Below, piece after piece: positions 1 to 64,000 of a stretch of DNA of 64,000 nucleotides. Numbering within the stretch: position 1 is the first letter of the stretch; the number at the start of each line of letters is the position of its first letter. The notes below the pieces were generated by a model. That model saw only the letters and a list, made by a program, of their open reading frames with translations. It made no database searches and was not told where the DNA came from. The DNA lies in the NCBI GenBank assembly GCA_007095785.1, contig SFBL01000034.1, positions 1 to 64,000 of the forward strand, given 5' to 3'. Source of the DNA: Microcystis aeruginosa Ma_SC_T_19800800_S464 (GTDB taxonomy: Bacteria > Cyanobacteriota > Cyanobacteriia > Cyanobacteriales > Microcystaceae). The translations under genes were made by a program, and so were the position numbers.

Positions 1-149
1 ACATCAGTAAATACTTCTTTGTCTAAAAAAGTAATCGATTCCCTATCTAAATAATCGATCAATTCAGGAAAAAATAACTCGATAAATTCAACAAAAAAGG
101 TGGAGATTAACTCCTTAAACAAGCGGTCATGGTCAATATTATTAGTCAT
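1..149 (-). CDS. Rpn/PD-(D/E)XK family nuclease, N-terminal part (cut by window edge)
   Basis: Only the first 49 codons are inside the window; the gene runs off the left edge. The protein begins MTNNIDHDRLFKEL and continues with a hydrophobic and acidic stretch containing FFPELIDYLD and FLDKEVFTD. This start is characteristic of the large cyanobacterial family of Rpn-type recombination-promoting nucleases (also labelled PD-(D/E)XK nuclease-family transposases). The catalytic region is outside the window, so activity cannot be judged. A 33-bp palindrome of the same kind found in the Rpn pseudogene near 51.7 kb lies about 145 bp upstream. Confidence 0.7.
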   Translation of the reverse strand, partial: MTNNIDHDRLFKELISTFFVEFIELFFPELIDYLDRESITFLDKEVFTD

Positions 150-292
150 GTAATATCATCTTAACTAATCTGAGCGATGAATGACTACTCTTATCTATTG
201 TATTCTGAAAAGTCGGTTTTGGCAACGGATTGTTATGACCTCACCCCCTTAACCTACGAGCATAGGGGGATGCTTTCCGCAAAAAACCCCAC

Positions 293-325
293 AGAAAACG
301 GGTTTCTTGAAGAAACCCGTTTTCT
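293..325. repeat. 33-bp perfect palindrome, copy 1
   Basis: Arms AGAAAACGGGTTTCTT and its exact reverse complement flank a single central G. A second version, with arms ending TCTC, lies at 51688-51720 inside a broken Rpn-type gene. Transcribed from either strand it would fold into a 16-bp hairpin. It sits in a 384-bp gap (150-533) in which I see no gene. Confidence 0.85.
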
Positions 326-533
326 CGAGAAAAAAAACTGGAGCGAGCGCTTTTCGCCACCCCAGTGCTGTCACGGAATTCAATTCTGTATCTAAATTAA
401 CACATTATTGGTAGCAAGCATGATTAAGGAAATTGGAAATTTTTCCAAAAGGGGTTTCCAAAAGCTGTAACCCTCACTGACAGGGGATTTCGAGCCTGAT
501 AAAGCCCAAATTTTTGGAGTCTATCCTCGAAAA

Positions 534-1961
534 TTAAACTTCGGCGCTGAGATGTTCCCCCAGATGCACGGTTTTCACCCATTTTAAACGTTTAGGACGC
601 AAAGCCATCCGCAGGCTGACACTGGGAATAATAATAAACCAGTGCATCATATAAATCATGCCGCGAATGGTTTGAGCAAGGATGTCCAAACCGAGAGCAA
701 ACGTGAATTTTTTACCCGTATTGACTCGGATTAATCCTGTCACCATCCCCCAGAGAGAAAGGGAAAGAGCCAAACCAGTTAAAGGAGTTAAAATCGGAGC
801 TTGATGCTGGGTAATAGTGATTAAAAGATCGGGAATAGCGGCCGCAGGTAAGATATATTGAACGATCAAAAAAGCAATTAAATCAAACTTTTTCGGCCAA
901 GGCATGGGAGACTTTAAAATCGCTTTCCAATAGTCGAGATAACGCTGAAAACCACCTTCGGCCCAACGATTGCGCTGATGCCATAAAGCGATCGCAGTTG
1001 TCACCCCTTCTTCCGCTACTGCGGGAAAATTTAAGACATTAATTTTCCAATTATCGATATGGAGACGAATAGTTAAATCGAGATCGTCGGTGATTGTTTG
1101 TTCATTCCAACCCCCGCAACGATTTAAGGCACTACGACGGACAAATTGACCATTTCCGCGCAATTCTCCGATCCCTCCCACCGCGATCCGTTGCTGTTGG
1201 AAACAGCTATCAAAGATCATTTCCACCGCTTGTCCTTTTGTCCAGAAATTTTCGGCAGCATTGGCGATCGCTTTTCGCACCTGTACCGCACCCACTTCTC
1301 GATCGTCGAACATTGGGACTACATGACGCAGTAAATCGGAGGATAATCCCGCATCCGCATCGAATACGCCGATAATTTCCCCGTTAGTCAGGGATAAAAT
1401 CTGATTCAAGGCCCCGGATTTGCCACCTCCGGCATTAGCAGGACGATGGAGAATTTTTAATTGGGGATATTCTAAAGCAAGGCGATCGAGAATTGCCCCG
1501 GTGTTATCGGTACTATAGTCATCGACGATCCAAACTTCTAACTTATCTTGGGGATAGTCTAGATGACAGAGATAATTAACCAGCTTCGTGATTACGGTTT
1601 CTTCATTTTTGGCCGCTACTAAGAGGGACACCCTGGGGACAGAGGTTAAATCCTGATCTGGTAAAGGAATTGGCGGCGTTTCCGGTTTGGTGAACAGCAG
1701 CCGCAAAGCTTGCCCCGATAGTACCATGGTTAAGGCGATAATTGCCCAATAACCCCAACTCAGCCAATGAAGTCCGATAATTATTGTCCAGATCGCCATG
1801 AGGCTAAAAGCCGCTTTCTGTCTGCGTCCCGATCGGCCCTGAAAAATTTCGCTTCTAAATTCGTCCTCCTCATCTTCGGGATCGGACCAGTCAGATAGGA
1901 GGGAACCAATCGGGTCTAATTCTTCGTTATCATCCTCTCGCGACCAATAATTTTCTGCCAT
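534..1961 (-). CDS. mgdA: Beta-monoglucosyldiacylglycerol synthase (family 2 glycosyltransferase)
   Basis: Likely transfers glucose from UDP-glucose to diacylglycerol, the first step of cyanobacterial galactolipid synthesis (MgdA, Sll1377 type), at the membrane. The 475 residues start with an acidic tail (about 1-45), followed by two membrane segments (about 52-90). A GT2 catalytic domain follows, with VDD at 146-148, DAD at 201-203, TDDLD at 291-295 and the QxxRW motif (QRNRW) at 329-333. Further hydrophobic segments occupy the C-terminal 120 residues. This is the membrane-anchored processive-GT architecture of MgdA. It is monocistronic, with about 210 bp of upstream sequence before the divergent next gene. 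A general GT2 membrane glucosyltransferase is the alternative reading. Confidence 0.82.
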   Translation of the reverse strand: MAENYWSREDDNEELDPIGSLLSDWSDPEDEEDEFRSEIFQGRSGRRQKAAFSLMAIWTIIIGLHWLSWGYWAIIALTMVLSGQALRLLFTKPETPPIPLPDQDLTSVPRVSLLVAAKNEETVITKLVNYLCHLDYPQDKLEVWIVDDYSTDNTGAILDRLALEYPQLKILHRPANAGGGKSGALNQILSLTNGEIIGVFDADAGLSSDLLRHVVPMFDDREVGAVQVRKAIANAAENFWTKGQAVEMIFDSCFQQQRIAVGGIGELRGNGQFVRRSALNRCGGWNEQTITDDLDLTIRLHIDNWKINVLNFPAVAEEGVTTAIALWHQRNRWAEGGFQRYLDYWKAILKSPMPWPKKFDLIAFLIVQYILPAAAIPDLLITITQHQAPILTPLTGLALSLSLWGMVTGLIRVNTGKKFTFALGLDILAQTIRGMIYMMHWFIIIPSVSLRMALRPKRLKWVKTVHLGEHLSAEV

Positions 1962-2172
1962 AATCGACTCAGGTTAAGTAACTGTTCAAATAGAAGCTTA
2001 TTTCTTGCTTTATCTTACCGAAAATTGTTAAAATTTTTAACAGAATCTTAAGTTTTTTCGGGAAAGAAACCCCAGTTTTTCAGGCTATTGGTTCCTTTTA
2101 CCCGATAAATGCGCTTTTTCGGTTAAGATTGCTTTGTTTACATTCGTTGAGAAAATTTAACATTTATCCCCT

Positions 2173-3408
2173 ATGTCAAACCTGCTCCTCTGTGTCGGAC
2201 TGATTTGTGGCTCAATTATTTGGGTGGAGATCGTGCGTGATTGCTATCATGCTCTGGCCCACCATTGGCAGCCCCTTTATCGTCTGCACGTCTGGCATCA
2301 TCGGGTTTTTCGTCCCGATCTGTCGGTCATGAGCGAGGAAATTTATCGCAAGGCGCACTGGTACAATGATGTACCGGAGGCCTTGGTCATGTTGGCTGCC
2401 AGTGTTTTACCGGTACTACTGGCCTACTCTTGGGGGTTCGATCGCCCTTGGTTGGGTTGGTTAGGATCGCTTTATACTTTGGCTTTTCTCAGTACGGCGA
2501 TCGGTCGAGGTTTAGGCATCGCCAATCTGGACGAATTAACCGATTTAACCCATCGTCCGGGGCAATTTGAGAGTTTACCGGCTCCATGGCGCGTTAATCG
2601 TACTTACCACTGGCGACACCATTTTGATAACCAAAAGGCTTATTATTGTGGAACTTTCACCTTTATGGATAAATTGATGGGGACGGCACTTTCTCTCAAG
2701 GGTAAAACGATCGCCATTACCGGAGCGAATGGAACTTTAGGGCGATCGCTGTTAAAGTACCTACAACTGAAGGGAGCCAAGGTGATCGCGCTCACTTCTG
2801 GGGAGAATGCGATCGCTATTGAAATTAACGGCGAATCAGTACCCATAAAAACCGTAAAATGGCAAATAGGTGAAGAAACGCAACTTGAAGACCTATTTAA
2901 GTCTGTAGATATACTAATTTTAAATCATGGCGTTAATGTCCACGGCCAAAGAACCCCAGAAGCGATCGAATTAGCCTACGAAGTGAATACTTTTTCCGTC
3001 TGGCGTTTAATGGAATTATTCTTCAAAACTGTCCGCACTAACGATCAAATTGCTCGCAAGGAAGTCTGGGTGAATACCTCGGAAGCGGAGGTTAATCCTG
3101 CCTTTAGTCCCCTCTACGAACTCAGTAAACGGGCGATCGGTGATATGATTACCCTGCGTCGTTTAGATGCTCCCTGTGTGGTGAGAAAGCTAATTCTTGG
3201 CCCTTTTAAGAGTAATTTAAATCCTGTGGGTATTATGTCCGCCGATTGGGTGGCTAAACAGATTATCAAGGCGGTACAGAGGGATAGCCGCAATATTATT
3301 ATTACTATTAATCCCTTGACTTTTATCACCTTTCCAATTAAGGAGTTCTCTGTTTCTACCTACTTAAAACTATTTACTCGTTCCCCAAAAAATAGGGAAA
3401 ATCCCTAA
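2173..3408 (+). CDS. Bifunctional sterol desaturase-like / short-chain dehydrogenase
   Basis: The 411-residue protein joins two domains. The N-terminal half is membrane-associated and rich in histidine clusters (YHALAHH near 25, LHVWHHRVFR near 40, TYHWRHHFDN near 150), as in fatty-acid-hydroxylase/sterol-desaturase di-iron proteins. The C-terminal half starts with a Rossmann motif TGANGTLG near residue 180 and resembles a short-chain dehydrogenase. It is interpreted as an integral-membrane lipid-modifying enzyme; the substrate is unknown. The fusion is known in cyanobacteria under this generic name. The ATG at 2173 gives the full histidine-rich domain. It is transcribed divergently from mgdA. 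Confidence 0.8.
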   Translation: MSNLLLCVGLICGSIIWVEIVRDCYHALAHHWQPLYRLHVWHHRVFRPDLSVMSEEIYRKAHWYNDVPEALVMLAASVLPVLLAYSWGFDRPWLGWLGSLYTLAFLSTAIGRGLGIANLDELTDLTHRPGQFESLPAPWRVNRTYHWRHHFDNQKAYYCGTFTFMDKLMGTALSLKGKTIAITGANGTLGRSLLKYLQLKGAKVIALTSGENAIAIEINGESVPIKTVKWQIGEETQLEDLFKSVDILILNHGVNVHGQRTPEAIELAYEVNTFSVWRLMELFFKTVRTNDQIARKEVWVNTSEAEVNPAFSPLYELSKRAIGDMITLRRLDAPCVVRKLILGPFKSNLNPVGIMSADWVAKQIIKAVQRDSRNIIITINPLTFITFPIKEFSVSTYLKLFTRSPKNRENP

Positions 3409-3508
3409 CTATTGATCAAGTTAATACATTCCAAACATTAATGTAAATAGATGATCAATCTTCCCAAAAGTACCTTGCTATTTAGATTTTGATGAGCGAT
3501 TACCCTGT

Positions 3509-3753
3509 GGGTGCATCTTATTTTTGTAAATCTACCGAGTTGGGATTTTTAAAGGGAAACTATCTTCTAAAATTGGTTGTTACTTCCGATTTTATCACTC
3601 AATCCAAGCCTTTGGGGGGTTCTACCCCCCAAACCCCCCGCGCATTAGGTTGACTGTGAGATGCTTACAGGCAGCTGCTGATATATCTGTAATAATTTAA
3701 GAGTCACTGATAATTGCTGATTGTCGGTATTTCTGCAAATATGAGATGCACCC
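3509..3753. mobile_element. Short inverted-repeat (MITE-like) element, 245 bp
   Basis: The 3409-3766 gap holds no gene. It contains a segment bounded by imperfect terminal inverted repeats: GGGTGCATCTTATTTTTG on the left, and on the right the complement of GGGTGCATCTCATATTTG. The interior has a G/C-run hairpin (ggggggttctacccccc) and no ORF. A related pair of ends bounds 24028-24152. It is called MITE-like because of the paired ends and the absence of coding capacity. No target duplication is evident. Confidence 0.55.
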
Positions 3754-3766
3754 GCTTAATTTATCC

Positions 3767-4711
3767 TTAATCGGGGATCAAGACTATTTTTCCGCGCACT
3801 CTTTCCGATTCACTATAATTATGAGCTTCTACCACCTGGGAAAAAGTATAGGTGCGATCGATTCTAACAGTTAATTTTCCCGATTCGATCGCTTCTTTGA
3901 GAAATTGCCAGTCAGACGCTTGTGCTTGAGCAAAAAATATCAGTTTCCCTTTTTGGGGCAACCAAGCAGTGAGATAATTTAAGAGGATAATCCCTGGATT
4001 TGGTAGGGTGGTTATATAGATGCCTTGGGGTTTTAAAAGCTGACGACAGTGCCAAAAAGAAGACTTAGCCACAGCATCGAATATTATATCATATTTCTGC
4101 TCAGTTTTTCTCCAATCTTCTTGGGTATAATCGATAACTTTGTCTGCTCCTAAAGAGGTGACATAATCGATATTTTTACTACTACAAACTCCATCTACTT
4201 CCGCAGAGAAAATTTTCCCTATCTGCACGGCAAAACTACCCACTCCTCCCGATGCACCATTAACTAAAATCCGATTCCCCGCTTGAATATTGCCAAAATC
4301 GCGCAAGACTTGCAAAGCGGTAGAAGCAGCCAAAGGAGTGGCGGCAGCTTCAATAAAACTCTGATTATGCGGTTTTTTAACTAACAGGGAAGCGGGAATA
4401 ATTGCATATTCAGCATAGGTTCTACCGGGTAATTGATTGAGAAAACCAAAAACCTCATCTCCGATCTGAAATTGTTCCACCTGACTACCTTTTTCAACGA
4501 TAATTCCCCCATAATCAAAACCTAATTGCAGGGGAAATTTATTGCCTGTGGCTATTTTGAGCATTCCCCGACGAATCTTCCAATCAATCGGATTAATCCC
4601 CGCTGCCATAATCTTAATTAAGACTTCCTTAGCTTGGGGAATTGGCTTTTCTATGTCTGTGTATTCGAGAACATTACTATCGCCATAGCGATTAATGATA
4701 ATAGCTTTCAT
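3767..4711 (-). CDS. NAD(P)-dependent alcohol dehydrogenase / quinone oxidoreductase-like (MDR)
   Basis: Medium-chain dehydrogenase/reductase of 314 residues, starting MKAIIINRYGDSN. An upstream in-frame ATG at 4777 would add 22 unusual residues and overlap the neighbour further, so 4711 is preferred. Visible features are the GroES-like N-terminal fold (AGINPIDWKIRRG), the GDEVFGF motif, the cofactor-binding ASGGVGSFAVQIGK and a Rossmann segment. Structural-zinc cysteines are absent, placing it with zinc-free quinone oxidoreductases. Presumably it reduces quinones or enones with NADPH. The substrate is unknown. Its start lies only 3 bp from the end of the next gene upstream, so the two are probably co-transcribed. 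Confidence 0.8.
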   Translation of the reverse strand: MKAIIINRYGDSNVLEYTDIEKPIPQAKEVLIKIMAAGINPIDWKIRRGMLKIATGNKFPLQLGFDYGGIIVEKGSQVEQFQIGDEVFGFLNQLPGRTYAEYAIIPASLLVKKPHNQSFIEAAATPLAASTALQVLRDFGNIQAGNRILVNGASGGVGSFAVQIGKIFSAEVDGVCSSKNIDYVTSLGADKVIDYTQEDWRKTEQKYDIIFDAVAKSSFWHCRQLLKPQGIYITTLPNPGIILLNYLTAWLPQKGKLIFFAQAQASDWQFLKEAIESGKLTVRIDRTYTFSQVVEAHNYSESERVRGKIVLIPD

Positions 4712-4713
4712 AA

Positions 4714-5100
4714 TTAAGAAAAAAGTTGATAAAATAGTAAAGGAGCAAAAGTAATGACCAAGAGAACAAAAATCCAAACTCGTCCCGCTAAAAGATTATA
4801 ATCTTGTCCTAATCTTGACCAAGAGTGACCGGCGATAAAATGACCGAACAGAAACTCAAAACCCACTGTTAATAGTAACCAAATTAAACCGATAGTAATT
4901 GCTTGACCGGACGATTCTAGACCCCAAAAATAGACAAGAGTGCCAATATAAAGACTAAAAAAGAGGATTCCTGTCAGGGTAGAAATTTGATGAGCGCGCA
5001 GTTCATCGAGATATTTTCCGTAGGTGCTTTCCCTGAGAATACCGTTACTAATTCCTATTACGATCATCGGGAGCCATAGGACAATGTAGCGACTAATCAT
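4714..5100 (-). CDS. Small four-segment membrane protein, unknown function
   Basis: The 128-residue protein starts MISRYIVLWLP; an ATG at 5217 adds a 39-residue extension without similarity to a signal and is not favoured. It has four hydrophobic segments (about residues 2-18, 40-60, 67-85 and 105-126) joined by short loops, including the polar loop RESTYGKYLDELRAHQ. No known family is recognised with confidence. It sits directly upstream of, and in the same direction as, the quinone oxidoreductase-like gene, with 2 bp between them. This suggests a two-gene unit, possibly membrane redox related, but that is only context. Confidence 0.7.
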   Translation of the reverse strand: MISRYIVLWLPMIVIGISNGILRESTYGKYLDELRAHQISTLTGILFFSLYIGTLVYFWGLESSGQAITIGLIWLLLTVGFEFLFGHFIAGHSWSRLGQDYNLLAGRVWIFVLLVITFAPLLFYQLFS

Positions 5101-5185
5101 AAGTTGTTGGTTTAGAACTCGCTCTAATTGGATTATAGCTATATTTGGCTGATAAATTGAAATATTTTGGTAAAAATTAATATTG

Positions 5186-5881
5186 TTACTTGCCTGAATT
5201 TTCAGCCAGATAATCAACTAGCTTTTTCACTGTTGTAAATTCTTGGCATTTTTCTTCAAGTTCGAATTCTTCTTCTAAAGCCATGATTAAGTCAATCGTA
5301 TCAAGTTCATCTCCTCCCCAATTTGATAATAAGCAACTATTCCGGCCAAAGCCAAAAGAACTATAAAAGCTATAAGAACTATAACTACTGACTCTTTCGG
5401 CAGATTGTAAATAAAATAGTTCATCCTCAATATGTATCTGAGACTTTTCCACCTCTAATTGATAACTAATTATCTCTTGAACTTTGATAAAAATTGCCAA
5501 TTGTCGTTCATTTTCTTGTGATGTTATTTTCTCGGTATCATCATTTTTTTTATCATTAATAACAGCATTAGCTTTTTGTTCTGCTATTTTAATAGCTTTC
5601 TCTTCATCGATTCTCTTTGATTCTAATAGACTGGATTTACTGAAAAATAACTGATACCTCATAACTTCAATTCTAGAATTAATTAAGTTTCGTATTATAT
5701 GAAATTCTACTTTATGACCACTTTCCTTGTAAATTCTTGTGGCTAAATCCCAAACAATATGATCGCGCTTTGCCTCTAGCTGATTTAATTTTTCTTCACT
5801 CAGAGATACCATATCATCTAAATACTGATTGATCATCATTGCCAGAATTTGCATCTCATAATTTTTGCTATCTTCATTCAT
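5186..5881 (-). CDS. Protein with acyl-carrier-like C-terminal domain lacking the phosphopantetheine serine
   Basis: The 231 residues start MNEDSKNYEM. This start is supported by GGAG 8 bp upstream, whereas the longer frame from 5935 has none. The N-terminal half (1-110) is predicted helical and charged. Residues about 130-231 resemble an acyl carrier protein: helix-1-like VQEIISYQLEVEKSQI, then WGGDELDTIDLIMALEEEFELE and a TTVKKLVDYL end. The segment is split by about 30 Ser/Tyr/Phe-rich residues. In true ACPs the DSL serine carries phosphopantetheine; here the triplet reads DEL, with glutamate at about 192. It is therefore unlikely to be an acyl carrier and may be a scaffold or regulatory protein. 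Function unknown. Confidence 0.6.
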   Translation of the reverse strand: MNEDSKNYEMQILAMMINQYLDDMVSLSEEKLNQLEAKRDHIVWDLATRIYKESGHKVEFHIIRNLINSRIEVMRYQLFFSKSSLLESKRIDEEKAIKIAEQKANAVINDKKNDDTEKITSQENERQLAIFIKVQEIISYQLEVEKSQIHIEDELFYLQSAERVSSYSSYSFYSSFGFGRNSCLLSNWGGDELDTIDLIMALEEEFELEEKCQEFTTVKKLVDYLAENSGK

Positions 5882-6046
5882 TTGATTAGCTCCGCTGCTG
5901 CAAAAAATCTCAATCATATTGTATCTCAAGATCAATACTTTTCTAAAAAATCTAGCTTATCAACACCAATCAAGCAATTTATCGGTTAATATGGTAGATA
6001 GGGCATTTATCATAAATATGAAGTATAACCGGATAGGGTATCGTCT

Positions 6047-6097
6047 CGGAGTCTCCCCAAAACAAAAACCTCATACTTCACCATTAAGATAACTGCC
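6047..6097. repeat. Dispersed intergenic repeat (GCAGTTATCTTAATGG family), reverse copy
   Basis: On the minus strand this reads gcagttatcttaatggtgaa, continuing into a TTTTTGTTTTGGGGAG-like stretch. Similar copies are at 22458-22513 and 40361-40419, and a weak partial one near 27915-27945. No ORF is conserved. It is probably an old dispersed element. The rest of the 5882-6646 gap holds the two elements listed next and nothing else recognised. Confidence 0.6.
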
Positions 6098-6151
6098 GTA
6101 TTATCGCCTCGATCTAGCTCAGGGACAATTCTTGATTTTTACCAGAGGTAT

Positions 6152-6263
6152 ATATAGCGTTTTTCAGTCTGCTGAGGTACAAAAGTTATGGGTTTTAGGC
6201 AAAAGGCAAGAGGCAAAAGGGAAGAAAAATAGGTGTACCTCACTAGCTTAGGAAACGCTATAA
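6152..6263. mobile_element. Small inverted-repeat element, about 112 bp
   Basis: The ends are imperfect inverted repeats of about 28 bp. The left reads TATAGCGTTTTTCAG then GAGGTACA; the right, reverse-complemented, reads TATAGCGTTTCCTAAG then GAGGTACA. The interior is purine-rich (gcaaaaggcaagaggcaaaa) and non-coding. It is interpreted as a MITE-like element. It lies between the ACP-like gene and the universal stress gene. Confidence 0.5.
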
Positions 6264-6274
6264 AATGGTAAAAA

Positions 6275-6320
6275 GGCGTGTAAACAAACTGACATTGTAT
6301 TTGTCAGAGATTTACACGCC
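6275..6320. repeat. Two-tier hairpin-forming sequence
   Basis: GGCGTGTAAA at the left and TTTACACGCC at the right are exact complements. Inside them CTGACA and TGTCAG are also complementary, around a 7-nt loop. The whole could fold as a long interrupted hairpin in RNA or DNA. No run of T follows on the plus strand, so a terminator role is not clear. Confidence 0.6.
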
Positions 6321-6646
6321 TAGAAAGCTTAAAATATCCGCTTTAAATCTATAATCCTCTATTAGCTCCGATAGCGATGTAATCTCGACCCTGTGCTGAC
6401 TATGATATATATCACAAATACTGATGAGTTAGGACAGGACAGGGGGTGACAGTGGAGTAAATGTTAATTTTTTTGGGGATTTAGCCACATTATCCGAAAA
6501 ATGTCACACTAGAGTTAGGGGATCGTCAGCGATCAATCATCAGCTTTCAGCAATTTTTGGCTATTTCCCCGGGGTATTGCTGGCAGCCGGGTGAAAAAAG
6601 ATTAACCTTAACTCTGACGTTATCTGCTATCGAGGAGGCTAATTCT

Positions 6647-7177
6647 ATGGATAATACGGAAACAATCTCAGTCGATCAGGATACCAACAAACTCTATAAT
6701 AAAATTCTCGTGGCTGTGGATTATCAAGATCCCACTCCAGAGGTATTGAATACGGCTATCCTCTTAGCGAAAACCTACGCTAGTGAGTTGCGGATTGTTT
6801 ATAGTCTGTCTCAACCTTTGACTCCCTACACGGAAACTTTTATTTATGGTAATCTGATCGGTTATGGTGGCGGTTATCCCCCCGATATGATCGCCTTAGA
6901 ACAACAAATTACCGAAGAAATGCAGGCGGAATTACAAGCTTGGTTAAACGGTTTAGTCGATCAAGCTAAAGAAGATAATATCACGGCCCGGGCTGATTAT
7001 TATATCGGTGATCCGGGACAGAAAATTTGTCAAGTTGCCCAGCAAGAGGGGATAGATTTAATTATTGTTGGTCGTCACGGTCGATCGGGTTTATCTGAGT
7101 TAATCTTAGGTAGTGTCAGTAATTATGTGGTGCATCATGCTCCCTGTTCGGTTTTGGTAGTACAAATTACTCATTAA
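6647..7177 (+). CDS. Universal stress protein (UspA family)
   Basis: The 176-residue single UspA domain starts at MDNTETIS, where GAGGAGG lies 8 bp upstream; the longer frame from 6557 lacks a comparable site. The domain starts YNKILVAVDYQD and ends with the nucleotide-binding signature GRHGRSGLSELILGSVSNYVVHHAPCSVLVV, which contains the G-2x-G-9x-G(S/T) pattern of ATP-binding Usp proteins. Likely a cytoplasmic stress or regulatory protein. Its 3' end overlaps by 11 bp the 3' end of the convergent comEC-like gene. Confidence 0.88.
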   Translation: MDNTETISVDQDTNKLYNKILVAVDYQDPTPEVLNTAILLAKTYASELRIVYSLSQPLTPYTETFIYGNLIGYGGGYPPDMIALEQQITEEMQAELQAWLNGLVDQAKEDNITARADYYIGDPGQKICQVAQQEGIDLIIVGRHGRSGLSELILGSVSNYVVHHAPCSVLVVQITH

Positions 7178-9341
7178 TTAGAAAGGGTTGAAACCCATTT
7201 TTTGCTGTCCATTGAATTGCACCATCTCTCCCGGTCCAGTAAGTCTTAATCCGGGCCTTTCTCAGTTGATTTCTGGCATTGCGGGAGAGATTGTTAGTGA
7301 CAGCGATCGCTGTTTGAGGTCGAATTGACTTTAGCCATTGTTTATCTAGATTGCTTCCCTGCCATAATAACACTAGGGGGCTGAATTCTTGGGATAAATT
7401 AACGGGATTTTTCGGGTTGACAATCCATAGCCAAGATTGATTTTTTACCTGAAATTTAAATAAATTTTTCTCGATCAATTGTCCAGTAATTTCGCCGAGA
7501 TTAAATTTTTCTAACTGGGATAAAGTAATAGTTTTTTGAATCGGTATGTCCTGACTGATAGTTGAGAATTGCGCCGAATTATTGACGGTTATTGCTCCTT
7601 GGATTTGATTAATTCCCTCCTGTCGCAAAAAGGGCAAAACTGTATAACGTGCTGTGGTGGGTTCCTCCCCATTAATTAAGAGAGTATTTCCTCGATTTTG
7701 AATAATTATTACCGGTTGCGATTTGGTGGCTAAAACTGTCACCTGAGTTAAAGTCAAATGTTGATAAATAATCGGTATTAAAATTAAAGTGAGGATAAAT
7801 AAACCGACTAAATGCCAGCGTTGACGAAACCAGAGATTGCAGCAGATTAAGGTAAGGCAAATATAAATAATTAACATCACTCCTAAGGATAATTTACCTG
7901 TGGAGTAGGTACTAAAAGGAAGCAGACTAAAAAAGTTGGTAATTTGCAGTAATAACTTTAGAGGGTAATAGAGAATACTAGCACCGATACTGCCCAAAGG
8001 GGGATAAATTAAGCCTAAAAAAGCAGTAAAAACTCCTCCCAAACTAATTAGGGTAATTAGGGGAGTTGTGATAATATTAATGGGGATATTATAAAGAGCG
8101 ATCGAGTTAAACGTAAACATTAATAAAGGCATAGTCCAGAGAGTGGCAGCTAGACTAATAGCTACAGGTTCAGCGATTAAATTAGGAAAATAGTCAATTT
8201 TATTTTTCAGTAAGGGAACGGTAATAATTAATCCCAAAGTCGCTAAAAAACTTAACTGAAATCCTAAATCCCAAATCCAGAGAGGTTGCCATAATAATAG
8301 AATTGTAGCCGCTAGTAACAGGGAACCTAAACTATTAACTTGTCGATTATAAAGCAGACCGATTAATGCCCCAATTCCCATCAAAATCGCCCGCAGAACT
8401 GAAGGTTGTAACCCGGTTAAAGTCCCGTAAATTATTAAGATAGTAACGGCAATAATGAACTGTTTTTTAGGGGATAAATTGCGAGTAATAGTTAAAACAA
8501 ATCCCAACAAAATAGCCACATGAAAGCCAGAAGCTGCTAAAATGTGAGCCAATCCAGTTTTAATAAATAAATCAGTGATTTTTGCTGGCAAATTAACCGC
8601 TTGTCGTCCGAGGGTAATCGAACTTAATAAAGTGCCTTTTTCTTGGCCTAGTCCTCGAATTTGTGCCTCAACAATGCGCTGACGAATCTGCCAAACTCCC
8701 CAAGTCGGTGACTTTTTATTGATAATTATTTCCCCTTTTAAACCAGCAAAAGCACCCCGATGCGCTAGATAATTAGCAAAGTCAAAAGCATTGGGATTAT
8801 TGGCACGACGGGGACGATAAAGTAATCCTTTAACTGTTATTTCTTGTCCTGGATAAACCTGATTTTCTGCTAGATTTGGTAGAGTAACGTAGAGTTTACC
8901 TGTGGATTTTTCCTTTGGTAAATTATTCAGGCTAAATTCTTTTACTTCTAACCAAAATTGTAAATTTTCTCGGCGATTGAGACGAATTTCTGATATAATA
9001 TTGCCCGTGATTTTAATAGAGTTAACCACATTATTTTTTAAAAGATGACTGATATCGTTTGCGCTGGGGTAAGGAGTGCGAATTTCTAGATAAACAACGG
9101 CAAAGATAGCTATTAATCCCGCTATCAGCCAAATTTTTTTCGGGGGACTTTGCCACCAAAAACGACGGATAAAAGTTGTGGTTAACAGGGTAATTAGACT
9201 GATAATAACAATTCTCATTACCACTTCTTGCCATCGGTTTAACTGGGGACTAAAATCTAGCAGACCTGTAGATAATAATCCCAGAATATAGGCTAAACCA
9301 AGAATAACGCTATTAGGGCGATTCATAGAAATTTTTGTCAA
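7167..9341 (-). CDS. comEC: ComEC/Rec2 family competence protein
   Basis: A 724-residue polytopic membrane protein, probably the channel that carries single-stranded DNA across the inner membrane during natural transformation. The N-terminal third has membrane segments and a soluble OB-like DUF4131 region (about 100-210). The central ComEC domain carries the motif GLAHILAASGFHVAIL near 265, with many hydrophobic segments to about 520. The C-terminal 200 residues are a degenerate metallo-beta-lactamase-like region. The usual HxHxDH metal motif is not visible there, so a nuclease function of this domain is doubtful. sppA lies upstream in the same direction with 39 bp between. Confidence 0.85.
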   Translation of the reverse strand: MTKISMNRPNSVILGLAYILGLLSTGLLDFSPQLNRWQEVVMRIVIISLITLLTTTFIRRFWWQSPPKKIWLIAGLIAIFAVVYLEIRTPYPSANDISHLLKNNVVNSIKITGNIISEIRLNRRENLQFWLEVKEFSLNNLPKEKSTGKLYVTLPNLAENQVYPGQEITVKGLLYRPRRANNPNAFDFANYLAHRGAFAGLKGEIIINKKSPTWGVWQIRQRIVEAQIRGLGQEKGTLLSSITLGRQAVNLPAKITDLFIKTGLAHILAASGFHVAILLGFVLTITRNLSPKKQFIIAVTILIIYGTLTGLQPSVLRAILMGIGALIGLLYNRQVNSLGSLLLAATILLLWQPLWIWDLGFQLSFLATLGLIITVPLLKNKIDYFPNLIAEPVAISLAATLWTMPLLMFTFNSIALYNIPINIITTPLITLISLGGVFTAFLGLIYPPLGSIGASILYYPLKLLLQITNFFSLLPFSTYSTGKLSLGVMLIIYICLTLICCNLWFRQRWHLVGLFILTLILIPIIYQHLTLTQVTVLATKSQPVIIIQNRGNTLLINGEEPTTARYTVLPFLRQEGINQIQGAITVNNSAQFSTISQDIPIQKTITLSQLEKFNLGEITGQLIEKNLFKFQVKNQSWLWIVNPKNPVNLSQEFSPLVLLWQGSNLDKQWLKSIRPQTAIAVTNNLSRNARNQLRKARIKTYWTGRDGAIQWTAKNGFQPFLINE

Positions 9342-9380
9342 ATAATTTCAGAATTAGAGAGCATTATTTTTACCTAAGTA

Positions 9381-11192
9381 TCAGCGAAAATCGAGATTAA
9401 AAAGTAACTTGGCATAAACACTATGGGGATCGTTAAATGTAGGTAACTTCAATAATTCCTGCTGAAAATTTTGCCATTCCTGCGTTAAAGGGTGATTATT
9501 TTTAGTGAGAGGAGGAAGAGAGGTTTGCAAGAAATTAGAGAGAAGTTCTTCTTGCCAACTTTGCGATCGAGGATATTCTTTAATACTCCAATCATCCCCT
9601 AATTTAGCTGTTTTGGCTGCGTATTGTACTGCCGCTTCTAGTCCACCGATTTGATCAACTAAACCAATTTTAACCGCATCTTTTCCCGTCCACACGCGAC
9701 CTTGGGCCACAGTTCTAACCTTGTCTGGGGATAATTTTCGCCCCTGGGCCACCGTCTCGATAAATAAATCATAGAACTGATTAACTGCCGCTTGATAAAT
9801 TTCTAATTCTTGGGAATTTTTCGGTCTGGTAATAGTAGATATATCTGCCAATTGTCCAGTTTTAACCGTATCCCAATCAATGCCATTATTATTAGCAATC
9901 TTCTGGATGTTTAACAATAATCCAAACACACCGATCGAACCAGTAATCGTATCATTATCGGCAAAAATTCTTTGACCCCCCATCGCAATCCAATAACCCC
10001 CAGAAGCTGCCACATCACCCATAGAAATAATTACCGGTTTTTTCGCATCTAAACGCTTAATTTCCCGCAGAATAACCTCAGAAGCAGTGGCACTTCCCCC
10101 CGGACTATTAATTCTCAAAACTACCGCTTTCACCTCCTCCTTCCCTTGTAATTTTCGCAGTTCCTTCGCCAATTTATCCCCACTGATTTCGCCTCTATCT
10201 CCCTGACCTTCTACGATTGTCCCTTCTGCATAAACTATCGCTATTTGATTGCTACTATCTTCCTTCTCATCGAGAGAACTAGCATAATTAGCTAAAGAAA
10301 TTTGCGAAAAAGAGCTAGAATTTCCCTCCTCATTAGTTTTATTTTTTGCTTCTCCTGTCAACTCTTTAGCTAAAACAATTACTCGATCTAAATAGGCCAC
10401 TTCATCAACAAAACCCGCCTTTTTCGCTCTGGTTGCTTCCAGGATACCTTGAGTATCAGAAATAGTTTGCACTTGTTGGGGGGTTAAATTGCGACTTTTG
10501 GCCACTGTGGCACTATAATTAGACCAAATTGTATCGAGTAGGGTTTGCAGCTGCTGACGATTCTGGACACTTAAATCCTGACGCGTATAGGGTTCCACTG
10601 CACCCTTAAAAGAACCCACTTTTACCACTTGCACCCCCACACCATACTTTTCTAGTGCATCGGCAAAAAAGGTTTGTTGACTACTTAAACCATTAATTTC
10701 CATTCTCCCCACGGGATTAATAATCACCTTTTCAGCAACGGAAGCGAGATAATATTCCTTTTCCGTCCATTCCACATCGTAGGCGATAATTTTTTTACCC
10801 GATTGGCGAAATTTTTCCAAAGCTTGCCGCACTTCCGTCAGGGTAGCATAGCCATATTCACCGATATTGTCGCGACCGTAGAGTAACAGACCGACAATAT
10901 TATCATCAAGGGTGGCCTTTTCGATCGCTGCTATAACCTGTCGTAAATTTAAAGTGGTCCGACTCTCACTGGTCAAACTATCGGCTAAACTGGAACTAGG
11001 GGGAGCATCGCTGATATTGGTGGCCAAGTTAAAAACTAAGACTGATTTTTCCTTAACTGAGGAGCTATCGCTAGAAATAAGCAAGGAAAGCAGTAAAAAT
11101 GCTAATCCTCCCACACCTAAGACCGAAAATGCCAATAATCCCAATAAAGTTCCCAAGCAACTAGCGAAAGTTTGTTTAAAAAACTGTCCCAT
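9381..11192 (-). CDS. sppA: Signal peptide peptidase SppA, 67K type
   Basis: The 603-residue membrane-anchored serine protease degrades cleaved signal peptides; in cyanobacteria a homologue is also linked to light acclimation. It has an N-terminal membrane segment at about 14-40 and two tandem S49 domains. The catalytic Lys is probably K196 in VGSFKGAVEP and the nucleophile S397 in VAASGGYW. INSPGGSATASE precedes it. The length matches the two-domain 67K form. The start MGQFFKQTF gives a full anchor. It is likely co-oriented with comEC only by position. Confidence 0.9.
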   Translation of the reverse strand: MGQFFKQTFASCLGTLLGLLAFSVLGVGGLAFLLLSLLISSDSSSVKEKSVLVFNLATNISDAPPSSSLADSLTSESRTTLNLRQVIAAIEKATLDDNIVGLLLYGRDNIGEYGYATLTEVRQALEKFRQSGKKIIAYDVEWTEKEYYLASVAEKVIINPVGRMEINGLSSQQTFFADALEKYGVGVQVVKVGSFKGAVEPYTRQDLSVQNRQQLQTLLDTIWSNYSATVAKSRNLTPQQVQTISDTQGILEATRAKKAGFVDEVAYLDRVIVLAKELTGEAKNKTNEEGNSSSFSQISLANYASSLDEKEDSSNQIAIVYAEGTIVEGQGDRGEISGDKLAKELRKLQGKEEVKAVVLRINSPGGSATASEVILREIKRLDAKKPVIISMGDVAASGGYWIAMGGQRIFADNDTITGSIGVFGLLLNIQKIANNNGIDWDTVKTGQLADISTITRPKNSQELEIYQAAVNQFYDLFIETVAQGRKLSPDKVRTVAQGRVWTGKDAVKIGLVDQIGGLEAAVQYAAKTAKLGDDWSIKEYPRSQSWQEELLSNFLQTSLPPLTKNNHPLTQEWQNFQQELLKLPTFNDPHSVYAKLLFNLDFR

Positions 11193-11319
11193 CGGTTTTC
11201 ATCTGCTACTAATTATCCTGTTTCCTATTGTAGGGATTCCCCGCCCAGAAAGAAGTTTTTTATCCGCAAACAAATGTACTAAAAACCTTGGGGATAGTGA
11301 CTGGAGTTGTGAGGTGTCA

Positions 11320-11355
11320 TTTCAGTTACCAGTTACCAGTTATCAGTTATCAGTG
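11320..11355. repeat. Tandem heptamer tract (AGTTACC / AGTTATC)
   Basis: Five or so 7-bp units (cagttac, cagttat) lie in the non-coding gap upstream of sppA. They belong to the same TTATCAG-type heptamer class found at 18626-18695 and in the ribosomal operon. Confidence 0.75.
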
Positions 11356-11483
11356 ACTATCACCGGTCGTCGGTAGCTTGAAATCAGCAAGATTTGAATT
11401 TTCATCCCCTTGAAAGGGGAGGCTTGTTACCTCTTGTTCTTGGTCAAGGGATCGGCTAAGATTGTGATAGACAATTTCCAGTC

Positions 11484-11605
11484 AAAGAGATGAATCAATT
11501 AAATTGAAGATAGATTCTGTCTTTGATCCCCCCTTCCCCCCTTGATAAGGGGGATGTCTGGCAATTTTTAACGCCTACCTACTTAAAAGAGATGAATCAA
11601 TTAAA
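11484..11605. mobile_element. Truncated MITE-like insertion flanked by a perfect 20-bp direct repeat
   Basis: AAAGAGATGAATCAATTAAA occurs exactly at 11484-11503 and 11586-11605. Between them, 82 bp match the inverted-repeat element seen at 55368-55584 and 59398-59571: the GATCCCCCC and CCCCTTGATAAGGGGG core, then the complement of TAAGTAGGTAGGCGTT. The second repeat copy contains the start codon of the antitoxin gene; the first is an abandoned copy (ATG AAT CAA TTA AAT TGA). Either the insertion duplicated 20 bp or it arose by recombination. Confidence 0.7.
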
Positions 11606-11813
11606 ACCCAAACTCGTCAATTATCCAGATTGGGATCGAAAAGAACAAATTAAACGAAATCGTTCGGCTTTGGCTATCTTAGAACAAAGACGACAAAAAC
11701 GGTCACAAATAACCGATGAGCAAGACCAAGAAATCTCCCAGTGTTTGCTCAATTTTCAGACGGCGATTGATAATGCTCGTCCTTTGGGTTCAAAGCTTTA
11801 TAGCCAAGGATGA
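11592..11813 (+). CDS. Putative antitoxin of a PIN-domain toxin-antitoxin pair
   Basis: The 73-residue hydrophilic protein starts at MNQLKPKLVN. The frame is open further upstream to 11523, but those codons come from the inserted repeat element. The sequence is rich in Lys, Arg, Glu and Gln (DRKEQIKRNRSALAILEQRRQKR) with an extended helix and no recognised DNA-binding motif. It overlaps the following PIN gene by ATGA (4 bp), the usual coupling of such pairs. The role is inferred from size and context. Its 5' end coincides with a 20-bp direct repeat created by the element just upstream. Confidence 0.65.
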   Translation: MNQLKPKLVNYPDWDRKEQIKRNRSALAILEQRRQKRSQITDEQDQEISQCLLNFQTAIDNARPLGSKLYSQG

Positions 11814-12277
11814 TTGTCTTTATCGATTCGGGGGTTTTGGGTTTACTAACTCATCCTAAAAAAGCGGGTAAACCAGCTGACTGCGAAGACTGGCTTTATT
11901 CACTTTTGTCTAAAGGCGTTTATGTAGTTAGTTCCGATATCTGTGATTATGAAGTCAGAAGAATCCTATTATTAGAATCGGTCAAAAAAAATTCCTTTAA
12001 TAGCCTAGATAATCTTAATGAATTACGCAATGTCATTGATTTTTTAAATTTAGATACCGATGTGATGTTAGCAGCGTCACAAATTTGGGTAGAAACTCGA
12101 AAGATTGGCAAACAAACGGCTGATAATTACAATATTGACGTAGATATTATTATTCTTGCTCATTGGCAGTTATTAAAAAAACAATATCCGAGTCGTTATC
12201 TAGTCATCGCTACTACTAATGTCAAACATTTTCAGGGATTTGCAGAAGCTTTAAATTGGCAGGATATTAACCTATAA
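11810..12277 (+). CDS. PIN-domain ribonuclease, toxin of a toxin-antitoxin pair
   Basis: The 155-residue VapC-like PIN fold would be a Mg-dependent endoribonuclease. Acidic residues expected in the active site are visible: D6 in FIDSGVLG, E48 in ICDYEVRR, and the acidic cluster NIDVDIIILAHW near 107-111. The C-terminus (YLVIATTNVKHFQGF) is the usual PIN end strand. It is translationally coupled to the upstream antitoxin-like gene by a 4-bp overlap. The reading frame looks intact. The RNA target cannot be inferred. Confidence 0.8.
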   Translation: MIVFIDSGVLGLLTHPKKAGKPADCEDWLYSLLSKGVYVVSSDICDYEVRRILLLESVKKNSFNSLDNLNELRNVIDFLNLDTDVMLAASQIWVETRKIGKQTADNYNIDVDIIILAHWQLLKKQYPSRYLVIATTNVKHFQGFAEALNWQDINL

Positions 12278-12321
12278 CAGCTTTAAGCTTGATCATTTTT
12301 TCACTTTAATTATTTAATCTT

Positions 12322-13350
12322 ATGCAGTTTATTGATCGCGCCGAAATAGAAGTAGAAGGGGGTAAGGGAGGTGATGGAATCGTTGCTTTCCGTCGGGAAA
12401 AATACGTCCCCGCCGGCGGTCCGGCCGGAGGTAATGGGGGAAAAGGTGGTTCGGTGATTTTTGTGGCGACTCAGAACCTGCAAACCCTGCTAGATTTCCA
12501 GTATAGTCGCTATTTTAAGGCCGATGACGGCAAACGGGGCGGCCCCAACAACTGCACCGGGGCCAACGGTAGCGATCGCATTATTAAAGTTCCCTGTGGT
12601 ACAGTGGTTTACGATCTCGATAGCGAGGAAATTATCGGCGATTTGGTCACTCCCGAACAGACTTTAATCGTGGCTGCCGGGGGAAAAGGGGGATTAGGCA
12701 ACCGCCACTTTTTAAGCAATAATAACCGCGCACCCGAATACGCTTTACCCGGTTTAGACGGAGAAAAACGTCATTTACGCCTAGAATTGAAGTTATTAGC
12801 GGAAGTAGGACTGATTGGGCTGCCCAATGCAGGAAAATCCACTCTAATCTCCGCTGTTTCCTCTGCTCGTCCCAAAATCGCCGATTATCCCTTTACGACT
12901 CTCATCCCTAACTTGGGAGTGGTACGCAAACCCACGGGAGATGGGACGGTATTCGCCGATATTCCAGGATTAATCGAGGGAGCGCACCGAGGAATCGGCC
13001 TAGGACACGAATTTTTACGCCATATCGAACGCACACGCCTGTTAATTCACCTTGTCTCCTTGACAGCAGAAGACCCGATCGCCGATTATCAAATTATCCA
13101 AGGGGAATTGGCCGCCTACGGTCGGGGATTAGAAAAGCGATCGCAAATACTGGTTTTCAACAAAATTGATGCTGTGGACGAGGAAACGATAGATAACTAT
13201 CAAAAGCAGTTTGCTAAAATAACCAATTCCCAGATTTTGACTATTTCCGCCGTGACAGGAGCCGGATTAACCACTTTACTCACCCAAGTTTGGCAGCAAT
13301 TAGAGCAACTGGAGAGGGTCGAGGTTGAAACCCCTTCCCTGTTTTCCTAA
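12322..13350 (+). CDS. obgE: Obg/CgtA GTPase
   Basis: The 342-residue ribosome-associated GTPase acts in 50S assembly and the stringent response. The N-terminal glycine-rich Obg fold ([30 protein letters not shown]) covers residues about 1-158. The G domain has GLPNAGKST (G1), DIPGLIEGA (G3), NKID (G4) and SAVTGAG (G5). The optional C-terminal OCT domain is absent, as in other cyanobacterial Obg proteins. The ATG follows an AT-rich gap of 44 bp after the PIN gene. Confidence 0.95.
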
Positions 13351-13359
13351 AATCCCTCG

Positions 13360-13725
13360 TTAGTTGTTCGGCTGCCGGGGGGTGGGTGGTCGGCGATTGC
13401 TCGGTCTTCTTTCCGTACCTTCAAAGTTACCATTAGCACGACGGGTGCGGCGCTGTTCGCCTTCATTTTCGGCCGCATAGACTTCTAGATAAAGAGAGCG
13501 ACCCGCACTCGCGGCCGCCATTTCTAGGGTAGTTCTAATCGCCTGTAAATTGCGTCCTCCCCGGCCGTAAACTTTGCCTTTATCGGCATCATCGAAGGCT
13601 ACACGCAGCCAAAGACGTTGATTTTCCTTACAGCGCTCGATATCCAATCTCAGACTGGCCGGCTCTTCCAAAAACGGCTCGATAATAAATTTAACCAGTT
13701 CTTGATAATTGGGGGTACTAGGCAT
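13360..13725 (-). CDS. khpA: KH-domain RNA-binding protein KhpA type
   Basis: The 121 residues start [17 protein letters not shown]; an upstream ATG at 13836 is an out-of-place extension inside rpsP. The single KH domain carries [23 protein letters not shown], which holds the GxxG loop. The C-terminal 30 residues are basic and Pro-rich. KhpA-type proteins bind RNA and are usually encoded next to rpsP. Here the start overlaps the rpsP stop by 8 bp, suggesting translational coupling. It ends 9 bp from the convergent obgE stop. Confidence 0.85.
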
Positions 13726-13966
13726 TGATTTTCTCGAAAATTTTCTGTTTGGTGAGAATGCCGCGCACGGTGTCCGTCGGTTGCGCTCCTTGTTGTAAGC
13801 GTCGGATAATCCCTTCTTCATCCAGACGCACTTCATCGGTGCGGGGATTGTAAAATCCTAATTCCTCTAGGGGACGACCATCGCGACGACTGGTGCTAAC
13901 GGCCGCAACGATACGATAACTGGCTTCGCGTTTTTTACCAAAGCGTTTTAGACGTAATTTGATCAT
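13718..13966 (-). CDS. rpsP: 30S ribosomal protein S16
   Basis: The 82 residues show the S16 pattern: [21 protein letters not shown], then [15 protein letters not shown]. It is a structural protein of the small subunit body. Length is normal for cyanobacteria. It is first in a two-gene unit with khpA. Confidence 0.95.
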
Positions 13967-14059
13967 GGTTACTCAAAAATTCTCCTTTCCGATTCTAACT
14001 CATCCCGGTGGTATTTCCACAAGTGGCGATCGAGGGAACGGGATGCCGCCATTGCATAT

Positions 14060-14302
14060 TCATTGAAAATAACGCCGAAAGCGCGGGTCTAAATGGTCTT
14101 TTTTGCGGCGATTACAGGATAAACAAAGGGTTTGCAGGTTACTAATGTCGTTACTGCCACCTAAAGCTAAGGGAATTATATGATCTATGGAAAGTTGGGA
14201 CAATTTTTCGGGTTTACCGCAACTCTGACATTGATAATTATCCCTTTGATAAACATATTTTCTCACTTCGATCGGAATCGGTATTCTCGGAGTTTTTGCC
14301 AT
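14060..14302 (-). CDS. Small HNH endonuclease
   Basis: An 80-residue single-domain HNH protein. Zinc-ligand pairs CQSC near 24-27 and CLSC near 64-67 bracket the active-site motif SIDHIIPLALGGSNDISNLQTL. The N-terminus PIEVRKYVYQRDNYQC is typical of McrA-like stand-alone HNH nucleases common in cyanobacteria. No partner gene or intron is visible next to it. Its role (DNA repair, defence or domesticated homing) is unknown. Upstream lies a heptamer tract. Confidence 0.85.
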   Translation of the reverse strand: MAKTPRIPIPIEVRKYVYQRDNYQCQSCGKPEKLSQLSIDHIIPLALGGSNDISNLQTLCLSCNRRKKDHLDPRFRRYFQ

Positions 14303-14312
14303 GATAATTACA

Positions 14313-14353
14313 GCAGGAGACAGGAGAGAGGAGACAGGAGAGAGGAGACAGGA
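14313..14353. repeat. Alternating heptamer tract GACAGGA/GAGAGGA
   Basis: Five consecutive 7-bp units alternate GACAGGA and GAGAGGA, immediately upstream of the HNH gene. It is a different sequence from the TTATCAG arrays but has the same 7-bp period. Confidence 0.85.
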
Positions 14354-14393
14354 GATTGCTTTAATTTATTTTCCTCATTACCTAATTAGTGTT

Positions 14394-14951
14394 TCAGGAA
14401 TTGAAGTTAGTTTTTTCTGGATTTTCTCGCAGCATTTGCCGAATCTCCTCTAGGGGTGATTCTGGTTCTTGCTCAATTGTGCTTTCTTCGGGAATAAATT
14501 CTAGGGTAATTTTTATTTGACGAGTTTCATTTAAATGCTCAAATCCCTGTTTTTGTAATTCCCGCAGAAATTCGTTATCATAATCTGGACGTTCAGGCGT
14601 TTTTTTAGGCAGTTTTTCTAAAACACTAGAAAAAGTACATTCTCTATAAGTTTTAACTTTTCCTGTTCTCCAGTCTTTCTCACCCACTATTAATAATTTA
14701 CCATCCTTCCCTTCACTCGGATAATGAACCCATTCAATTTTATTAATTTGACCAAATAGAGACGAACTCTCTCCCATATCTGTTGTTAGTCTTCCAGAGG
14801 AAGTATATTTGCCGATATACTTCAAAAAATCTTCTTGGATTTTTTCTCTAAATTTTCTCACTAAAATAACTTCTTCATCTTCAAACATCAATACACTATT
14901 ATCATCTTCGATAATGATTTTCCGAGAGTTGTTAAAAGTATCAAGATTCAT
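14394..14951 (-). CDS. Hypothetical protein, soluble, acidic C-terminus
   Basis: The 185-residue protein starts MNLDTFNNSRKIIIEDD. It has no membrane segment or signal peptide and no motif I recognise. The central part is beta-rich (SSLFGQINKIEWVHYPSEGKD) and the C-terminal 40 residues are Glu/Pro rich. It is in the same direction as the transglutaminase-like gene, with 30 bp between the upstream stop and this start, so co-transcription is plausible. Confidence 0.6.
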   Translation of the reverse strand: MNLDTFNNSRKIIIEDDNSVLMFEDEEVILVRKFREKIQEDFLKYIGKYTSSGRLTTDMGESSSLFGQINKIEWVHYPSEGKDGKLLIVGEKDWRTGKVKTYRECTFSSVLEKLPKKTPERPDYDNEFLRELQKQGFEHLNETRQIKITLEFIPEESTIEQEPESPLEEIRQMLRENPEKTNFNS

Positions 14952-14981
14952 TCTTTTGCTCCTTAATGACTCAAAGATAAA

Positions 14982-16376
14982 TTACTCGTACTCAACTAAA
15001 CTAGCGTAGTTATTACCCTCCGTAAACTTGCCAGCGATGGTTATATTTCCTGAACCAACTTTAACATTACCGAAAAATAAATTCCCTGACTTAGTTAAAG
15101 GAGTCCAGTTACCCGATGATTGATCAATGATAACCACATCTAAAGCATTAGGTACTTCAATTTTAAAATTTACCAATTGATTCTTAGTTAATTTGGCTAT
15201 TGTGGGACTATAAAGATAGGCATTATTTTCTTCAAAAGTAGCATAGGTTTTCGGTATAGAAACACCCTTAGCACTACTGGTAATTCGATAAGATAAAGCA
15301 TGATTAAAGTTATTTTTATCGGATTTATTTTTAGAGAAAACCATCAAATCATAACTTCCAGCTTGGGGAAAGGAAACTTTAATTGTTGCTTGTCCATTGA
15401 CTCTTTGAATTAAGGGTAAATGGCTATTGATAGGTAAATTATTTTGCTGCAATTCAGCATAAATCTGGGTGTGATTAGGAACTTGTAAAATAACTTCTGT
15501 CATTCCTGAAGACTGGATATCATAACTCTTGTGATTGACTAATTTTATGCCATCTCGAAAAAATTGTGATGTCACAATCGGCCAAGAATCAAATTGTTGT
15601 TTTCTATAAACTTTCGGTAATAATTGCCACCAGGTTTCTTCGGGTAAATGACTATAAATTAATTGTGCGGGTGGAGTAGCAAAATAATGAGGATTAAATT
15701 GCCGTTGAAATTGATTGTTATTGACTACTCCCGCACCCCAAGTTGCATCAATTAGATACCAAGCATTATTAATTCTGACAGCATTCCAAGCATGATTAGC
15801 ATCACTAGCATTGCCCACTAGATAGCCTAATCCTTTAGCATAACCGATAACAACTGCTGATTTTAATCCCATTTTTTCTGCTAAAGCTTGATAAAGATTG
15901 GCATAACCTGAACAGACAGCTAAACGATTTTTGAGGACAGTATAAGGACTGGCATCACCGTAATTACCCCTTAAAAAACTTGCCACATCGTAGGTAATAT
16001 TATGGGTAATCCAAACGTAAATAATGCGGGCTTTTTCTGCTTCTGTTTTGGCATATTTAGATAGAATTTTTGCTAATTCTGATAGAGAATTTCCTGGATA
16101 ATTGATGCCGCGAGCTAGACGATCAATATTTTGATAATTTCCCTGTCTAACTTGGGGATTATTTCCTGGAATAATTGGCTGAGAAAGTTGCAGATTCTTA
16201 GTATTAGAAATTAAATCATTTGCTGGTTTAAATGATTGAAAATTACTGAGCAGTTGAGAACTTTGGTTTTTAAATGCCATGCCAACGGACATTAAAACTA
16301 AAAAGATGAAAATCCCTGGAATTGTCCTTCCCGATTGCCGATTCTTGCGGCGGCGATAATTTCTTTTATAAGCCAT
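14982..16376 (-). CDS. Transglutaminase-like superfamily protein, membrane anchored
   Basis: The 464 residues begin with a basic tail (RNYRRRKNRQSGR) followed by one membrane segment (about 20-36), so most of the protein is extracytoplasmic. Residues about 90-240 form a transglutaminase-like core. The catalytic Cys lies in LAVCSGYANLYQALAEK, His in NHAWNAVR and Asp in YLIDATWGAG, as in kyphoscoliosis-type peptidases. The C-terminal 220 residues are beta-rich and of unknown type. It may be a cell-envelope peptidase or cross-linking enzyme. The substrate is unknown. Confidence 0.75.
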   Translation of the reverse strand: MAYKRNYRRRKNRQSGRTIPGIFIFLVLMSVGMAFKNQSSQLLSNFQSFKPANDLISNTKNLQLSQPIIPGNNPQVRQGNYQNIDRLARGINYPGNSLSELAKILSKYAKTEAEKARIIYVWITHNITYDVASFLRGNYGDASPYTVLKNRLAVCSGYANLYQALAEKMGLKSAVVIGYAKGLGYLVGNASDANHAWNAVRINNAWYLIDATWGAGVVNNNQFQRQFNPHYFATPPAQLIYSHLPEETWWQLLPKVYRKQQFDSWPIVTSQFFRDGIKLVNHKSYDIQSSGMTEVILQVPNHTQIYAELQQNNLPINSHLPLIQRVNGQATIKVSFPQAGSYDLMVFSKNKSDKNNFNHALSYRITSSAKGVSIPKTYATFEENNAYLYSPTIAKLTKNQLVNFKIEVPNALDVVIIDQSSGNWTPLTKSGNLFFGNVKVGSGNITIAGKFTEGNNYASLVEYE

Positions 16377-16571
16377 GGTTGCTGCTAATAAAAAGTAAAG
16401 ATTGCCAGTCTTAGTCTGATCTGCTCCTATTGTCTCTCAAACCTAACTATTTTTTTGAGATTTTTATGTGATCTTAATCACTGACAATTAAAATATTAAT
16501 CTAGCTAAAGTGATAAATGTGTTAGTTTTGGCTAACACACCTAAAATTAAGATTAAAGTTTTTACCCTTCT

Positions 16572-17648
16572 CTAACCGTAAACTTTCCCATAATACTCTT
16601 GATATTCTTTGGATAACAAAGGTTGCCACCAATCCCGATGATCGAGATACCATTGAATGGTTTTTCTTAATCCCCCCTCTACCGTTTCTTGAGGTTGCCA
16701 ACCTAATTCCGTGCGAATTTTACTCGCATCAATAGCATACCGGCGATCATGGCCGGGGCGATCCTTAACAAAAGTAATTAAATTCCGAGCGGGTTTCACG
16801 GGTAAATCGGGAGCTAATTCATCCATTAACTCACATAACATCCTGACTAAATCGATATTTTTTACCTCGTTATTTCCGCCAATATTATAGGTTTCTCCCG
16901 CTTTTCCTTTGTGAATAACTGTATCTAAAGCTTGACAATGATCCCGCACATATAACCAGTCCCGAACATTTTGACCATCACCATAAACGGGTAAAGGTTT
17001 ACCCAAAAGAATATTAATACACATCAAAGGAATTAACTTTTCGGGAAAATGATAGGAACCATAATTATTAGAGCAATTAGTAATAATTGTCGGCATTCCG
17101 TAGGTATGAAAATAAGCTCTCGCTAGATGATCACTCCCCGCTTTTGAGGCAGAATAGGGACTATTAGGAGCATAGGGAGTAGTTTCGGTAAAAGCTGGAT
17201 CATCTACTCCTAAACTGCCATAAACCTCATCGGTGGAAACGTGCAGAAAACGATAGTTATCGGGTTGGTGATTACTTAACCAATGTTGCCGAAAACTTTC
17301 TAATAGAGTAAAAGTTCCCACCATATTAGTTTGTACAAAAGCTCCAGGACCAAGAATCGATCGATCCACATGGGATTCGGCGGCAAAATGGGCAACTGTA
17401 TCGATATTTTCACTGGTAAATAATTCATCAACTAAAGCTCGATCGCAGATATCCCCTTGCAGAAAACGGAAATTATTTCTATCTTTCAGTGTCGCTAAAT
17501 TATTCAAATTACCCGCGTAGGTAAGAGCATCGAGAACAATGACACGATCCTCAGGATAATTCTCGCACCAATGATGAACAAAATTCGAGCCGATAAATCC
17601 TGCTCCACCGGTAATTACTATGCTTCTAGCTTGATTTTCTGTTGCCAT
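16572..17648 (-). CDS. rfbB: dTDP-glucose 4,6-dehydratase
   Basis: Converts dTDP-glucose to dTDP-4-keto-6-deoxyglucose on the way to dTDP-rhamnose and other deoxysugars. The 358 residues start [15 protein letters not shown]; the start is preferred because a GAGGTGG site precedes it, while the longer frame from 17747 overlaps the neighbouring gene. Visible features: the GGAGFIGSN nucleotide motif, the STDEVYG segment with catalytic acid residues, and YSASKAG (YxxxK). No other rhamnose genes are adjacent. Confidence 0.93.
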
Positions 17649-17694
17649 GGCCACCTCTAGCAAAAGTTTGCTACTTATTTTAGGCCTTTTTGCT

Positions 17695-18621
17695 TCACAC
17701 TTCTTCATCAAAAGTGATCCGATCAGAGTGATAATCTGGCGGTTCAACGTGAATTAAAATTCTCACAGGGCTAAATTGTTGGCTTAATCTTGCTTCCACC
17801 GCTTCCGTGATTGCGTGAGCAGTTTCCACATCTTGAGCGGAGACAATTAGGTGCATTTCTATAAATACCTGTCTTCCCACCACTCCCCGAGACGCGATCG
17901 CATGACAATTAAGCACCCCCGGCACCTCCAGGACAATTTGATGAATCACTTCAGGAGCGATCGCCATTTCATCCACTAACAAAGGTAAATTCTCCATCAG
18001 GACTTTCCAACCACTGCTAAACACCAAAAAAGCGACGGGAAAGGACAAAATCGCATCTAACCATTGTAATTGGGGAATATTAGCCGTATTACCCACCCAA
18101 ACCCCCACTAAACCCAATAAAACCGTAATTGTCACCCACACATCACTCATGGTATGACGAGCATCGGCAATCAAAATCGCACTACCGACACGCTGCCCCA
18201 CCGATCTTTCATAATAAGTAACAAAAATATTCACCCCTAGAACGATAATTAATAGCCATAATTCGGGACCTGCAATCTCGATCGGTTTTCCTCCTTTGAT
18301 AATACGCATGATCGCCCCTTGCAAGATTTCAAAACAGGCAATCCCCAAAAAGGCGGCGATCGCTAAAGCTCCGATCGCTTCGTATTTCAGATGTCCGTAG
18401 GGATGATCTCGATCGGGATAGGGAGAGGAAAACCGCATCGCTACCAATCCCAAGACATTATTAGCACTATCGGTGACACTATGGAGAGCATCCGCTTGCA
18501 GACTCAAAGAACTAATTCTCAAACCCACCCCCGCTTTGATCGCCATAACCAACATATTCAGCAGCAGGGTGATCCAGAGAACTTTTTGGACAGTAGCCCG
18601 ATTATCTTTTAAAACAGCCAC
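17695..18621 (-). CDS. Cation diffusion facilitator family transporter
   Basis: The 308-residue inner-membrane proton-coupled exporter of divalent metals has six predicted membrane segments. The metal-site motif HSVTDSANN lies in segment 2, and [12 protein letters not shown] in segment 5 (HxxxD type). The HPYGHLKYE loop and a cytoplasmic C-terminal domain (about 215-308) are typical. The metal specificity (Zn, Fe, Mn) cannot be read. It lies 46 bp upstream of rfbB in the same direction; no functional link is evident. Confidence 0.9.
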
Positions 18622-18625
18622 AGGA

Positions 18626-18695
18626 TTATCAGTTATCAGTTATCAGTTATCAGTTATCAGTTATCAGTTATCAGTTATCAGTTATCAGTTATCAG
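18626..18695. repeat. Ten perfect tandem copies of TTATCAG
   Basis: An uninterrupted 70-bp array of the 7-mer TTATCAG lies between the CDF transporter start and purQ. It is the longest perfect heptamer array in the window. A perfect 7-bp period is likely to be slippage-prone. Confidence 0.97.
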
Positions 18696-18747
18696 TTATT
18701 TCCTATCTCGGAGTCTCGGAGTCTCCTATCTCCTAATATTTCAGTTA

Positions 18748-19431
18748 TCAACAATTGATCAACTCCTGAAATAATAGACTACCATCGGTCAAATTGAGCA
18801 TTCGATCGGCAGCCCGTTCGGGATGAGGCATCATTCCTAGCACATTTCCTGCTTTATTGGTAATTCCTGCAATATTATTTAACGATCCGTTGGGATTCCC
18901 TGACTCATTTACCTCTCCTGTGGAACTACAGTAACGAAAGAGAATTTGTCGGTTATCCTCTAGAGATTTTAACGTATCTTCTGCGGCATAATAACGCCCT
19001 TCCCCGTGAGCAATGGGCAAATTAAGCACCTGTTGCGGTTGATAACCCCGCGTCCAGACAGATTGATTATTTTCCACTTTTACCGGCACTCGATCGCAGA
19101 TAAAATGTAAATCGCGATTACGAATTAACGCACCGGGTAGCAGCCCGATTTCCGTTAATACCTGAAAACCGTTACAGATGCCTAAAACTAATTTACCTTT
19201 TTCGGCTTCTTCTCGGACAGTTTTCATCGCCGGCGAAAATCTAGCGATCGCACCACAGCGCAAATAATCGCCGTAACTAAATCCCCCCGGTACCACAATC
19301 ACATCCACATCCCCTAAATCCGTCTCTTGATGCCAAATATAGCGGGTGGGTTGCTGAAAAATCCCCTCTGTCACCGTTGCCACATCTCGATCGCAATTCG
19401 ATCCGGGGAAAACAATAATCCCAAACTTCAT
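18748..19431 (-). CDS. purQ: Phosphoribosylformylglycinamidine synthase, glutaminase subunit
   Basis: Supplies ammonia from glutamine for step 4 of purine synthesis. The 227-residue class I glutamine amidotransferase has the nucleophile Cys in GICNGFQVL and the His/Glu partner in MMPHPERAAD. The start MKFGIIVFPGSNCDRD is the standard PurQ N-terminus. purS lies upstream in the same direction, separated by 169 bp of heptamer repeats, so the PurS-PurQ unit is kept. PurL is not in this window. Confidence 0.95.
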   Translation of the reverse strand: MKFGIIVFPGSNCDRDVATVTEGIFQQPTRYIWHQETDLGDVDVIVVPGGFSYGDYLRCGAIARFSPAMKTVREEAEKGKLVLGICNGFQVLTEIGLLPGALIRNRDLHFICDRVPVKVENNQSVWTRGYQPQQVLNLPIAHGEGRYYAAEDTLKSLEDNRQILFRYCSSTGEVNESGNPNGSLNNIAGITNKAGNVLGMMPHPERAADRMLNLTDGSLLFQELINC

Positions 19432-19481
19432 AATTTTTAACTTGGTTAATTCATTGTGCAGAAAGCTCTCATCAGATGGGT

Positions 19482-19622
19482 TTTGGTTGTTGGTTGTTGG
19501 GTGTTGGGTGTTGGGTGTTGGGGAAACAAAATTGTCTTTTATCCCTATCCCCTATCCCCTATCCCCCATCCCCTAATCCCCATCCCCTATCCCCCATCCC
19601 CTAATCCCTATCCCCTATCTCC
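19482..19622. repeat. Heptamer repeats TTGGGTG and ATCCCCT filling the purS-purQ gap
   Basis: Two related tracts are present: gttgggtgttgggtg units at about 19482-19520, and ATCCCCT/ATCCCCC/AATCCCT units at about 19537-19622. The second runs into the last codons and the stop of purS. These heptamers are unlike the TTATCAG class, though period and placement are the same. Confidence 0.8.
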
Positions 19623-19876
19623 TGACAATGCAAATCAAAGCGATAATTTTCAATCACAGGATTAGCCAGTAGTTGATCGCACATTTGATCCAATTGTTCG
19701 CGAGCGCTGGTTTCGTCCGCTGCTGTCACGGTAAGCTCAATATACTTACCAATTCGCACCCCGGCTACAGTATCATAACCTAATTGCTTTAGTCCCGACT
19801 CTACCGCCGTACCCGCCGGATCGAGAACCGAAGGGCGCAGGGTAACATAAATAAAGCACTGATAATTTTTTGGCAT
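19601..19876 (-). CDS. purS: Phosphoribosylformylglycinamidine synthase subunit PurS
   Basis: The 91-residue small subunit joins PurL and PurQ and channels ammonia. The start MPKNYQCFIYVTLRPSVLDPAG gives the PurS beginning; an ATG at 19957 lies inside the divergent zur gene and is rejected. The body ends with NPVIENYRFDLHCQE. The final residues IGDRD and the stop are encoded by the ATCCCCT heptamer tract, so the native 3' end appears overwritten. Only 31 bp separate this start from the preferred zur start. Confidence 0.92.
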   Translation of the reverse strand: MPKNYQCFIYVTLRPSVLDPAGTAVESGLKQLGYDTVAGVRIGKYIELTVTAADETSAREQLDQMCDQLLANPVIENYRFDLHCQEIGDRD

Positions 19877-19907
19877 AGAATTAATTTTGATCGCTGACCT
19901 TTTTGAT

Positions 19908-20291
19908 ATGAAACCCCAACGCACCCGATCGCAAGAGCGCATTATCCACTTACTCAAAACCTTAAATCGGGCAGTATCCGCTCAGGAATTGTTTGTGGAA
20001 CTCCGTCAGCGTGACCAAAATATGGGGTTAGCCACTGTTTACCGCGCCCTAGAATCTCTAAAATTACAGGGTGCAGTGCAGGTGAGAACCCTAGCCACAG
20101 GGGAATCCCTCTACAGTTCCGTTCAGCAGGATCAACACCATCTTACCTGTATTCATTGCGGTCGGTCTATCGTCTTTAATGAGTGTCCCGTTCACGAATT
20201 GGCAGAAAAACTCGAAAAATCCCACCAATTCAAGGTTTATTACCATACTCTCGAATTTTTTGGACTTTGCGATCTCTGTCAACCCGGTTAA
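19908..20291 (+). CDS. zur: Fur-family zinc uptake regulator
   Basis: The 127-residue metalloregulator represses zinc import genes when zinc is sufficient. Start MKPQRTRSQERII is preferred; an in-frame ATG at 19887 adds 7 residues. The winged-helix domain includes MGLATVYRALESLK. The structural zinc site is formed by CIHCG near 89 and CDLCQ at the end, with HHLTC. The ECPVHELAEKL and HTLEFFGLC segments match cyanobacterial Zur rather than Fur or PerR. No Zur box was identified in the very short divergent gap with purS. Confidence 0.82.
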   Translation: MKPQRTRSQERIIHLLKTLNRAVSAQELFVELRQRDQNMGLATVYRALESLKLQGAVQVRTLATGESLYSSVQQDQHHLTCIHCGRSIVFNECPVHELAEKLEKSHQFKVYYHTLEFFGLCDLCQPG

Positions 20292-20379
20292 GTGTGGGAT
20301 GTACTACATTGAAACCACCGATCAGGAAAATTTTAGTACAAATGCTCGGACTGGCAACTTCAGTGCCGTCCTACAGAGA

Positions 20380-21330
20380 TTAAACTGTTGTCTGCCCTTG
20401 GGCTGTTTTCAGGGGGATTAACTCCGGTTGACTGTAGTGATGATGACTGTTGAGGGGCGATAACAAGGGGAAAAAGGGCTGATGTAAGCTAATTAATTGG
20501 GCCAGGGTTTTCTTGAGATGGGTACGGGGAACAATCGCATCGACAAACCCGTGTTTTAACAAGTATTCCGATGTTTGGAAACCTTCTGGCAATTTCTCCC
20601 GCAAAGTCTGTTCAATTACCCGCTTCCCCGCAAAACCGATAGTAGCCTTCGGTTCGGCGATAATAATATCTCCCAACATGGCAAAACTGGCCGTGACTCC
20701 CCCCGTGGTGGGATTAGTCAAGACGGGAATATAAAGTAACTTTGCTTCCCGATGCCGGTTAAGAGCGCCAGAAATCTTAGCCATCTGCATTAAACTTAAC
20801 ATTCCCTCCTGCATTCTCGCCCCACCGGAAGCACAGATAATCACCAGGGGTAAACTTTCATCGGTAGCGCGTTCCGTCAAACGACAGAGTTTTTCTCCCA
20901 CCACCGATCCCATGCTACCCCCCATAAAACGGAAGTCCATCACCCCTAAAGCTAAGGGTAAACCATCGATTGTCCCCGTTCCCGTCTGGACAGCATCCGT
21001 CAGACCAGTTTTTTCTTGGGTTTCTCGGATGCGATCGCTATAACTTTTTCGATCGCGAAATTTGAGGGGATCCGTCGGTCGAATCTGTTCATCGAGGCAA
21101 TTCCAAGTATTAGCATCCACTAACTGGCGAATTCTTTCTTCACTTTCCACCCGATTATGATGACCGCAATCGAGACACACCAGTTGATTAGCTAATAAAT
21201 CCTTAGTGTAGGCCAAAACGCCGCAATTTGGACATTTTGTCCATAAACCATCGGCTATTTCTCGTTCCTGTTGTTGTTGAACCTTGGGTTCTGTTTTTTG
21301 GCGATTTGCAAACCAATCAAATAGAGACAT
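20380..21330 (-). CDS. accD: Acetyl-CoA carboxylase, carboxyltransferase beta subunit
   Basis: The 316-residue subunit transfers the carboxyl group from biotin to acetyl-CoA to make malonyl-CoA for fatty acid synthesis; it acts with AccA. An N-terminal zinc ribbon is visible: CPNCG near 34 and CLDCG near 53. The crotonase-type core includes [11 protein letters not shown] and [12 protein letters not shown]. The C-terminal tail after about 285 ([13 protein letters not shown]) is probably species-specific. The accB 3' end is at the far right of this window, about 42 kb away; the acc genes are not clustered. Confidence 0.95.
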
Positions 21331-21349
21331 AGTTTAAAATAAAGACAAT

Positions 21350-21517
21350 TTATCGACTTTCCTCTAGAGGACTTAATAACAAAAGTGCTGTCCAGCGATC
21401 TTGGGGACGGACTTGTAAGGCAGCCTGATAGGCTTGGCCACAATAAATACCAGGGCCTATAGCGATAACGCGACTGGGGATGTCGTGAGCTTTGAGCATT
21501 TCCTGTAGCCAATCGGC
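21350..21517 (-). pseudogene. 3' remnant of an unidentified gene upstream of accD
   Basis: Reading the minus strand, 55 codons are open, including RVIAIGPGIYCGQAYQAAL and ending RWTALLLLSPLEESR before a stop. A TAA at 21518-21520 cuts the frame upstream and there is no plausible start. The residue composition looks like a genuine protein end. The family was not recognised. The next 80 bp hold nothing recognisable. Confidence 0.5.
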
Positions 21518-21600
21518 TTACCCTAGACTCGGGGTTGTTCTAATGGTGATCCAAGACACGGAAGACTATTGTATCAAGATTTAATTACAGGATAACTTTT

Positions 21601-22410
21601 TTACAACAAAGGGAAAAAAATGGTTTGATAGGCTGAGATGATCTTATCACTCCAAAAGACACTCATCAGAGCGCCGAGGGCAAGAAATGGCCCAAAGGGT
21701 ATAGCTTGTTTTTTCCCCATTTTACCAAGAAAAATGCCCATAACACCGATCGATGCCCCAATAGCGCAGGCCAGAAAAGCGGTGACTAATAATGCTTGCC
21801 ATCCTAACCAAGCACCGATCATGGCCGCTAATTTCGCATCTCCTCCCCCCATGGCCTGTTGTCCGAGGGCAAAACTCCCCCCCCACTGGATCAGATCAAA
21901 TAACCAGACTCCTAAAACCGCACTAGCGATCGCTGAAAAGAGATAGATAACACTTTGATTATTTTGCCAACCTAAAAGAGTTTGAAAAACTATCCCTAAA
22001 ACCAATCCCGATTGGGTGAGGGAGTTAGGAAGCGTCATCGTGTCAAAATCAATCAAAGCTAAAGCTAATAACCAACTGAGGAGAATCCAATAGCCGAGGG
22101 TCTGCCAAGAAAAGCTAAAATCTCCTAAAACCAGACAAAATAATAAACCGGTTAAAGTTTCGATCGCTGGATAACGGACAGAAATCGGGGTTTTACACCA
22201 GCGACAGCGACCCCCTAGCCATAACCAGCCTAAAACGGGTATATTCTCGCTTTTACCTAACCTATGGTGACATTTCGGACAGTGGGAAGGGGGATAAACT
22301 AGAGATATCCCCTGGGGTAATCTATAGATGACCACGTTCAAAAAACTGCCCACCGAGGCACCAAAAGCGAAAACAAAGGCAAAAGTAACTAGATGAAAGA
22401 GGGTTTCCAT
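21601..22410 (-). CDS. pilD: Prepilin peptidase (A24 aspartyl protease)
   Basis: The 269-residue polytopic membrane enzyme cleaves and N-methylates type IV prepilins and competence pseudopilins. It has the N-terminal methylase domain with two zinc-binding pairs (CPKC near 44 and CRWC near 69). Catalytic aspartates are in ALIDFDTMTLPN and GGGDAKLAAM. Seven to eight membrane segments are predicted. With ComEC elsewhere in this window, this fits a naturally transformable, piliated cyanobacterium. Confidence 0.93.
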   Translation of the reverse strand: METLFHLVTFAFVFAFGASVGSFLNVVIYRLPQGISLVYPPSHCPKCHHRLGKSENIPVLGWLWLGGRCRWCKTPISVRYPAIETLTGLLFCLVLGDFSFSWQTLGYWILLSWLLALALIDFDTMTLPNSLTQSGLVLGIVFQTLLGWQNNQSVIYLFSAIASAVLGVWLFDLIQWGGSFALGQQAMGGGDAKLAAMIGAWLGWQALLVTAFLACAIGASIGVMGIFLGKMGKKQAIPFGPFLALGALMSVFWSDKIISAYQTIFFPLL

Positions 22411-22457
22411 AGATTCAAGGCTGAAATCCGATCACTTCCCTAGAATACCCGGTTATA

Positions 22458-22513
22458 GCAGTTATCTTAATGGCGAGATAGGAAGTTTTCCTTTTGGGGA
22501 GTCAGTCCTCGAT
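22458..22513. repeat. Dispersed intergenic repeat (GCAGTTATCTTAATGG family)
   Basis: gcagttatcttaatggcgag is followed by a T-rich stretch and gggagtcagtcctcg. It is related to 40361-40419 and, in reverse, to 6047-6097. It lies in the gap between pilD and the NADAR gene, with no coding potential. Confidence 0.6.
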
Positions 22514-22658
22514 ACCAAATTAAGTTACACTTCATCTATTACTGGTCAAGAATGGAGTGGCCGACCTCCCCTCCCATTCAGATTTCAACTCCAATCTAAA
22601 AATCGATAAAAAAGCAAAACTTTCTATTCTACCATAAAAAAATTAGGCAACAGGTCTC

Positions 22659-23387
22659 ATGAGTTCAAACAAGTATCATCCATGTCCGATTTGTTGTAAA
22701 TCGGTTCCTCATTGGGAACAATATCCTCGCGCAGTTTGTGAAGTCTGCTATGACAAAGCTTGTGATGCTTACGGACAAAAACTGAGTTTCTATAATATTT
22801 CGATAGGTGGCGGATTCAAGGCGGTTTTCTCTGAGACTCAAGAGGAATATCAAAGCCATATATGCTATATCGAGGGCATAGAATGTTGGGCTGATGAAGC
22901 TAGATTTGGTGGCATTGTGATCGAAGCTCTGAGTGAGCCGATCAAGTTTTATCACCTTAACAAGCCTTACGGTTGTTTCTCGAATTTCGCACCATACCCA
23001 ATCTATCTAAAAGATAGAATATGGCCGACCTCAGAACATTACTTTCAGGCTCAGAAGTTTGTTAATACTCCTCATGAAGAAGAAATTCGACGAGCCAAAA
23101 CAGCACGAGAGGCGGCCGAGATGGGACGGGATCGTCGCAGACCACTGCGTCGAGATTGGGAAATCATCAAAGATGATGTGATGCGAGAGGCTCTATATGC
23201 CAAATTTACACAACATCCTGACTTGACTGAAAAGATACTTTCAACAGGTGATCTAAAGCTGATTGAGCAGACAAAAAATGATAGATACTGGGGTGATGGT
23301 GGAGATGGAACTGGATTGAATAGGCTGGGTCAGCTATTGATGGAAACCCGTGAACGAATACGTTACGATTTTTCCAGCGGCCAGTAG
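22659..23387 (+). CDS. NADAR-domain protein with N-terminal zinc-ribbon-like region
   Basis: 242 residues. The C-terminal 150 are a NADAR (YbiA/DUF1768) domain: FYHLNKPYGCFSNFAPYPI, then WPTSEHYFQAQKF, AREAAEMGRD and RYWGDGGDGTGLNRLG. NADAR proteins are N-glycosidases acting on ADP-ribosylated or riboflavin-pathway compounds, and some take part in anti-phage NAD metabolism. The N-terminal 90 residues carry CPICC and CEVCYDKACDAYG cysteine pairs that look like a zinc ribbon, then a beta-rich segment. This extension is not part of the standard YbiA domain. The gene has no operon partners. Confidence 0.8.
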   Translation: MSSNKYHPCPICCKSVPHWEQYPRAVCEVCYDKACDAYGQKLSFYNISIGGGFKAVFSETQEEYQSHICYIEGIECWADEARFGGIVIEALSEPIKFYHLNKPYGCFSNFAPYPIYLKDRIWPTSEHYFQAQKFVNTPHEEEIRRAKTAREAAEMGRDRRRPLRRDWEIIKDDVMREALYAKFTQHPDLTEKILSTGDLKLIEQTKNDRYWGDGGDGTGLNRLGQLLMETRERIRYDFSSGQ

Positions 23388-23620
23388 ATGTTTCACTGGC
23401 GATCTAACCAACGCCTGCACGGGGAAAAGATGCCACTATCTCCCCTCTTAAGCATCCAGTAATCATACTTCAGGCTCATTCCTAAAGGTGAATTTTCTTC
23501 TGGGCTTTTTTAGTGGATAATTAGCGGGGATAACCCTACATAATGGGGAGTAAAACCCCACTATCAGCCCCAAGGGGAACCTGACAAAATTAAATTATCT
23601 CAGTCAACGAGGACAAATTA

Positions 23621-23923
23621 ATGAAACCGATTGTTGAATCTTTTTACAACTGGTACAGCAGCAAAATCACCCACCCTCAATATCGTTGGATTATCATTCT
23701 GGGAACTATGGTCTATCTTTTTAGTCCCCTCGATATTTCTCCTGACGTTTTCCCGATTATTGGTTGGATTGATGATGGGATTGTCCTCACCCTTTTAACC
23801 ACGGAATTATCGCGATTAGTTCTTGATTATCGCACTCGCCGTCCCGGGAGAGTAAATAATCAAACTGAAGTTTCTTCCCCAACCAATACCGTTGATACCG
23901 ATGCCGTAGAAGTCAAAAGTTAG
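23621..23923 (+). CDS. YkvA-family (DUF1232) small membrane protein
   Basis: The 100-residue protein has two short hydrophobic helices and the DUF1232 signature SPLDISPDVFPIIGWIDDGIVL. It starts MKPIVESFYNWYSSK, with GAGG 10 bp upstream. The C-terminal 30 residues are polar and low in complexity. Function is unknown for the family. The preceding gap (23388-23620) contains a GGGG/CCCC hairpin near 23541-23575 but no gene. Confidence 0.8.
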   Translation: MKPIVESFYNWYSSKITHPQYRWIIILGTMVYLFSPLDISPDVFPIIGWIDDGIVLTLLTTELSRLVLDYRTRRPGRVNNQTEVSSPTNTVDTDAVEVKS

Positions 23924-24027
23924 AATTCAGAAGTCTAAATTATGACTTCTGAATTCAGGAGATTGCTGTTATTTATTCTCCCCCCGCAACGCCCACGAAT
24001 TGGTCTCCTCACACCCCACAGCCCATC

Positions 24028-24152
24028 GGGAGCATCTCACCTTTGTAACCCCTAAATCAGGTTTTTATGTCAAGCTATTTTGAAAGCATTGCTAGAAACC
24101 AGTTTTATGGATAAGTATAATTACTCACTTGCATAAATGAGATGCTCTCCCC
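24028..24152. mobile_element. Short inverted-repeat (MITE-like) element, related to 3509-3753
   Basis: The left end is GGGAGCATCTCACCTTTG and the right end, reverse-complemented, is GGGAGAGCATCTCATTTATG. Both are related to the GGGTGCATCTCATATTTG ends at 3.5-3.75 kb. The 125-bp interior has no ORF. The right end lies about 15 bp from the lamin-tail gene stop. Confidence 0.45.
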
Positions 24153-24167
24153 TCGCCCCGCGTTCGG

Positions 24168-25727
24168 TCAGCTTTTTTTAGTTCGAGCAATGCCATACGC
24201 CAGTGTGGAAATTTTCTTACCCATCGCATCATACAGGTTCAATTCATCGCCAGCGTCATTCCAAATAGCCGTTTTACTGGCAAAAGAAAAACCACCAGTT
24301 TCAGAATGTACTTCGTTGGTATAAACCCGAAAAGTCTTGCCAGACGCTAAAACAGTATTTGCTGGGAAAGTAAATTGCTGCCTGGCACTGCCGACCGAAG
24401 TGATTTTCCAACCTGAAATATTGACGGGATGATTGCCGCGATTGCTAAGCTCAACATATTCGTCAGATTGTGTTTTCTTAACCAGTCCTTTATAAACCAA
24501 GTTAGACATAAACACGTCATCCTCTGCGGTGATGCTAAACTCTTCTGTTTCGATGGTCTTCGGTTTAGGTGGCTCAGAAGTTGCTGGCGAAGGCGTAGGT
24601 TCAGACCGTGCTGGTGCATTTGGCTTAATATAGTCTGCGGTTGCAATCAGCCCTTGATTACTACCAGTCATTACAATGTTGGCAGTGGCATTTGTTAATA
24701 AACTGATTGAATTGCCGTTGTTTTGATAAAGGGTTTTCACATTGCTAAACAATGGATGGCTTGGGCTGGTAACCGCTAGGCTACCACTGATGTTGTTATA
24801 AACGCCGTCAAATTTCAAACCAAAAGCTGTCAAAAACGTATTCCATTGACCCGCCTCTGCTTGGCTGCCACCATGCCCTGTGCCTGCGCAAAGATAGACT
24901 TTACCGCCGTTTTTGACATAATCAATTAATACTTGATTATCAACTGGGTCGCCACCTACAAAAATGGCATCATATTGAGCCAATGCTACCGCATTAATGG
25001 CAATGTTCATGCCTTTTGTCCAAGTATGCCCAGCACCAGTCATGGTACGCTCAAGCGTTGCGCCGACCAATCCAAAGTTATTGGACAAAACATGAAATTT
25101 TCCCTGTGTCGTTCCTACAAAATATGTGGCAACATTCAACGCAAAAGTCGCGGTATCAGATACCGATTGAAAACCAGCATCGCTTAAAGCCCACTCGTCA
25201 TTATGAACAATAATTCGACCATTGGCTGGTTTTTCGATTGGTACAAACACTGGGGCATCATCTATGCCATGCACTTTTAAAGAATAGACGCGGTTACTTG
25301 AACCAGAAAATGCGGTTTCCGCCGCACCAGTACTGGTGAATAACACGCTACCAGATAAATTGCCTAAATCCCAAGCTTCTTGTTCGGTTTTACGGTTAAA
25401 ACTGACGCTTCCTGTTTGTGGATAGTAAACACCAGCAAAATCATTTGGTTGTACAGCAATAGCTGTTGTTAATGCAAATTGATTTAAGCCAAGCGCTGGT
25501 GTTTTTAAATCACTTTTACCAACCACAGACCAAGCGTTTGCGGTTTTTCTATAAATGACTAATTGGACAGGAGTTACTTTGTCTGCCCATATTTCCCAAG
25601 AGTTGAGTACACCTTTGCCACTTATAGGGACGTTGAGATCAACTAAGTAAAAATTAGAGCGAGAGTCACTGACCCCACGAGTTTTTAATTCGTTGCCGCC
25701 CGTAATGGTTGATTTTGATTTTGTCAT
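24168..25727 (-). CDS. Large surface-type protein with C-terminal lamin-tail domain
   Basis: 519 residues starting MTKSKSTITGGNE; the ATG at 25742 overlaps the GGAGAA ribosome site, so 25727 is preferred. Three parts are visible. A beta-rich N-terminal domain (about 15-155) is followed by a central alpha/beta region (about 160-360) with repeated hydrophobic strands and QYDAIFVGGDPVDNQ and GGKVYLCAGTGHGG, resembling a class I amidotransferase/ThuA-type fold. A Pro/Thr/Ser linker precedes the LTD domain (about 415-519) with DEYVELSNRGNHPVNISGW. No signal peptide is visible. Base usage looks different from neighbours, so horizontal origin is possible. Function unknown. Confidence 0.7.
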   Translation of the reverse strand: MTKSKSTITGGNELKTRGVSDSRSNFYLVDLNVPISGKGVLNSWEIWADKVTPVQLVIYRKTANAWSVVGKSDLKTPALGLNQFALTTAIAVQPNDFAGVYYPQTGSVSFNRKTEQEAWDLGNLSGSVLFTSTGAAETAFSGSSNRVYSLKVHGIDDAPVFVPIEKPANGRIIVHNDEWALSDAGFQSVSDTATFALNVATYFVGTTQGKFHVLSNNFGLVGATLERTMTGAGHTWTKGMNIAINAVALAQYDAIFVGGDPVDNQVLIDYVKNGGKVYLCAGTGHGGSQAEAGQWNTFLTAFGLKFDGVYNNISGSLAVTSPSHPLFSNVKTLYQNNGNSISLLTNATANIVMTGSNQGLIATADYIKPNAPARSEPTPSPATSEPPKPKTIETEEFSITAEDDVFMSNLVYKGLVKKTQSDEYVELSNRGNHPVNISGWKITSVGSARQQFTFPANTVLASGKTFRVYTNEVHSETGGFSFASKTAIWNDAGDELNLYDAMGKKISTLAYGIARTKKS

Positions 25728-25940
25728 AATAATTTTCTCCAATGACTAACTGCATAATATACGGAAAAGTGGCTCTTCGGTAATTTTTATCCTACATTCC
25801 GCACCTAGTCATTGAAATCAACATTTGCTCTAGCCCTTGTATAGTAAGACTTTTAGCGATTACTAAGAATTATGAAGTGTCACACTCTAGTCAGCGATCG
25901 CTGGTTTAATGAGAGTTTATCTAGCATCTAGCCCATCTCC

Positions 25941-26600
25941 CTAAACTGGAATCAAAGAACTATCGACGGTGGACAAAAGTGTTTGCACCTCTTCATCGCT
26001 GGTTTGGGAAAAGTCCTCGTACCAAAGAGAAATTGATCTCAATTCGTAGGGTTTATGTAGGCAAATTACTCGATCGACTAATTTTTCTAATTGATCACAG
26101 ACTTCCGGCGGGGCAACAGGAACAGCAATAATAATAGCAGCAGGATTTCCAGATTTAAGGGTCAGAATCGCCGCTTTAATCGTTGCTCCCGTAGCGATCC
26201 CATCATCTACTAGAATAATCGTTTTTCCCGTCAAGACCGGGAAGGGTCGCTCACCTCGATACAAGCGATCCCGTCGCTCTAATTCGATCATTTCTTCCTT
26301 TGCTACCCGTTCCATCATCGCCTCCGATAGGTGCAAGTCTTCAACGATACTTTCATTAATTACCCGCACACCATTCTGACCGATCGCCCCAAAAGCTAAC
26401 TCTTTGCGCTCCGGTACACCTAATTTTCGCACTAAACACAGATCCAGGGGTAAATGCAACCTTTGGGCAATTTCAAAGGCGATCGGAACTCCACCCCGGG
26501 GCAAAGCCAAAACCAGCGCCTTAGCACTATTGGTATATTCTGTCAAGTAACTAGCTAATAGTCTCCCTGCCGATCGCCGATCTTTGAGCAGATAAGTCAT
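25941..26600 (-). CDS. Phosphoribosyltransferase family protein
   Basis: The 219-residue type I phosphoribosyltransferase fold carries the PRPP-binding motif IILVDDGIATGATIKAA near residue 125. The N-terminal part includes ALPRGGVPIAFEIAQ, as in the broad ComF-like or dienelactone-associated PRTase proteins of cyanobacteria. The nucleobase is unknown. It stands alone, with about 200-bp gaps on both sides that hold no gene. Confidence 0.85.
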   Translation of the reverse strand: MTYLLKDRRSAGRLLASYLTEYTNSAKALVLALPRGGVPIAFEIAQRLHLPLDLCLVRKLGVPERKELAFGAIGQNGVRVINESIVEDLHLSEAMMERVAKEEMIELERRDRLYRGERPFPVLTGKTIILVDDGIATGATIKAAILTLKSGNPAAIIIAVPVAPPEVCDQLEKLVDRVICLHKPYELRSISLWYEDFSQTSDEEVQTLLSTVDSSLIPV

Positions 26601-26798
26601 AATGCCCTCCTAGGGGTTAATCCCCGTGGGTATCCCTGGTTTCCCCTGCCTTTATTCTATATTTCTCCGCTCATCTCTAGCGGAAATGTTAAGAAATTTA
26701 GCGAAGACTTGACATTTTTTCGGCTAACCGCAGTTTTTCCAGGCCGGAGATCGGCTAAAATCTTAGGCAAAAGGGTTTTGTAAAGTTAGGTAACAAAC

Positions 26799-27284
26799 AT
26801 GAATCAAAGTTTAAGTGATGCGCTAGAGCCGATCGCCGCTGCCTTTCGCAGTCTCGGAACTCCCGAACCGATCGTTCATTGGGGACATCCAGTCATGATG
26901 GGGATTGTGGTTTTAGTTATGGGTAGTTATACCGCCTATGCCGGTTGGCAAAGCCGTTTAAGCCAAGATGGGGAAGTAGTGGCCAAAAATCGGGCTGATC
27001 ACCGCAAACTCGCCCCTTGGCTGTTTTTATTTATCGCTCTCGGTTACACCGGCGGTGTTTTATCCCTAGTCATGCAGAAACACCCGATCCTCGAAAGCAG
27101 CCATTTCTGGACAGGATCGATCGCGATCGGCTTATTAGCTTTCAATGGATTATTATCCCTCACTGGCTTCGCTGGCGGGAAAAAAGAACTTTTCCGGACT
27201 ATTCACGCCTATATCGGCAGTATTGCCCTAATTTTACTGCTAGTTCACGGTGTTTTTGGTCTTCAGTTAGGATTATCTCTCTAG
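26799..27284 (+). CDS. DUF4079 membrane protein
   Basis: The 161-residue protein has four hydrophobic segments and conserved histidines (IVHWGHPVMMG, HFWTGS, TIHAYIGS, LLVHGVFG) in positions typical of di-heme cytochrome b561-like or DUF4079 proteins. It is probably a plasma- or thylakoid-membrane protein. The function is not established. It is in the same direction as glnB, 183 bp ahead of it. Confidence 0.8.
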   Translation: MNQSLSDALEPIAAAFRSLGTPEPIVHWGHPVMMGIVVLVMGSYTAYAGWQSRLSQDGEVVAKNRADHRKLAPWLFLFIALGYTGGVLSLVMQKHPILESSHFWTGSIAIGLLAFNGLLSLTGFAGGKKELFRTIHAYIGSIALILLLVHGVFGLQLGLSL

Positions 27285-27425
27285 TTGGTTTATTCATGGT
27301 CTCGGGTGGGCCAATTCCCACCCAGAAATTTTTCACCACAGAAGACTGTGGCCAAGGCCCATAATTGAAGAAATCATGACTTTAAGCGCTATTGTCGAGA
27401 TTCTGCGTTTAGAATTAACAGTTAA

Positions 27426-27806
<381 letters not shown>

Positions 27807-27817
27807 CCTCCAAACAA

Positions 27818-27844
27818 GGGATGATAGTACAATGCTGTCATCCC
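27818..27844 (+). terminator. Possible hairpin after glnB
   Basis: GGGATGA and TCATCCC form a 7-bp stem with a 13-nt loop, 11 bp after the glnB stop. It is followed by a C run rather than a T run. It could act as a 3'-stabilising hairpin; an intrinsic terminator is uncertain. Confidence 0.35.
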
Positions 27845-28251
27845 CCCCCATTGAAAGCAATTCCAATCAAGCAGTGTAACCTAATTTGATATCGACGACC
27901 GATTCCCGAAAACGAAAACTTTGTACCTCACTACTAAGATAACTACTATAATCGCGATCTGCTGAATATCAGTTTAAGCCTTGCTATAAAACAGTTTTGC
28001 GAATTTTTTGGCTAAAAAAGTGCCAGAAACCTAAAGGGGTGATAAGCAGATTGAAAGTGAGACAGGGTGTGGGGGGTAGGGAAAAACCTTGAGACGAGAG
28101 AATTAAGTTAATCAATTTGAAGGGTGACAGCGAGGAGATTTTCCCAGAACCCCACAGCCTAGACCCGGCACCCAGCCTAGACTTCAACCTCATTGTCACC
28201 TCTTCCTTCAGCCAGACTAGATAGGATCATTTCCGGTGACTAAAAAACCTC

Positions 28252-28281
28252 TTGCCTAAAAAGTCACAAATATTATATAAT
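28252..28281 (+). promoter_or_regulatory. Putative promoter of the ribosomal-protein operon
   Basis: TTGCCT (28252-28257) and a perfect TATAAT (28276-28281), 18 bp apart, face rplC. Transcription from about 28288 would give a leader of about 310 nt. The rest of the 27807-28599 gap holds a weak dispersed-repeat fragment near 27915 and no convincing gene. Confidence 0.5.
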
Positions 28282-28308
28282 GTTTGATTGTGGCCAAAAT
28301 CGGTGTTA

Positions 28309-28342
28309 GGTGGTGCTGAAGGCACTGCCCAGCAGAACCGCC
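28309..28342 (+). promoter_or_regulatory. Structured RNA hairpin in the rplC leader
   Basis: GGTGGTGCTG pairs with CAGCAGAACCGCC across a loop that itself contains GGCA/TGCC complementarity. It would lie 20 nt into the predicted leader. With the hairpin at 28519-28538 it suggests a folded 5' untranslated region that could mediate feedback control. No direct evidence. Confidence 0.4.
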
Positions 28343-28518
28343 TTGGTCGCTCGGTCTTCGCCGGGATACTGAAGGTAAACCCTTTAAGTCCCCAAGAAAC
28401 AAAGACCAGCAACAATCTAGGCAGAACCAGCAACCCTGTCTAGTCCTACTTACGAATTTAACGGGATGCCAGCTTAAATAACTCGAAAAAAGTCATTCAA
28501 GTTGGGCAGGCTGATAAA

Positions 28519-28538
28519 GCGGGAAAGATTTTTCCCGC
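28519..28538 (+). promoter_or_regulatory. 8-bp hairpin upstream of rplC
   Basis: GCGGGAAA and TTTCCCGC are perfectly complementary around a 4-nt loop (GATT), 61 bp before the rplC start. No T run follows it, so a read-through leader structure is more likely than a terminator. Confidence 0.5.
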
Positions 28539-28599
28539 TCCTATAGCCACGGCCACGTTATTTTTGATTGTCGTCTAGTAAAGATAAAGAGAACAATCC

Positions 28600-29238
28600 G
28601 TGTCTATCGGTATCCTCGGTACAAAACTGGGCATGACCCAAATCTTCGACAACAAAACGGGAGTCGCCATTCCCGTCACCGTCGTTCAAGCCGGTCCCTG
28701 TCCCGTCACCCAAGTCAAAACGAAAAAAACCGACGGTTATGAATCCATTCAAGTGGGATACAAAACCGTCAAAGAAAAAGCCCTCAACAAACCGCTGCTC
28801 GGTCATTTAGCCAAAGCCGGTGTCTCCCCCCTGCGGCATTTAATCGAATACCGCCTCGAGGACGCATCCGCCTACACTTTAGGCCAAGAAATTACCGCCG
28901 CTATCTTCCAAGAAGGCGATTTAGTCGATGTGGCTGGAACCACCATCGGACGAGGTTTCTCCGGCTATCAAAAACGCCATAACTTCAAACGCGGTAACAT
29001 GACCCACGGTTCCAAAAACCACCGTCTCCCCGGTTCCACTGGTGCCGGTACTACCCCCGGCCGGGTTTTCCCTGGTAAGAGAATGGCTGGACAATACGGA
29101 TCAACCCAAGTGACCATCCGCAAACTGTCCGTGGTCAAAATCGATAGTGAACGCAACCTAATCCTGATCAAAGGAGCCGTCCCGGGTAAACCAGGAACCC
29201 TGTTAAACATCACCCCCGCCAAGAAATTTGGTAAATAG
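28600..29238 (+). CDS. rplC: 50S ribosomal protein L3
   Basis: 212 residues, starting with GTG (28600). [20 protein letters not shown] and the [16 protein letters not shown] loop near the peptidyl-transferase centre identify L3. It is the first gene of the long ribosomal operon; rpsJ is absent, as in other cyanobacteria, where it lies with the str genes. Confidence 0.96.
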
Positions 29239-29258
29239 GGCAAGGAAAGATTAAAGCC

Positions 29259-29891
29259 ATGGTTAACTACACAGTCAAAAATTGGCAAGGGGAAGAAGCG
29301 GGAACAGGCACCCTGGAACTGAAAACCGCTAAACCCGAAACCGCCAAACACCTAATTCACCGCGTCGTCGTCAGCCATCTAGCGGCGGCCCGTCAAGGTA
29401 ACGCCTCCACCAAAACCCGCTCGGAAGTGCGCGGCGGTGGTCGCAAACCTTGGCGGCAAAAAGGCACCGGTCGCGCCCGGGCCGGTTCGATCCGTTCTCC
29501 CCTCTGGCGTGGTGGCGGTGTCATCTTCGGACCAAAACCCAGAGATTTTGAAGTTAAGGTCAATCGCAAAGAGAAAAGATTAGCCCTGAGAACCGCTTTG
29601 ATCAGCCAGGCCGATAACTTTATCGTGGTTGAAAGCTTCGCCGAACAATTCTCCCAACCCAAAACCAAAGAACTCACCGCTGCCTTAAGTCGCTGGGGAG
29701 CCAGTCCAGAGGAAAAAATTCTGCTGATTTTGACGGAAATTCCCGAAAATGTCTATTTATCGGGACGTAATATCTGCAATCTCAAAATTATTCGCGCCGA
29801 TAGTCTCAACGTCTATGATGTCATCCTAGCCGATCGAGTTATCGCCACCGCCGCAGCCCTAGCTAAAATTGAGGAGGTCTATGGTGCTTAA
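29259..29891 (+). CDS. rplD: 50S ribosomal protein L4
   Basis: 210 residues. The extended loop motif [20 protein letters not shown] is the L4 tunnel loop. L4 is the autoregulator of the S10 operon in gamma-proteobacteria, so it is a candidate for binding the structured rplC leader here (inference only). The stop overlaps the rplW start by 11 bp. Confidence 0.97.
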
Positions 29892-30186
29892 AACTGAAGC
29901 CAGACAACTCGCCGATCTGATCCTAAAGCCGATCGTCACCGAGAAAGCCACCCTACTCCTAGAACAAAATAAATACGTCTTCGATGTCGCCTTAAAAGCG
30001 ACTAAGCCGGAAATTCAAGCGGCGATCGAATTGTTGTTTGACGTGAAAGTAACGAAAGTGAACACCAGCCGCCCCTCTCGTCAGAAAAAACGCGTCGGCC
30101 GTTTCCTCGGTTACAAACCCCAATACAAACGCGCGATCGTGACCCTAGCAGCAGGGGACTCGATCGCCCTCTATCCCGACGTATAA
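29881..30186 (+). CDS. rplW: 50S ribosomal protein L23
   Basis: The 101-residue protein of the tunnel exit, a docking site for trigger factor and SRP. The start [17 protein letters not shown] follows GAGGAGG at 29871-29877 inside the end of rplD; the 29869 start is rejected. [14 protein letters not shown] and the basic [14 protein letters not shown] segment are typical. Confidence 0.95.
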
Positions 30187-30219
30187 CCACCAAGAAACCC
30201 GATAACGGAAAACTAAACT

Positions 30220-31053
30220 ATGGGTATTCGTTCTTTTAGACCTTTAACCCCCGGGACAAGGCAGGCGGCCATCTCCGACTTTAAGGAGATCACCAAAACC
30301 GAACCGGAAAAGTCCCTAACTCATCGCAAACACAGCAAACAAGGGCGTAATAATCGCGGTGTCGTTACCAGTCGTCACCGGGGCGGCGGCCATAAGCGCC
30401 TCTACCGGATTATCGATTTTCGTCGCGATAAACGGGATATTCCAGCCACAGTAGCGGCGATCGAGTACGATCCTAACCGTAACGCCCGCATTGCCCTGCT
30501 TTTCTACAAAGACGGGGAAAAACGCTACATCATCGCCCCCGCCGGTTTAGGTGTTGGTGATACCGTCATCGCTGGGGAAAACGCTCCCTTCGAGGTGGGT
30601 AATGCCCTACCCTTAAGTCGCATCCCCCTGGGGACAGAAGTTCATAACATCGAACTCGTCCCCGGTCGCGGTGGTCAAATGGTGCGGGCTGCTGGTGGTT
30701 TCGCCCAAGTGGTAGCCAAAGAAGGCGATTACGTTACCATCCGCCTCCCCTCCAAAGAAGTACGCATGATCCGGCGTGAATGCTACGCCACCATCGGCAA
30801 AGTCGGTAACGCCGAAGCGAGAAATATTAGTCTCGGTAAAGCCGGTCGCACCCGTCACCGCGGTCAACGACCTCATGTTCGGGGTAGCGTCATGAACCCA
30901 GTGGATCACCCGCACGGAGGTGGAGAGGGTCGCGCTCCGATCGGACGTTCCGGCCCGATGACTCCCTGGGGTAAACCCGCCCTCGGTCGCAAAACTCGCA
31001 ACAAGAAAAAACGCAGCAGCGATCTGATCGTGCGCCGTCGTAACCAGGGTTAG
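30220..31053 (+). CDS. rplB: 50S ribosomal protein L2
   Basis: 277 residues. [16 protein letters not shown] at the start, [13 protein letters not shown] near 50 and [14 protein letters not shown] near 230 (catalytic-centre histidine region) identify L2, needed for subunit joining and peptidyl transfer. 33 bp after rplW. Confidence 0.97.
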
Positions 31054-31083
31054 AAATTATTACTTTACTTTTGACTGAAAATT

Positions 31084-31365
31084 ATGGGTCGTTCACTGAA
31101 AAAGGGGCCATTTGTCGCCGGCCACCTGATGGAAAAAATCGAAAAACTCAACGCCCAGGGCAGTAAACAAGTGATTAAAACTTGGTCCCGGGCCTCGACC
31201 ATCATTCCCGATATGGTCGGTCACACGATCGCCGTTCACAACGGCAAACAGCACGTTCCCGTCTATGTTTCCGAGCAGATGGTCGGTCATAAACTCGGTG
31301 AATTCGCTCCCACCCGCACCTTCCGCGGCCACGCCAAGAGCGACAAAAAAGCAGGACGGAAATAA
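31084..31365 (+). CDS. rpsS: 30S ribosomal protein S19
   Basis: 93 residues. [15 protein letters not shown] and [12 protein letters not shown] are the usual S19 ends; it binds 16S rRNA in the head of the small subunit with S13. It is followed by a 135-bp gap containing heptamers before rplV. Confidence 0.96.
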
Positions 31366-31444
31366 ATCAGTCGCTACTCCCTCAGTCGTCAGCTAGATAG
31401 TCGTGACCATAAATCACCAAGTTAGCTAATTTTCAAAAAATAAA

Positions 31445-31499
31445 AGCTGATAGCTGATGACTGATAACTGATAACTGATAACTGATAACTGATAACTGA
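31445..31499. repeat. Tandem CTGATAA heptamers in the rpsS-rplV gap
   Basis: Several CTGATAA units (complement class of TTATCAG) end one base before the rplV ATG. The array therefore replaces any native ribosome-binding region. It is the same heptamer class as at 18626-18695. Confidence 0.85.
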
Positions 31500-31500
31500 A

Positions 31501-31860
31501 ATGACCATCGATACCTCTAACGAAGTCAAAGCGATCGCCCGCTATATTCGGATGTCACCCCTGAAAGTCAGACGGGTACTCGATCAGATTCGCGGCCGCT
31601 CCTATCGGGAAGCCCTCATTATTCTCGAATTCATGCCCTACCGGGCCTGTGACCCGATTCTCAAAGTCCTGCGTTCCGCCGTTGCCAACGCCGAAAATAA
31701 CGAAGGACTCGATCCCGCCACTTTGGTGGTTAGCCAAGCCTTTGCCGATGGCGGTCCAACCCTAAAACGTTTTCGACCCCGGGCCCAGGGCCGCGCCTAC
31801 CAAATTCGCAAACCCACCTGTCATATTACCGTCGCCGTCGCTCCTAGCAACGAAGACTAA
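31501..31860 (+). CDS. rplV: 50S ribosomal protein L22
   Basis: 119 residues. [27 protein letters not shown] is the L22 core, and [20 protein letters not shown] the tunnel hairpin. No Shine-Dalgarno sequence is visible, since the heptamer array abuts the ATG. Confidence 0.96.
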
Positions 31861-31883
31861 TCACCTTAATTAGAAAAACCACA

Positions 31884-32612
31884 ATGGGACAAAAAATCCA
31901 TCCCCTCGGTTTTCGTCTCGGCGTTATCAAAGATCACAAATCTTGCTGGTATGCCGATGCGAAACGTTACCCCGAACTACTGCAAGAAGATCGCCGCATT
32001 CGTGAATACGTCGAAAAAAACCTCGCTAATGCCGGTATCGCCGATATTCGCATCGAACGTAAGGCCGATCAAGTAGATATCTCCATCCATACCGCTCGCC
32101 CCGGGGTCGTCGTCGGTCGCGGTGGCACGGGAATCGAACAGCTGCGCCTAGGTTTGCAAAAAGCCCTCGGTGGCCAGCGTCAAATTCGCATTAACGTCAT
32201 CGAAGTGGCTCGCGTTGATGCCGATGCCAACCTGATCGCCGAATACATCGCCCAACAACTAGAAAGACGGGTTTCCTTCCGTCGTGTAGTCCGCCAGGCC
32301 ATCCAACGGGCGCAAAGGGCCGAAGTCAAAGGGATCAAAATTCAGGTTAGCGGTCGTCTCAACGGGGCAGAAATCGCTCGGACTGAATGGGTGCGGGAAG
32401 GACGAGTTCCCCTGCATACCCTGCGCGCCGATATCGATTACTCCTACAAAACCGCCAGCACCATCTACGGGATTCTAGGCGTGAAAGTTTGGATCTTTAA
32501 GGGCGAAATTATCCCCGGCCAAGAAGAAATTGCCGCCGCCGTTCCCGCTCAAGCACCGCGCCGTCAACAGCGTCGCCGTCAACAGTTTGAAGATCGCTCT
32601 AGCGAAGGCTGA
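31884..32612 (+). CDS. rpsC: 30S ribosomal protein S3
   Basis: 242 residues. [17 protein letters not shown] is the N-terminus; the KH domain carries [14 protein letters not shown]. The C-terminal 25 residues are basic and Gln-rich ([10 protein letters not shown]), as in cyanobacterial S3. It forms part of the mRNA entry helicase site. Confidence 0.97.
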
Positions 32613-32645
32613 TCCCTAATATTTATCAGTGGTAAATAGCTCATC

Positions 32646-33065
32646 ATGTTAAGTCCCAAAAGAACAAAATTCCGCAAACAACAGCGCGGACGGATGCGCG
32701 GGCTGGCCACCGGCGGAAATACGATTAATTTCGGCGATTTCGCCCTGCAAGCCACCGAACCCTGTTGGATTACTTCCCGTCAAATCGAAGCGGCCAGACG
32801 GGCAATGACTCGTTATATTCGTCGGGGTGGCAAAATCTGGATTCGCGTTTTTCCCGATAAACCCGTAACCCAACGGGCTGCAGAAACTCGGATGGGTTCT
32901 GGGAAAGGTTCCCCCGAATTCTGGGTGGCCGTGGTTAAACCGGGGTTCATTATGTTTGAAATTGCCGGGGTAGCCGAACCGGTAGCCCGGGAAGCAATGC
33001 GCCTAGCCGCCCAAAAATTACCGATTAAGACCAAATTTATCACTCGCGAGGAGGATTTTGTCTAA
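32646..33065 (+). CDS. rplP: 50S ribosomal protein L16
   Basis: 139 residues. [19 protein letters not shown] and the [18 protein letters not shown] motif identify L16, which contacts the A-site tRNA. Its stop overlaps the rpmC start by one base (TAATG). Confidence 0.97.
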
Positions 33066-33283
33066 TGGCTCTACCAAAAATCGCCGAAGTGAGGAAGATG
33101 AGCGATGACGAAATCGCCGACGCTATCCTCGCTGCCAAAAAGAAACTGTTTGAATTGCGTTTGCAACAGGCCACCCGCCGCTTGGAAAAAACCCACGAAT
33201 TCAAACACACCCGCCACCGTCTTGGCCAATTATTGACCGTAGAACGGGAGCGCCAACTAGCCCAGTCCACCCCGGAGGCATAA
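33065..33283 (+). CDS. rpmC: 50S ribosomal protein L29
   Basis: 72 residues with the L29 pattern MSDDEIADAILAAKKKLFELRLQ. It is located at the tunnel exit beside L23. The start codon overlaps the rplP stop, preceded by GAGGAGG inside rplP. Confidence 0.93.
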   Translation: MALPKIAEVRKMSDDEIADAILAAKKKLFELRLQQATRRLEKTHEFKHTRHRLGQLLTVERERQLAQSTPEA

Positions 33284-33289
33284 CCCACT

Positions 33290-33532
33290 ATGGCAGTTAA
33301 AGAAAGAGTTGGGGTAGTGGTCAGCGACAAAATGGATAAAACCGTAGTGGTAGCCATTGAAAACCGCTCTCCTCACCCTAAATACGGCAAAATCGTCGTT
33401 AAAACCCAGAAATTTAAGGCTCACGACGAAGAAAATCAAGCCAAACAAGGCGATCGAGTTCGTATCCGTGAAACCCGTCCCCTCAGTAAAACCAAGCGTT
33501 GGACAGTGGCGGAAATATTAACCGATAATTAA
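33290..33532 (+). CDS. rpsQ: 30S ribosomal protein S17
   Basis: 80 residues. [21 protein letters not shown] is the S17 start, an OB-fold 16S-binding protein. It lies only 6 bp after rpmC. Confidence 0.96.
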
Positions 33533-33552
33533 ATTTCACCTAGGTAAAAACC

Positions 33553-33921
33553 GTGATTCAACAACAAACCTACTTAAATGTCGCTGACAATAGCGGGGCG
33601 CGGAAACTAATGTGTCTGCGGGTGCTGGGAACAGGTAACTGTACCTACGGTGGCATCGGTGACAAAATTATCGCCGTGGTTAAGGACGCTATCCCCAATA
33701 TGCCCGTGAAAAAATCCGATGTGGTCACTGCCGTGATTGTGCGGACCCGTCAAACCGTCCGTCGCGATAGTGGCATGAGCATCCGTTTTGATGATAACGC
33801 CGCCGTGATTATTAATAATGACGGTAATCCCAAGGGTACTAGGGTTTTTGGTCCGGTGGCACGGGAATTGCGCGATAAAAACTACACCAAAATTGTTTCC
33901 TTAGCCCCAGAAGTTCTCTGA
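33553..33921 (+). CDS. rplN: 50S ribosomal protein L14
   Basis: 122 residues, GTG start. [20 protein letters not shown] and the C-terminal [24 protein letters not shown] are invariant L14 features. It takes part in the inter-subunit bridge with 16S rRNA. Confidence 0.97.
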
Positions 33922-33961
33922 TCAAAGTCAAAATTATCAAGGCAATCGGAGGTCAAAAAAA

Positions 33962-34315
33962 ATGAGTAAGAAAAACATTCAAACCCCACCCCAAAGGCAA
34001 AAAATGCACGTTAAAAAAGGGGATGTTGTGCAAGTAATCGCCGGTTCCGATAAGGGCAAAGTGGGCGAAATTTTACGGGCCCTACCCCAAGAAAGTACCG
34101 TGGTGGTCAAGGGAGTTAATATCCGCACCAAACATACTAAACCCCAACAGGAAGGAGAATCGGGTCAAATACTTACCTACGAAGCACCGATTCACAGTTC
34201 CAAAGTGATGATTTATTCCGAGAAGAAAAAAATCGCCAGTCGGGTGGGTTATACCTTTACCGAAGACGGTCGGAAAGTGCGGATACTGAAGAAAACTGGC
34301 GAAATTATTGATTAG
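33962..34315 (+). CDS. rplX: 50S ribosomal protein L24
   Basis: 117 residues. The KOW motif is visible ([22 protein letters not shown]); it is an early assembly protein. The first 15 residues ([14 protein letters not shown]) are a short cyanobacterial extension. Confidence 0.95.
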
Positions 34316-34369
34316 TTTCCCATCAATTCTAGTTCCTGACCAAGCCCAGGAAAAGTAAGCAGAAAAACT

Positions 34370-34909
34370 ATGAGCCAAAAACTAAAAACCACCTATCAAG
34401 AAACCATTGTTCCGAAACTGAAAGAACAATTTGGTTATACCAATATCCACCAAGTACCTAAAGTTATCAAAATTACCGTTAACCGCGGTCTTGGGGAAGC
34501 TTCACAGAACGCCAAAGCTTTGGAGTCTTCCAAGGAGGAACTGTCCACCATCACCGGACAACAACCAGTAGTGACTAGAGCTAAAAAAGCGATCGCTGGC
34601 TTCAAAATTCGCGAAGGAATGCCCGTGGGTGTGATGGTGACATTGCGCGGCGATCGAATGTACGCTTTTTTAGACCGTCTAATTAATCTGGCCTTACCAC
34701 GCATTCGCGACTTTCGCGGTATCAGCGGTAACAGTTTTGATGGTCGTGGTAACTACAGTTTAGGCATTCGTGAACAGTTGATCTTCCCTGAAATTGAATA
34801 CGACAAAATCGATCAAATTCGTGGGATGGACATCTCAATCATCACCACCGCTAAAAACGACGAAGAAGGACGCGCCCTCCTCAAAGAGATGGGAATGCCC
34901 TTTAGATAA
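34370..34909 (+). CDS. rplE: 50S ribosomal protein L5
   Basis: 179 residues. [21 protein letters not shown] and [20 protein letters not shown] identify L5, the 5S rRNA-binding protein. It is followed by a 215-bp repeat-filled gap before rpsH. Confidence 0.97.
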
Positions 34910-34926
34910 ATCAATCAAGAGAAAAG

Positions 34927-35090
34927 TGAACAGTAAACAGTGAACAGTAAACAGTGAACAGTAAACAGTAAACAGTGATTCAGTGATTCAGTGAAAAGAC
35001 AGCAGGAAACTGCTATTTAATACTACTCACTTAATACTCAAATCTGATAACTGATCACTGATAACTGATAACTGATAACTGACCACTGAT
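34927..35090. repeat. Heptamer tracts plus 68-bp unique core between rplE and rpsH, copy 1
   Basis: ACAGTAA/ACAGTGA heptamers (34930-34980) lead into a 68-bp core at 34981-35048 that recurs identically at 35578-35645, followed by CTGATAA heptamers. The core contains AGCAG-GAAA-CTGCT, a small hairpin with a GNRA-type loop. rpsH is thus flanked by direct repeats. Confidence 0.9.
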
Positions 35091-35124
35091 GTTGATCCCA
35101 ATTTAGGAGAAAAACAGGTAATTC

Positions 35125-35526
35125 ATGTCTGCTAACGATACCATCTCGGATATGCTGACCCGCATCCGTAACGCTTGCGCGGTTCGGCAGACCACTACTC
35201 AAATCCCAACCACGCGGATGACGCGCAGTATTGCTCAAGTTCTCAAAGACGAAGGCTTTATTGCTGATTTTGAGGAAGTGGGTGAGGGGATTAAATCTCA
35301 ATTAGTTCTTTCCCTCAAATATAAAGGCAAAAACCGTCAACCGATCATTACTACCCTCACCAGAGTCAGTAAACCGGGCCTGCGAGTTTATTCCAACAGT
35401 AAAGACTTACCTCGCGTCCTCGGTGGCATTGGCATCGCCATTGTTTCCACCTCTAAAGGCATTATGACCGATCGCGAAGCGCGTAAACAAAACGTTGGCG
35501 GCGAAGTCCTTTGCTACATCTGGTAA
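35125..35526 (+). CDS. rpsH: 30S ribosomal protein S8
   Basis: 133 residues. [18 protein letters not shown] and the C-terminal [19 protein letters not shown] identify S8, a primary 16S-binding protein. A ribosome site (AGGAG) stands 18 bp upstream. The gene lies between two direct repeat blocks that could delete it by recombination, yet it is essential. Confidence 0.97.
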
Positions 35527-35529
35527 ATA

Positions 35530-35759
35530 AGTGAACAGTGATCAGTAAACAGTGAACAGTAAACAGTAAACAGTAAACAGTGATTCAGTGAAAAGACAGC
35601 AGGAAACTGCTATTTAATACTACTCACTTAATACTCAAATCTGATCACTGATGACTGATAACTGATAACTGATAACTGATAACTGATAACTGATAACTGA
35701 TAGCTGACCCACTGATAACTCTTCCGGTGATAACTGACCCACTGATAACTGATAACTGT
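35530..35759. repeat. Heptamer tracts plus 68-bp unique core between rpsH and rplF, copy 2
   Basis: The layout is the same as 34927-35090: ACAGTAA/ACAGTGA units, the identical 68-bp core (35578-35645), then a long run of CTGATAA and related heptamers reaching the rplF start codon. It fills the whole 234-bp gap. Confidence 0.9.
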
Positions 35760-35760
35760 T

Positions 35761-36321
35761 ATGTCTCGTATTGGCAAACGCCCGATTCCTATTCCCAATA
35801 AAGTCACCGTCGATATCGATGGTGCTACCGTGACGGTGAAAGGGCCCAAAGGAACTCTCCAGAGAACCCTACCCACCGCCGTCGCCATCAATAAAGATGG
35901 CGAAACCATCCTTGTTACCCGTCAAGACGATTCCCGTACCGCCAGAGAACGCCATGGACTCTGTAGAACTCTAGTAGCCAACATGGTGGAAGGAGTCGCT
36001 ACCGGCTTTCAAAAACGCCTCGATATCCAAGGGGTTGGCTACCGCGCCCAGGCGCAGGGTAGTAAATTAGTTCTTAATGTTGGTTACAGTAAACCCGTGG
36101 AAATGGAGATGCCCGATGGTGTTTCCGTCGCCGTAGAAAACAACACCCAAGTTATCGTCAGTGGCATCGACAAAGAAGCGGTCGGTAACATTGCCGCTAA
36201 AATCCGCGAAGTTCGTCCCCCCGAACCTTATAAAGGAAAAGGGATTCGCTATCTTGGTGAAGTCGTCCGTCGCAAAGTTGGTAAAGCTGGCGGTAAAGGC
36301 GGTAAAGGAGGTAAAAAATAA
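35761..36321 (+). CDS. rplF: 50S ribosomal protein L6
   Basis: 186 residues. [20 protein letters not shown] is the start; duplicated L6 folds with VKGPKGTL and the [16 protein letters not shown] end. A Gly/Lys-rich tail (GKGGKGGKK) closes it. Heptamers run up to the ATG, so no ribosome-binding sequence is seen. Confidence 0.97.
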
Positions 36322-36324
36322 ACC

Positions 36325-36687
36325 ATGAAACTTAGTCGCAAAGAATCAGTCCGTCGTCGTCACCAGCGTGTGCGTCGCAAAATTAATGGCACTGCTGAAC
36401 GGCCCCGTTTATCCGTATTTCGTTCTAATAACCACATCTACGCCCAAATTATCGACGACGTGGCCCAACACACCCTCGCTGCCGCTTCTACCCTAGAGCC
36501 CACCTTGCGCGGGGAATTAGCATCCACCGCTACCCAAGAAGCCTCGGCTGCCGTGGGTAAACTGGTGGCCCAACGGGCCCGAGAAAGAGGCATCGAACAA
36601 GTGGTTTTTGATCGCGGTGGCAATCTCTATCACGGTCGCGTCAAAGCCTTAGCAGAAGCGGCTCGGTCAGCCGGCTTAAACTTCTAA
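36325..36687 (+). CDS. rplR: 50S ribosomal protein L18
   Basis: 120 residues. [18 protein letters not shown] and [20 protein letters not shown] identify L18, a 5S rRNA partner of L5. It starts 3 bp after rplF. Confidence 0.96.
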
Positions 36688-36713
36688 AATATCCTTTCAA
36701 CACTGATAAAACT

Positions 36714-37235
36714 ATGGCAAAACGTCGCAAAGGCAACCGCGAAAAAGAAAAAGAAACCACTTGGCAAGAGCGGGTCATCCAGATCCGCCGGGTTAGTAAA
36801 GTGGTTAAGGGTGGTAAAAAACTCAGCTTCCGGGCTATCGTCGTGGTCGGTAATGAAAACGGTCAGGTGGGAGTGGGAGTCGGCAAAGCAGGGGACGTTA
36901 TCGGGGCTGTCCGTAAAGGTGTGGCCGATGGCAAAAAACAACTAATTGAAGTCTCCTTAACTAAAGCTAGTTCTATCACCCACCTCACCCGGGGTGCTTC
37001 CGGTGGCGCTCAGGTGCTTATGCGTCCAGCTGCCCCAGGGACTGGGGTTATTGCTGGGGGTGCTGTCCGTACCGTTTTGGAATTAGCTGGGGTGAAAAAT
37101 ATCCTCGCTAAACAACTCGGTAGCGATAACCCCCTCAATAACGCCAGAGCCGCTGTTAACGCCCTGGAAACTCTCCGCACTTTCTCGGAAGTGGCCAAGG
37201 ATCGAGGCGTATCTGTAGAACATTTGTACACCTAA
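36714..37235 (+). CDS. rpsE: 30S ribosomal protein S5
   Basis: 173 residues. [26 protein letters not shown] and [22 protein letters not shown] mark S5, which takes part in translational accuracy. It starts 26 bp after rplR. Confidence 0.96.
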
Positions 37236-37246
37236 AAAAAATCACC

Positions 37247-37690
37247 ATGAAACTCCACGAAATCGCCCCCCAACCGGGGTCCACTAAACGCCGTCGTCGT
37301 GTGGGACGGGGTGTCTCGGCCGGCCAGGGCGCTAGCTGCGGTCTGGGAATGCGCGGACAAAAATCTCGCTCTGGGACAGGGACTCGCCCCGGTTTTGAGG
37401 GGGGACAAATGCCCCTCTATCGTCGGGTGCCGAAATTAAAGCATTTTCCTTTGGTTAACCCCCGTCAATACACAATCGTTAATCTGAAAAAATTAGCTTC
37501 TTTACCCGCTAATACGGAAGTTACCTTAGAAAGTCTCCTAAAAGCTAACATTCTCACCAGTAACGACGGCCCTTTAAAAGTTCTGGGTGATGGTGAAATT
37601 ACCGTTCCCCTCAAGGTGAAGGCCGCCGCTTTTAGCAATAGTGCTAAAGAGAAAATTACCGCCGCTCAAGGGACTTGGGAAGAAATATAA
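37247..37690 (+). CDS. rplO: 50S ribosomal protein L15
   Basis: 147 residues. [21 protein letters not shown] and [19 protein letters not shown] identify L15. It is followed by a 249-bp gap with heptamer tracts (about 37745-37830) and no gene before secY. Confidence 0.96.
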
Positions 37691-37744
37691 ATTTCCCCAG
37701 GAGATTACAAGAAGCAGGCGGGGAACGGGCAGCAGCGAGTTTTT

Positions 37745-37830
37745 TGCTGTGTGCAGTAAACAGTAATCAGTGAACTGAAAACTCATATCTGATGACTGAT
37801 AACTGATCACTGATCACTGATAACTGAAGA
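37745..37830. repeat. Mixed heptamer tract between rplO and secY
   Basis: GCAGTAAACAGTAATCAGTGA followed by CTGATGA, CTGATAA and CTGATCA units, of the same class as elsewhere in the operon. Confidence 0.75.
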
Positions 37831-37939
37831 CTGGATTGCTATATCATAAGAAAGACAGGGGAAATCTTAAAAAAATCGAGAAAGTTTTTCCCCTCGATTA
37901 CTTTTTCCCATAAAAAAACTGCACTAGAGGTAACTGTTA

Positions 37940-39259
37940 ATGGTCGTCAGTCGTGATAAGGCTCCCACGGCACAGGAAACGTTTATGCAAATGGCACAAG
38001 CGGCCGGTTTACGCGGTCGCTTGTTGATTACATTGGGTTTACTGATTCTGCTCCGTTTTGGGATGTTTGTACCGATACCCGGTTTGGATCGGGCAAGATT
38101 AGCAGAAATTATTCAAGGTAACGCCGCTTTGGGAATCCTTGACCTGTTTACCGGGGGAGGATTATCGACGTTAGGGATTTTTGCCCTCGGCATTCTTCCC
38201 TATATCAACGCCTCAATTATCGTGCAACTGCTTACCGCTGCCCTTCCTTCTTTGGAAGATTTACAGAAAAATGAAGGAGAAGCAGGAAGGCGAAAAATTG
38301 CCCAAATTACCCGTTATATTGCCTTTGGTTGGGCAATTATTCAAAGTATCGGCATTACTCTCGGTTTATTGGTGGCTAACGGCGTTGTGGCCGGAACTTT
38401 ACCCTCGATCGCCGCTACGGTTCTCGCTTTAGTGGCCGGTTCTATGTTCGTGATGTGGATTTCGGAACTGATTACGGAACGCGGTCTGGGAAATGGAGCA
38501 TCTTTGCTGATTTTTGTCAACATTGTCGCTGTTTTACCAAAAACCCTCGGTGATACGATTACTTTTGCTCAACAGGGTGGCCGACAAGCGATCGCTCAAG
38601 TGGTGATTCTCTTGCTGGTTTTCTTGGTGATGATTATCGGCATTGTTTTTGTTCAGGAAGGAACCCGTCGGATTCCGATTGTTTCTGCCCGTCGTCAGGT
38701 GGGTCGTCGTCTCTATCGGGAAAGAACCAGTTATCTACCCCTACGACTCAATCAAGGGGGCGTGATGCCGATTATTTTCGCCTCGGCAGTGTTGGTCTTA
38801 CCTTTCCAATTGGTGCAAGCTTTACCCACGGATAACCCGGTCGGTCAGGTTTTAGTTCAGTTGGTTAATGCCCTGCGTCCCGATAGTTGGGGTTATGTGG
38901 CTTTTTATAGCTTACTAATTCTCGGTTTTAGTTTCTTCTACGCTTCCCTGATCGTTAACCCCAAGGATATGTCCCAAAACCTGAAAAAAATGGGAACCAG
39001 TATTCCGGGGATTCGTCCAGGGACCGCTACTACTAATTATCTGGAAGGGGTGCTGAATCGTCTCACCCTTTTGGGCGCTGTCTTTTTAAGTTTGGTGGCT
39101 ACGGTTCCGACTTTGGTAGAAAGCGCCACCGGTGTCACCACTTTTCGCGGTTTGGGGGCAACTTCCCTGTTAATTCTGGTGGGGGTGGCGATCGATACGG
39201 CGAAACAAATTCAAACCTATGTCATGTCTCAACGCTATGAGGACATGATTAAACGGTAG
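37940..39259 (+). CDS. secY: Protein translocase subunit SecY
   Basis: The 439-residue ten-segment membrane channel of the Sec pathway serves both plasma and thylakoid membranes. Start MVVSRDKAPTAQETFMQMAQ. LDLFTGGGLSTLGIFALGILPYINASIIVQ near 75 is the plug and second-segment region; NPKDMSQNLKK is the cytoplasmic loop. It precedes adk by 71 bp, the usual cyanobacterial order. Confidence 0.97.
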   Translation: MVVSRDKAPTAQETFMQMAQAAGLRGRLLITLGLLILLRFGMFVPIPGLDRARLAEIIQGNAALGILDLFTGGGLSTLGIFALGILPYINASIIVQLLTAALPSLEDLQKNEGEAGRRKIAQITRYIAFGWAIIQSIGITLGLLVANGVVAGTLPSIAATVLALVAGSMFVMWISELITERGLGNGASLLIFVNIVAVLPKTLGDTITFAQQGGRQAIAQVVILLLVFLVMIIGIVFVQEGTRRIPIVSARRQVGRRLYRERTSYLPLRLNQGGVMPIIFASAVLVLPFQLVQALPTDNPVGQVLVQLVNALRPDSWGYVAFYSLLILGFSFFYASLIVNPKDMSQNLKKMGTSIPGIRPGTATTNYLEGVLNRLTLLGAVFLSLVATVPTLVESATGVTTFRGLGATSLLILVGVAIDTAKQIQTYVMSQRYEDMIKR

Positions 39260-39330
39260 TTAGATAGTCAGCCAGTGACCTTTTAGCGGTTGATGGTTAT
39301 TTTTTCCCTTAAAACCCTATATTTAATCCC

Positions 39331-39897
39331 ATGAGCAAACGGATCGGTGTGATATTTTTGGGACCGCCCGGATCGGGAAAAGGGACCCAAGCGGCAAAAT
39401 TAGCGGAATCTCTGACGATTCCCCATATTTCTACGGGTGAAATTTTACGTCAAGCAATTACAGAGAAGACAGAACTTGGTCAGCAAGCACAAGCTTATGT
39501 GGAAAAGGGGGAATTAGTCCCCGATGAGTTGTTGTTAGGTTTAATTCAGGAACGTTTAAAACAGCCTGACAGTGCTAAGGGTTGGATTCTTGACGGTTTT
39601 CCACGCACGGTGGCACAGGCGAGCTTTTTAGACGCATTACTGGAAGAATTGGCTGATAGTTACACATTTGTGGTTAATTTGGCTGTACCGGATACGGTCT
39701 TGATTGAACGTCTCATGCAACGGGGTCGTCAAGATGATACTCAAGAAACGATCGCCCGTCGCCTACAGGTTTATATCGACCAAACTGCCCCCGTTTTAGA
39801 TTATTACGGTCAAAAAGGGACTCTTAACCAGATCGACGGTAATCAATCGATGGACGCAGTTACTGCCGCTTTAACAGCAGTTGTTACTACTGTTTAA
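39331..39897 (+). CDS. adk: Adenylate kinase
   Basis: The 188-residue enzyme equilibrates ATP + AMP with ADP. P-loop GPPGSGKGTQ is near 11; DGFPRT is near 88. The short lid (QRGRQDDTQE) lacks zinc cysteines, as in short-type AdK. In most cyanobacteria infA, rpmJ, rpsM, rpsK, rpoA and rplQ follow; here they do not, so the operon ends or was broken after adk. Confidence 0.96.
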   Translation: MSKRIGVIFLGPPGSGKGTQAAKLAESLTIPHISTGEILRQAITEKTELGQQAQAYVEKGELVPDELLLGLIQERLKQPDSAKGWILDGFPRTVAQASFLDALLEELADSYTFVVNLAVPDTVLIERLMQRGRQDDTQETIARRLQVYIDQTAPVLDYYGQKGTLNQIDGNQSMDAVTAALTAVVTTV

Positions 39898-39899
39898 AG

Positions 39900-39960
39900 T
39901 TATCCTCAGTCAGTAATCAGTGATCAGTAATCAGTAATCAGTTATCAGTAATCAGTCAGT
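39900..39960. repeat. AGTAATC/AGTGATC heptamer tract after adk
   Basis: Tandem units of CAGTAAT, CAGTGAT and CAGTTAT directly follow the adk stop and lead up to the 353-bp duplicated element. Confidence 0.75.
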
Positions 39961-40091
39961 AAAAATTACAACTTTTGATAAGTTTTTTATATCAAACAAG
40001 CGTTAATGGTTGAGAATATTTAAATTTACATTTCGCAATATTTATCTTTTCTTAAGAATTTATTGAAAATAATTATCATTTGTTTACGAGG

Positions 40092-40121
40092 TTGCAATAC
40101 TTCCAGCGATTATGGTATAAT
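40092..40121 (+). promoter_or_regulatory. Promoter inside the duplicated element, copy A
   Basis: TTGCAA (40092-40097) and TATAAT (40116-40121) are spaced 18 bp apart, and both are identical in copy B. A start at about 40127-40128 would place the small ORF 7-8 nt from the RNA 5' end, effectively leaderless. Confidence 0.6.
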
Positions 40122-40134
40122 TTCGCAGTATGAA

Positions 40135-40242
40135 ATGATGGGTTTCTCTGTGCTTTTGGGGGTTTTTAGTTGTCTGGTGATCCTGAAAACCCTTGTTAAA
40201 TCTACACTCACCTATTCAGCAACAGCAATAAATGGCGGTTAA
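40135..40242 (+). CDS. Candidate 35-residue membrane peptide, copy A
   Basis: ATGATG starts a 35-codon ORF ending TAA. Residues 4-20 (FSVLLGVFSCLVILKTL) are hydrophobic and could span a membrane; the tail is Ser/Thr-rich. The identical-length ORF in copy B differs at 8 residues, with 2 silent changes, and only one change falls within the hydrophobic stretch. No Shine-Dalgarno site is seen. The 8:2 ratio is near neutral, so coding status is unproven. It could also be an RNA gene. Not recognised in any known family. Confidence 0.35.
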   Translation: MMGFSVLLGVFSCLVILKTLVKSTLTYSATAINGG

Positions 40243-40360
40243 AGAGCCTTTTTTAGGCCAACCCGTTGATCAATTAATTGTGTAGTTTTGTTGCAAAGAG
40301 AAAGTTTTTTTGACAAAAAGAACAGAATATGCTGCGAGTCCATCTATTTTGAGTCTGATC

Positions 40361-40419
40361 GCAGTTATCTTAATGGTGAGGTACAAAGTTTTTGTTTTGA
40401 GGAGTCAGGAGTCAGTCCT
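40361..40419. repeat. Dispersed intergenic repeat (GCAGTTATCTTAATGG family)
   Basis: gcagttatcttaatggtgag, then a T-rich stretch and gaggagtcaggagtcagtcc. It is related to 22458-22513 and to the reverse copy at 6047-6097. Confidence 0.6.
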
Positions 40420-40656
40420 GATGAAAAAATTTTCACCACCAGAGATGAAAATATTCTGATTGACGAATTTGCGTTATTTCAGCTTCTATTTTCAAGTCAG
40501 GAGATTATTTTTATTTATTCTCCCCACACCCTACACCCCACACCCCACACCAAGAGATTCTTGGGGACGAACCTAGCTAAAAATACCCCCACGCAATCGG
40601 TCAACCCGATTACGTTAAAATCAAAAGCAGGATACTGTGTATGACGGAAAAACTCG

Positions 40657-41343
40657 ATGAACTCAGTGATTAAAGCGGTACAAACTGCCTATTATGGGGA
40701 TGCAGCCTATCGGACACCACCACCGGACTTGGAATCTCTCCTGCTCAAAGAGAGAATTGTCTATCTGGGGTTGCCCTTATTTTCCTCCGATGATGTCAAG
40801 CGCAATGTCGGGGTGGACGTGACGGAATTAATTATCGCTCAACTGCTCTACCTGCAATTTGACGATCCCGAAAAACCGATTTTCTTCTATATCAACTCTA
40901 CCGGCACATCCTGGTACACGGGGGACGCGATCGGTTACGAAACCGAAGCTTTCGCCATCTGTGACACCCTCAACTACATTAAACCTCCCGTTCATACTAT
41001 CTGTATCGGACAGGCCATGGGAACTGCAGCGATGATTCTTTCTGCGGGAACCAAGGGTTTTCGCGCCTCCTTACCCCACGCTACCATTGTTCTCAACCAA
41101 AATCGCACTGGGGCCCAAGGACAAGCCACCGATATCCAGATTCGCGCCAAGGAGGTAATCGCCAACAAACAGACGATGTTAGAGATTTTCTCGAAAAATA
41201 CGGGGCAAACCACCGAAAAACTGGCGAAAGATATGGATCGCACCTTCTATCTCACCCCACAACAGGCGAAAGACTACGGATTAATCGATCGCGTTCTCGA
41301 AAGTCGCAAGGAACTACCGAAACCCCTCGCCCAAGTTAGTTAA
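40657..41343 (+). CDS. clpR: ClpR, inactive ClpP-like subunit of the Clp protease
   Basis: 228 residues with the ClpP fold. Compared with ClpP3 next door the nucleophile position reads Gly (CIGQAMG, about 122) and the His position reads Asn (IVLNQN, about 147). The protein is therefore proteolytically inactive. In cyanobacteria ClpR forms a mixed ring with ClpP3, which works with ClpC and is essential. Start MNSVIKAVQTAYYG. clpP3 follows after 35 bp in the same operon. Confidence 0.92.
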   Translation: MNSVIKAVQTAYYGDAAYRTPPPDLESLLLKERIVYLGLPLFSSDDVKRNVGVDVTELIIAQLLYLQFDDPEKPIFFYINSTGTSWYTGDAIGYETEAFAICDTLNYIKPPVHTICIGQAMGTAAMILSAGTKGFRASLPHATIVLNQNRTGAQGQATDIQIRAKEVIANKQTMLEIFSKNTGQTTEKLAKDMDRTFYLTPQQAKDYGLIDRVLESRKELPKPLAQVS

Positions 41344-41378
41344 GATTTATTACGAATTAGCAGGAGTTGTTACCAATT

Positions 41379-41978
41379 ATGCCTATCGGTGTGCCAAAAG
41401 TTCCCTACCGTCTGCCTGGTAGCCAATACGAACAGTGGATTAGCATTTACAGCCGTCTTTCGGTGGAACGCATTCTTTTTTTGGGGCAGGAAGTCACCGA
41501 CGGGTTAGCCAATGCCCTTGTGGCCCAAATGCTTTATCTCGACTCGGAAGACCCCACTAAACCCATCTATCTCTATATCAACTCGCCGGGGGGTTCCGTT
41601 ACCGCCGGTATGGCCATCTACGACACCATGCAGTACATCAAAGCGGAAGTGGTGACTATCTGTGTGGGATTAGCGGCCTCTATGGGGGCATTTTTACTGG
41701 CTTCTGGTAGTCCGGGTAAGCGTCTCGCTCTTCCCCACGCGCGGATTATGATTCACCAACCCATGGGGGGAACCGGGCGCCGGCAAGCGACGGATATCGA
41801 CATTGAAGCTAAGGAAATCCTGCGTATTCGCCAGCAATTAAACGAAATTATGGCTAATCGCACCGGACAAACCATCGAACGCATCGAAAAGGACACTGAC
41901 CGCGATTATTTCCTCTCCGCCGAGGAAGCCGTCGCCTACGGTTTAATTGATAAAGTGGTGGAGGGAAGACCGGCTTAA
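41379..41978 (+). CDS. clpP3: ATP-dependent Clp protease proteolytic subunit ClpP3
   Basis: 199 residues starting [14 protein letters not shown] at the ATG, with CAGGAG 12 bp upstream; an in-frame TTG at 41367 directly touches that site and is rejected. The catalytic triad is intact: Ser in GLAASMGAF (about 101), His in RIMIHQP (about 126), Asp in [10 protein letters not shown] (about 172). It forms the active partner of ClpR in the ClpP3/R ring. Confidence 0.93.
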
Positions 41979-42035
41979 GTCAGTCAGAGGTTAGAACAGG
42001 CGAGAAACCTGTTCTAACTGCCAAATTTCCGATAA

Positions 42036-42716
42036 TTAGATAGTCAACAGCTTATTACTTTCGATCGCCCATTGGGTCAATTCCGTGCGATTATGAAGAC
42101 CGGTTTTATGAAGCATATTCGACACATGACTTTCGATTGTCCGTTGACTAACATTGAGTTTTGCGGCGATTTCCCGATTAGCCAGTCCCTGGGCGACCAA
42201 TTGTACTACTTTTAACTCCGTTGGGGTTAATTCCACATTACCCGGAACCTGAACAGGGGTGACATACTGGGAATGGATGCGGGTGATGCGTTTCGGCAAC
42301 CGGCCCGCTTGTTTGAGGGAAGACTCCACCAGGGCCACTAATTCTTCCGGTTCAAAGGGTTTAACCATATAAAAATCGGCCCCGGCGGTTAAACCTGTCA
42401 CCTTGTCCTGACTTTGATCCTTAGGGGAGAGAAAAATCACGGGAAGACCACTAAAACGACTGTCCTGACGAATTTTTTCGACGAAGGCATAACCGTCCAT
42501 TTCCGGCATGATCAGATCACAGATAATCATATCGGGTATTTCCCCTGCTTTGGCCGCATTTGCCCCGCGTTCGAGGATTGCTAGGGCTTCCCGACCGTTT
42601 TCTGCGGTTGTCACCCTATAACCACGAAACTCTAGATAATCCTTCACCAAAAGTATTAAATTTGGGTCATCGTCGATTAATAAAAGTTGTTTGTTGTCTT
42701 TGTTGGTCTCTTTCAT
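42036..42716 (-). CDS. rre1: NarL/FixJ-type response regulator, Rre1-like
   Basis: 226 residues: a receiver domain (QLLLIDDDPNLILLVKDYLE, phospho-acceptor Asp in MIICDLIMPEMDG, Lys in FYMVKPF) and a LuxR-type HTH (LTPTELKVVQLVAQGLANREIAAKLNVSQRTIESH). The receiver and HTH match the Rre1/Ycf29 regulator that works with Hik2/Hik34 in salt, heat and redox control. The start at 42716 is preferred over 42779, whose first 21 residues are unlike the family and have no ribosome site. It is convergent with clpP3. Confidence 0.75.
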   Translation of the reverse strand: MKETNKDNKQLLLIDDDPNLILLVKDYLEFRGYRVTTAENGREALAILERGANAAKAGEIPDMIICDLIMPEMDGYAFVEKIRQDSRFSGLPVIFLSPKDQSQDKVTGLTAGADFYMVKPFEPEELVALVESSLKQAGRLPKRITRIHSQYVTPVQVPGNVELTPTELKVVQLVAQGLANREIAAKLNVSQRTIESHVSNMLHKTGLHNRTELTQWAIESNKLLTI

Positions 42717-42816
42717 CGCTATTTTCCGGGCTGCAGGGTTGGGGGAATGGAGACGGACAAAGGATCGACAGGCACTCATGCAACAGGTAGTTAGATATGT
42801 GTAGTTAATTAGGGTT

Positions 42817-43272
42817 TCAGCTAGTTTTAACCCTGTTTTCCTCTATTGTTTCGGTTTCTTCTCTGGAACAGTTCAGGGAAATTGCCGGTAAATCGTGGCA
42901 AAGGAAAGCATATTCAGTGACGATTTGATTACCGATTAGGTGTTCTTGGATAATTCTTTCGATCGCTTCCTTGTTGACCCTTCCATACCAGACTCCTTCC
43001 GGGTACACTAATAAAATCGGGCCTTGGCTGCAAACCCGCAAACAGTTGGCTTTAGTGCGAAAAATACAGCCCGGACGGTCCGCGCTGGGGCGATCGAGTT
43101 CTAATTCACTTAACCGCTTCTTTAAATAATCCCACACTTCTAACCCTTCTTCCTTGTCACAACATTTTGGCTTAGTCTGATCGCAGCAGAGAAATAGATG
43201 ACGCTGGATCTGGGCCAATCCCAACTTAGCCGCATTTTCCCCCAAGATATCTCTGGTGTCTGTTTCTTCCAT
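42817..43272 (-). CDS. (2Fe-2S) ferredoxin domain protein, thioredoxin-like
   Basis: 151 residues. Residues about 22-120 match the thioredoxin-like [2Fe-2S] ferredoxin fold: HLFLCCDQTKPKCC supplies the first cysteines and CLRVCSQGPILLVYPEGVWYG the second pair. Such proteins are widely conserved in cyanobacteria as soluble electron carriers, sometimes fused to NuoE-like parts. The redox partner is unknown. It is followed 55 bp upstream by the CAAD gene in the same direction. Confidence 0.85.
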   Translation of the reverse strand: MEETDTRDILGENAAKLGLAQIQRHLFLCCDQTKPKCCDKEEGLEVWDYLKKRLSELELDRPSADRPGCIFRTKANCLRVCSQGPILLVYPEGVWYGRVNKEAIERIIQEHLIGNQIVTEYAFLCHDLPAISLNCSREETETIEENRVKTS

Positions 43273-43327
43273 AAATTTTTTTTATCAACTAAACTCTTGA
43301 CATTGAACAGCAAATGTGCATAGCCGA

Positions 43328-43636
43328 CTAAACTTTCGGTTTGAGGATGTAACGATAGATGAGATAAAAGATAGCGGCGAGGATTAAAGCGCTTAAAACT
43401 GCGCTGACTAGGCGTAAAATCGCCGTTAAAATCGAAAAAGTCACAAAAACCCCCGCCACTGCCACAACTACCTGTGCTGGTGTGGACAGGCTGCCGTACC
43501 AAGTTTTCACTTTTTCGAGGGTGGCAGCGAAACTAACCCGGGTATCAACGGGGGAAAAATCGTCGGTTTCGATTTCCACTTCCACTTCCTCTGGGGTATA
43601 TTTAGTATCGAACGGTTCGGGAGACTGCATAAACAC
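43328..43636 (-). CDS. CAAD-domain membrane protein
   Basis: 102 residues. The acidic N-terminal tail (PEEVEVEIETDDFSP) is followed by a CAAD-like segment with two membrane helices (about 55-75 and 78-97). The same domain anchors some cyanobacterial aminoacyl-tRNA synthetases to thylakoids and is related to plant CURT1 proteins. A role in membrane curvature is possible. It stands alone. Confidence 0.75.
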   Translation of the reverse strand: MFMQSPEPFDTKYTPEEVEVEIETDDFSPVDTRVSFAATLEKVKTWYGSLSTPAQVVVAVAGVFVTFSILTAILRLVSAVLSALILAAIFYLIYRYILKPKV

Positions 43637-43712
43637 TCAAGCTACTTAACACTTCATCCCTATTTTATCGGTGATTGGGGTTGATAGGGGTTGGGGCAAA
43701 ATTAATGTAACA

Positions 43713-44147
43713 ATGAGTTTATCAACAGCTAAACGACTGGAATCTATGAGCCTATCGACTCCCACCGTTACCGCCATCAATTATCCTGATGCTACCATCA
43801 CCAGGGCCGAACGCGCCCTCTGTTGTTCTCCTTTCCGTCTCACCCTATTCGCCGCTATGCTGGAGCAAAGTGTATCACTTTTAAGCATTCCTGGTGCTGG
43901 GGGTTTAGAAAAAGGTTATACTTCCAGACTGCTGACGGAAGCAGCAGCGGAAAGCTATCTTCTCTGGTTGATTAAAGTGGGAATTTTGCGGCGCGAAGTA
44001 GATGGACAGGGGATAACCGATAGTTTTCGTCTCACTCCTCTGGGGAGGAAATTAATAGAAAAATGGCAACCCCAAGGGGACTTTTTCCCTCAACCCACTT
44101 TCTGGCAAAGATTTTTCAATACTCTGCAACGTTGGTTTTCTTTTTAA
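43713..44147 (+). CDS. Npun_F0494-type conserved cyanobacterial protein
   Basis: 144 residues from the ATG at 43713; an ATG at 43746 (MSLSTPTVTA) is equally possible, and the GTG at 43671 is unlikely. The core ITRAERALCCSPFRLTLFAAM and the winged-helix-like end SYLLWLIKVGILRREVDGQG..FRLTPLGRKL suggest a DNA-binding-type fold, but no function is established. The family is restricted to cyanobacteria. The gap 44148-44519 that follows has low-complexity G/C runs and heptamers only. Confidence 0.7.
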   Translation: MSLSTAKRLESMSLSTPTVTAINYPDATITRAERALCCSPFRLTLFAAMLEQSVSLLSIPGAGGLEKGYTSRLLTEAAAESYLLWLIKVGILRREVDGQGITDSFRLTPLGRKLIEKWQPQGDFFPQPTFWQRFFNTLQRWFSF

Positions 44148-44438
44148 GCAAGAGGCAACAGGCAACCCCCCCAACCCCCCCGACATCGGGGGGGCAAGGG
44201 TAGGGCTATTTCATTCTCCATCTTAAAACAAGAAGTCAGAGAGGCAGAAGGCAGGAGGCAGGAGGGAGTTTTTTCAAGAGAGAAAATCATTATTATTAAA
44301 AAAAAGCCTCCCCCCCTCTCCCCACACCCAACACACTCCCTACCCTTCCTAATTTTCAGCCGACTTTGAAAACGCCCTGAGGGCAAGGGGGGGTTAAAAG
44401 AAAGAATCTGGCAATACAAATGTAGATTCGGTCATTGT

Positions 44439-44498
44439 TATCAGCTATCAACTGATTACTGTTAACTGATTACTGATTACTGATTACTGATTACTGAA
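44439..44498. repeat. GATTACT heptamer tract upstream of cobQ
   Basis: Tandem ACTGATT/ACTGTTA units lie about 20 bp before the cobQ start. Same 7-bp period as in other gaps. Confidence 0.8.
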
Positions 44499-44519
44499 AA
44501 TGCTCAATAAAAAAACTAG

Positions 44520-45995
44520 ATGAAAGCAATTATGGTGGTGGGGACGACTTCCCACGCGGGTAAATCTTTTTTAACTGCGGCTTTATGTCGTTTATTCAAC
44601 CGGAAAGGTTGGCAGGTAACACCCTTTAAAGGTCAGAATATGGCTCTTAATGCCTATGTTACCGCCGGAGGGGGAGAAATGGGTCACGCTCAGGCGGTGC
44701 AAGCATGGGCTGCGGGGACAATTCCCCGGGTAGAAATGAACCCAATTTTATTAAAACCCCAGGGAAATATGACCTCTCAGGTGATTATTAAAGGTAAGGC
44801 TGTGGGTGTCACCACGGCAGCGGATTATTATCAGAATTATTTTGACCAAGGTTGGCAAGCAATTAAAGAATCTTTAGCTAAATTATCAACAGAATTTGAT
44901 CTAGTTGTCTGTGAAGGTGCGGGAAGTCCGGCGGAAATAAATCTCAAACATCGCGATTTAACTAATATGCGGGTGGCTAAATATCTCGATGCTGCTACTA
45001 TTTTAGTGGTGGATATTGATCGCGGGGGGGCTTTTGCTCACGTCGTCGGTACGTTAGAATTATTAGAACCGGAGGAAAGGGCTTTAATTAAAGGTATTGT
45101 GATCAATAAATTTCGCGGACAAAAATCTCTCTTAGATGCGGGGATTACTTGGCTAGAAGATTATACAAAAATTCCCGTCTTGGGAGTTCTTCCCTATAGT
45201 GATATCTTTTTAAGTGCTGAGGATTCTCTCAGTTTACTTGATCGCCCTGCCCAAAAACCTAAAGCTGAACTAAATATCACTGTCATTCGTCTGCCTCATA
45301 TCGCTAATTTTACTGATTTTGACCCTCTTTGTGGCGAAGCAACGGTTAATGTACGTTATCTAGAATTACAGGAATCTTTAGGTGATCCCGATGGGGTAAT
45401 TATCCCCGGTTCTAAAACCACTGTTGCTGATTTAATTGCTCTTAATCAAAGTGGTATGGCTAATCAATTACAAGCCTATCACCAAAGGGGAGGTATTATT
45501 TTTGGCATCTGTGGTGGTTTGCAAATGTTAGGGCGATTAATCCTGGATCCTGACCATCGAGAAGGTTCCGACAGTGAGGCAGCTGGCTTAAATTTACTGC
45601 CCTTAAAAACGGTAATTACTGCCGAAAAAATTACCCGTCAACGACAATTTTTATCTAATTTTCCCCAAGGGGGTTTACCAGTAACAGGATACGAAATTCA
45701 CCAAGGAATAAGCACATGGGAAAGTGAATCAGGTTATCAAAAAATGTTCGAGGAAGATGCTAGTCTAGGAATTGTCAATGATTCTCTGTCAATTTGGGGC
45801 TGTTATTTACATGGTATCTTTGATAATGGTTCTTGGCGAAGAACTTGGCTAAATTATCTGCGTCAGCGTCGCGGTTTATTATCTTTGCCTACGGAAATTA
45901 ATAACTATAGTGAACAAAGAGAAATAACCCTGGATACTATGGCTAATTTACTGGAAGAACATTTAAATCTTAAACCTATTTTTGCTCATTTGTAA
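44520..45995 (+). CDS. cobQ: Cobyric acid synthase
   Basis: The 491-residue enzyme amidates adenosylcobyrinic diamide at four positions in cobalamin (pseudocobalamin) synthesis. The N-terminal P-loop-like domain (MVVGTTSHAGKSFLTAALCR) is followed by a class I amidotransferase domain with nucleophile Cys in GICGGLQMLG near 330 and GCYLHGIFDN at the end. Length is typical. A ferredoxin gene follows after 9 bp and may be co-transcribed. Confidence 0.94.
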   Translation: MKAIMVVGTTSHAGKSFLTAALCRLFNRKGWQVTPFKGQNMALNAYVTAGGGEMGHAQAVQAWAAGTIPRVEMNPILLKPQGNMTSQVIIKGKAVGVTTAADYYQNYFDQGWQAIKESLAKLSTEFDLVVCEGAGSPAEINLKHRDLTNMRVAKYLDAATILVVDIDRGGAFAHVVGTLELLEPEERALIKGIVINKFRGQKSLLDAGITWLEDYTKIPVLGVLPYSDIFLSAEDSLSLLDRPAQKPKAELNITVIRLPHIANFTDFDPLCGEATVNVRYLELQESLGDPDGVIIPGSKTTVADLIALNQSGMANQLQAYHQRGGIIFGICGGLQMLGRLILDPDHREGSDSEAAGLNLLPLKTVITAEKITRQRQFLSNFPQGGLPVTGYEIHQGISTWESESGYQKMFEEDASLGIVNDSLSIWGCYLHGIFDNGSWRRTWLNYLRQRRGLLSLPTEINNYSEQREITLDTMANLLEEHLNLKPIFAHL

Positions 45996-46004
45996 GGAGA
46001 AATT

Positions 46005-46244
46005 ATGACTATTTCAGTGCGTTTTTTACCCGATGATATCATCATGGAAGCGGAAACAGGAGAACTATTATTAGATGTGGCCAAAAAAGCGGGAATTGAC
46101 ATTCCTACTGGCTGTTTAATGGGTTCCTGTCACGCTTGCGAGGTAGAATTAGATGATGGTACTCAAATTTGTAGTTGTATTACCGGTATCCCCGGCGATC
46201 GAGATTCTTTAACTGTTCATTTATACTCCGATCCGCTCTGGTAG
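46005..46244 (+). CDS. Small [2Fe-2S] ferredoxin
   Basis: The 79-residue plant-type ferredoxin has cluster cysteines CLMGSCHAC (C-x4-C-x2-C) near 37-45 and a last Cys in TQICSC. It is shorter than the photosynthetic PetF and differs in sequence; perhaps it serves a biosynthetic monooxygenase or oxidoreductase. AAGGAG lies about 7 bp before the start. Convergent with the next gene. Confidence 0.88.
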   Translation: MTISVRFLPDDIIMEAETGELLLDVAKKAGIDIPTGCLMGSCHACEVELDDGTQICSCITGIPGDRDSLTVHLYSDPLW

Positions 46245-46258
46245 TTGCTCCCTTAGAT

Positions 46259-46963
46259 CTAGTCAAACTTGGGAACAATCCAAGCTGCTATAATAGCCAA
46301 TAAAACAACAATTTCTAAGACTTTATATAAGTTAAGAGATTGTAGCCACTGAAAAGTATTGGCTAGACGCAAACTTAACCCCCATTGACGTAATTGAGAT
46401 AACCATAATTTCGGATTATCTTGTTCACGAAAACCCCCTTTAAGGATAGACAATAACAGGGGAACCCCTCCCACTTTAGCAGTCATGAGCAGGTGCAGGA
46501 TCAGACATACTGCCATAATTAACCAACTGAGCAAATGGGCATAATACCAGAAGTGATTTAATTCCCCTTCTGGTAGCCATTTGGAATCCATCATCCGGCC
46601 ACTATACAAAGCAAAAGTTAGGGCAAAAAGAGTCAAAGTATTGACTAAACGATGGAGACTATACCACCAAATCGGCTTACCAAATTGGGTTAATTTGTTA
46701 AGAGAATCACTTTGAATTAATCTTTTGTTGCCCCGACGAAAAGCATAGATAGCAAAAACGGGAAAGATAATCAGAGTATAGAGGCCAAAAGTACCATGAA
46801 TACTTTCAATTTCTCGATATTCTGGTAAGGGAAGTTTTAACCAACGACCGTCAAAAGTATCATAGGTCCAATAGGCCGTAACCATGGCGGCAATGAGAGC
46901 AATTCCCGTTAATCCGTGCAGAATTCGCAGTAACAGAGGTTGATAAGGTTGATTAGTTTTCAT
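46259..46963 (-). CDS. Cytochrome b/b6-like membrane protein
   Basis: 234 residues with four to five membrane segments, each with a histidine at a plausible heme position (ILHGLTG, IESIHGTFG, SLHRLVN, YYAHLLSW, LILHLLM). This matches the cytochrome b561/Ni-hydrogenase-type b family (pfam01292). It may pass electrons across the membrane. The partner is unknown; the ferredoxin gene is convergent, not co-transcribed. Confidence 0.75.
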   Translation of the reverse strand: MKTNQPYQPLLLRILHGLTGIALIAAMVTAYWTYDTFDGRWLKLPLPEYREIESIHGTFGLYTLIIFPVFAIYAFRRGNKRLIQSDSLNKLTQFGKPIWWYSLHRLVNTLTLFALTFALYSGRMMDSKWLPEGELNHFWYYAHLLSWLIMAVCLILHLLMTAKVGGVPLLLSILKGGFREQDNPKLWLSQLRQWGLSLRLANTFQWLQSLNLYKVLEIVVLLAIIAAWIVPKFD

Positions 46964-47007
46964 GAACTCGATCGATACAATAGGGTATATAAACTTGCCC
47001 AGACACT

Positions 47008-47748
47008 ATGTTAACTAATCCTTGGCTCGTCGCTGTTCTTCTCAATACCATCCTCCTCGGAATCGCCTGGATTGCCCCAAAAAAGCTCTTAACTGCCATG
47101 GGTTATCTCCATGCTTGGGTTTTAGGGGTAATTGTCTGGGGAAGCTTAGGATGGCGCGGTTATCTAATTGTTTTATTCTATTTCCTCGTCGGTTCTACTG
47201 TCACCCGCATCGGTTTAGCGCGCAAGGAAGCAGAGGGAATCGCCGAAAAAAGAGCGGGGGTACGCGGTCCAGAAAATGTCTGGGGTTCCGCTTTAGCGGG
47301 GGCAATTTGCGCTATCCTAAGTCTTTTTGCCGCTTCTCCCTGGGATTACCTCTTAATACTCGCTTATGTGGCTAGTTTTAGCACCAAATTAGCCGATACT
47401 ACTGCCAGTGAGGTGGGTAAAGCTTACGGTAAAACTACTTATCTAATCACTAATTTTAAATCCGTCCCCCGGGGAACAGAAGGTGCTGTTAGTTTAGAGG
47501 GAACGATCGCCGGTTTGCTGGCAGCCACGGCGATTTCCCTGTTAGCATGGGCTATCGGTGCGATCGATCCTATCGGTGTGTTATGGTGTGTAATTGCGGC
47601 ATTTATCGCCACCAATATTGAAAGTCTCATCGGTGCTACCCTACAAACTCGCTTTCTGTGGTTAACTAATGAATTGGTCAATGTGATCAATACGGTTATC
47701 GGTGCGATCGTGGCTATACTGTTAAGCTTGCTCTGGTCTTTCCGCTAA
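47008..47748 (+). CDS. DUF92 family membrane protein (TIGR00297), VTE6-like
   Basis: 246 residues with six or more membrane segments. The family motif GSTVTRIGLARKEAEGIAEKRAGVRGPENVWGS is present. The plant homologue VTE6 is a phytyl-phosphate kinase in tocopherol and phylloquinone recycling from chlorophyll breakdown; the same role is plausible here. The ABC-binding lipoprotein starts 36 bp later, but a link is not evident. Confidence 0.85.
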   Translation: MLTNPWLVAVLLNTILLGIAWIAPKKLLTAMGYLHAWVLGVIVWGSLGWRGYLIVLFYFLVGSTVTRIGLARKEAEGIAEKRAGVRGPENVWGSALAGAICAILSLFAASPWDYLLILAYVASFSTKLADTTASEVGKAYGKTTYLITNFKSVPRGTEGAVSLEGTIAGLLAATAISLLAWAIGAIDPIGVLWCVIAAFIATNIESLIGATLQTRFLWLTNELVNVINTVIGAIVAILLSLLWSFR

Positions 47749-47784
47749 AATTAAGTGACTAAAAAAAATTTTCAGAGAATATCT

Positions 47785-48840
47785 ATGCTAAAGTGGCGTT
47801 TTTGTGCATTGTCCCTGTTTTTACTGCTAATTACTGCCTGTGGGACGGAAAATCAACCTAATTCTAGTTCTAACACCGCAAGTAGTCCCGATGCTGGCCG
47901 CTTGCAAACGGTGAAAAATCGCGGTAAGTTAATTTGTGGCATTAACGGAGAAGTGCCGGGGTTTAGCTTTGTTAATGAAAAAGGCGAATATTCTGGCTTA
48001 GATGTGCAAATTTGCCGAGCTATTGCGGCGGCTCTCTTTAATGATCCCTCCAAAGTCGAATATCGTAAACTTAGCCCCCAAGAGAGATTTACTGCTGTGC
48101 AGACGGGAGAAGTGGATATCCTCAGTCGTAACACCACCTGGACGATTAACCGGGATACCGCTCTAGGGATGGAGTTTATCACCCCGGTTTTCTATGATGG
48201 TCAAGGAATTATGGCCACGAAAGCCAGTAATATTAAGAAATTAGAAGATTTAAGCGGAAAGTCCATTTGTGTGCTATCGGGAACCACCACAGAACAAAAT
48301 CTGGCCGATGCCATGGCAAAAGCGGCAGTTCAAGGTTATAAACCGATCGTTTCCGATGATGTGGAGGCTTTATATACAGCTTATCAGGCGGGGCGCTGTC
48401 AGGCCGTCACCTCCGATCGCTCCCAATTGGTGGCCCGGCGCTCGGTTTTTCCCCGACCGCAGGATCATCAATTATTAGAAGTGGTAATATCTAAGGAACC
48501 CTTGGCCCCGGCCGTGGCCGATGGTGATCCCGCTTGGTCGAATGCCGTCCGCTCGATCGTTTTTAGTTTAATTCAAGGGGAAGAATTTGGGATTAACTCC
48601 CAAAATATTGCCACTTTTGCCGATAGTAAAGACCCCAGTATTCGGCGCTTTTTGGGTATCGATGAGAAGTTAGGCGAAGATATGGGTTTACCCAATGATT
48701 TTGCCCAAAGAGTCTTAAAACAGGTGGGTAATTACGGGGAAATTTATGATCGGGAAATCGGTAAACCCCTGCAACTCGATCGAGGTTTAAATAATCTTTG
48801 GACAAAGGGGGGTTTATTGTATTCTCCTCCTTTTCGTTAA
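47785..48840 (+). CDS. Amino-acid ABC transporter substrate-binding lipoprotein
   Basis: 351 residues starting MLKWRFCALSLF, preferred over the upstream GTG at 47755. A lipobox (LLITAC, Cys 19) follows a signal sequence, and a low-complexity Ser/Asn linker precedes the domain. The body is a type 2 periplasmic binding protein (GKLICGINGEVPGFSFVNEKGEYSGLDVQICRAIA). BztA/NatF-like proteins bind glutamate, glutamine, aspartate or asparagine. The permease and ATPase genes are not adjacent. Confidence 0.85.
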   Translation: MLKWRFCALSLFLLLITACGTENQPNSSSNTASSPDAGRLQTVKNRGKLICGINGEVPGFSFVNEKGEYSGLDVQICRAIAAALFNDPSKVEYRKLSPQERFTAVQTGEVDILSRNTTWTINRDTALGMEFITPVFYDGQGIMATKASNIKKLEDLSGKSICVLSGTTTEQNLADAMAKAAVQGYKPIVSDDVEALYTAYQAGRCQAVTSDRSQLVARRSVFPRPQDHQLLEVVISKEPLAPAVADGDPAWSNAVRSIVFSLIQGEEFGINSQNIATFADSKDPSIRRFLGIDEKLGEDMGLPNDFAQRVLKQVGNYGEIYDREIGKPLQLDRGLNNLWTKGGLLYSPPFR

Positions 48841-48842
48841 TT

Positions 48843-49730
48843 TTAAAATTGTGTTTCTTGACGGGGAATATAGACCCCTATGGCTGCTGGAATAACTCGA
48901 AACATGGCGGGAGTAGTGCTAGTAATTTCGCCATCGGTGTTGATGCTATGGGGTTTACGAGTCTGAATTTGAATTTCTTTGCCGTTAAGAGTTCTCACCC
49001 AAGATAATAAACCCTGTTGTCCTCGCGGTAATGTCCATAAAAGCGGGAAAATTTGCCACCAGTGTTGAATTTCTAGGCTATATAAATCTAACCTTTGATC
49101 GTCAATTTGGGCATCATGAGCGATTGGCATTCCTCCCCCATAATAACGACCATTTCCGATCGCTATTTGTAGGGTTTTAACTTTGATATTTTGGCCATCA
49201 ACACCGATCATAGCGGTAAAAGGACGGGTTTTACTTAATACCTGTAGGGCTGTCCAAGCGTAGGCCAAAATGCCCAAACGTCGCTTTAAACCCTTGCTCA
49301 GTTTTTGGGTAATTTTCACACTTAATCCCAAACTAGCCACGTTGAAAAAGTATTTATTATTTACCCAACCTAGATCGATATATTTTAAATTACCTTCGGC
49401 AATAATTCGACAGGCTTCGGCGATAGAATTCGGTATCCCTAAAGTCCGGGCTAAATCATTAGCCGTTCCCAGAGGTATAATGCCTAAAGGCAGTTGAGTT
49501 TCTACTAACATATCCGCCATAGCATTAAGAGTCCCATCGCCACCACCGACGATAACTAAATCAATATTAGAGCGATATTTTTCCAGCAAAAAAGGTATAT
49601 CTTCTACCTTTTTCAAAGGGACGCTGATAATTTCAAAATCCCAATGATTGAGCAGATCGACAGTTTGAGCAAAGTTTTCTTTACCCTTGCGTGAGTGACG
49701 ATTAATTAGTAGTAAAGCTCTTTTAGTCAT
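48843..49730 (-). CDS. Diacylglycerol/lipid kinase (YegS/DgkB family)
   Basis: 295 residues. The DAGK catalytic motif GGGDGTLNAMAD is near 65-75, and PLGTANDLARTLGIP follows. It probably phosphorylates diacylglycerol or a related lipid. It is a convergent neighbour of the substrate-binding protein, 2 bp apart. Confidence 0.85.
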   Translation of the reverse strand: MTKRALLLINRHSRKGKENFAQTVDLLNHWDFEIISVPLKKVEDIPFLLEKYRSNIDLVIVGGGDGTLNAMADMLVETQLPLGIIPLGTANDLARTLGIPNSIAEACRIIAEGNLKYIDLGWVNNKYFFNVASLGLSVKITQKLSKGLKRRLGILAYAWTALQVLSKTRPFTAMIGVDGQNIKVKTLQIAIGNGRYYGGGMPIAHDAQIDDQRLDLYSLEIQHWWQIFPLLWTLPRGQQGLLSWVRTLNGKEIQIQTRKPHSINTDGEITSTTPAMFRVIPAAIGVYIPRQETQF

Positions 49731-49802
49731 AGGTCAGTTTCTCATGCAGGGATAAAGGTTATGTAATTAAATCAGAAAAAATATCAGGTGATTGTCAATA
49801 AT

Positions 49803-49919
49803 TTAGCCCCATTGATCACTAAATTTTAGTTTAATAGCCCTTTCTTCGAGAAAATGTTCTACCATTGCCTCTAGGTGGGGCTGGCTGAGTAAATCTAAAA
49901 ACCTTGTTGGATCAGACTT
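49803..49919 (-). pseudogene. 38-codon 3' fragment of an unknown gene
   Basis: The minus-strand frame DPTRFLDLLSQPHLEAMVEHF, continuing to a TAA, has a protein-like composition, but a stop lies just upstream and there is no start. The rest of the 49731-50040 gap has only a C/A-rich tract and a possible TATAAT at 49997-50002 for the next gene. Confidence 0.3.
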
Positions 49920-50040
49920 TTAGACTTTTTGCCCTCAAAAAGTGCCAGCCATAAAACCCCACACCCCACCAACAAACTTTTTCAGTAAGTCCTATGTATA
50001 ATAGCAAACTCAGACCCTTCAAGGCCATGAACCGAAGATA

Positions 50041-50799
50041 ATGGCAGACAATTACTTAATTTTACTGATAACAGGCGTTTTTTCGGGCTTATTAGCGGGT
50101 TTATTCGGTATTGGTGGTGGCACTATCTCCGTGGCGATCCTGTTAAATTTGGGCTACAGTTACGGGGAATCGGTGGCTACCAGCAGTTTAGCGATCGTTT
50201 TCACTTCCCTAGGGGGTACGATCCAAAATTGGCGATTAGGTTCCCTCAAATGGCAGCGAGTTCTCTTCTTAGGCCTACCCGGGATTTTTACGGCATTTAT
50301 CGGGGTCTATCTGGTCAAATCTAGCTCCAAACACCTTCTAGAAGCGGCTTTTGGTTGTTTTTTACTGCTCAATATCTATTTAACCAATCTCAAGCAGAAT
50401 TTAAGCCAAAAAGAGCCAGTTTCTGCCATTAGATTGCATCCTAATCTAGCCCGTCTGCTAACCGGAGGAATCGCCGGATTTCTAGCTGGTATTTTCGGAA
50501 TTGGCGGTGGGGCGATCATGGTGCCACTACAGATGATTTTTTTGGCAGAAAAGATCAAAATCGCCATTGTCACCAGTTTAGGTGTGGTTTTACTCAATTC
50601 GATCGCCGCCTGTTTCGCTCATGCCCAAGCCGGTTATATTCTTTATCCACAAGGGATTATTTTAGGTATCGGTGGTTCCCTAGGTGTACAAGTAACCACT
50701 CGTTTTTTACCGAAATTACCCGATCGATTGGTGCGGATTACTTTTTATATTTTTCTGCTACTGATGGCCATTTATTTCTTCATCCGCGCTTGCTCTTAA
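50041..50799 (+). CDS. Sulfite exporter TauE/SafE family membrane protein
   Basis: 252 residues with eight membrane segments in two repeats, each starting with a glycine-rich motif (GLLAGLFGIGGGTISVAI near 17 and GFLAGIFGIGGGAIMVPLQ near 143). It probably exports sulfite, sulfoacetate or another small anion. A TATAAT-like sequence stands 40 bp upstream. Its last 27 bp and the following 24 bp recur at 51822-51872. Confidence 0.9.
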   Translation: MADNYLILLITGVFSGLLAGLFGIGGGTISVAILLNLGYSYGESVATSSLAIVFTSLGGTIQNWRLGSLKWQRVLFLGLPGIFTAFIGVYLVKSSSKHLLEAAFGCFLLLNIYLTNLKQNLSQKEPVSAIRLHPNLARLLTGGIAGFLAGIFGIGGGAIMVPLQMIFLAEKIKIAIVTSLGVVLLNSIAACFAHAQAGYILYPQGIILGIGGSLGVQVTTRFLPKLPDRLVRITFYIFLLLMAIYFFIRACS

Positions 50800-50821
50800 A
50801 CCGCATCAACGGACTGGTTAA
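50771..50821. repeat. 51-bp direct repeat, left copy (tauE end plus relic hsdR end)
   Basis: This 51-bp sequence matches 51822-51872 at 47 of 51 positions. It contains the real tauE C-terminus (YFFIRACS, stop) and, on the other strand, a relic reading INQSVDAV-stop, equivalent to the hsdR end NESLDAV-stop. It marks the left border of the inserted Rpn segment. Confidence 0.92.
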
Positions 50822-51059
50822 TTTCTAACCCTTCCACTCTCTCCCCGATGGGTGTTTTCCGGATTCATCAATAAAAAACGTAGAATACTTGACAAATTCG
50901 AGGGGGGATATAATGGCGGAGATTATTGCTTTTAATCGCTCATCTATGGGGTATAAATCTTAACTTTTCCCCAGTATTAGCCATAAAATTCGCTTGAATC
51001 AATCAAATCAAACAGAATTTAGTATAAAAGGACTTCCTAGACATGATGACATAAGGAGA

Positions 51060-51818
51060 TTATGTCTCTTTTTGTATAGCTCTAACCTGTTTAACCTCTA
51101 ACTCTAACGCAGATGCGACTTGCTCAACGCTTAACCCTAGGGCTAACAAACGAGGAACAGCCTCTAGTGCTTTGTTTAGTCTGCCTTCCTGACGCGCTTC
51201 CTCGCGCACATCTTGAAAATACTGAGTTTGTTTTAATTCATCTAAACTAAACATAGTTTCTATCTCCCGACGATTGAGAAGTGGTAACTTATAAATGAGA
51301 ATCGTCTCTATTAATTGTAAGAGTTCTTGCGGTTTTTGGTCGGGGGTTAATTTTTCCCGCACTCTTTGGATTAATTTTCGGGTGCTATCAAGCGCTTTTG
51401 CTTTGGATAGGGTGATTAATTGCACTGTGGCTAAACCAATCGAAGTTTGAGGAATGTTTTCTAATTCATTCAGATAAATGCGTCTGACTCGCTCGGAGTT
51501 GAGGAGTTCCCGATAGCGTTGAACTTTATTGGTTTCCACTTGAGGGTTAGGATAGACAATCACACCCCGCCAATCATTGGTTAAGTCGGTTTTACTGAGA
51601 TATAAGAATATTTCAGTGAAAAAGCGCTGATAAAAAGCCTCATCTTCCTGAAATTGTACCTCATACTAAATCCGTTGAGTAACGCACAGAAAACGGGTTT
51701 CTCCGAGAAACCCGTTTTCTACTCATGCCTTGGTTTCGTTGATGGGGAGTTGAATTAATTCAAAGAAGATAGAGGGGAATGATTGAAAGAGTTGATAAAA
51801 AATCGTGTCAGTTTTCAT
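51060..51818 (-). pseudogene. Rpn-type nuclease pseudogene with palindrome-bearing replacement
   Basis: The N-terminus is intact (MKTDTIFYQLFQSFPSIFF near 51818), then TGA at codon 32. The frame continues through a replaced segment with a 33-bp palindrome and a TAG, and resumes with EVQFQEDEAFYQRFFTEIFLYL. It then runs to residues equivalent to the 504-bp open frame 51060-51563 (MIVYPNPQVET and an REEARQEGRLNK tail). Rpn family members have about 30-40 more residues between NETKA and EVQFQ, including part of the PD-(D/E)XK site. The gene is therefore probably dead; the C-terminal part may still be expressed from GTG. Confidence 0.75.
51688..51720. repeat. 33-bp perfect palindrome, copy 2
   Basis: Arms AGAAAACGGGTTTCTC and its exact complement flank a central C. 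Same family as 293-325. It lies inside the Rpn pseudogene in place of coding sequence. Confidence 0.9.
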
Positions 51819-51821
51819 GCT

Positions 51822-51872
51822 TTTATTTCTTCATCCGCGCTTGTTCTTAAACCGCATCAAGGGACTCATTAA
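51822..51872. repeat. 51-bp direct repeat, right copy (relic tauE end plus real hsdR end)
   Basis: It contains a relic tauE end (YFFIRACS, stop) on the plus strand and the real hsdR C-terminus (stop at 51847) on the minus strand. It begins 4 bp from the Rpn pseudogene start codon. Confidence 0.92.
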
Positions 51873-54800
51873 ACGATCGCAAAATCGAGACGATCCGATC
51901 AGCTTCCTGATCATTAAACATCCCATCTAGCCCTTCGGGATGGTTATCAGTAAAGGGAGGCTCGTAGAGCGCCCCCGGATTGATAACTCCGTTTTTAGTG
52001 AGGATATCGATGATATTTTCGATAAAACGGATTTGATTGGCCGAGAAGTTTGTCCCCTGCAAATAACGGCCAAAAGCTTGTTTAGCCGCTTGGCGTGCCG
52101 CTACGCGGATCCCTGCGGGATCAAGTCCGACGATTTCCAGGATCAGGAGCTTGAGGCTTTTTGTCCGGCCAAAAACCTCCTCAAAACGCTGACGGCTCTC
52201 AATTTCTGCGGCCGAAAATAGCATCTCCTCTAGGGCAGATAAATCCGTCTCCGTTAGGGGGATATTGCGCTTCAGCTTGGCAATTGCCAGGTGATCCTGA
52301 TGCTGACGGATATAGGCCTCCACTTTCCGGCGATACTGTTCGCGACTAAAACCGGTCTGATGGGTGGGAATATCGACAATCTGCACCTCCCCCATCTCAT
52401 CGACAAAATCGGTGATCACGATCTGCTGCTTTTGGCGATCGATAAACTTGACCAGATCCCGGACACGCACCCGAATCCCCTCCACCATTGACGGCGTTGC
52501 GCCAGTCCACCAGCTTTCGTCCTGCACCTCGCGAATAAAGGCCAATTGTCCCTTAATCATCGGTATATCGGGTTTAGTCTCCAGTTGAACGAGAATATCC
52601 CGCACTTTGTCCCGCAATCGCTCATAGCTACGGTCGGCCTTGAGAATGGCTAATTGCAGTTTCACACAGAGAAGGTCAAATTCCTTGTACAGGGGGTCCT
52701 CATTGGGCAAACCATTGGGTAAACCGGCCAAGGAGTCGGCAATGGTGGCCGCGTCCTCCTGACTCAGGTTGTTCCAACGCTGGCGCTGACTAAAAGTCTC
52801 CACCTGCGGCAAGCGACGACGCACGAGGAAATTATCCCGGGGCATGGTGGCGATGTGTTGATGGAGTGCATCGAGCAAACTCGTGTATAGGTCGCCGGCC
52901 CGATCGACTTTGTAAGTAGAGGACTGCTCTCTCGCCCTAGGTGTCGCGCTTTGCTTGGAGGGAGCGAGGCGGGTTGCCAACTCGAGGCGATGTTTAACTA
53001 GGCGACTGGTGAGGCTTTCGGGTATTTTCTGGCTTGTTTCATCGATATCCTGCTCGAAATACTCGAAATTACCGCAGAGGTCGAAGACCAGAAACTCGGT
53101 TTTATGGTTGCCAGGCCCGAACAAATCCTGACAGAGACGGGTCCCGCGCCCGATCATCTGATTGAACTTCACCCGGGAGAATACGGGCTTAAAAAAGACC
53201 AAATTGACCACTTCCGGCACATCTACGCCGGTATCGAGCATATCCACCGAGACGGCCAAAATCGGTTCTTTGTTGACTTCGCTGAAGTCATCGAGCAGAC
53301 TCTGGGCGTAATTGTCGTGACTGTCAATAATTTTGGCGAAATGACCTTTGTAGTGAGGATAGTTACTGTTAAAGCGATCGCAGATACATTGGGCGTGTCG
53401 GTGATTACGGGCAAAAATAATCGTTTTACCCAATCGATCGCCACTGTTGACCTTTAGCCCCCGTTCCATCAAAATTCTTAACGCTTGATCCACGGTGTCG
53501 ATATTAAATAACCATTGATTAAGGGCAGCTGCGTTAATTTCCCGCGGTAGTTCGCCGCTTTCCTCGTCCCGGAACTTCTCCTCGTAGTCTAGCCGCTCCT
53601 CCGGGGTTAGATCGCTGTATTTAACCCCAGTACGCAGAAACTTAAACGGCACAGTAACGCCCTTGGGGGGGACGAGGTGGCCATCCCTAACGGCATCATT
53701 TAACTCGTAGGCGAAGGTAGGCACGCCCTGGGGTAGCTGGAAAATGCGGTAGGTGTCCCGGTCTATTTCCGAGCGCGGCGTGGCAGTTAGCCCCACCAGC
53801 AGGGCATCGAAATAATCGAATATTTCGCCGTATTTCTGATAAATGGAGCGATGGGCCTCATCGACGATCACTAGGTCAAAATAACCCACCCCAAAGATTC
53901 GCCCCTCTGCATCCATGCGATCGATGGCGTTGAGCATGGTTTGATAGGTGGAGAAGAGGACGTTAGCCCCCGTCACGTCCTTGCTGCGGGTCAGATGCAG
54001 GACGGTAACGCTGGGTAGATGACGCTGAAAGGCTCGATAGGCTTGCTTTAATAGGGCATTGCGATCGGCCAGAAACAGGACTCGGTTTACCCAGTTAGCG
54101 TGTTTTAGCAGATCCACGATGGCGATCGCAGTTCGGGTTTTGCCGGTTCCGGTGGCCATGACCAATAGGGACTTACGGGCGCACTTTTCTTCAAAGGTTT
54201 CGGTGATGCGACGGATGGCCTCTTTTTGGTAGGGACGGCCGACGATATCCTCGTTAATTTGGCTAGTGCTGAGGGGTTTACGGTGGGAACGGCGGAAAAT
54301 TAGCCGTTCTAGCTCGGTTTTTCCCAGGAAACCAAGAACGGGACGGGGGGGATAGGTATGATCATCCCAGAGATAGGTTTCTGGCCCGTTACTGTAGAAA
54401 ATAACGGGGCGTTGGTTGTAGTTTTTTTCTAAGCAGTCGGCGTAGAGTTTGGCCTGATGTTGGCCGTCGCGGGGGCTTTTGCTGGTGCGTTTTGCCTCCA
54501 CGAGGGCGAGGGGTTTACCGTCGTCACCCCATAGTACATAATCGACGAAACCGCGTCCGGTATCCCCCGGCTTTTGGATGGGCATCCCCCACACCTCGAA
54601 CTCTGTGGCGTTGGGGGCTTTGGTATCCCAGCCGGCCTCTTGGAGTAGTACATCGATCAGGTAGCGGCGGGTGTCGGCTTCGTTGTAGTCGTGCTGGTCA
54701 GCGATCGCTCGATTTTGGGCGAGGAGGGCATCCCGTTCGGCCCTAGCGGCTGCGAGTTCGGCCTCGGTTTGGCGCTGTTTTGCTTCGGCCAATTGGCGCA

Positions 54801-55293
54801 GGGCATCGCTTTGGGACAGGCGTTTTTCTAGGTCTTGCAGTTGTTTGGGAGCGGGGGGTGCGGCCGCCGGTATCTTCTGGCGATCGAAGCTAATATCGCC
54901 CAATTTTCGCCCATTCTGCCCATAGTAGCGCACCAGCCAGTAGGTGAGATGAAATAGTTCCTCGATCAGGTGCAGGGAGTCCCGTTCACTGATGGGGCTG
55001 GTATGGTGGGCGGCGTTGTTGCCGACTTTGTGGATGGTGCGAATTTTGCCGAAAAGTCCTGGTTTAAGGTTATCTTTAAAGGTTTGCTCGTGGATAAGAG
55101 CGCCTAGGCTATTGTCCCGGGGCGGTTGCAGGTAGGGGTCGTTTTCATAGAGCCAGCAGACCATTTGTTCTAGGACAAAACGGGTATAGAAGCAACTGGC
55201 CCGGGGGTTGCTGAAGACTAATCCCTCCGCTTGGCCGGCGTGTTCGTAGATTGTCGGGAATTGATCTCGCAGGAAGGAGAAGTTTGAGTCCAT
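51847..55293 (-). CDS. hsdR: Type I restriction endonuclease, HsdR subunit
   Basis: 1148-residue motor and nuclease of a type I restriction system. An N-terminal DUF4145-type helical region (about 1-130) and a coiled-coil segment precede an HSDR_N nuclease motif (LVEAKRTSKSPRDGQHQ, near 262). SF2 helicase motifs follow: MATGTGKTRTA (Walker A), VDEAHRS, GLTATPR and IGRGTRLC. An EcoEI-type C-terminal region closes the protein. Length fits the EcoEI-like family. The frame looks intact. It is last in the operon, 464 bp after hsdS, and that gap contains an inserted element. Confidence 0.95.
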   Translation of the reverse strand: MDSNFSFLRDQFPTIYEHAGQAEGLVFSNPRASCFYTRFVLEQMVCWLYENDPYLQPPRDNSLGALIHEQTFKDNLKPGLFGKIRTIHKVGNNAAHHTSPISERDSLHLIEELFHLTYWLVRYYGQNGRKLGDISFDRQKIPAAAPPAPKQLQDLEKRLSQSDALRQLAEAKQRQTEAELAAARAERDALLAQNRAIADQHDYNEADTRRYLIDVLLQEAGWDTKAPNATEFEVWGMPIQKPGDTGRGFVDYVLWGDDGKPLALVEAKRTSKSPRDGQHQAKLYADCLEKNYNQRPVIFYSNGPETYLWDDHTYPPRPVLGFLGKTELERLIFRRSHRKPLSTSQINEDIVGRPYQKEAIRRITETFEEKCARKSLLVMATGTGKTRTAIAIVDLLKHANWVNRVLFLADRNALLKQAYRAFQRHLPSVTVLHLTRSKDVTGANVLFSTYQTMLNAIDRMDAEGRIFGVGYFDLVIVDEAHRSIYQKYGEIFDYFDALLVGLTATPRSEIDRDTYRIFQLPQGVPTFAYELNDAVRDGHLVPPKGVTVPFKFLRTGVKYSDLTPEERLDYEEKFRDEESGELPREINAAALNQWLFNIDTVDQALRILMERGLKVNSGDRLGKTIIFARNHRHAQCICDRFNSNYPHYKGHFAKIIDSHDNYAQSLLDDFSEVNKEPILAVSVDMLDTGVDVPEVVNLVFFKPVFSRVKFNQMIGRGTRLCQDLFGPGNHKTEFLVFDLCGNFEYFEQDIDETSQKIPESLTSRLVKHRLELATRLAPSKQSATPRAREQSSTYKVDRAGDLYTSLLDALHQHIATMPRDNFLVRRRLPQVETFSQRQRWNNLSQEDAATIADSLAGLPNGLPNEDPLYKEFDLLCVKLQLAILKADRSYERLRDKVRDILVQLETKPDIPMIKGQLAFIREVQDESWWTGATPSMVEGIRVRVRDLVKFIDRQKQQIVITDFVDEMGEVQIVDIPTHQTGFSREQYRRKVEAYIRQHQDHLAIAKLKRNIPLTETDLSALEEMLFSAAEIESRQRFEEVFGRTKSLKLLILEIVGLDPAGIRVAARQAAKQAFGRYLQGTNFSANQIRFIENIIDILTKNGVINPGALYEPPFTDNHPEGLDGMFNDQEADRIVSILRSFNESLDAV

Positions 55294-55336
55294 ATTGCGC
55301 TCCCCAGTCTATTATCCCCAAAGTTTTGGCTATCTC

Positions 55337-55616
55337 TATATTTTACCTGATTATTGTTTAACAATTGTATAAGTAGGTAGGCGTTAAAAATTATCAGATG
55401 CCCCCCTTATTAAGGGGGATCCCCCCGCCTATCGGCACCCCCCTTATCAAGGGGGGCAGGGGGGATCAGCACCCCCCTTATCAAGGGTAGGGTTGATTCA
55501 TGAATCAACCCTACCTTATCAAGGGGGGCAGGGGGGATCGAACCTAAAATCCATTTTTAATTTAATTATAACCAGCTACTTATATTTTACTTGGTTATTG
55601 TTTAACAGTTATATAA
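55337..55616. mobile_element. MITE-like element (55368-55584) with 36-bp direct flanking repeats
   Basis: Terminal inverted repeats TATAAGTAGGTAGGCG and its counterpart TATAAGTAGCTGG enclose CCCCCTTATCAAGGGGG-type hairpins, a 217-bp non-coding element. The flanks at 55337-55372 and 55581-55616 are direct repeats matching at 32 of 36 bp (TATATTTTACCTGATTATTG and its variant). All four differences are transitions. The element lies in the hsdS-hsdR gap. Related elements: 59398-59571 and 11504-11585. Confidence 0.8.
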
Positions 55617-55757
55617 AAAAACAGCAAGTTCGGTTATTTTATCTAGGGTTTTCCCTCGTGACAGTGTGAGATGATAGGAATCTTGGTTAATTGTCCAACG
55701 GTCTTTTTTAATGGTATTTCCCACAAGATTATGGCAGTAATCCGCCGGCTGCCATGG

Positions 55758-56912
55758 CTACAGTTCCCCCCTAAATGCTCTTTGTAAAAGGGAATTAAAG
55801 AGATTTTCGGATTGTTCCTCTCCACTGATCAAATTCATGTAGTATCTATGAAAACCTAGAAACCACTTTCCAAATTTTTGCTGTTTTTGTGATGGAGGTT
55901 TTATGAACTCAATACTTGAGAATTTGCTCTTATTGACCATGCCTTTCATTGAATCAGTAGACTGTGCTTGCACAAGATGTTGAGCAACGAATAACTGGCC
56001 GTATAAAAAGTACGGATCTACATCTGAATTTGGAACCACAGCATTAATTTGTTGATTAAATGCTACTTCTCTATCAGTAAGGGCAGCCCGCCCAATACTT
56101 GATCTACTTCCAGCTATGCAGGTCACTAGAACCGAACCATTAGGGACAGTTCTAGCTATCTTCTTTCCCTTCGCCGAAAGCTTTTCTTCTGCCTCTGTCA
56201 AAAAATGCTCAGGAGTGGTGATGTTATCCGACTTAATCCATTCGATTTCGTCTCCATAGTTTTCTGAGACAGAACGAGGAGGAGTGTTTCCAGTCAATAT
56301 TTTACCAAAATCACCGAGTTTAGCTATCTCCCACCCTTTCGGATTAGTAACAGGATCACCGAACATCTCTAGGAAAGTCGATTTTAACAACTCCTCAGTT
56401 AACCGAATTGCCTCCTTGCGCTTGCGTCGCACCCCATCCGCTTTATCTAAAATTGCCGCAATTCTTCGCTGTTCTTCGAGGGGTGGGAGGGGGATTTTAA
56501 TCTTTTTTACACCATCAGGACGTGCGCGTAGTAATGATCCACCTACACCAGCTACTGTCTGCATAAAACGAGAGTGAAAACTATCTGAGGTTAAGGCATG
56601 ACGCAGATAATCAGGATAAAAGCTTTCATCTCTAAAAACTATCCATTCGCTAGACGCTAACTGACGCATTTCGTTTTGACTTTTACTAACAACCCAAGCT
56701 CGACGAATATGAGGCACAATTCGAGAAAGCAAAACATCATTTGGTTCAACGCATTTTTTTGAAGAGCCTATATTTGCACCTTCTGTAATCTCTGGTTGAC
56801 CAGTATCAAATGCGGGAATGCTCCAAAGTTCAAATACCTCTTTCGGATATTTTGATGGATCAAGACTAGGAACCCGACTAGCCATTAAATCACCAAGCGG
56901 AACCATTCTCAT
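55758..56912 (-). CDS. hsdS: Type I restriction specificity subunit HsdS
   Basis: 384-residue DNA-recognition subunit with two target-recognition domains, each followed by a coiled-coil conserved region. The central region KIPLPPLEEQRRIAAILDKADGVRRKRKEA and the end of the second (PSQKQQKFGKWFLGFHR) are visible. Start MRMVPLGDLMASRVP, preceded by a short coupled reading frame (see 56909-56965). The recognition sequence cannot be read. The frame is intact. Confidence 0.92.
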   Translation of the reverse strand: MRMVPLGDLMASRVPSLDPSKYPKEVFELWSIPAFDTGQPEITEGANIGSSKKCVEPNDVLLSRIVPHIRRAWVVSKSQNEMRQLASSEWIVFRDESFYPDYLRHALTSDSFHSRFMQTVAGVGGSLLRARPDGVKKIKIPLPPLEEQRRIAAILDKADGVRRKRKEAIRLTEELLKSTFLEMFGDPVTNPKGWEIAKLGDFGKILTGNTPPRSVSENYGDEIEWIKSDNITTPEHFLTEAEEKLSAKGKKIARTVPNGSVLVTCIAGSRSSIGRAALTDREVAFNQQINAVVPNSDVDPYFLYGQLFVAQHLVQAQSTDSMKGMVNKSKFSSIEFIKPPSQKQQKFGKWFLGFHRYYMNLISGEEQSENLFNSLLQRAFRGEL

Positions 56913-56965
56913 CCCAACATCTCCTTTAACGCGTGTAAAACCTGAACAATCTTATTTTCAAACAT
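56909..56965 (-). CDS. Possible 18-residue leader peptide coupled to hsdS
   Basis: ATG TTT GAA AAT AAG runs 18 codons to a TGA that overlaps the hsdS start (ATGA). A related short frame (MLRNKICRHLEG) precedes the MNT gene at 57413. It could act as a translational coupling peptide, or be a by-product of the duplicated segment. Confidence 0.3.
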   Translation of the reverse strand: MFENKIVQVLHALKEMLG

Positions 56966-56991
56966 AAATCAAATATCCTTTCGGTTGACTA
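56948..56991. repeat. 44-bp direct repeat, copy 1 (upstream of hsdS)
   Basis: Matches 57398-57441 at 39 of 44 positions; the core CATAAATCAAATATCCTTTC is identical. It brackets the MNT gene and the end of the HigA-like gene. The 56992-57071 gap has an inverted GGTGGGTTACG/TAACCCACC pair and no gene. Confidence 0.85.
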
Positions 56992-57071
56992 AAGCGGTGG
57001 GTTACGACGGATTGTTAGATTGACTTTAACGCCTAGATTATTGCCGTCTAACCCACCCTACCGGCATATTT

Positions 57072-57377
57072 TTAAAGGACATATTCCACCTCATCGAGAA
57101 TTCGTTGTCCAAAAAAAGGACTCAACGACTCAGGTGTAACCAGATCCACACTCCGACCAAACAAGTCCTCCAAAAAGAAACATAAATCCATAAAATTATT
57201 AAACGTCTTCATCCCGGGTTGAAACACCACCAAAATATCTACATCGCTCTTCTCTGTCGTCTGCTCTGTCCGAAAAGATCCGAACAAACCACAGCGACTA
57301 ACTCCCAATCGCCGTAATTCCCCTTGATTTTGCTCTAGCAGACTAATTACCTGTTGCTTTGTCGTTACAGTCATCAT
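57072..57377 (-). CDS. Solitary MNT-type nucleotidyltransferase
   Basis: 101 residues starting MMTVTTKQQVISLL; a GAGGGG site stands just upstream. The minimal nucleotidyltransferase motif is visible: GLFGSFRTEQTTEKSDVDILV (GSF, x-D-V-D). In MNT-HEPN toxin-antitoxin pairs the MNT AMPylates the HEPN toxin; no HEPN gene is present here. It is inserted between a truncated HigA-like gene and hsdS within 44-bp direct repeats. Confidence 0.8.
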   Translation of the reverse strand: MMTVTTKQQVISLLEQNQGELRRLGVSRCGLFGSFRTEQTTEKSDVDILVVFQPGMKTFNNFMDLCFFLEDLFGRSVDLVTPESLSPFFGQRILDEVEYVL

Positions 57378-57397
57378 ATCCCCTCTAAATGCCGACA

Positions 57398-57441
57398 AAT
57401 CTTATTTCTCAGCATAAATCAAATATCCTTTCGATTGACTA
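57398..57441. repeat. 44-bp direct repeat, copy 2 (at the end of the HigA-like gene)
   Basis: The counterpart of 56948-56991. Read on the minus strand it supplies the last codons (VNRKDI, stop) of the HigA-like gene, so that gene is cut exactly here. Confidence 0.85.
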
Positions 57442-57640
57442 TCGCTTCGATAGGATCCGGTAGAGGGATGGGAAAATGTTCCTGTTCATAGGCATCAACC
57501 AGTGTGGCAAGCAAATCTAAGCGCGCTGCTTCTGGTGTCCCCGGAGGTACTTCCAGAAGCGACTCAATCTCCAGTAAGGCCGCCTCATACTCGGATTCGG
57601 TTTTGATAGGATGTAGGTCTAATGGCTGTAGATTTTTCAT
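57419..57640 (-). pseudogene. Truncated HigA-type antitoxin
   Basis: 73 residues, MKNLQPLDLHPIKTESEYEAAL..LPDPIEAI, then VNRKDI-stop. The N-terminal part is the standard start of cyanobacterial HigA-like antitoxins, which continue with an HTH domain of about 60 residues. That domain is absent. The tail codons derive from the 44-bp repeat. The start lies 3 bp after the hsdM stop, so it is likely translated, but without the DNA-binding part. No HigB toxin is present. Confidence 0.75.
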
Positions 57641-57643
57641 CTC

Positions 57644-59131
57644 CTAATCTCCTAACATCTCCTCTAATGCGTCCAAATCCTGACGAATATCAGCCTCTAA
57701 AGCCCTTAACTTCTGTAAAATCACCTTTGGAGGCTCATAGCTCACCTCTTCGTACTCTATCTCCTTATAACGGTTAATTGATAGATCATAAGCATTGGCT
57801 TGAATCTCCTCGCGAGGCACAAAAAACGCCTTCCCTTTGCGGTTGGTGTCCTGAGCGGAGTCGCGTTGCTGCCAACAGCGCAGCAAGTCTGGGATATCAT
57901 TATCGGCAATCGGTTGGCGTTTATCATCGAGAGAGAAACCATCCGCCATCATGTCATAAAACCAAACGAAGTCAGTCCCCTTTTCTTTTACCCCCAGCTT
58001 CGTAAAAATCAGGATTGCGGTAGATACCCCCGCGTAAGGTTTAAACACCCCCGACGGCATCGATATCACCCCCTCTAGCTTATGTTCTTCTACCAAGATG
58101 GTGCGGATGTCCTTATGGGCCTTGGACGAGCCAAATAGCACCCCATCCGGCACAATTACCGCACCTTTTCCCCCCGTCTTCAGCAACCGCAAAAACAGGG
58201 CCATGAATAATAACTCGGTTTTAGTGGTGTCAATGATTTTCGATAAATCCTTGGCAATAGTGGACTTCTCCACCGAACCCTTAAACGGTGGATTAGCCAG
58301 AATCATGGTAAAACTATCCTCTACCCCGGCGTGATCCTCCGATAGGGAATCCCGGGCCTCGATAATCGGCTGCTCGATACCGTGTAACATCAGGTTCATG
58401 CTGCCAATGCGTAACATCGTCGCATCGAAATCAAAACCGTGGAACATTTGGTTATTGAAATGCTCTAGGTTGCCGCGTTCATGGAGCAAACGTCCCCCCT
58501 CACTGTCCTTTAACTCCCGCACATACTCGGCAGCCGCCACTAAAAAGCCTCCTGTGCCACAGGCCGGATCACAGATAACCTCCCGGGGTCCCGGCGCTAA
58601 TAACTCCACCATCATTTTGATAATATGGCGCGGTGTGCGGAACTGTCCGTTAGTCCCGGCTGTACTCAGTTTTGAGAGCATATACTCGTAAAGGTCGCCT
58701 TTGGTGTCCCGATCCTCCATCGGGATTTTTTCGATTTGCTCGATTACTGTTGCCAGTAGTGCTGGAGAGGCGATGAGAAACACCGCGTCCTTCATGTGTT
58801 TAGCGTAGGTGCTACCCTTGGACAATTGCCCCAGATCTTTGATAAAGGGAAACGCTTCATCCCGGACAATCTGGAGCATTGTCTCGGCATCATCGAGATT
58901 TTTGAAGTGGGACCAACGGATATGCTGTTGGCTGGGGGTAAAGGTGGGATTTTCGAGGTTTTCGCCTAATCTTTGGGATTTACGCTCCTTAGCTAGTTCT
59001 AGGTCATCTAGGCGCTTGATGAAGAGTAAATAGGAAATCTGCTCGATTACCGAAAGCGGGTTACTAATGCCGTTATTCCAGAAGGTTGTCCAAAGTTTAT
59101 CTATTTTGGATTTTAATTCGCCGGTGATCAT
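57644..59131 (-). CDS. hsdM: Type I DNA methyltransferase, HsdM subunit
   Basis: 495-residue N6-adenine methyltransferase of the restriction system. An N-terminal helical domain (KIDKLWTTFWNNGISNPLSVIEQISYLLF) precedes the AdoMet motif DPACGTGGFLVAA near 192-204 and the catalytic NPPF in MILANPPFKGS near 279. It works with HsdS for methylation and with HsdR for restriction. First gene of the cluster; the frame is intact. Confidence 0.95.
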   Translation of the reverse strand: MITGELKSKIDKLWTTFWNNGISNPLSVIEQISYLLFIKRLDDLELAKERKSQRLGENLENPTFTPSQQHIRWSHFKNLDDAETMLQIVRDEAFPFIKDLGQLSKGSTYAKHMKDAVFLIASPALLATVIEQIEKIPMEDRDTKGDLYEYMLSKLSTAGTNGQFRTPRHIIKMMVELLAPGPREVICDPACGTGGFLVAAAEYVRELKDSEGGRLLHERGNLEHFNNQMFHGFDFDATMLRIGSMNLMLHGIEQPIIEARDSLSEDHAGVEDSFTMILANPPFKGSVEKSTIAKDLSKIIDTTKTELLFMALFLRLLKTGGKGAVIVPDGVLFGSSKAHKDIRTILVEEHKLEGVISMPSGVFKPYAGVSTAILIFTKLGVKEKGTDFVWFYDMMADGFSLDDKRQPIADNDIPDLLRCWQQRDSAQDTNRKGKAFFVPREEIQANAYDLSINRYKEIEYEEVSYEPPKVILQKLRALEADIRQDLDALEEMLGD

Positions 59132-59397
59132 CGCTGTTTATTTGTTCACTGCTTTTAATATTGCAGTAATATTGTACTGAAAATCGGGGGGTCTCTTAGG
59201 TTTTCTGGGTAAAATATATTCTAAAACTGGCGAGGGGGTGGAACGAACCACAAAGACACAAAGGACACAAAGATCGATCGCTCCTATATAGCTCAGTTTC
59301 TCAATTTTATCTGGCAATCTTGCCTAGCGATCGCTTTGCAATCACTAATTAAAGCCTTTTCTAGCCAAGCTTCTACTGATATGCAGCCAACCCTATT

Positions 59398-59571
59398 TAT
59401 AAGTAGATAGGCGTTACAAATTATCAGATGCCCCCCTTATTAAGGGGGGATTAAGGGGGGATCGGCACCCCCCTTATTAAGGGGGGATTAAGGGGGGATC
59501 GGCACCCCCCTTATTAAGGGGGGATTAAAGGCAAAATCCATTTTTAATTTAATTATAACCAGCTACTTATA
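59398..59571. mobile_element. MITE-like element, 174 bp
   Basis: TIR-like ends TATAAGTAGATAGGCG and TATAAGTAGCTGG (complement) bound three tandem units of a CCCCCTTATTAAGGGGGGATTAAG-type hairpin. Same family as 55368-55584. Its right end abuts the stop codon of the DUF2283-like gene. No flanking direct repeat is seen. The rest of 59132-59574 contains nothing recognised. Confidence 0.75.
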
Positions 59572-59574
59572 GCA

Positions 59575-59814
59575 TCATTGGATTTTACTAACATTGAGAA
59601 TACTTAAACCAATGATCTTATCCCCTTGATAACGAATAATCACATCATTATCTGTTAATTCGCTATCATCCGCAGGTAAAGATGGTTGATAAAAATTGAT
59701 ATACAAAACATCTGCTTTTGCATCATAAGCTGTCCAAAAATCTTGCTGAGGCAGAGCGTGAATCATCTTGGCGAAGTTAAGATAGGATTGAATATTAATG
59801 CTAGTTATGGCCAT
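59575..59814 (-). CDS. DUF2283-type small protein, putative antitoxin
   Basis: 79 residues. AYDAKADVLYINFYQPSLPADDSELTDNDVIIRYQGDKIIGLSILNVS is the DUF2283 signature (two beta-hairpins). Cyanobacterial DUF2283 genes often follow a DUF4258-type gene. Here the start overlaps the end of such a gene by 10 bp, but that partner is frameshifted. An antitoxin role is inferred from context only. Confidence 0.7.
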   Translation of the reverse strand: MAITSINIQSYLNFAKMIHALPQQDFWTAYDAKADVLYINFYQPSLPADDSELTDNDVIIRYQGDKIIGLSILNVSKIQ

Positions 59815-60108
59815 ATTTGTTGCCTCTTGGTTAATTCACGAAGACGACGGGTTAAATAAGCAGTAATAATAAATCCCCCATCTGATAATTCCCGATAAAT
59901 AACGATTAGATATTTTCCAGAAACTATTTGTTTAACTGCCAACAATTCCTGATGGTTTCCTACTAGGATTTTCTCAGGATGGCGAATGGTTTCCAATATC
60001 TCCGCTTGATAGGATACTAATTCACTATAGCCGACTGATAATGTGTTTCCATCTCTCCTCTGTCAGACGAATTAAAACCCCATTCTGAGAAGTCGCATAA
60101 AGATTCAT
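59805..60108 (-). pseudogene. DUF4258-like gene with a single-base frameshift
   Basis: Starting at the ATG at 60108 the frame reads MNLYATSQNGVLIRLTEERWKHIISRL-stop. In the adjacent frame it continues YSELVSYQAEILETIRHPEKI and onward to 59805. Removing one T (CGGCTATAG to CGGCATAG) would give SRHSELVSYQ and an intact protein of about 100 residues. The C-terminal 63 residues (METIRHPEKILVGNHQELLAVKQ) remain open. It resembles DUF4258/RelE-like toxins paired with DUF2283. A sequencing error is possible. Confidence 0.6.
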
Positions 60109-60164
60109 AGGTTCCGATTCAGTGTGAATAGACCTTTAAACCACACTTTCAACCCAACCGAATC

Positions 60165-62066
60165 TTATTCCACCGTGACACTTTTGGCTAAATTGCGCGG
60201 CTGATCCACATCTAAACCGCGACGGTACGCGATATGATAGGAGAGCAATTGTAGGGGAATTACCGTTAAAATTGGCGATAATAATTCCTCAATTTCTGGC
60301 ACATACAACAAATCATTAAAGACTTTTGGTGCTTCCGTATCGCTGTCAGCAACTACTCCCAATAACCGCGCATCCCTTGCTTTTGCTTCCTGTGCATTGG
60401 AGAGAACCTTATCATAAACTATCCCCGGCATCGCAATCGCTACTACGGGAACTTTTGCATCTAAAAGCGCAATTGGTCCGTGTTTCATTTCTCCGGCGGG
60501 ATAGCCTTCCGCATGAATATAACTGATTTCTTTGAGTTTTAAGGCCCCTTCTAAGGCAATGGGGAAATTAATCCCCCGTCCCAAGAAAATAAAGTCCTGG
60601 GTGTCATTAAATTCATGGGCCAATTCTTCGATCGCTTTTTCCTGTTTTTCTAGGACAGTTTCGATCAATCTTGGCAGCGATCGCATTTGATTAATAATTT
60701 CCTCGATTCTCTCTAAGGACAAAGTTTGACGACGATAGGATAAATCCAAAGCTAAGAGATAAAAACCCAATAACTGGGCGGTAAAACTCTTAGTTGCCGC
60801 CACCCCGATTTCGATCCCCGCTTGGGTATTAATAATCTGATCGACCATTTGTGCTAGGGTACTTTCGGGGCGATTAGTAATCCCGATAATCCGGGCCTGA
60901 TATTTTTTTCCTAATCCTAAACGACGCTGTTTTTCCGTTTCCAAAGCCGCTAAAGTGTCGGCTGTTTCCCCCGATTGCGTCACCCCGATGGTTAAAGTAT
61001 TGGGCATCAGGGGGGTGGGTGCATAGCGAAATTCCGAGGCGTACTGTACTCTTGTGGGAATACCTGCCAACTGCTCAATCAAGTATTTACCGACTAAACT
61101 AGCGTGCCAACTGGTTCCACAGGCTAAAATCTGAATATGTTCTAAATTTTCGTAAATTTCCTCAGAAAAATTAATATTTATCGGGTTGACATTATCCCCA
61201 TTTTGTGCTGTCCAATGGGGATGCAGATAGGTCCCTAAACAGTCGCGCACCACTCCGGGTTGTTCGTGGATTTCCTTGAGCATGAAGTGACGATAACCCT
61301 GTTTTTCTACGTTGGTCGGACTCCAATCGAGGACTCTGGGGCTTTTACGGACTCTTTTTCCCTCAAAATTATAAATTTCTACTCCCAAGGGTGTTAACCG
61401 AGCGATTTCGCCATTATCCAAGGACAGCACTGCCCGGGTATGGGGAACCAAAGCACTAACATCGGAGGCACAGAAAAACTCCCCTTGACCAAAACCGATG
61501 ATTAAAGGGGCGTGTTGCCGCACCACAATCAATTCATCGGGATAATCGGGACTAATCACCCCTAGGGCAAAAGCACCCTCTAAACGTTCAATTGCCCTTA
61601 AAACTGCCTTGAGGAAAGGACTCACCCCCAAGTCTTCTTCATCGGTAGGTTTAGGTAGATAACTAGCGATTAGATGGGGAATAACTTCTGTGTCGGTTTC
61701 CGAGTCAAATATACAGCCTTTTTCCTTTAATTCTGTTCTTAATGCCTGAAAATTTTCGACAATGCCATTCTGTACCACTGCTACCCGTTGACTGTTATCG
61801 GTGTGGGGATGGGCATTACTTTCTACGGGTTTGCCGTGGGTTGCCCAACGGGTGTGACCGATGCCAATTTGGGAGGGATTAACTTCCTGTTCTAATTTTT
61901 CCCGCAGATTGTAGAGTTTTCCCTGGGCGCGGACTCGATGTAATTCACCTTCGAGAATTGTGGCAATCCCTGCCGAATCATAACCCCGATATTCTAAACG
62001 TTCCAATCCAGCTAGGAGAATATCGATCGCTGTTTGGGTTCCGATATAGCCAACAATTCCGCACAT
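60165..62066 (-). CDS. glmS: Glutamine-fructose-6-phosphate aminotransferase
   Basis: Makes glucosamine-6-phosphate for peptidoglycan and lipopolysaccharide. The start MCGIVGYIG exposes Cys as the N-terminal nucleophile after Met removal; the upstream ATG at 62078 is unnecessary. The Ntn glutaminase domain (1-about 240) is followed by two SIS sugar isomerase domains (CGTSWHASLVGK and GRGINFPIALEGALKLKEISY). The end DQPRNLAKSVTVE is the standard GlmS tail. No glmS-ribozyme motif was seen upstream. A copy of the 353-bp element lies 165 bp upstream. Confidence 0.96.
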   Translation of the reverse strand: MCGIVGYIGTQTAIDILLAGLERLEYRGYDSAGIATILEGELHRVRAQGKLYNLREKLEQEVNPSQIGIGHTRWATHGKPVESNAHPHTDNSQRVAVVQNGIVENFQALRTELKEKGCIFDSETDTEVIPHLIASYLPKPTDEEDLGVSPFLKAVLRAIERLEGAFALGVISPDYPDELIVVRQHAPLIIGFGQGEFFCASDVSALVPHTRAVLSLDNGEIARLTPLGVEIYNFEGKRVRKSPRVLDWSPTNVEKQGYRHFMLKEIHEQPGVVRDCLGTYLHPHWTAQNGDNVNPININFSEEIYENLEHIQILACGTSWHASLVGKYLIEQLAGIPTRVQYASEFRYAPTPLMPNTLTIGVTQSGETADTLAALETEKQRRLGLGKKYQARIIGITNRPESTLAQMVDQIINTQAGIEIGVAATKSFTAQLLGFYLLALDLSYRRQTLSLERIEEIINQMRSLPRLIETVLEKQEKAIEELAHEFNDTQDFIFLGRGINFPIALEGALKLKEISYIHAEGYPAGEMKHGPIALLDAKVPVVAIAMPGIVYDKVLSNAQEAKARDARLLGVVADSDTEAPKVFNDLLYVPEIEELLSPILTVIPLQLLSYHIAYRRGLDVDQPRNLAKSVTVE

Positions 62067-62322
62067 TCTTTCGCTCACCCCATTTAGGCTAAGTCCGATC
62101 TATTCTATCGCAAGCGTGACACTTGTTTGCTTAGAGGCTCAAGACGTAGGGGCAAGGGTAAAGTTTCCCCTATAGGAGATTGGGGTCTGGGGTGTGGGGA
62201 GAATAAATAAAAGCAATATGGATCACTCAACAGCATATTCTGTTCTTTTTGTCAAAAAAACTTTCCCTTTGCAACAAAACTACACAATTAATTGATCAAC
62301 ACGTTGACTTTAAAAAGGCTCT

Positions 62323-62430
62323 TTAACTGCCAGTTGTTGCTGTTGTCGAATAGGTAAGTCTAGATTTAGCAAGGGTTTTCAGGATCACCAGACAACTAAA
62401 AACCCCAAAAAGCACAGAGAAACGCATCAT
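62323..62430 (-). CDS. Candidate 35-residue membrane peptide, copy B
   Basis: Same ORF as 40135-40242, ATGATG to TAA with identical length. Residues 3-20 (RFSVLFGVFSCLVILKTL) are hydrophobic and the tail is Ser/Thr-rich (YSTTATTGS). Differences from copy A cluster in the C-terminal half. Evidence for translation is only the conserved frame and promoter position; see copy A for caveats. Confidence 0.35.
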   Translation of the reverse strand: MMRFSVLFGVFSCLVILKTLAKSRLTYSTTATTGS

Positions 62431-62443
62431 TTCATACTGCGAA

Positions 62444-62473
62444 ATTATACCATAATCGCTGGAAGTATTGCAA
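62444..62473 (-). promoter_or_regulatory. Promoter inside the duplicated element, copy B
   Basis: TTGCAA and TATAAT, 18 bp apart, read on the minus strand; identical to copy A. Together with the ORF this is the best conserved part of the element. Confidence 0.6.
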
Positions 62474-62847
62474 CCTCGTAAACAAATAAAAATTATTCTC
62501 AATAAGTTCTTAAAAAATAATAAATATTGCGAAATGTAAATTTCAATATTCTCAACTATTAACGCTTGTTTGATATAAAAAACCTATAGAAGGTAATTAG
62601 GGTTTGCGGCAAAAAGTTTTTCGTGGGGGTAGGAGTCGGTCGTTGCAAGCTTTGTTGCCCTCTTTTTTTGTACCAGTTTATATACTATAAGAAGGATAAG
62701 AGCATTTTAACCGTCTATCCTGAGATTAGCTGAATCTGACCCAATCCCTCTACTGTTGCCCGTTGCCAGAGTGTAAGAGTACCTCATCCCAACAAGCAAT
62801 TTAAATACACGGGCAGCTTATGAGAGAAAATAGTGACTGGCAGATTT

Positions 62848-63834
62848 CTAGTCGATAATTAGGGCAATTTTCCCCGTCACCGAACCAGTTTCTAGCAATT
62901 GATGGGCGCTGATAGCTGCCGCTAAAGGGAAGGTTTGGGAGAGATGAATAGTTAACTTTTTCTCGTCAATTAAACGCGCTCCTTGCTTGAGAATTTCTGT
63001 TTGATATTTTTGCGCTTCTGGCAGTCCCATCAAAGCCGGGGTTAACATTAATTCTAAACTAATCCGCAAATTGCGATCGCGTGCTTCCTTCCAGCTGCCC
63101 CTAGGTTCCAAAATCGTCACCATATCGCCATAAACTCGCACCGCTCGGCAAGTCTGCCCAAAAGTTTCCCCTCCCACCGTATCAAAAGCGACATCTACCC
63201 CTTTCCCTGCGGTTTCTTGAAGTATCGCCGCGACAAAATCGGTTTGTTTGTATAAAATCGGGTAATCTGCCCCTAATTGCCGCACTAAACGCTCTTTATC
63301 GCTATTTCCCACCGTTGTATAAACTTTAGCCCCTTTCAGTTTCGCCAACTGAATTGCGACATGACCAACACCCCCGGCCCCGCCATGGATAAGGACGCTT
63401 TGCCCCGACTGAAGACGGGCGCGATCATAGAGTGCTTCCCAAGCGGTGATTAAAACCAACGGTACAGAGGCCGCCTCGGCAAAAGAAAGAGATTTCGGCT
63501 TGTGGGCTAGATAATCCGCCTCGATCAGGGCGTATTCGGCATAATTTCCCGTGCCGGCCTTGCCCAGTCCGCCGCTGCAAAAGTACACTTCATCCCCGGG
63601 GCGAAAATCCTGCACCGCCGCCCCAACGGCCTCGACAATTCCCGCCCCGTCACAGCCCAAAATCGCCGGCATTTGCTCGGGGTAAAAAGTGCCGCGTTTA
63701 CGAATTTTTGTATCAATAGGGTTGACACCAGCGGCTTTTAATGCTACTAAAACCTGATGGGGTTGACTAATTTCCGGGGTGGGGACTTGCTGAAGCTGCA
63801 GGACATCCACCGCGGTCATGAGGATAGCTTTCAT
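62848..63834 (-). CDS. Zinc-free NADPH:quinone oxidoreductase family protein
   Basis: 328-residue medium-chain reductase. MKAILMTAVDVLQLQQV and AAGVNPIDTKIRKRG are the GroES-like N-terminus. VLIHGGAGGVGHVAIQLAKLKG is the cofactor motif near 146, and structural-zinc cysteines are absent. It resembles quinone reductases, as does the gene at 3767-4711. It begins 5 bp after the accB stop and may be co-transcribed with it. Confidence 0.9.
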   Translation of the reverse strand: MKAILMTAVDVLQLQQVPTPEISQPHQVLVALKAAGVNPIDTKIRKRGTFYPEQMPAILGCDGAGIVEAVGAAVQDFRPGDEVYFCSGGLGKAGTGNYAEYALIEADYLAHKPKSLSFAEAASVPLVLITAWEALYDRARLQSGQSVLIHGGAGGVGHVAIQLAKLKGAKVYTTVGNSDKERLVRQLGADYPILYKQTDFVAAILQETAGKGVDVAFDTVGGETFGQTCRAVRVYGDMVTILEPRGSWKEARDRNLRISLELMLTPALMGLPEAQKYQTEILKQGARLIDEKKLTIHLSQTFPLAAAISAHQLLETGSVTGKIALIID

Positions 63835-63839
63835 TCTGT

Positions 63840-64000
63840 CTATTCGGGATTAACCCACATTAACGTCTGGCCAAATTCTACCGGTTCACCGTTAGCGACG
63901 GCGATCTCAACGATTTGCCCGGCCACTTCCGCTTCGATTTCGTTCATCAACTTCATCGCTTCGATGATACAGACCGTTTGTCCGACCCGGACTCGATCGT
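63840..64000 (-). CDS. accB: Biotin carboxyl carrier protein, C-terminal part (window edge)
   Basis: The open frame reads [25 protein letters not shown] and ends LMWVNPE-stop. EAMKLMN carries the biotinylated lysine of acetyl-CoA carboxylase. The N-terminus is outside the window. Stop at 63840-63842; the quinone oxidoreductase starts 5 bp further on, in the same direction. Confidence 0.95.

Follow-up and report, generated by a model that had tools for sequence, protein, structure and literature searches.

The two inverted 353-nt repeats found upstream of clpR and glmS in the window, a 64,000-nt stretch of Microcystis aeruginosa DNA, are tentatively interpreted as members of a dispersed, non-coding tandem-promoter cassette that would be under purifying selection and would serve as a site of recombination. 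We hold this interpretation at somewhat less than even confidence. It is the most economical reading of the data; less probable alternatives are a domesticated mobile element, a family of small RNAs, and a site of chromosome organisation. From sequence patterns, we infer that the upstream promoter (P1) and the 3' module would act as promoters, that a regulator would bind the element, and that recombination would proceed by way of its copies. The features of the two copies (A and B) and their neighbours are as follows.

39982 to 40334, plus strand: copy A, between adk and clpR, delimited by alignment with B and by locus comparison
40009 to 40087, plus strand: conserved 5' block of A, ahead of P1, maintained among paralogs and between genera
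40064 to 40078, plus strand: Fur-like 7-1-7 box of A, matching 13 of 14 positions of a motif set after the family had been seen
40092 to 40121, plus strand: putative promoter P1 of A, TTGCAA-18-TATAAT, its second hexamer preceded by TG
40122 to 40271, plus strand: middle of A, poorly conserved, of steady length within type; would be read from P1
40272 to 40334, plus strand: 3' module of A, an AT-rich stretch with TTGACA at 40310–40315 and TATG at 40328–40331
62231 to 62583, minus strand: copy B, between a quinone-oxidoreductase-like gene (QOR) and glmS
62444 to 62473, minus strand: putative promoter P1 of B, TTGCAA-18-TATAAT
62231 to 62293, minus strand: 3' module of B
39331 to 39897, plus strand: adk (adenylate kinase; Pfam ADK), upstream neighbour of A
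40657 to 41343, plus strand: clpR-like gene, downstream neighbour of A, an ORF named in the initial annotation
60165 to 62078, minus strand: glmS (Pfam SIS and glutamine amidotransferase), downstream neighbour of B
62848 to 63834, minus strand: QOR (Pfam ADH_zinc_N), upstream neighbour of B

Alignment of A with B confirmed the coordinates, equal length (353 nt each), inverted orientation, and gap-free match described in the initial annotation; the identity it put at about 90% is slightly higher, at 92.9% (328/353 positions, zero gaps). The same annotation counted two copies, which is accurate for the window, where no third full copy was found beyond A and B, but not for the genome, which has about 15. 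At the A locus, genomes agree in where the element ends, and comparison yielded no clean empty site, either there or at surE. Stretches within the gaps flanking A (window 39910–39956 and 40354–40551) recur at many places in the genome.

Queried with A plus flanking sequence, the window's own genome yielded these approximately 15 full copies: A and B, two T types at 76–77%, about ten shorter copies at 67–68%, and one divergent copy (U); one of the 15 is internally deleted. All 12 of the genus genomes searched contain matches, with lower-bound numbers ranging from at least 17 to at least 32 each, partial matches included. Five of these genomes, examined more closely, yielded 93 records, including a single element that is split in two; grouped by single linkage of their flanks, the records form 27 positions. 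Seven positions are found in all five genomes, seven in four, five in three, two in two, and six in one genome only; since 21 of the 27 are common to at least two genomes, most positions predate the species. Neighbouring genes occur in all four orientations relative to the element across the five genomes. The proposal that the element faces the next gene thus describes A and B but was rejected as a rule for the family, although in a small sample from other genera of the family many of the nearest downstream genes are co-directional. A literature search returned no title or abstract opening describing this element, which is not proof of its absence; the repeat is a non-coding genome feature without assigned function in bloom-forming cyanobacteria.

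Beyond the genus, a profile of the 5' block matched further genera of the family, including probable Crocosphaera and Cyanothece sp. BG0011, with only one to five matches in each genus that has any; the element occupies different positions in different genera. Of 291 genomes from the order, 67 were matched by a cross-genus profile of the 5' block alone (E ≤ 0.001); they represent 33 of 121 sampled genera, and per-genome numbers are again lower bounds. The 3' module was sought in the genus, its family, family f33, and genome G145. By a TTGACA–TG test, 12 of 13 copies in the family's other genera have both blocks, in order. Members of f33 listed in the order-wide scan have from at least one to at least eight matches each; here, TTGACA lies 244–255 nt past the Fur-like box in 7/8 loci, and a 3'-module model matches behind the 5' block at E ≤ 1 in 5/8, strongly in one. 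In the 6.6-Mb genome G145 (family f14), the 5' block is matched 45 times, yet the 3' module was not found behind it in any of the eight loci searched; three of these eight are matched on the opposite strand as well, at the same spot, and the G145 matches are perhaps a different, partly palindromic repeat.

Copies from the genus and family share two conserved blocks, an upstream block with the Fur-like box and P1, and the 3' module. Constraint on these was assessed among 72 short copies from five genomes, which were gathered by similarity and so under-represent decayed copies; truncated copies exist outside the 72. Ortholog divergence was 2.0% in the 5' block and 1.6% in the 3' block, as compared with 7.5% in the putatively transcribed middle and 9.2% (388/4216) at four-fold coding sites of adk, clpR, clpP, and glmS. 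To allow for a possibly lower mutation rate of AT-rich DNA, A/T sites were also compared by themselves; there the blocks diverged by 0.7% and the middle by 6.7%, a contrast reached by none of 10000 site permutations, whereas in A-type copies blocks and middle differ at such sites by a factor of only about two. The 72 short copies show no insertions, and three have deletions (40, 1, and 1 nt). Well-aligned ortholog pairs had on average 4.6 and 3.4 gap runs per 250-nt flank versus 0.8 and 1.0 in the element, while substitution identity for flank and element was 94.8 versus 95.2% and 94.5 versus 94.8%; only gaps differ. The within-element contrast suggests that the blocks are under selection where copies share a position, a reading complicated by exchange between copies; dead transposon copies would not show such selection. 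Spacing between the blocks is 212, 222, 245, 246, or 215–235 nt, depending on type, and helical phasing between them was rejected, as these distances do not follow steps of helical turns.

The internal promoter-like site recognized in the initial annotation, TTGCAA-18-TATAAT, is a 30-nt stretch in which A and B do not differ; of 14 A-type copies in the genus, 12 retain it, and a stretch closely resembling it is also found in f33. Matches of P1 quality are not unusual by themselves, with two in 501 nt against a shuffle mean of 2.3. In short copies, the −35 and −10 places are the most variable of all, with ortholog divergences of 27% and 26%, respectively, about three times that of four-fold sites. 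The spacer between the hexamers diverges by 3.3%, and the six bases past the −10 island are invariant. Among the 72 short copies there are 22 haplotypes at the −35 place and eight at the −10 place, where 26 copies have none of TAGAAT, TACAAT, or CATAAT; as whole haplotypes, 36 copies have TTTGATAGAATTTC and 22 have TTTTACTGAATTTC, mixed among loci and species. Exchange between copies and diversifying selection would both fit this variability.

Fur boxes are present in regulated promoters of cyanobacteria. A Fur-like palindrome ends the 5' block, matching 14/14 positions in copies L243 and L244 and 13/14 in A and four others; at the aligned place, 12 of 18 copies tested match 12–14 of 14 positions of this motif, which was chosen post hoc, and B contains a 15-mer scoring 12/14 to the same post hoc motif. 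None of 60 shuffles scored as well for A, L243, or L244, whereas the short copy tested scored 11/14, with 4/60 shuffles as good. A 7-1-7 palindrome is found near the putative promoter, as would be predicted for a Fur-regulated promoter, with a motif set after the sequences had been seen. The HLR1 motif of RpaB-regulated cyanobacterial promoters, (G/T)TTACA(T/A)(T/A)NN(G/T)TTACA(T/A)(T/A), was taken from PMC11633204; A matches 13/16 of its positions, at chance level (31/60 shuffles as good). An RpaB promoter was rejected on this basis, with L251 (16/16) and L244 (15/16, minus strand) as exceptions for which 0/60 shuffles each were as good.

The 3' module consists of TTGACA-N14-TG located 212–246 nt after the Fur-like box. 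A TG at the extended −10 place after TTGACA is present in 71/72 short, 9/9 T-type, and 8/9 A-type rows, and beyond the genus in 12/13 copies of other family genera and 16/19 of f33. A TA one base past this TG is found in 45/72 short copies, 9/9 T-type, 13/19 f33, and 5/13 other-genus copies, and in none of nine A-type or three U-type rows, so that no −10 is recognisable in the 3' modules of A and B. The arrangement resembles an outward-pointing promoter, one that in these two copies has no clear −10. A solitary 3' module occurs at one position, seen in four genus genomes. Elsewhere, locus L285 (G009:C1:4702100-4703200) contains direct copies of the 3' module at 96–169 and 527–600 around an RNA-like locus of about 300 nt, which ends in what looks by eye like a tRNA T-loop and acceptor; neither ARAGORN nor Rfam (gathering score) identified a gene in this RNA-like locus. 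A further shared stretch, around ACGTATTTCTGGCTGCGAG, lies past the 3' module in five of the ten short copies of the window's own genome (L005, L008, L012, L013, and L017) and is absent from the other five.

In the window the junctions are adk-A-clpR and QOR-B-glmS, unlike the commoner order, adk-A-glmS, which occurs with a single element in G004, G005, G006, and G009. In G002 the order is adk-A-methylase-A-glmS, with both A copies direct; the same plan fits G010, where it is spread over two contigs, and G011, where there are insertions. G003 has the adk side of the methylase array, G001 has adk-A-methylase-clpR, and G008 has A-clpR at a contig end; G007 had no A-type match. By majority, and without an outgroup, we infer that the window order is derived, with an element at each junction. 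The initial annotation had proposed A and B as substrates of an inversion of about 22 kb. Both junctions do differ from the commoner order, which supports a link with rearrangement, but a single A–B inversion does not by itself restore it, because QOR and clpR are separated by only about 140 nt in G002, G005, and G006, leaving no room for the element (the distance is 1 to 2 kb in G009 and G007). A tree did not resolve B as a descendant of the glmS-side copy.

The methylase of the array has an N6/N4 methylase domain. Site-specific insertion of A-methylase-A was rejected because part of the gap preceding A2 recurs ahead of A in G001 and G010, a sign of homologous duplication. In G269 (f33), TumE and YefM-YoeB genes lie between two direct copies. 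Next to a pyrF-like gene (named by eye), one f33 position is followed by different genes in each of the five genomes compared; one genome has DUF4258 with a partner just under the MqsA cut-off, and two others, when searched, gave no Pfam family. Such methylase and toxin–antitoxin neighbours may also be common at random intergenic sites. Of 153 ortholog pairs in the genus, 74 match on both flanks, 37 on the upstream flank alone, 23 on the downstream flank alone, and 19 on neither directly. Directional insertion of cargo was rejected, as the 60/153 pairs with one unmatched flank have it on either side with no clear bias in this uncontrolled comparison. In the window's own genome, contig C121 of G000 contains a 5'-truncated T-like copy (7567–7770) and a full copy (10528–10870) in the same direction, 2.8 kb apart, possibly another element-cargo-element array. 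The stretch before surE, which includes a tRNA-like sequence (by eye), varies among G009 (L143) and 11 other genomes and holds a restriction-modification-like gene in several of them; an element before surE was seen in G009 only (410 nt compared).

The conserved blocks and the dispersed positions lend themselves to other explanations. A peptide cassette, as raised in the initial annotation, and likewise a small-protein or type I toxin gene were rejected, since the frame after P1 is not kept among copies: a stop replaces the tryptophan codon in 15/72 short copies and 1/11 A-type copies, and other A-type residues drift. The annotation's observation that the element carries no recognised gene is supported. 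That P1 might instead make a trans-acting RNA of about 150–190 nt, with the copies constituting multi-copy small-RNA genes, is an unlikely reading, though one with which the conserved block upstream of P1, a weakly conserved box (GAAACCCTTG), and the steady length of the middle in short copies (no insertions, deletions in 3/72) agree. The putatively transcribed part is nevertheless near-neutral (7.5% against 9.2% at four-fold sites). Fold z-scores relative to shuffles were −0.20 (A), 0.11 (B), −0.08, 2.16, −0.36, and −1.94, the last for the U-type copy, which folds better than most shuffles and so favors an RNA; whole A gave −0.61 and −0.78 on the two strands. As five of the six copies fold about as stably as shuffles or less, a structured RNA was rejected, and with it the annotation's suggestion of a structured regulatory RNA. 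The strongest covarying columns are neighbours and do not form helices, and no terminator-like site was found at A. At gathering score, Rfam gave no match on the element, its hits in L003, L242, and L251 falling outside the copies; looser thresholds gave one chance-level snoRNA match on copy L005 (E 0.81, 27.9 bits against 80), and a second looser search gave nothing on the element. The annotation had named a group II intron or IS fragment as an identity that would overturn its proposal, and Rfam returned no such match: no group II intron was matched in the window, and in L251 the matches to introns are about 0.5 kb away from the copy. A TPP riboswitch is located at L242 1716–1812, 77 nt outside the 5' block of the G030 copy, and precedes a thiC-like gene (named by eye).

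A domesticated, non-autonomous MITE-like element, with its ends kept for transposition by an enzyme acting in trans, is the alternative we regard as doubtful but as the strongest of those considered. It would account for the dispersed copies (at least about 20 per genome in the genus), for positions that differ between genera, and for the six of 27 positions found in one of the five genomes only. No terminal inverted repeats were seen in the copy alignments, judged by eye, in agreement with the initial annotation. The blocks moreover remain constrained at positions shared between species, and neither phage and plasmid collections, queried with one short copy, nor viral contigs, queried with one pattern, gave a match. 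The mobility suggested in the annotation is consistent, indirectly, with dispersal over evolutionary time; recent transposition is not supported, given that short paralogs within one genome are about 7% apart and that 21/27 positions occur in at least two of the five genomes. The weakness of the 3' module in f33, and the failure to find it in G145, slightly lower the odds of a tandem-promoter cassette and of the landing pads discussed below, and raise those of a mobile element. Less probable than any of these is a chromosome-organising site, in which nucleoid or segregation proteins would bind the two blocks at a set distance. DNA-level constraint in two AT-rich blocks with few indels between them, and at least about 20 dispersed intergenic copies, would suit such a role; a spacing that varies by type without helical steps, and the mere one to five matches in other family genera that have any, would not.

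Several known systems resemble the element in part. The BOX/RUP, Correia, and REP/REPIN families are small repeats at many intergenic positions, some with outward promoters. The present element is likewise a small repeat shared at many intergenic positions; however, no inverted ends or palindromic unit were seen in the genus, the element has two promoter-like blocks, and its constraint was measured at orthologous positions. In integron cassettes, a promoter-bearing site lies beside exchangeable cargo, and the element too is promoter-like and found beside exchangeable cargo (methylase and toxin–antitoxin genes), although the G002 array looks like duplication by homologous recombination. As in cyanobacterial HLR1 and Fur promoters, an extended −10 promoter-like site has a Fur-like palindrome just upstream, but those known promoters belong to particular genes, whereas the element is a repeat beside unrelated genes. 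Within the species, PMC11448079 describes a 187-nt ISL3-related MITE of M. aeruginosa PCC 7806 that is short, non-coding, dispersed, and mainly intergenic, with about 30 copies per genome, imperfect inverted ends of 9 nt, direct terminal repeats of 8 nt, and copies that do not differ within a strain. As compared with that description, the element is similarly short, non-coding, dispersed, and mainly intergenic, but it shows no inverted ends, its copies are diverged at shared positions, and it has two constrained blocks.

Under the preferred reading of a tandem-promoter cassette, P1, with its upstream block, Fur-like box, and extended −10, would be a regulated promoter starting a short, weakly constrained transcript, and the second, promoter-like 3' module, 212–246 nt after the Fur-like box, would point outward. 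The unit may thereby supply outward transcription to whatever adjoins it downstream. Against this reading stand the variable P1 hexamers of short copies, the unrecognisable −10 in the 3' modules of A and B, flanks as similar in substitution identity as the element itself, the mixed orientation of neighbours, the roughly two-fold contrast in A-type copies, the existence of truncated copies, and a 3' module that is weak in f33 and was not found in the G145 loci searched. Similar copies would also allow exchange, gain, or loss of neighbouring DNA via homologous recombination, and recombination between copies is a possible origin of the adk/glmS/clpR junctions of the window. A more elaborate version, which we consider rather unlikely, is that the elements are twin-promoter landing pads that provide regulated outward transcription, with direct pairs swapping defence and toxin–antitoxin cargo by homologous recombination without an integrase, and with the −35 and −10 hexamers of short copies diversifying so as to tune each pad. 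With at least about 20 promoter-like units per genome in one shared frame and with varying core hexamers, the family would offer a test bed for promoter diversification, and the element marks some sites of rearrangement and defence-gene turnover.
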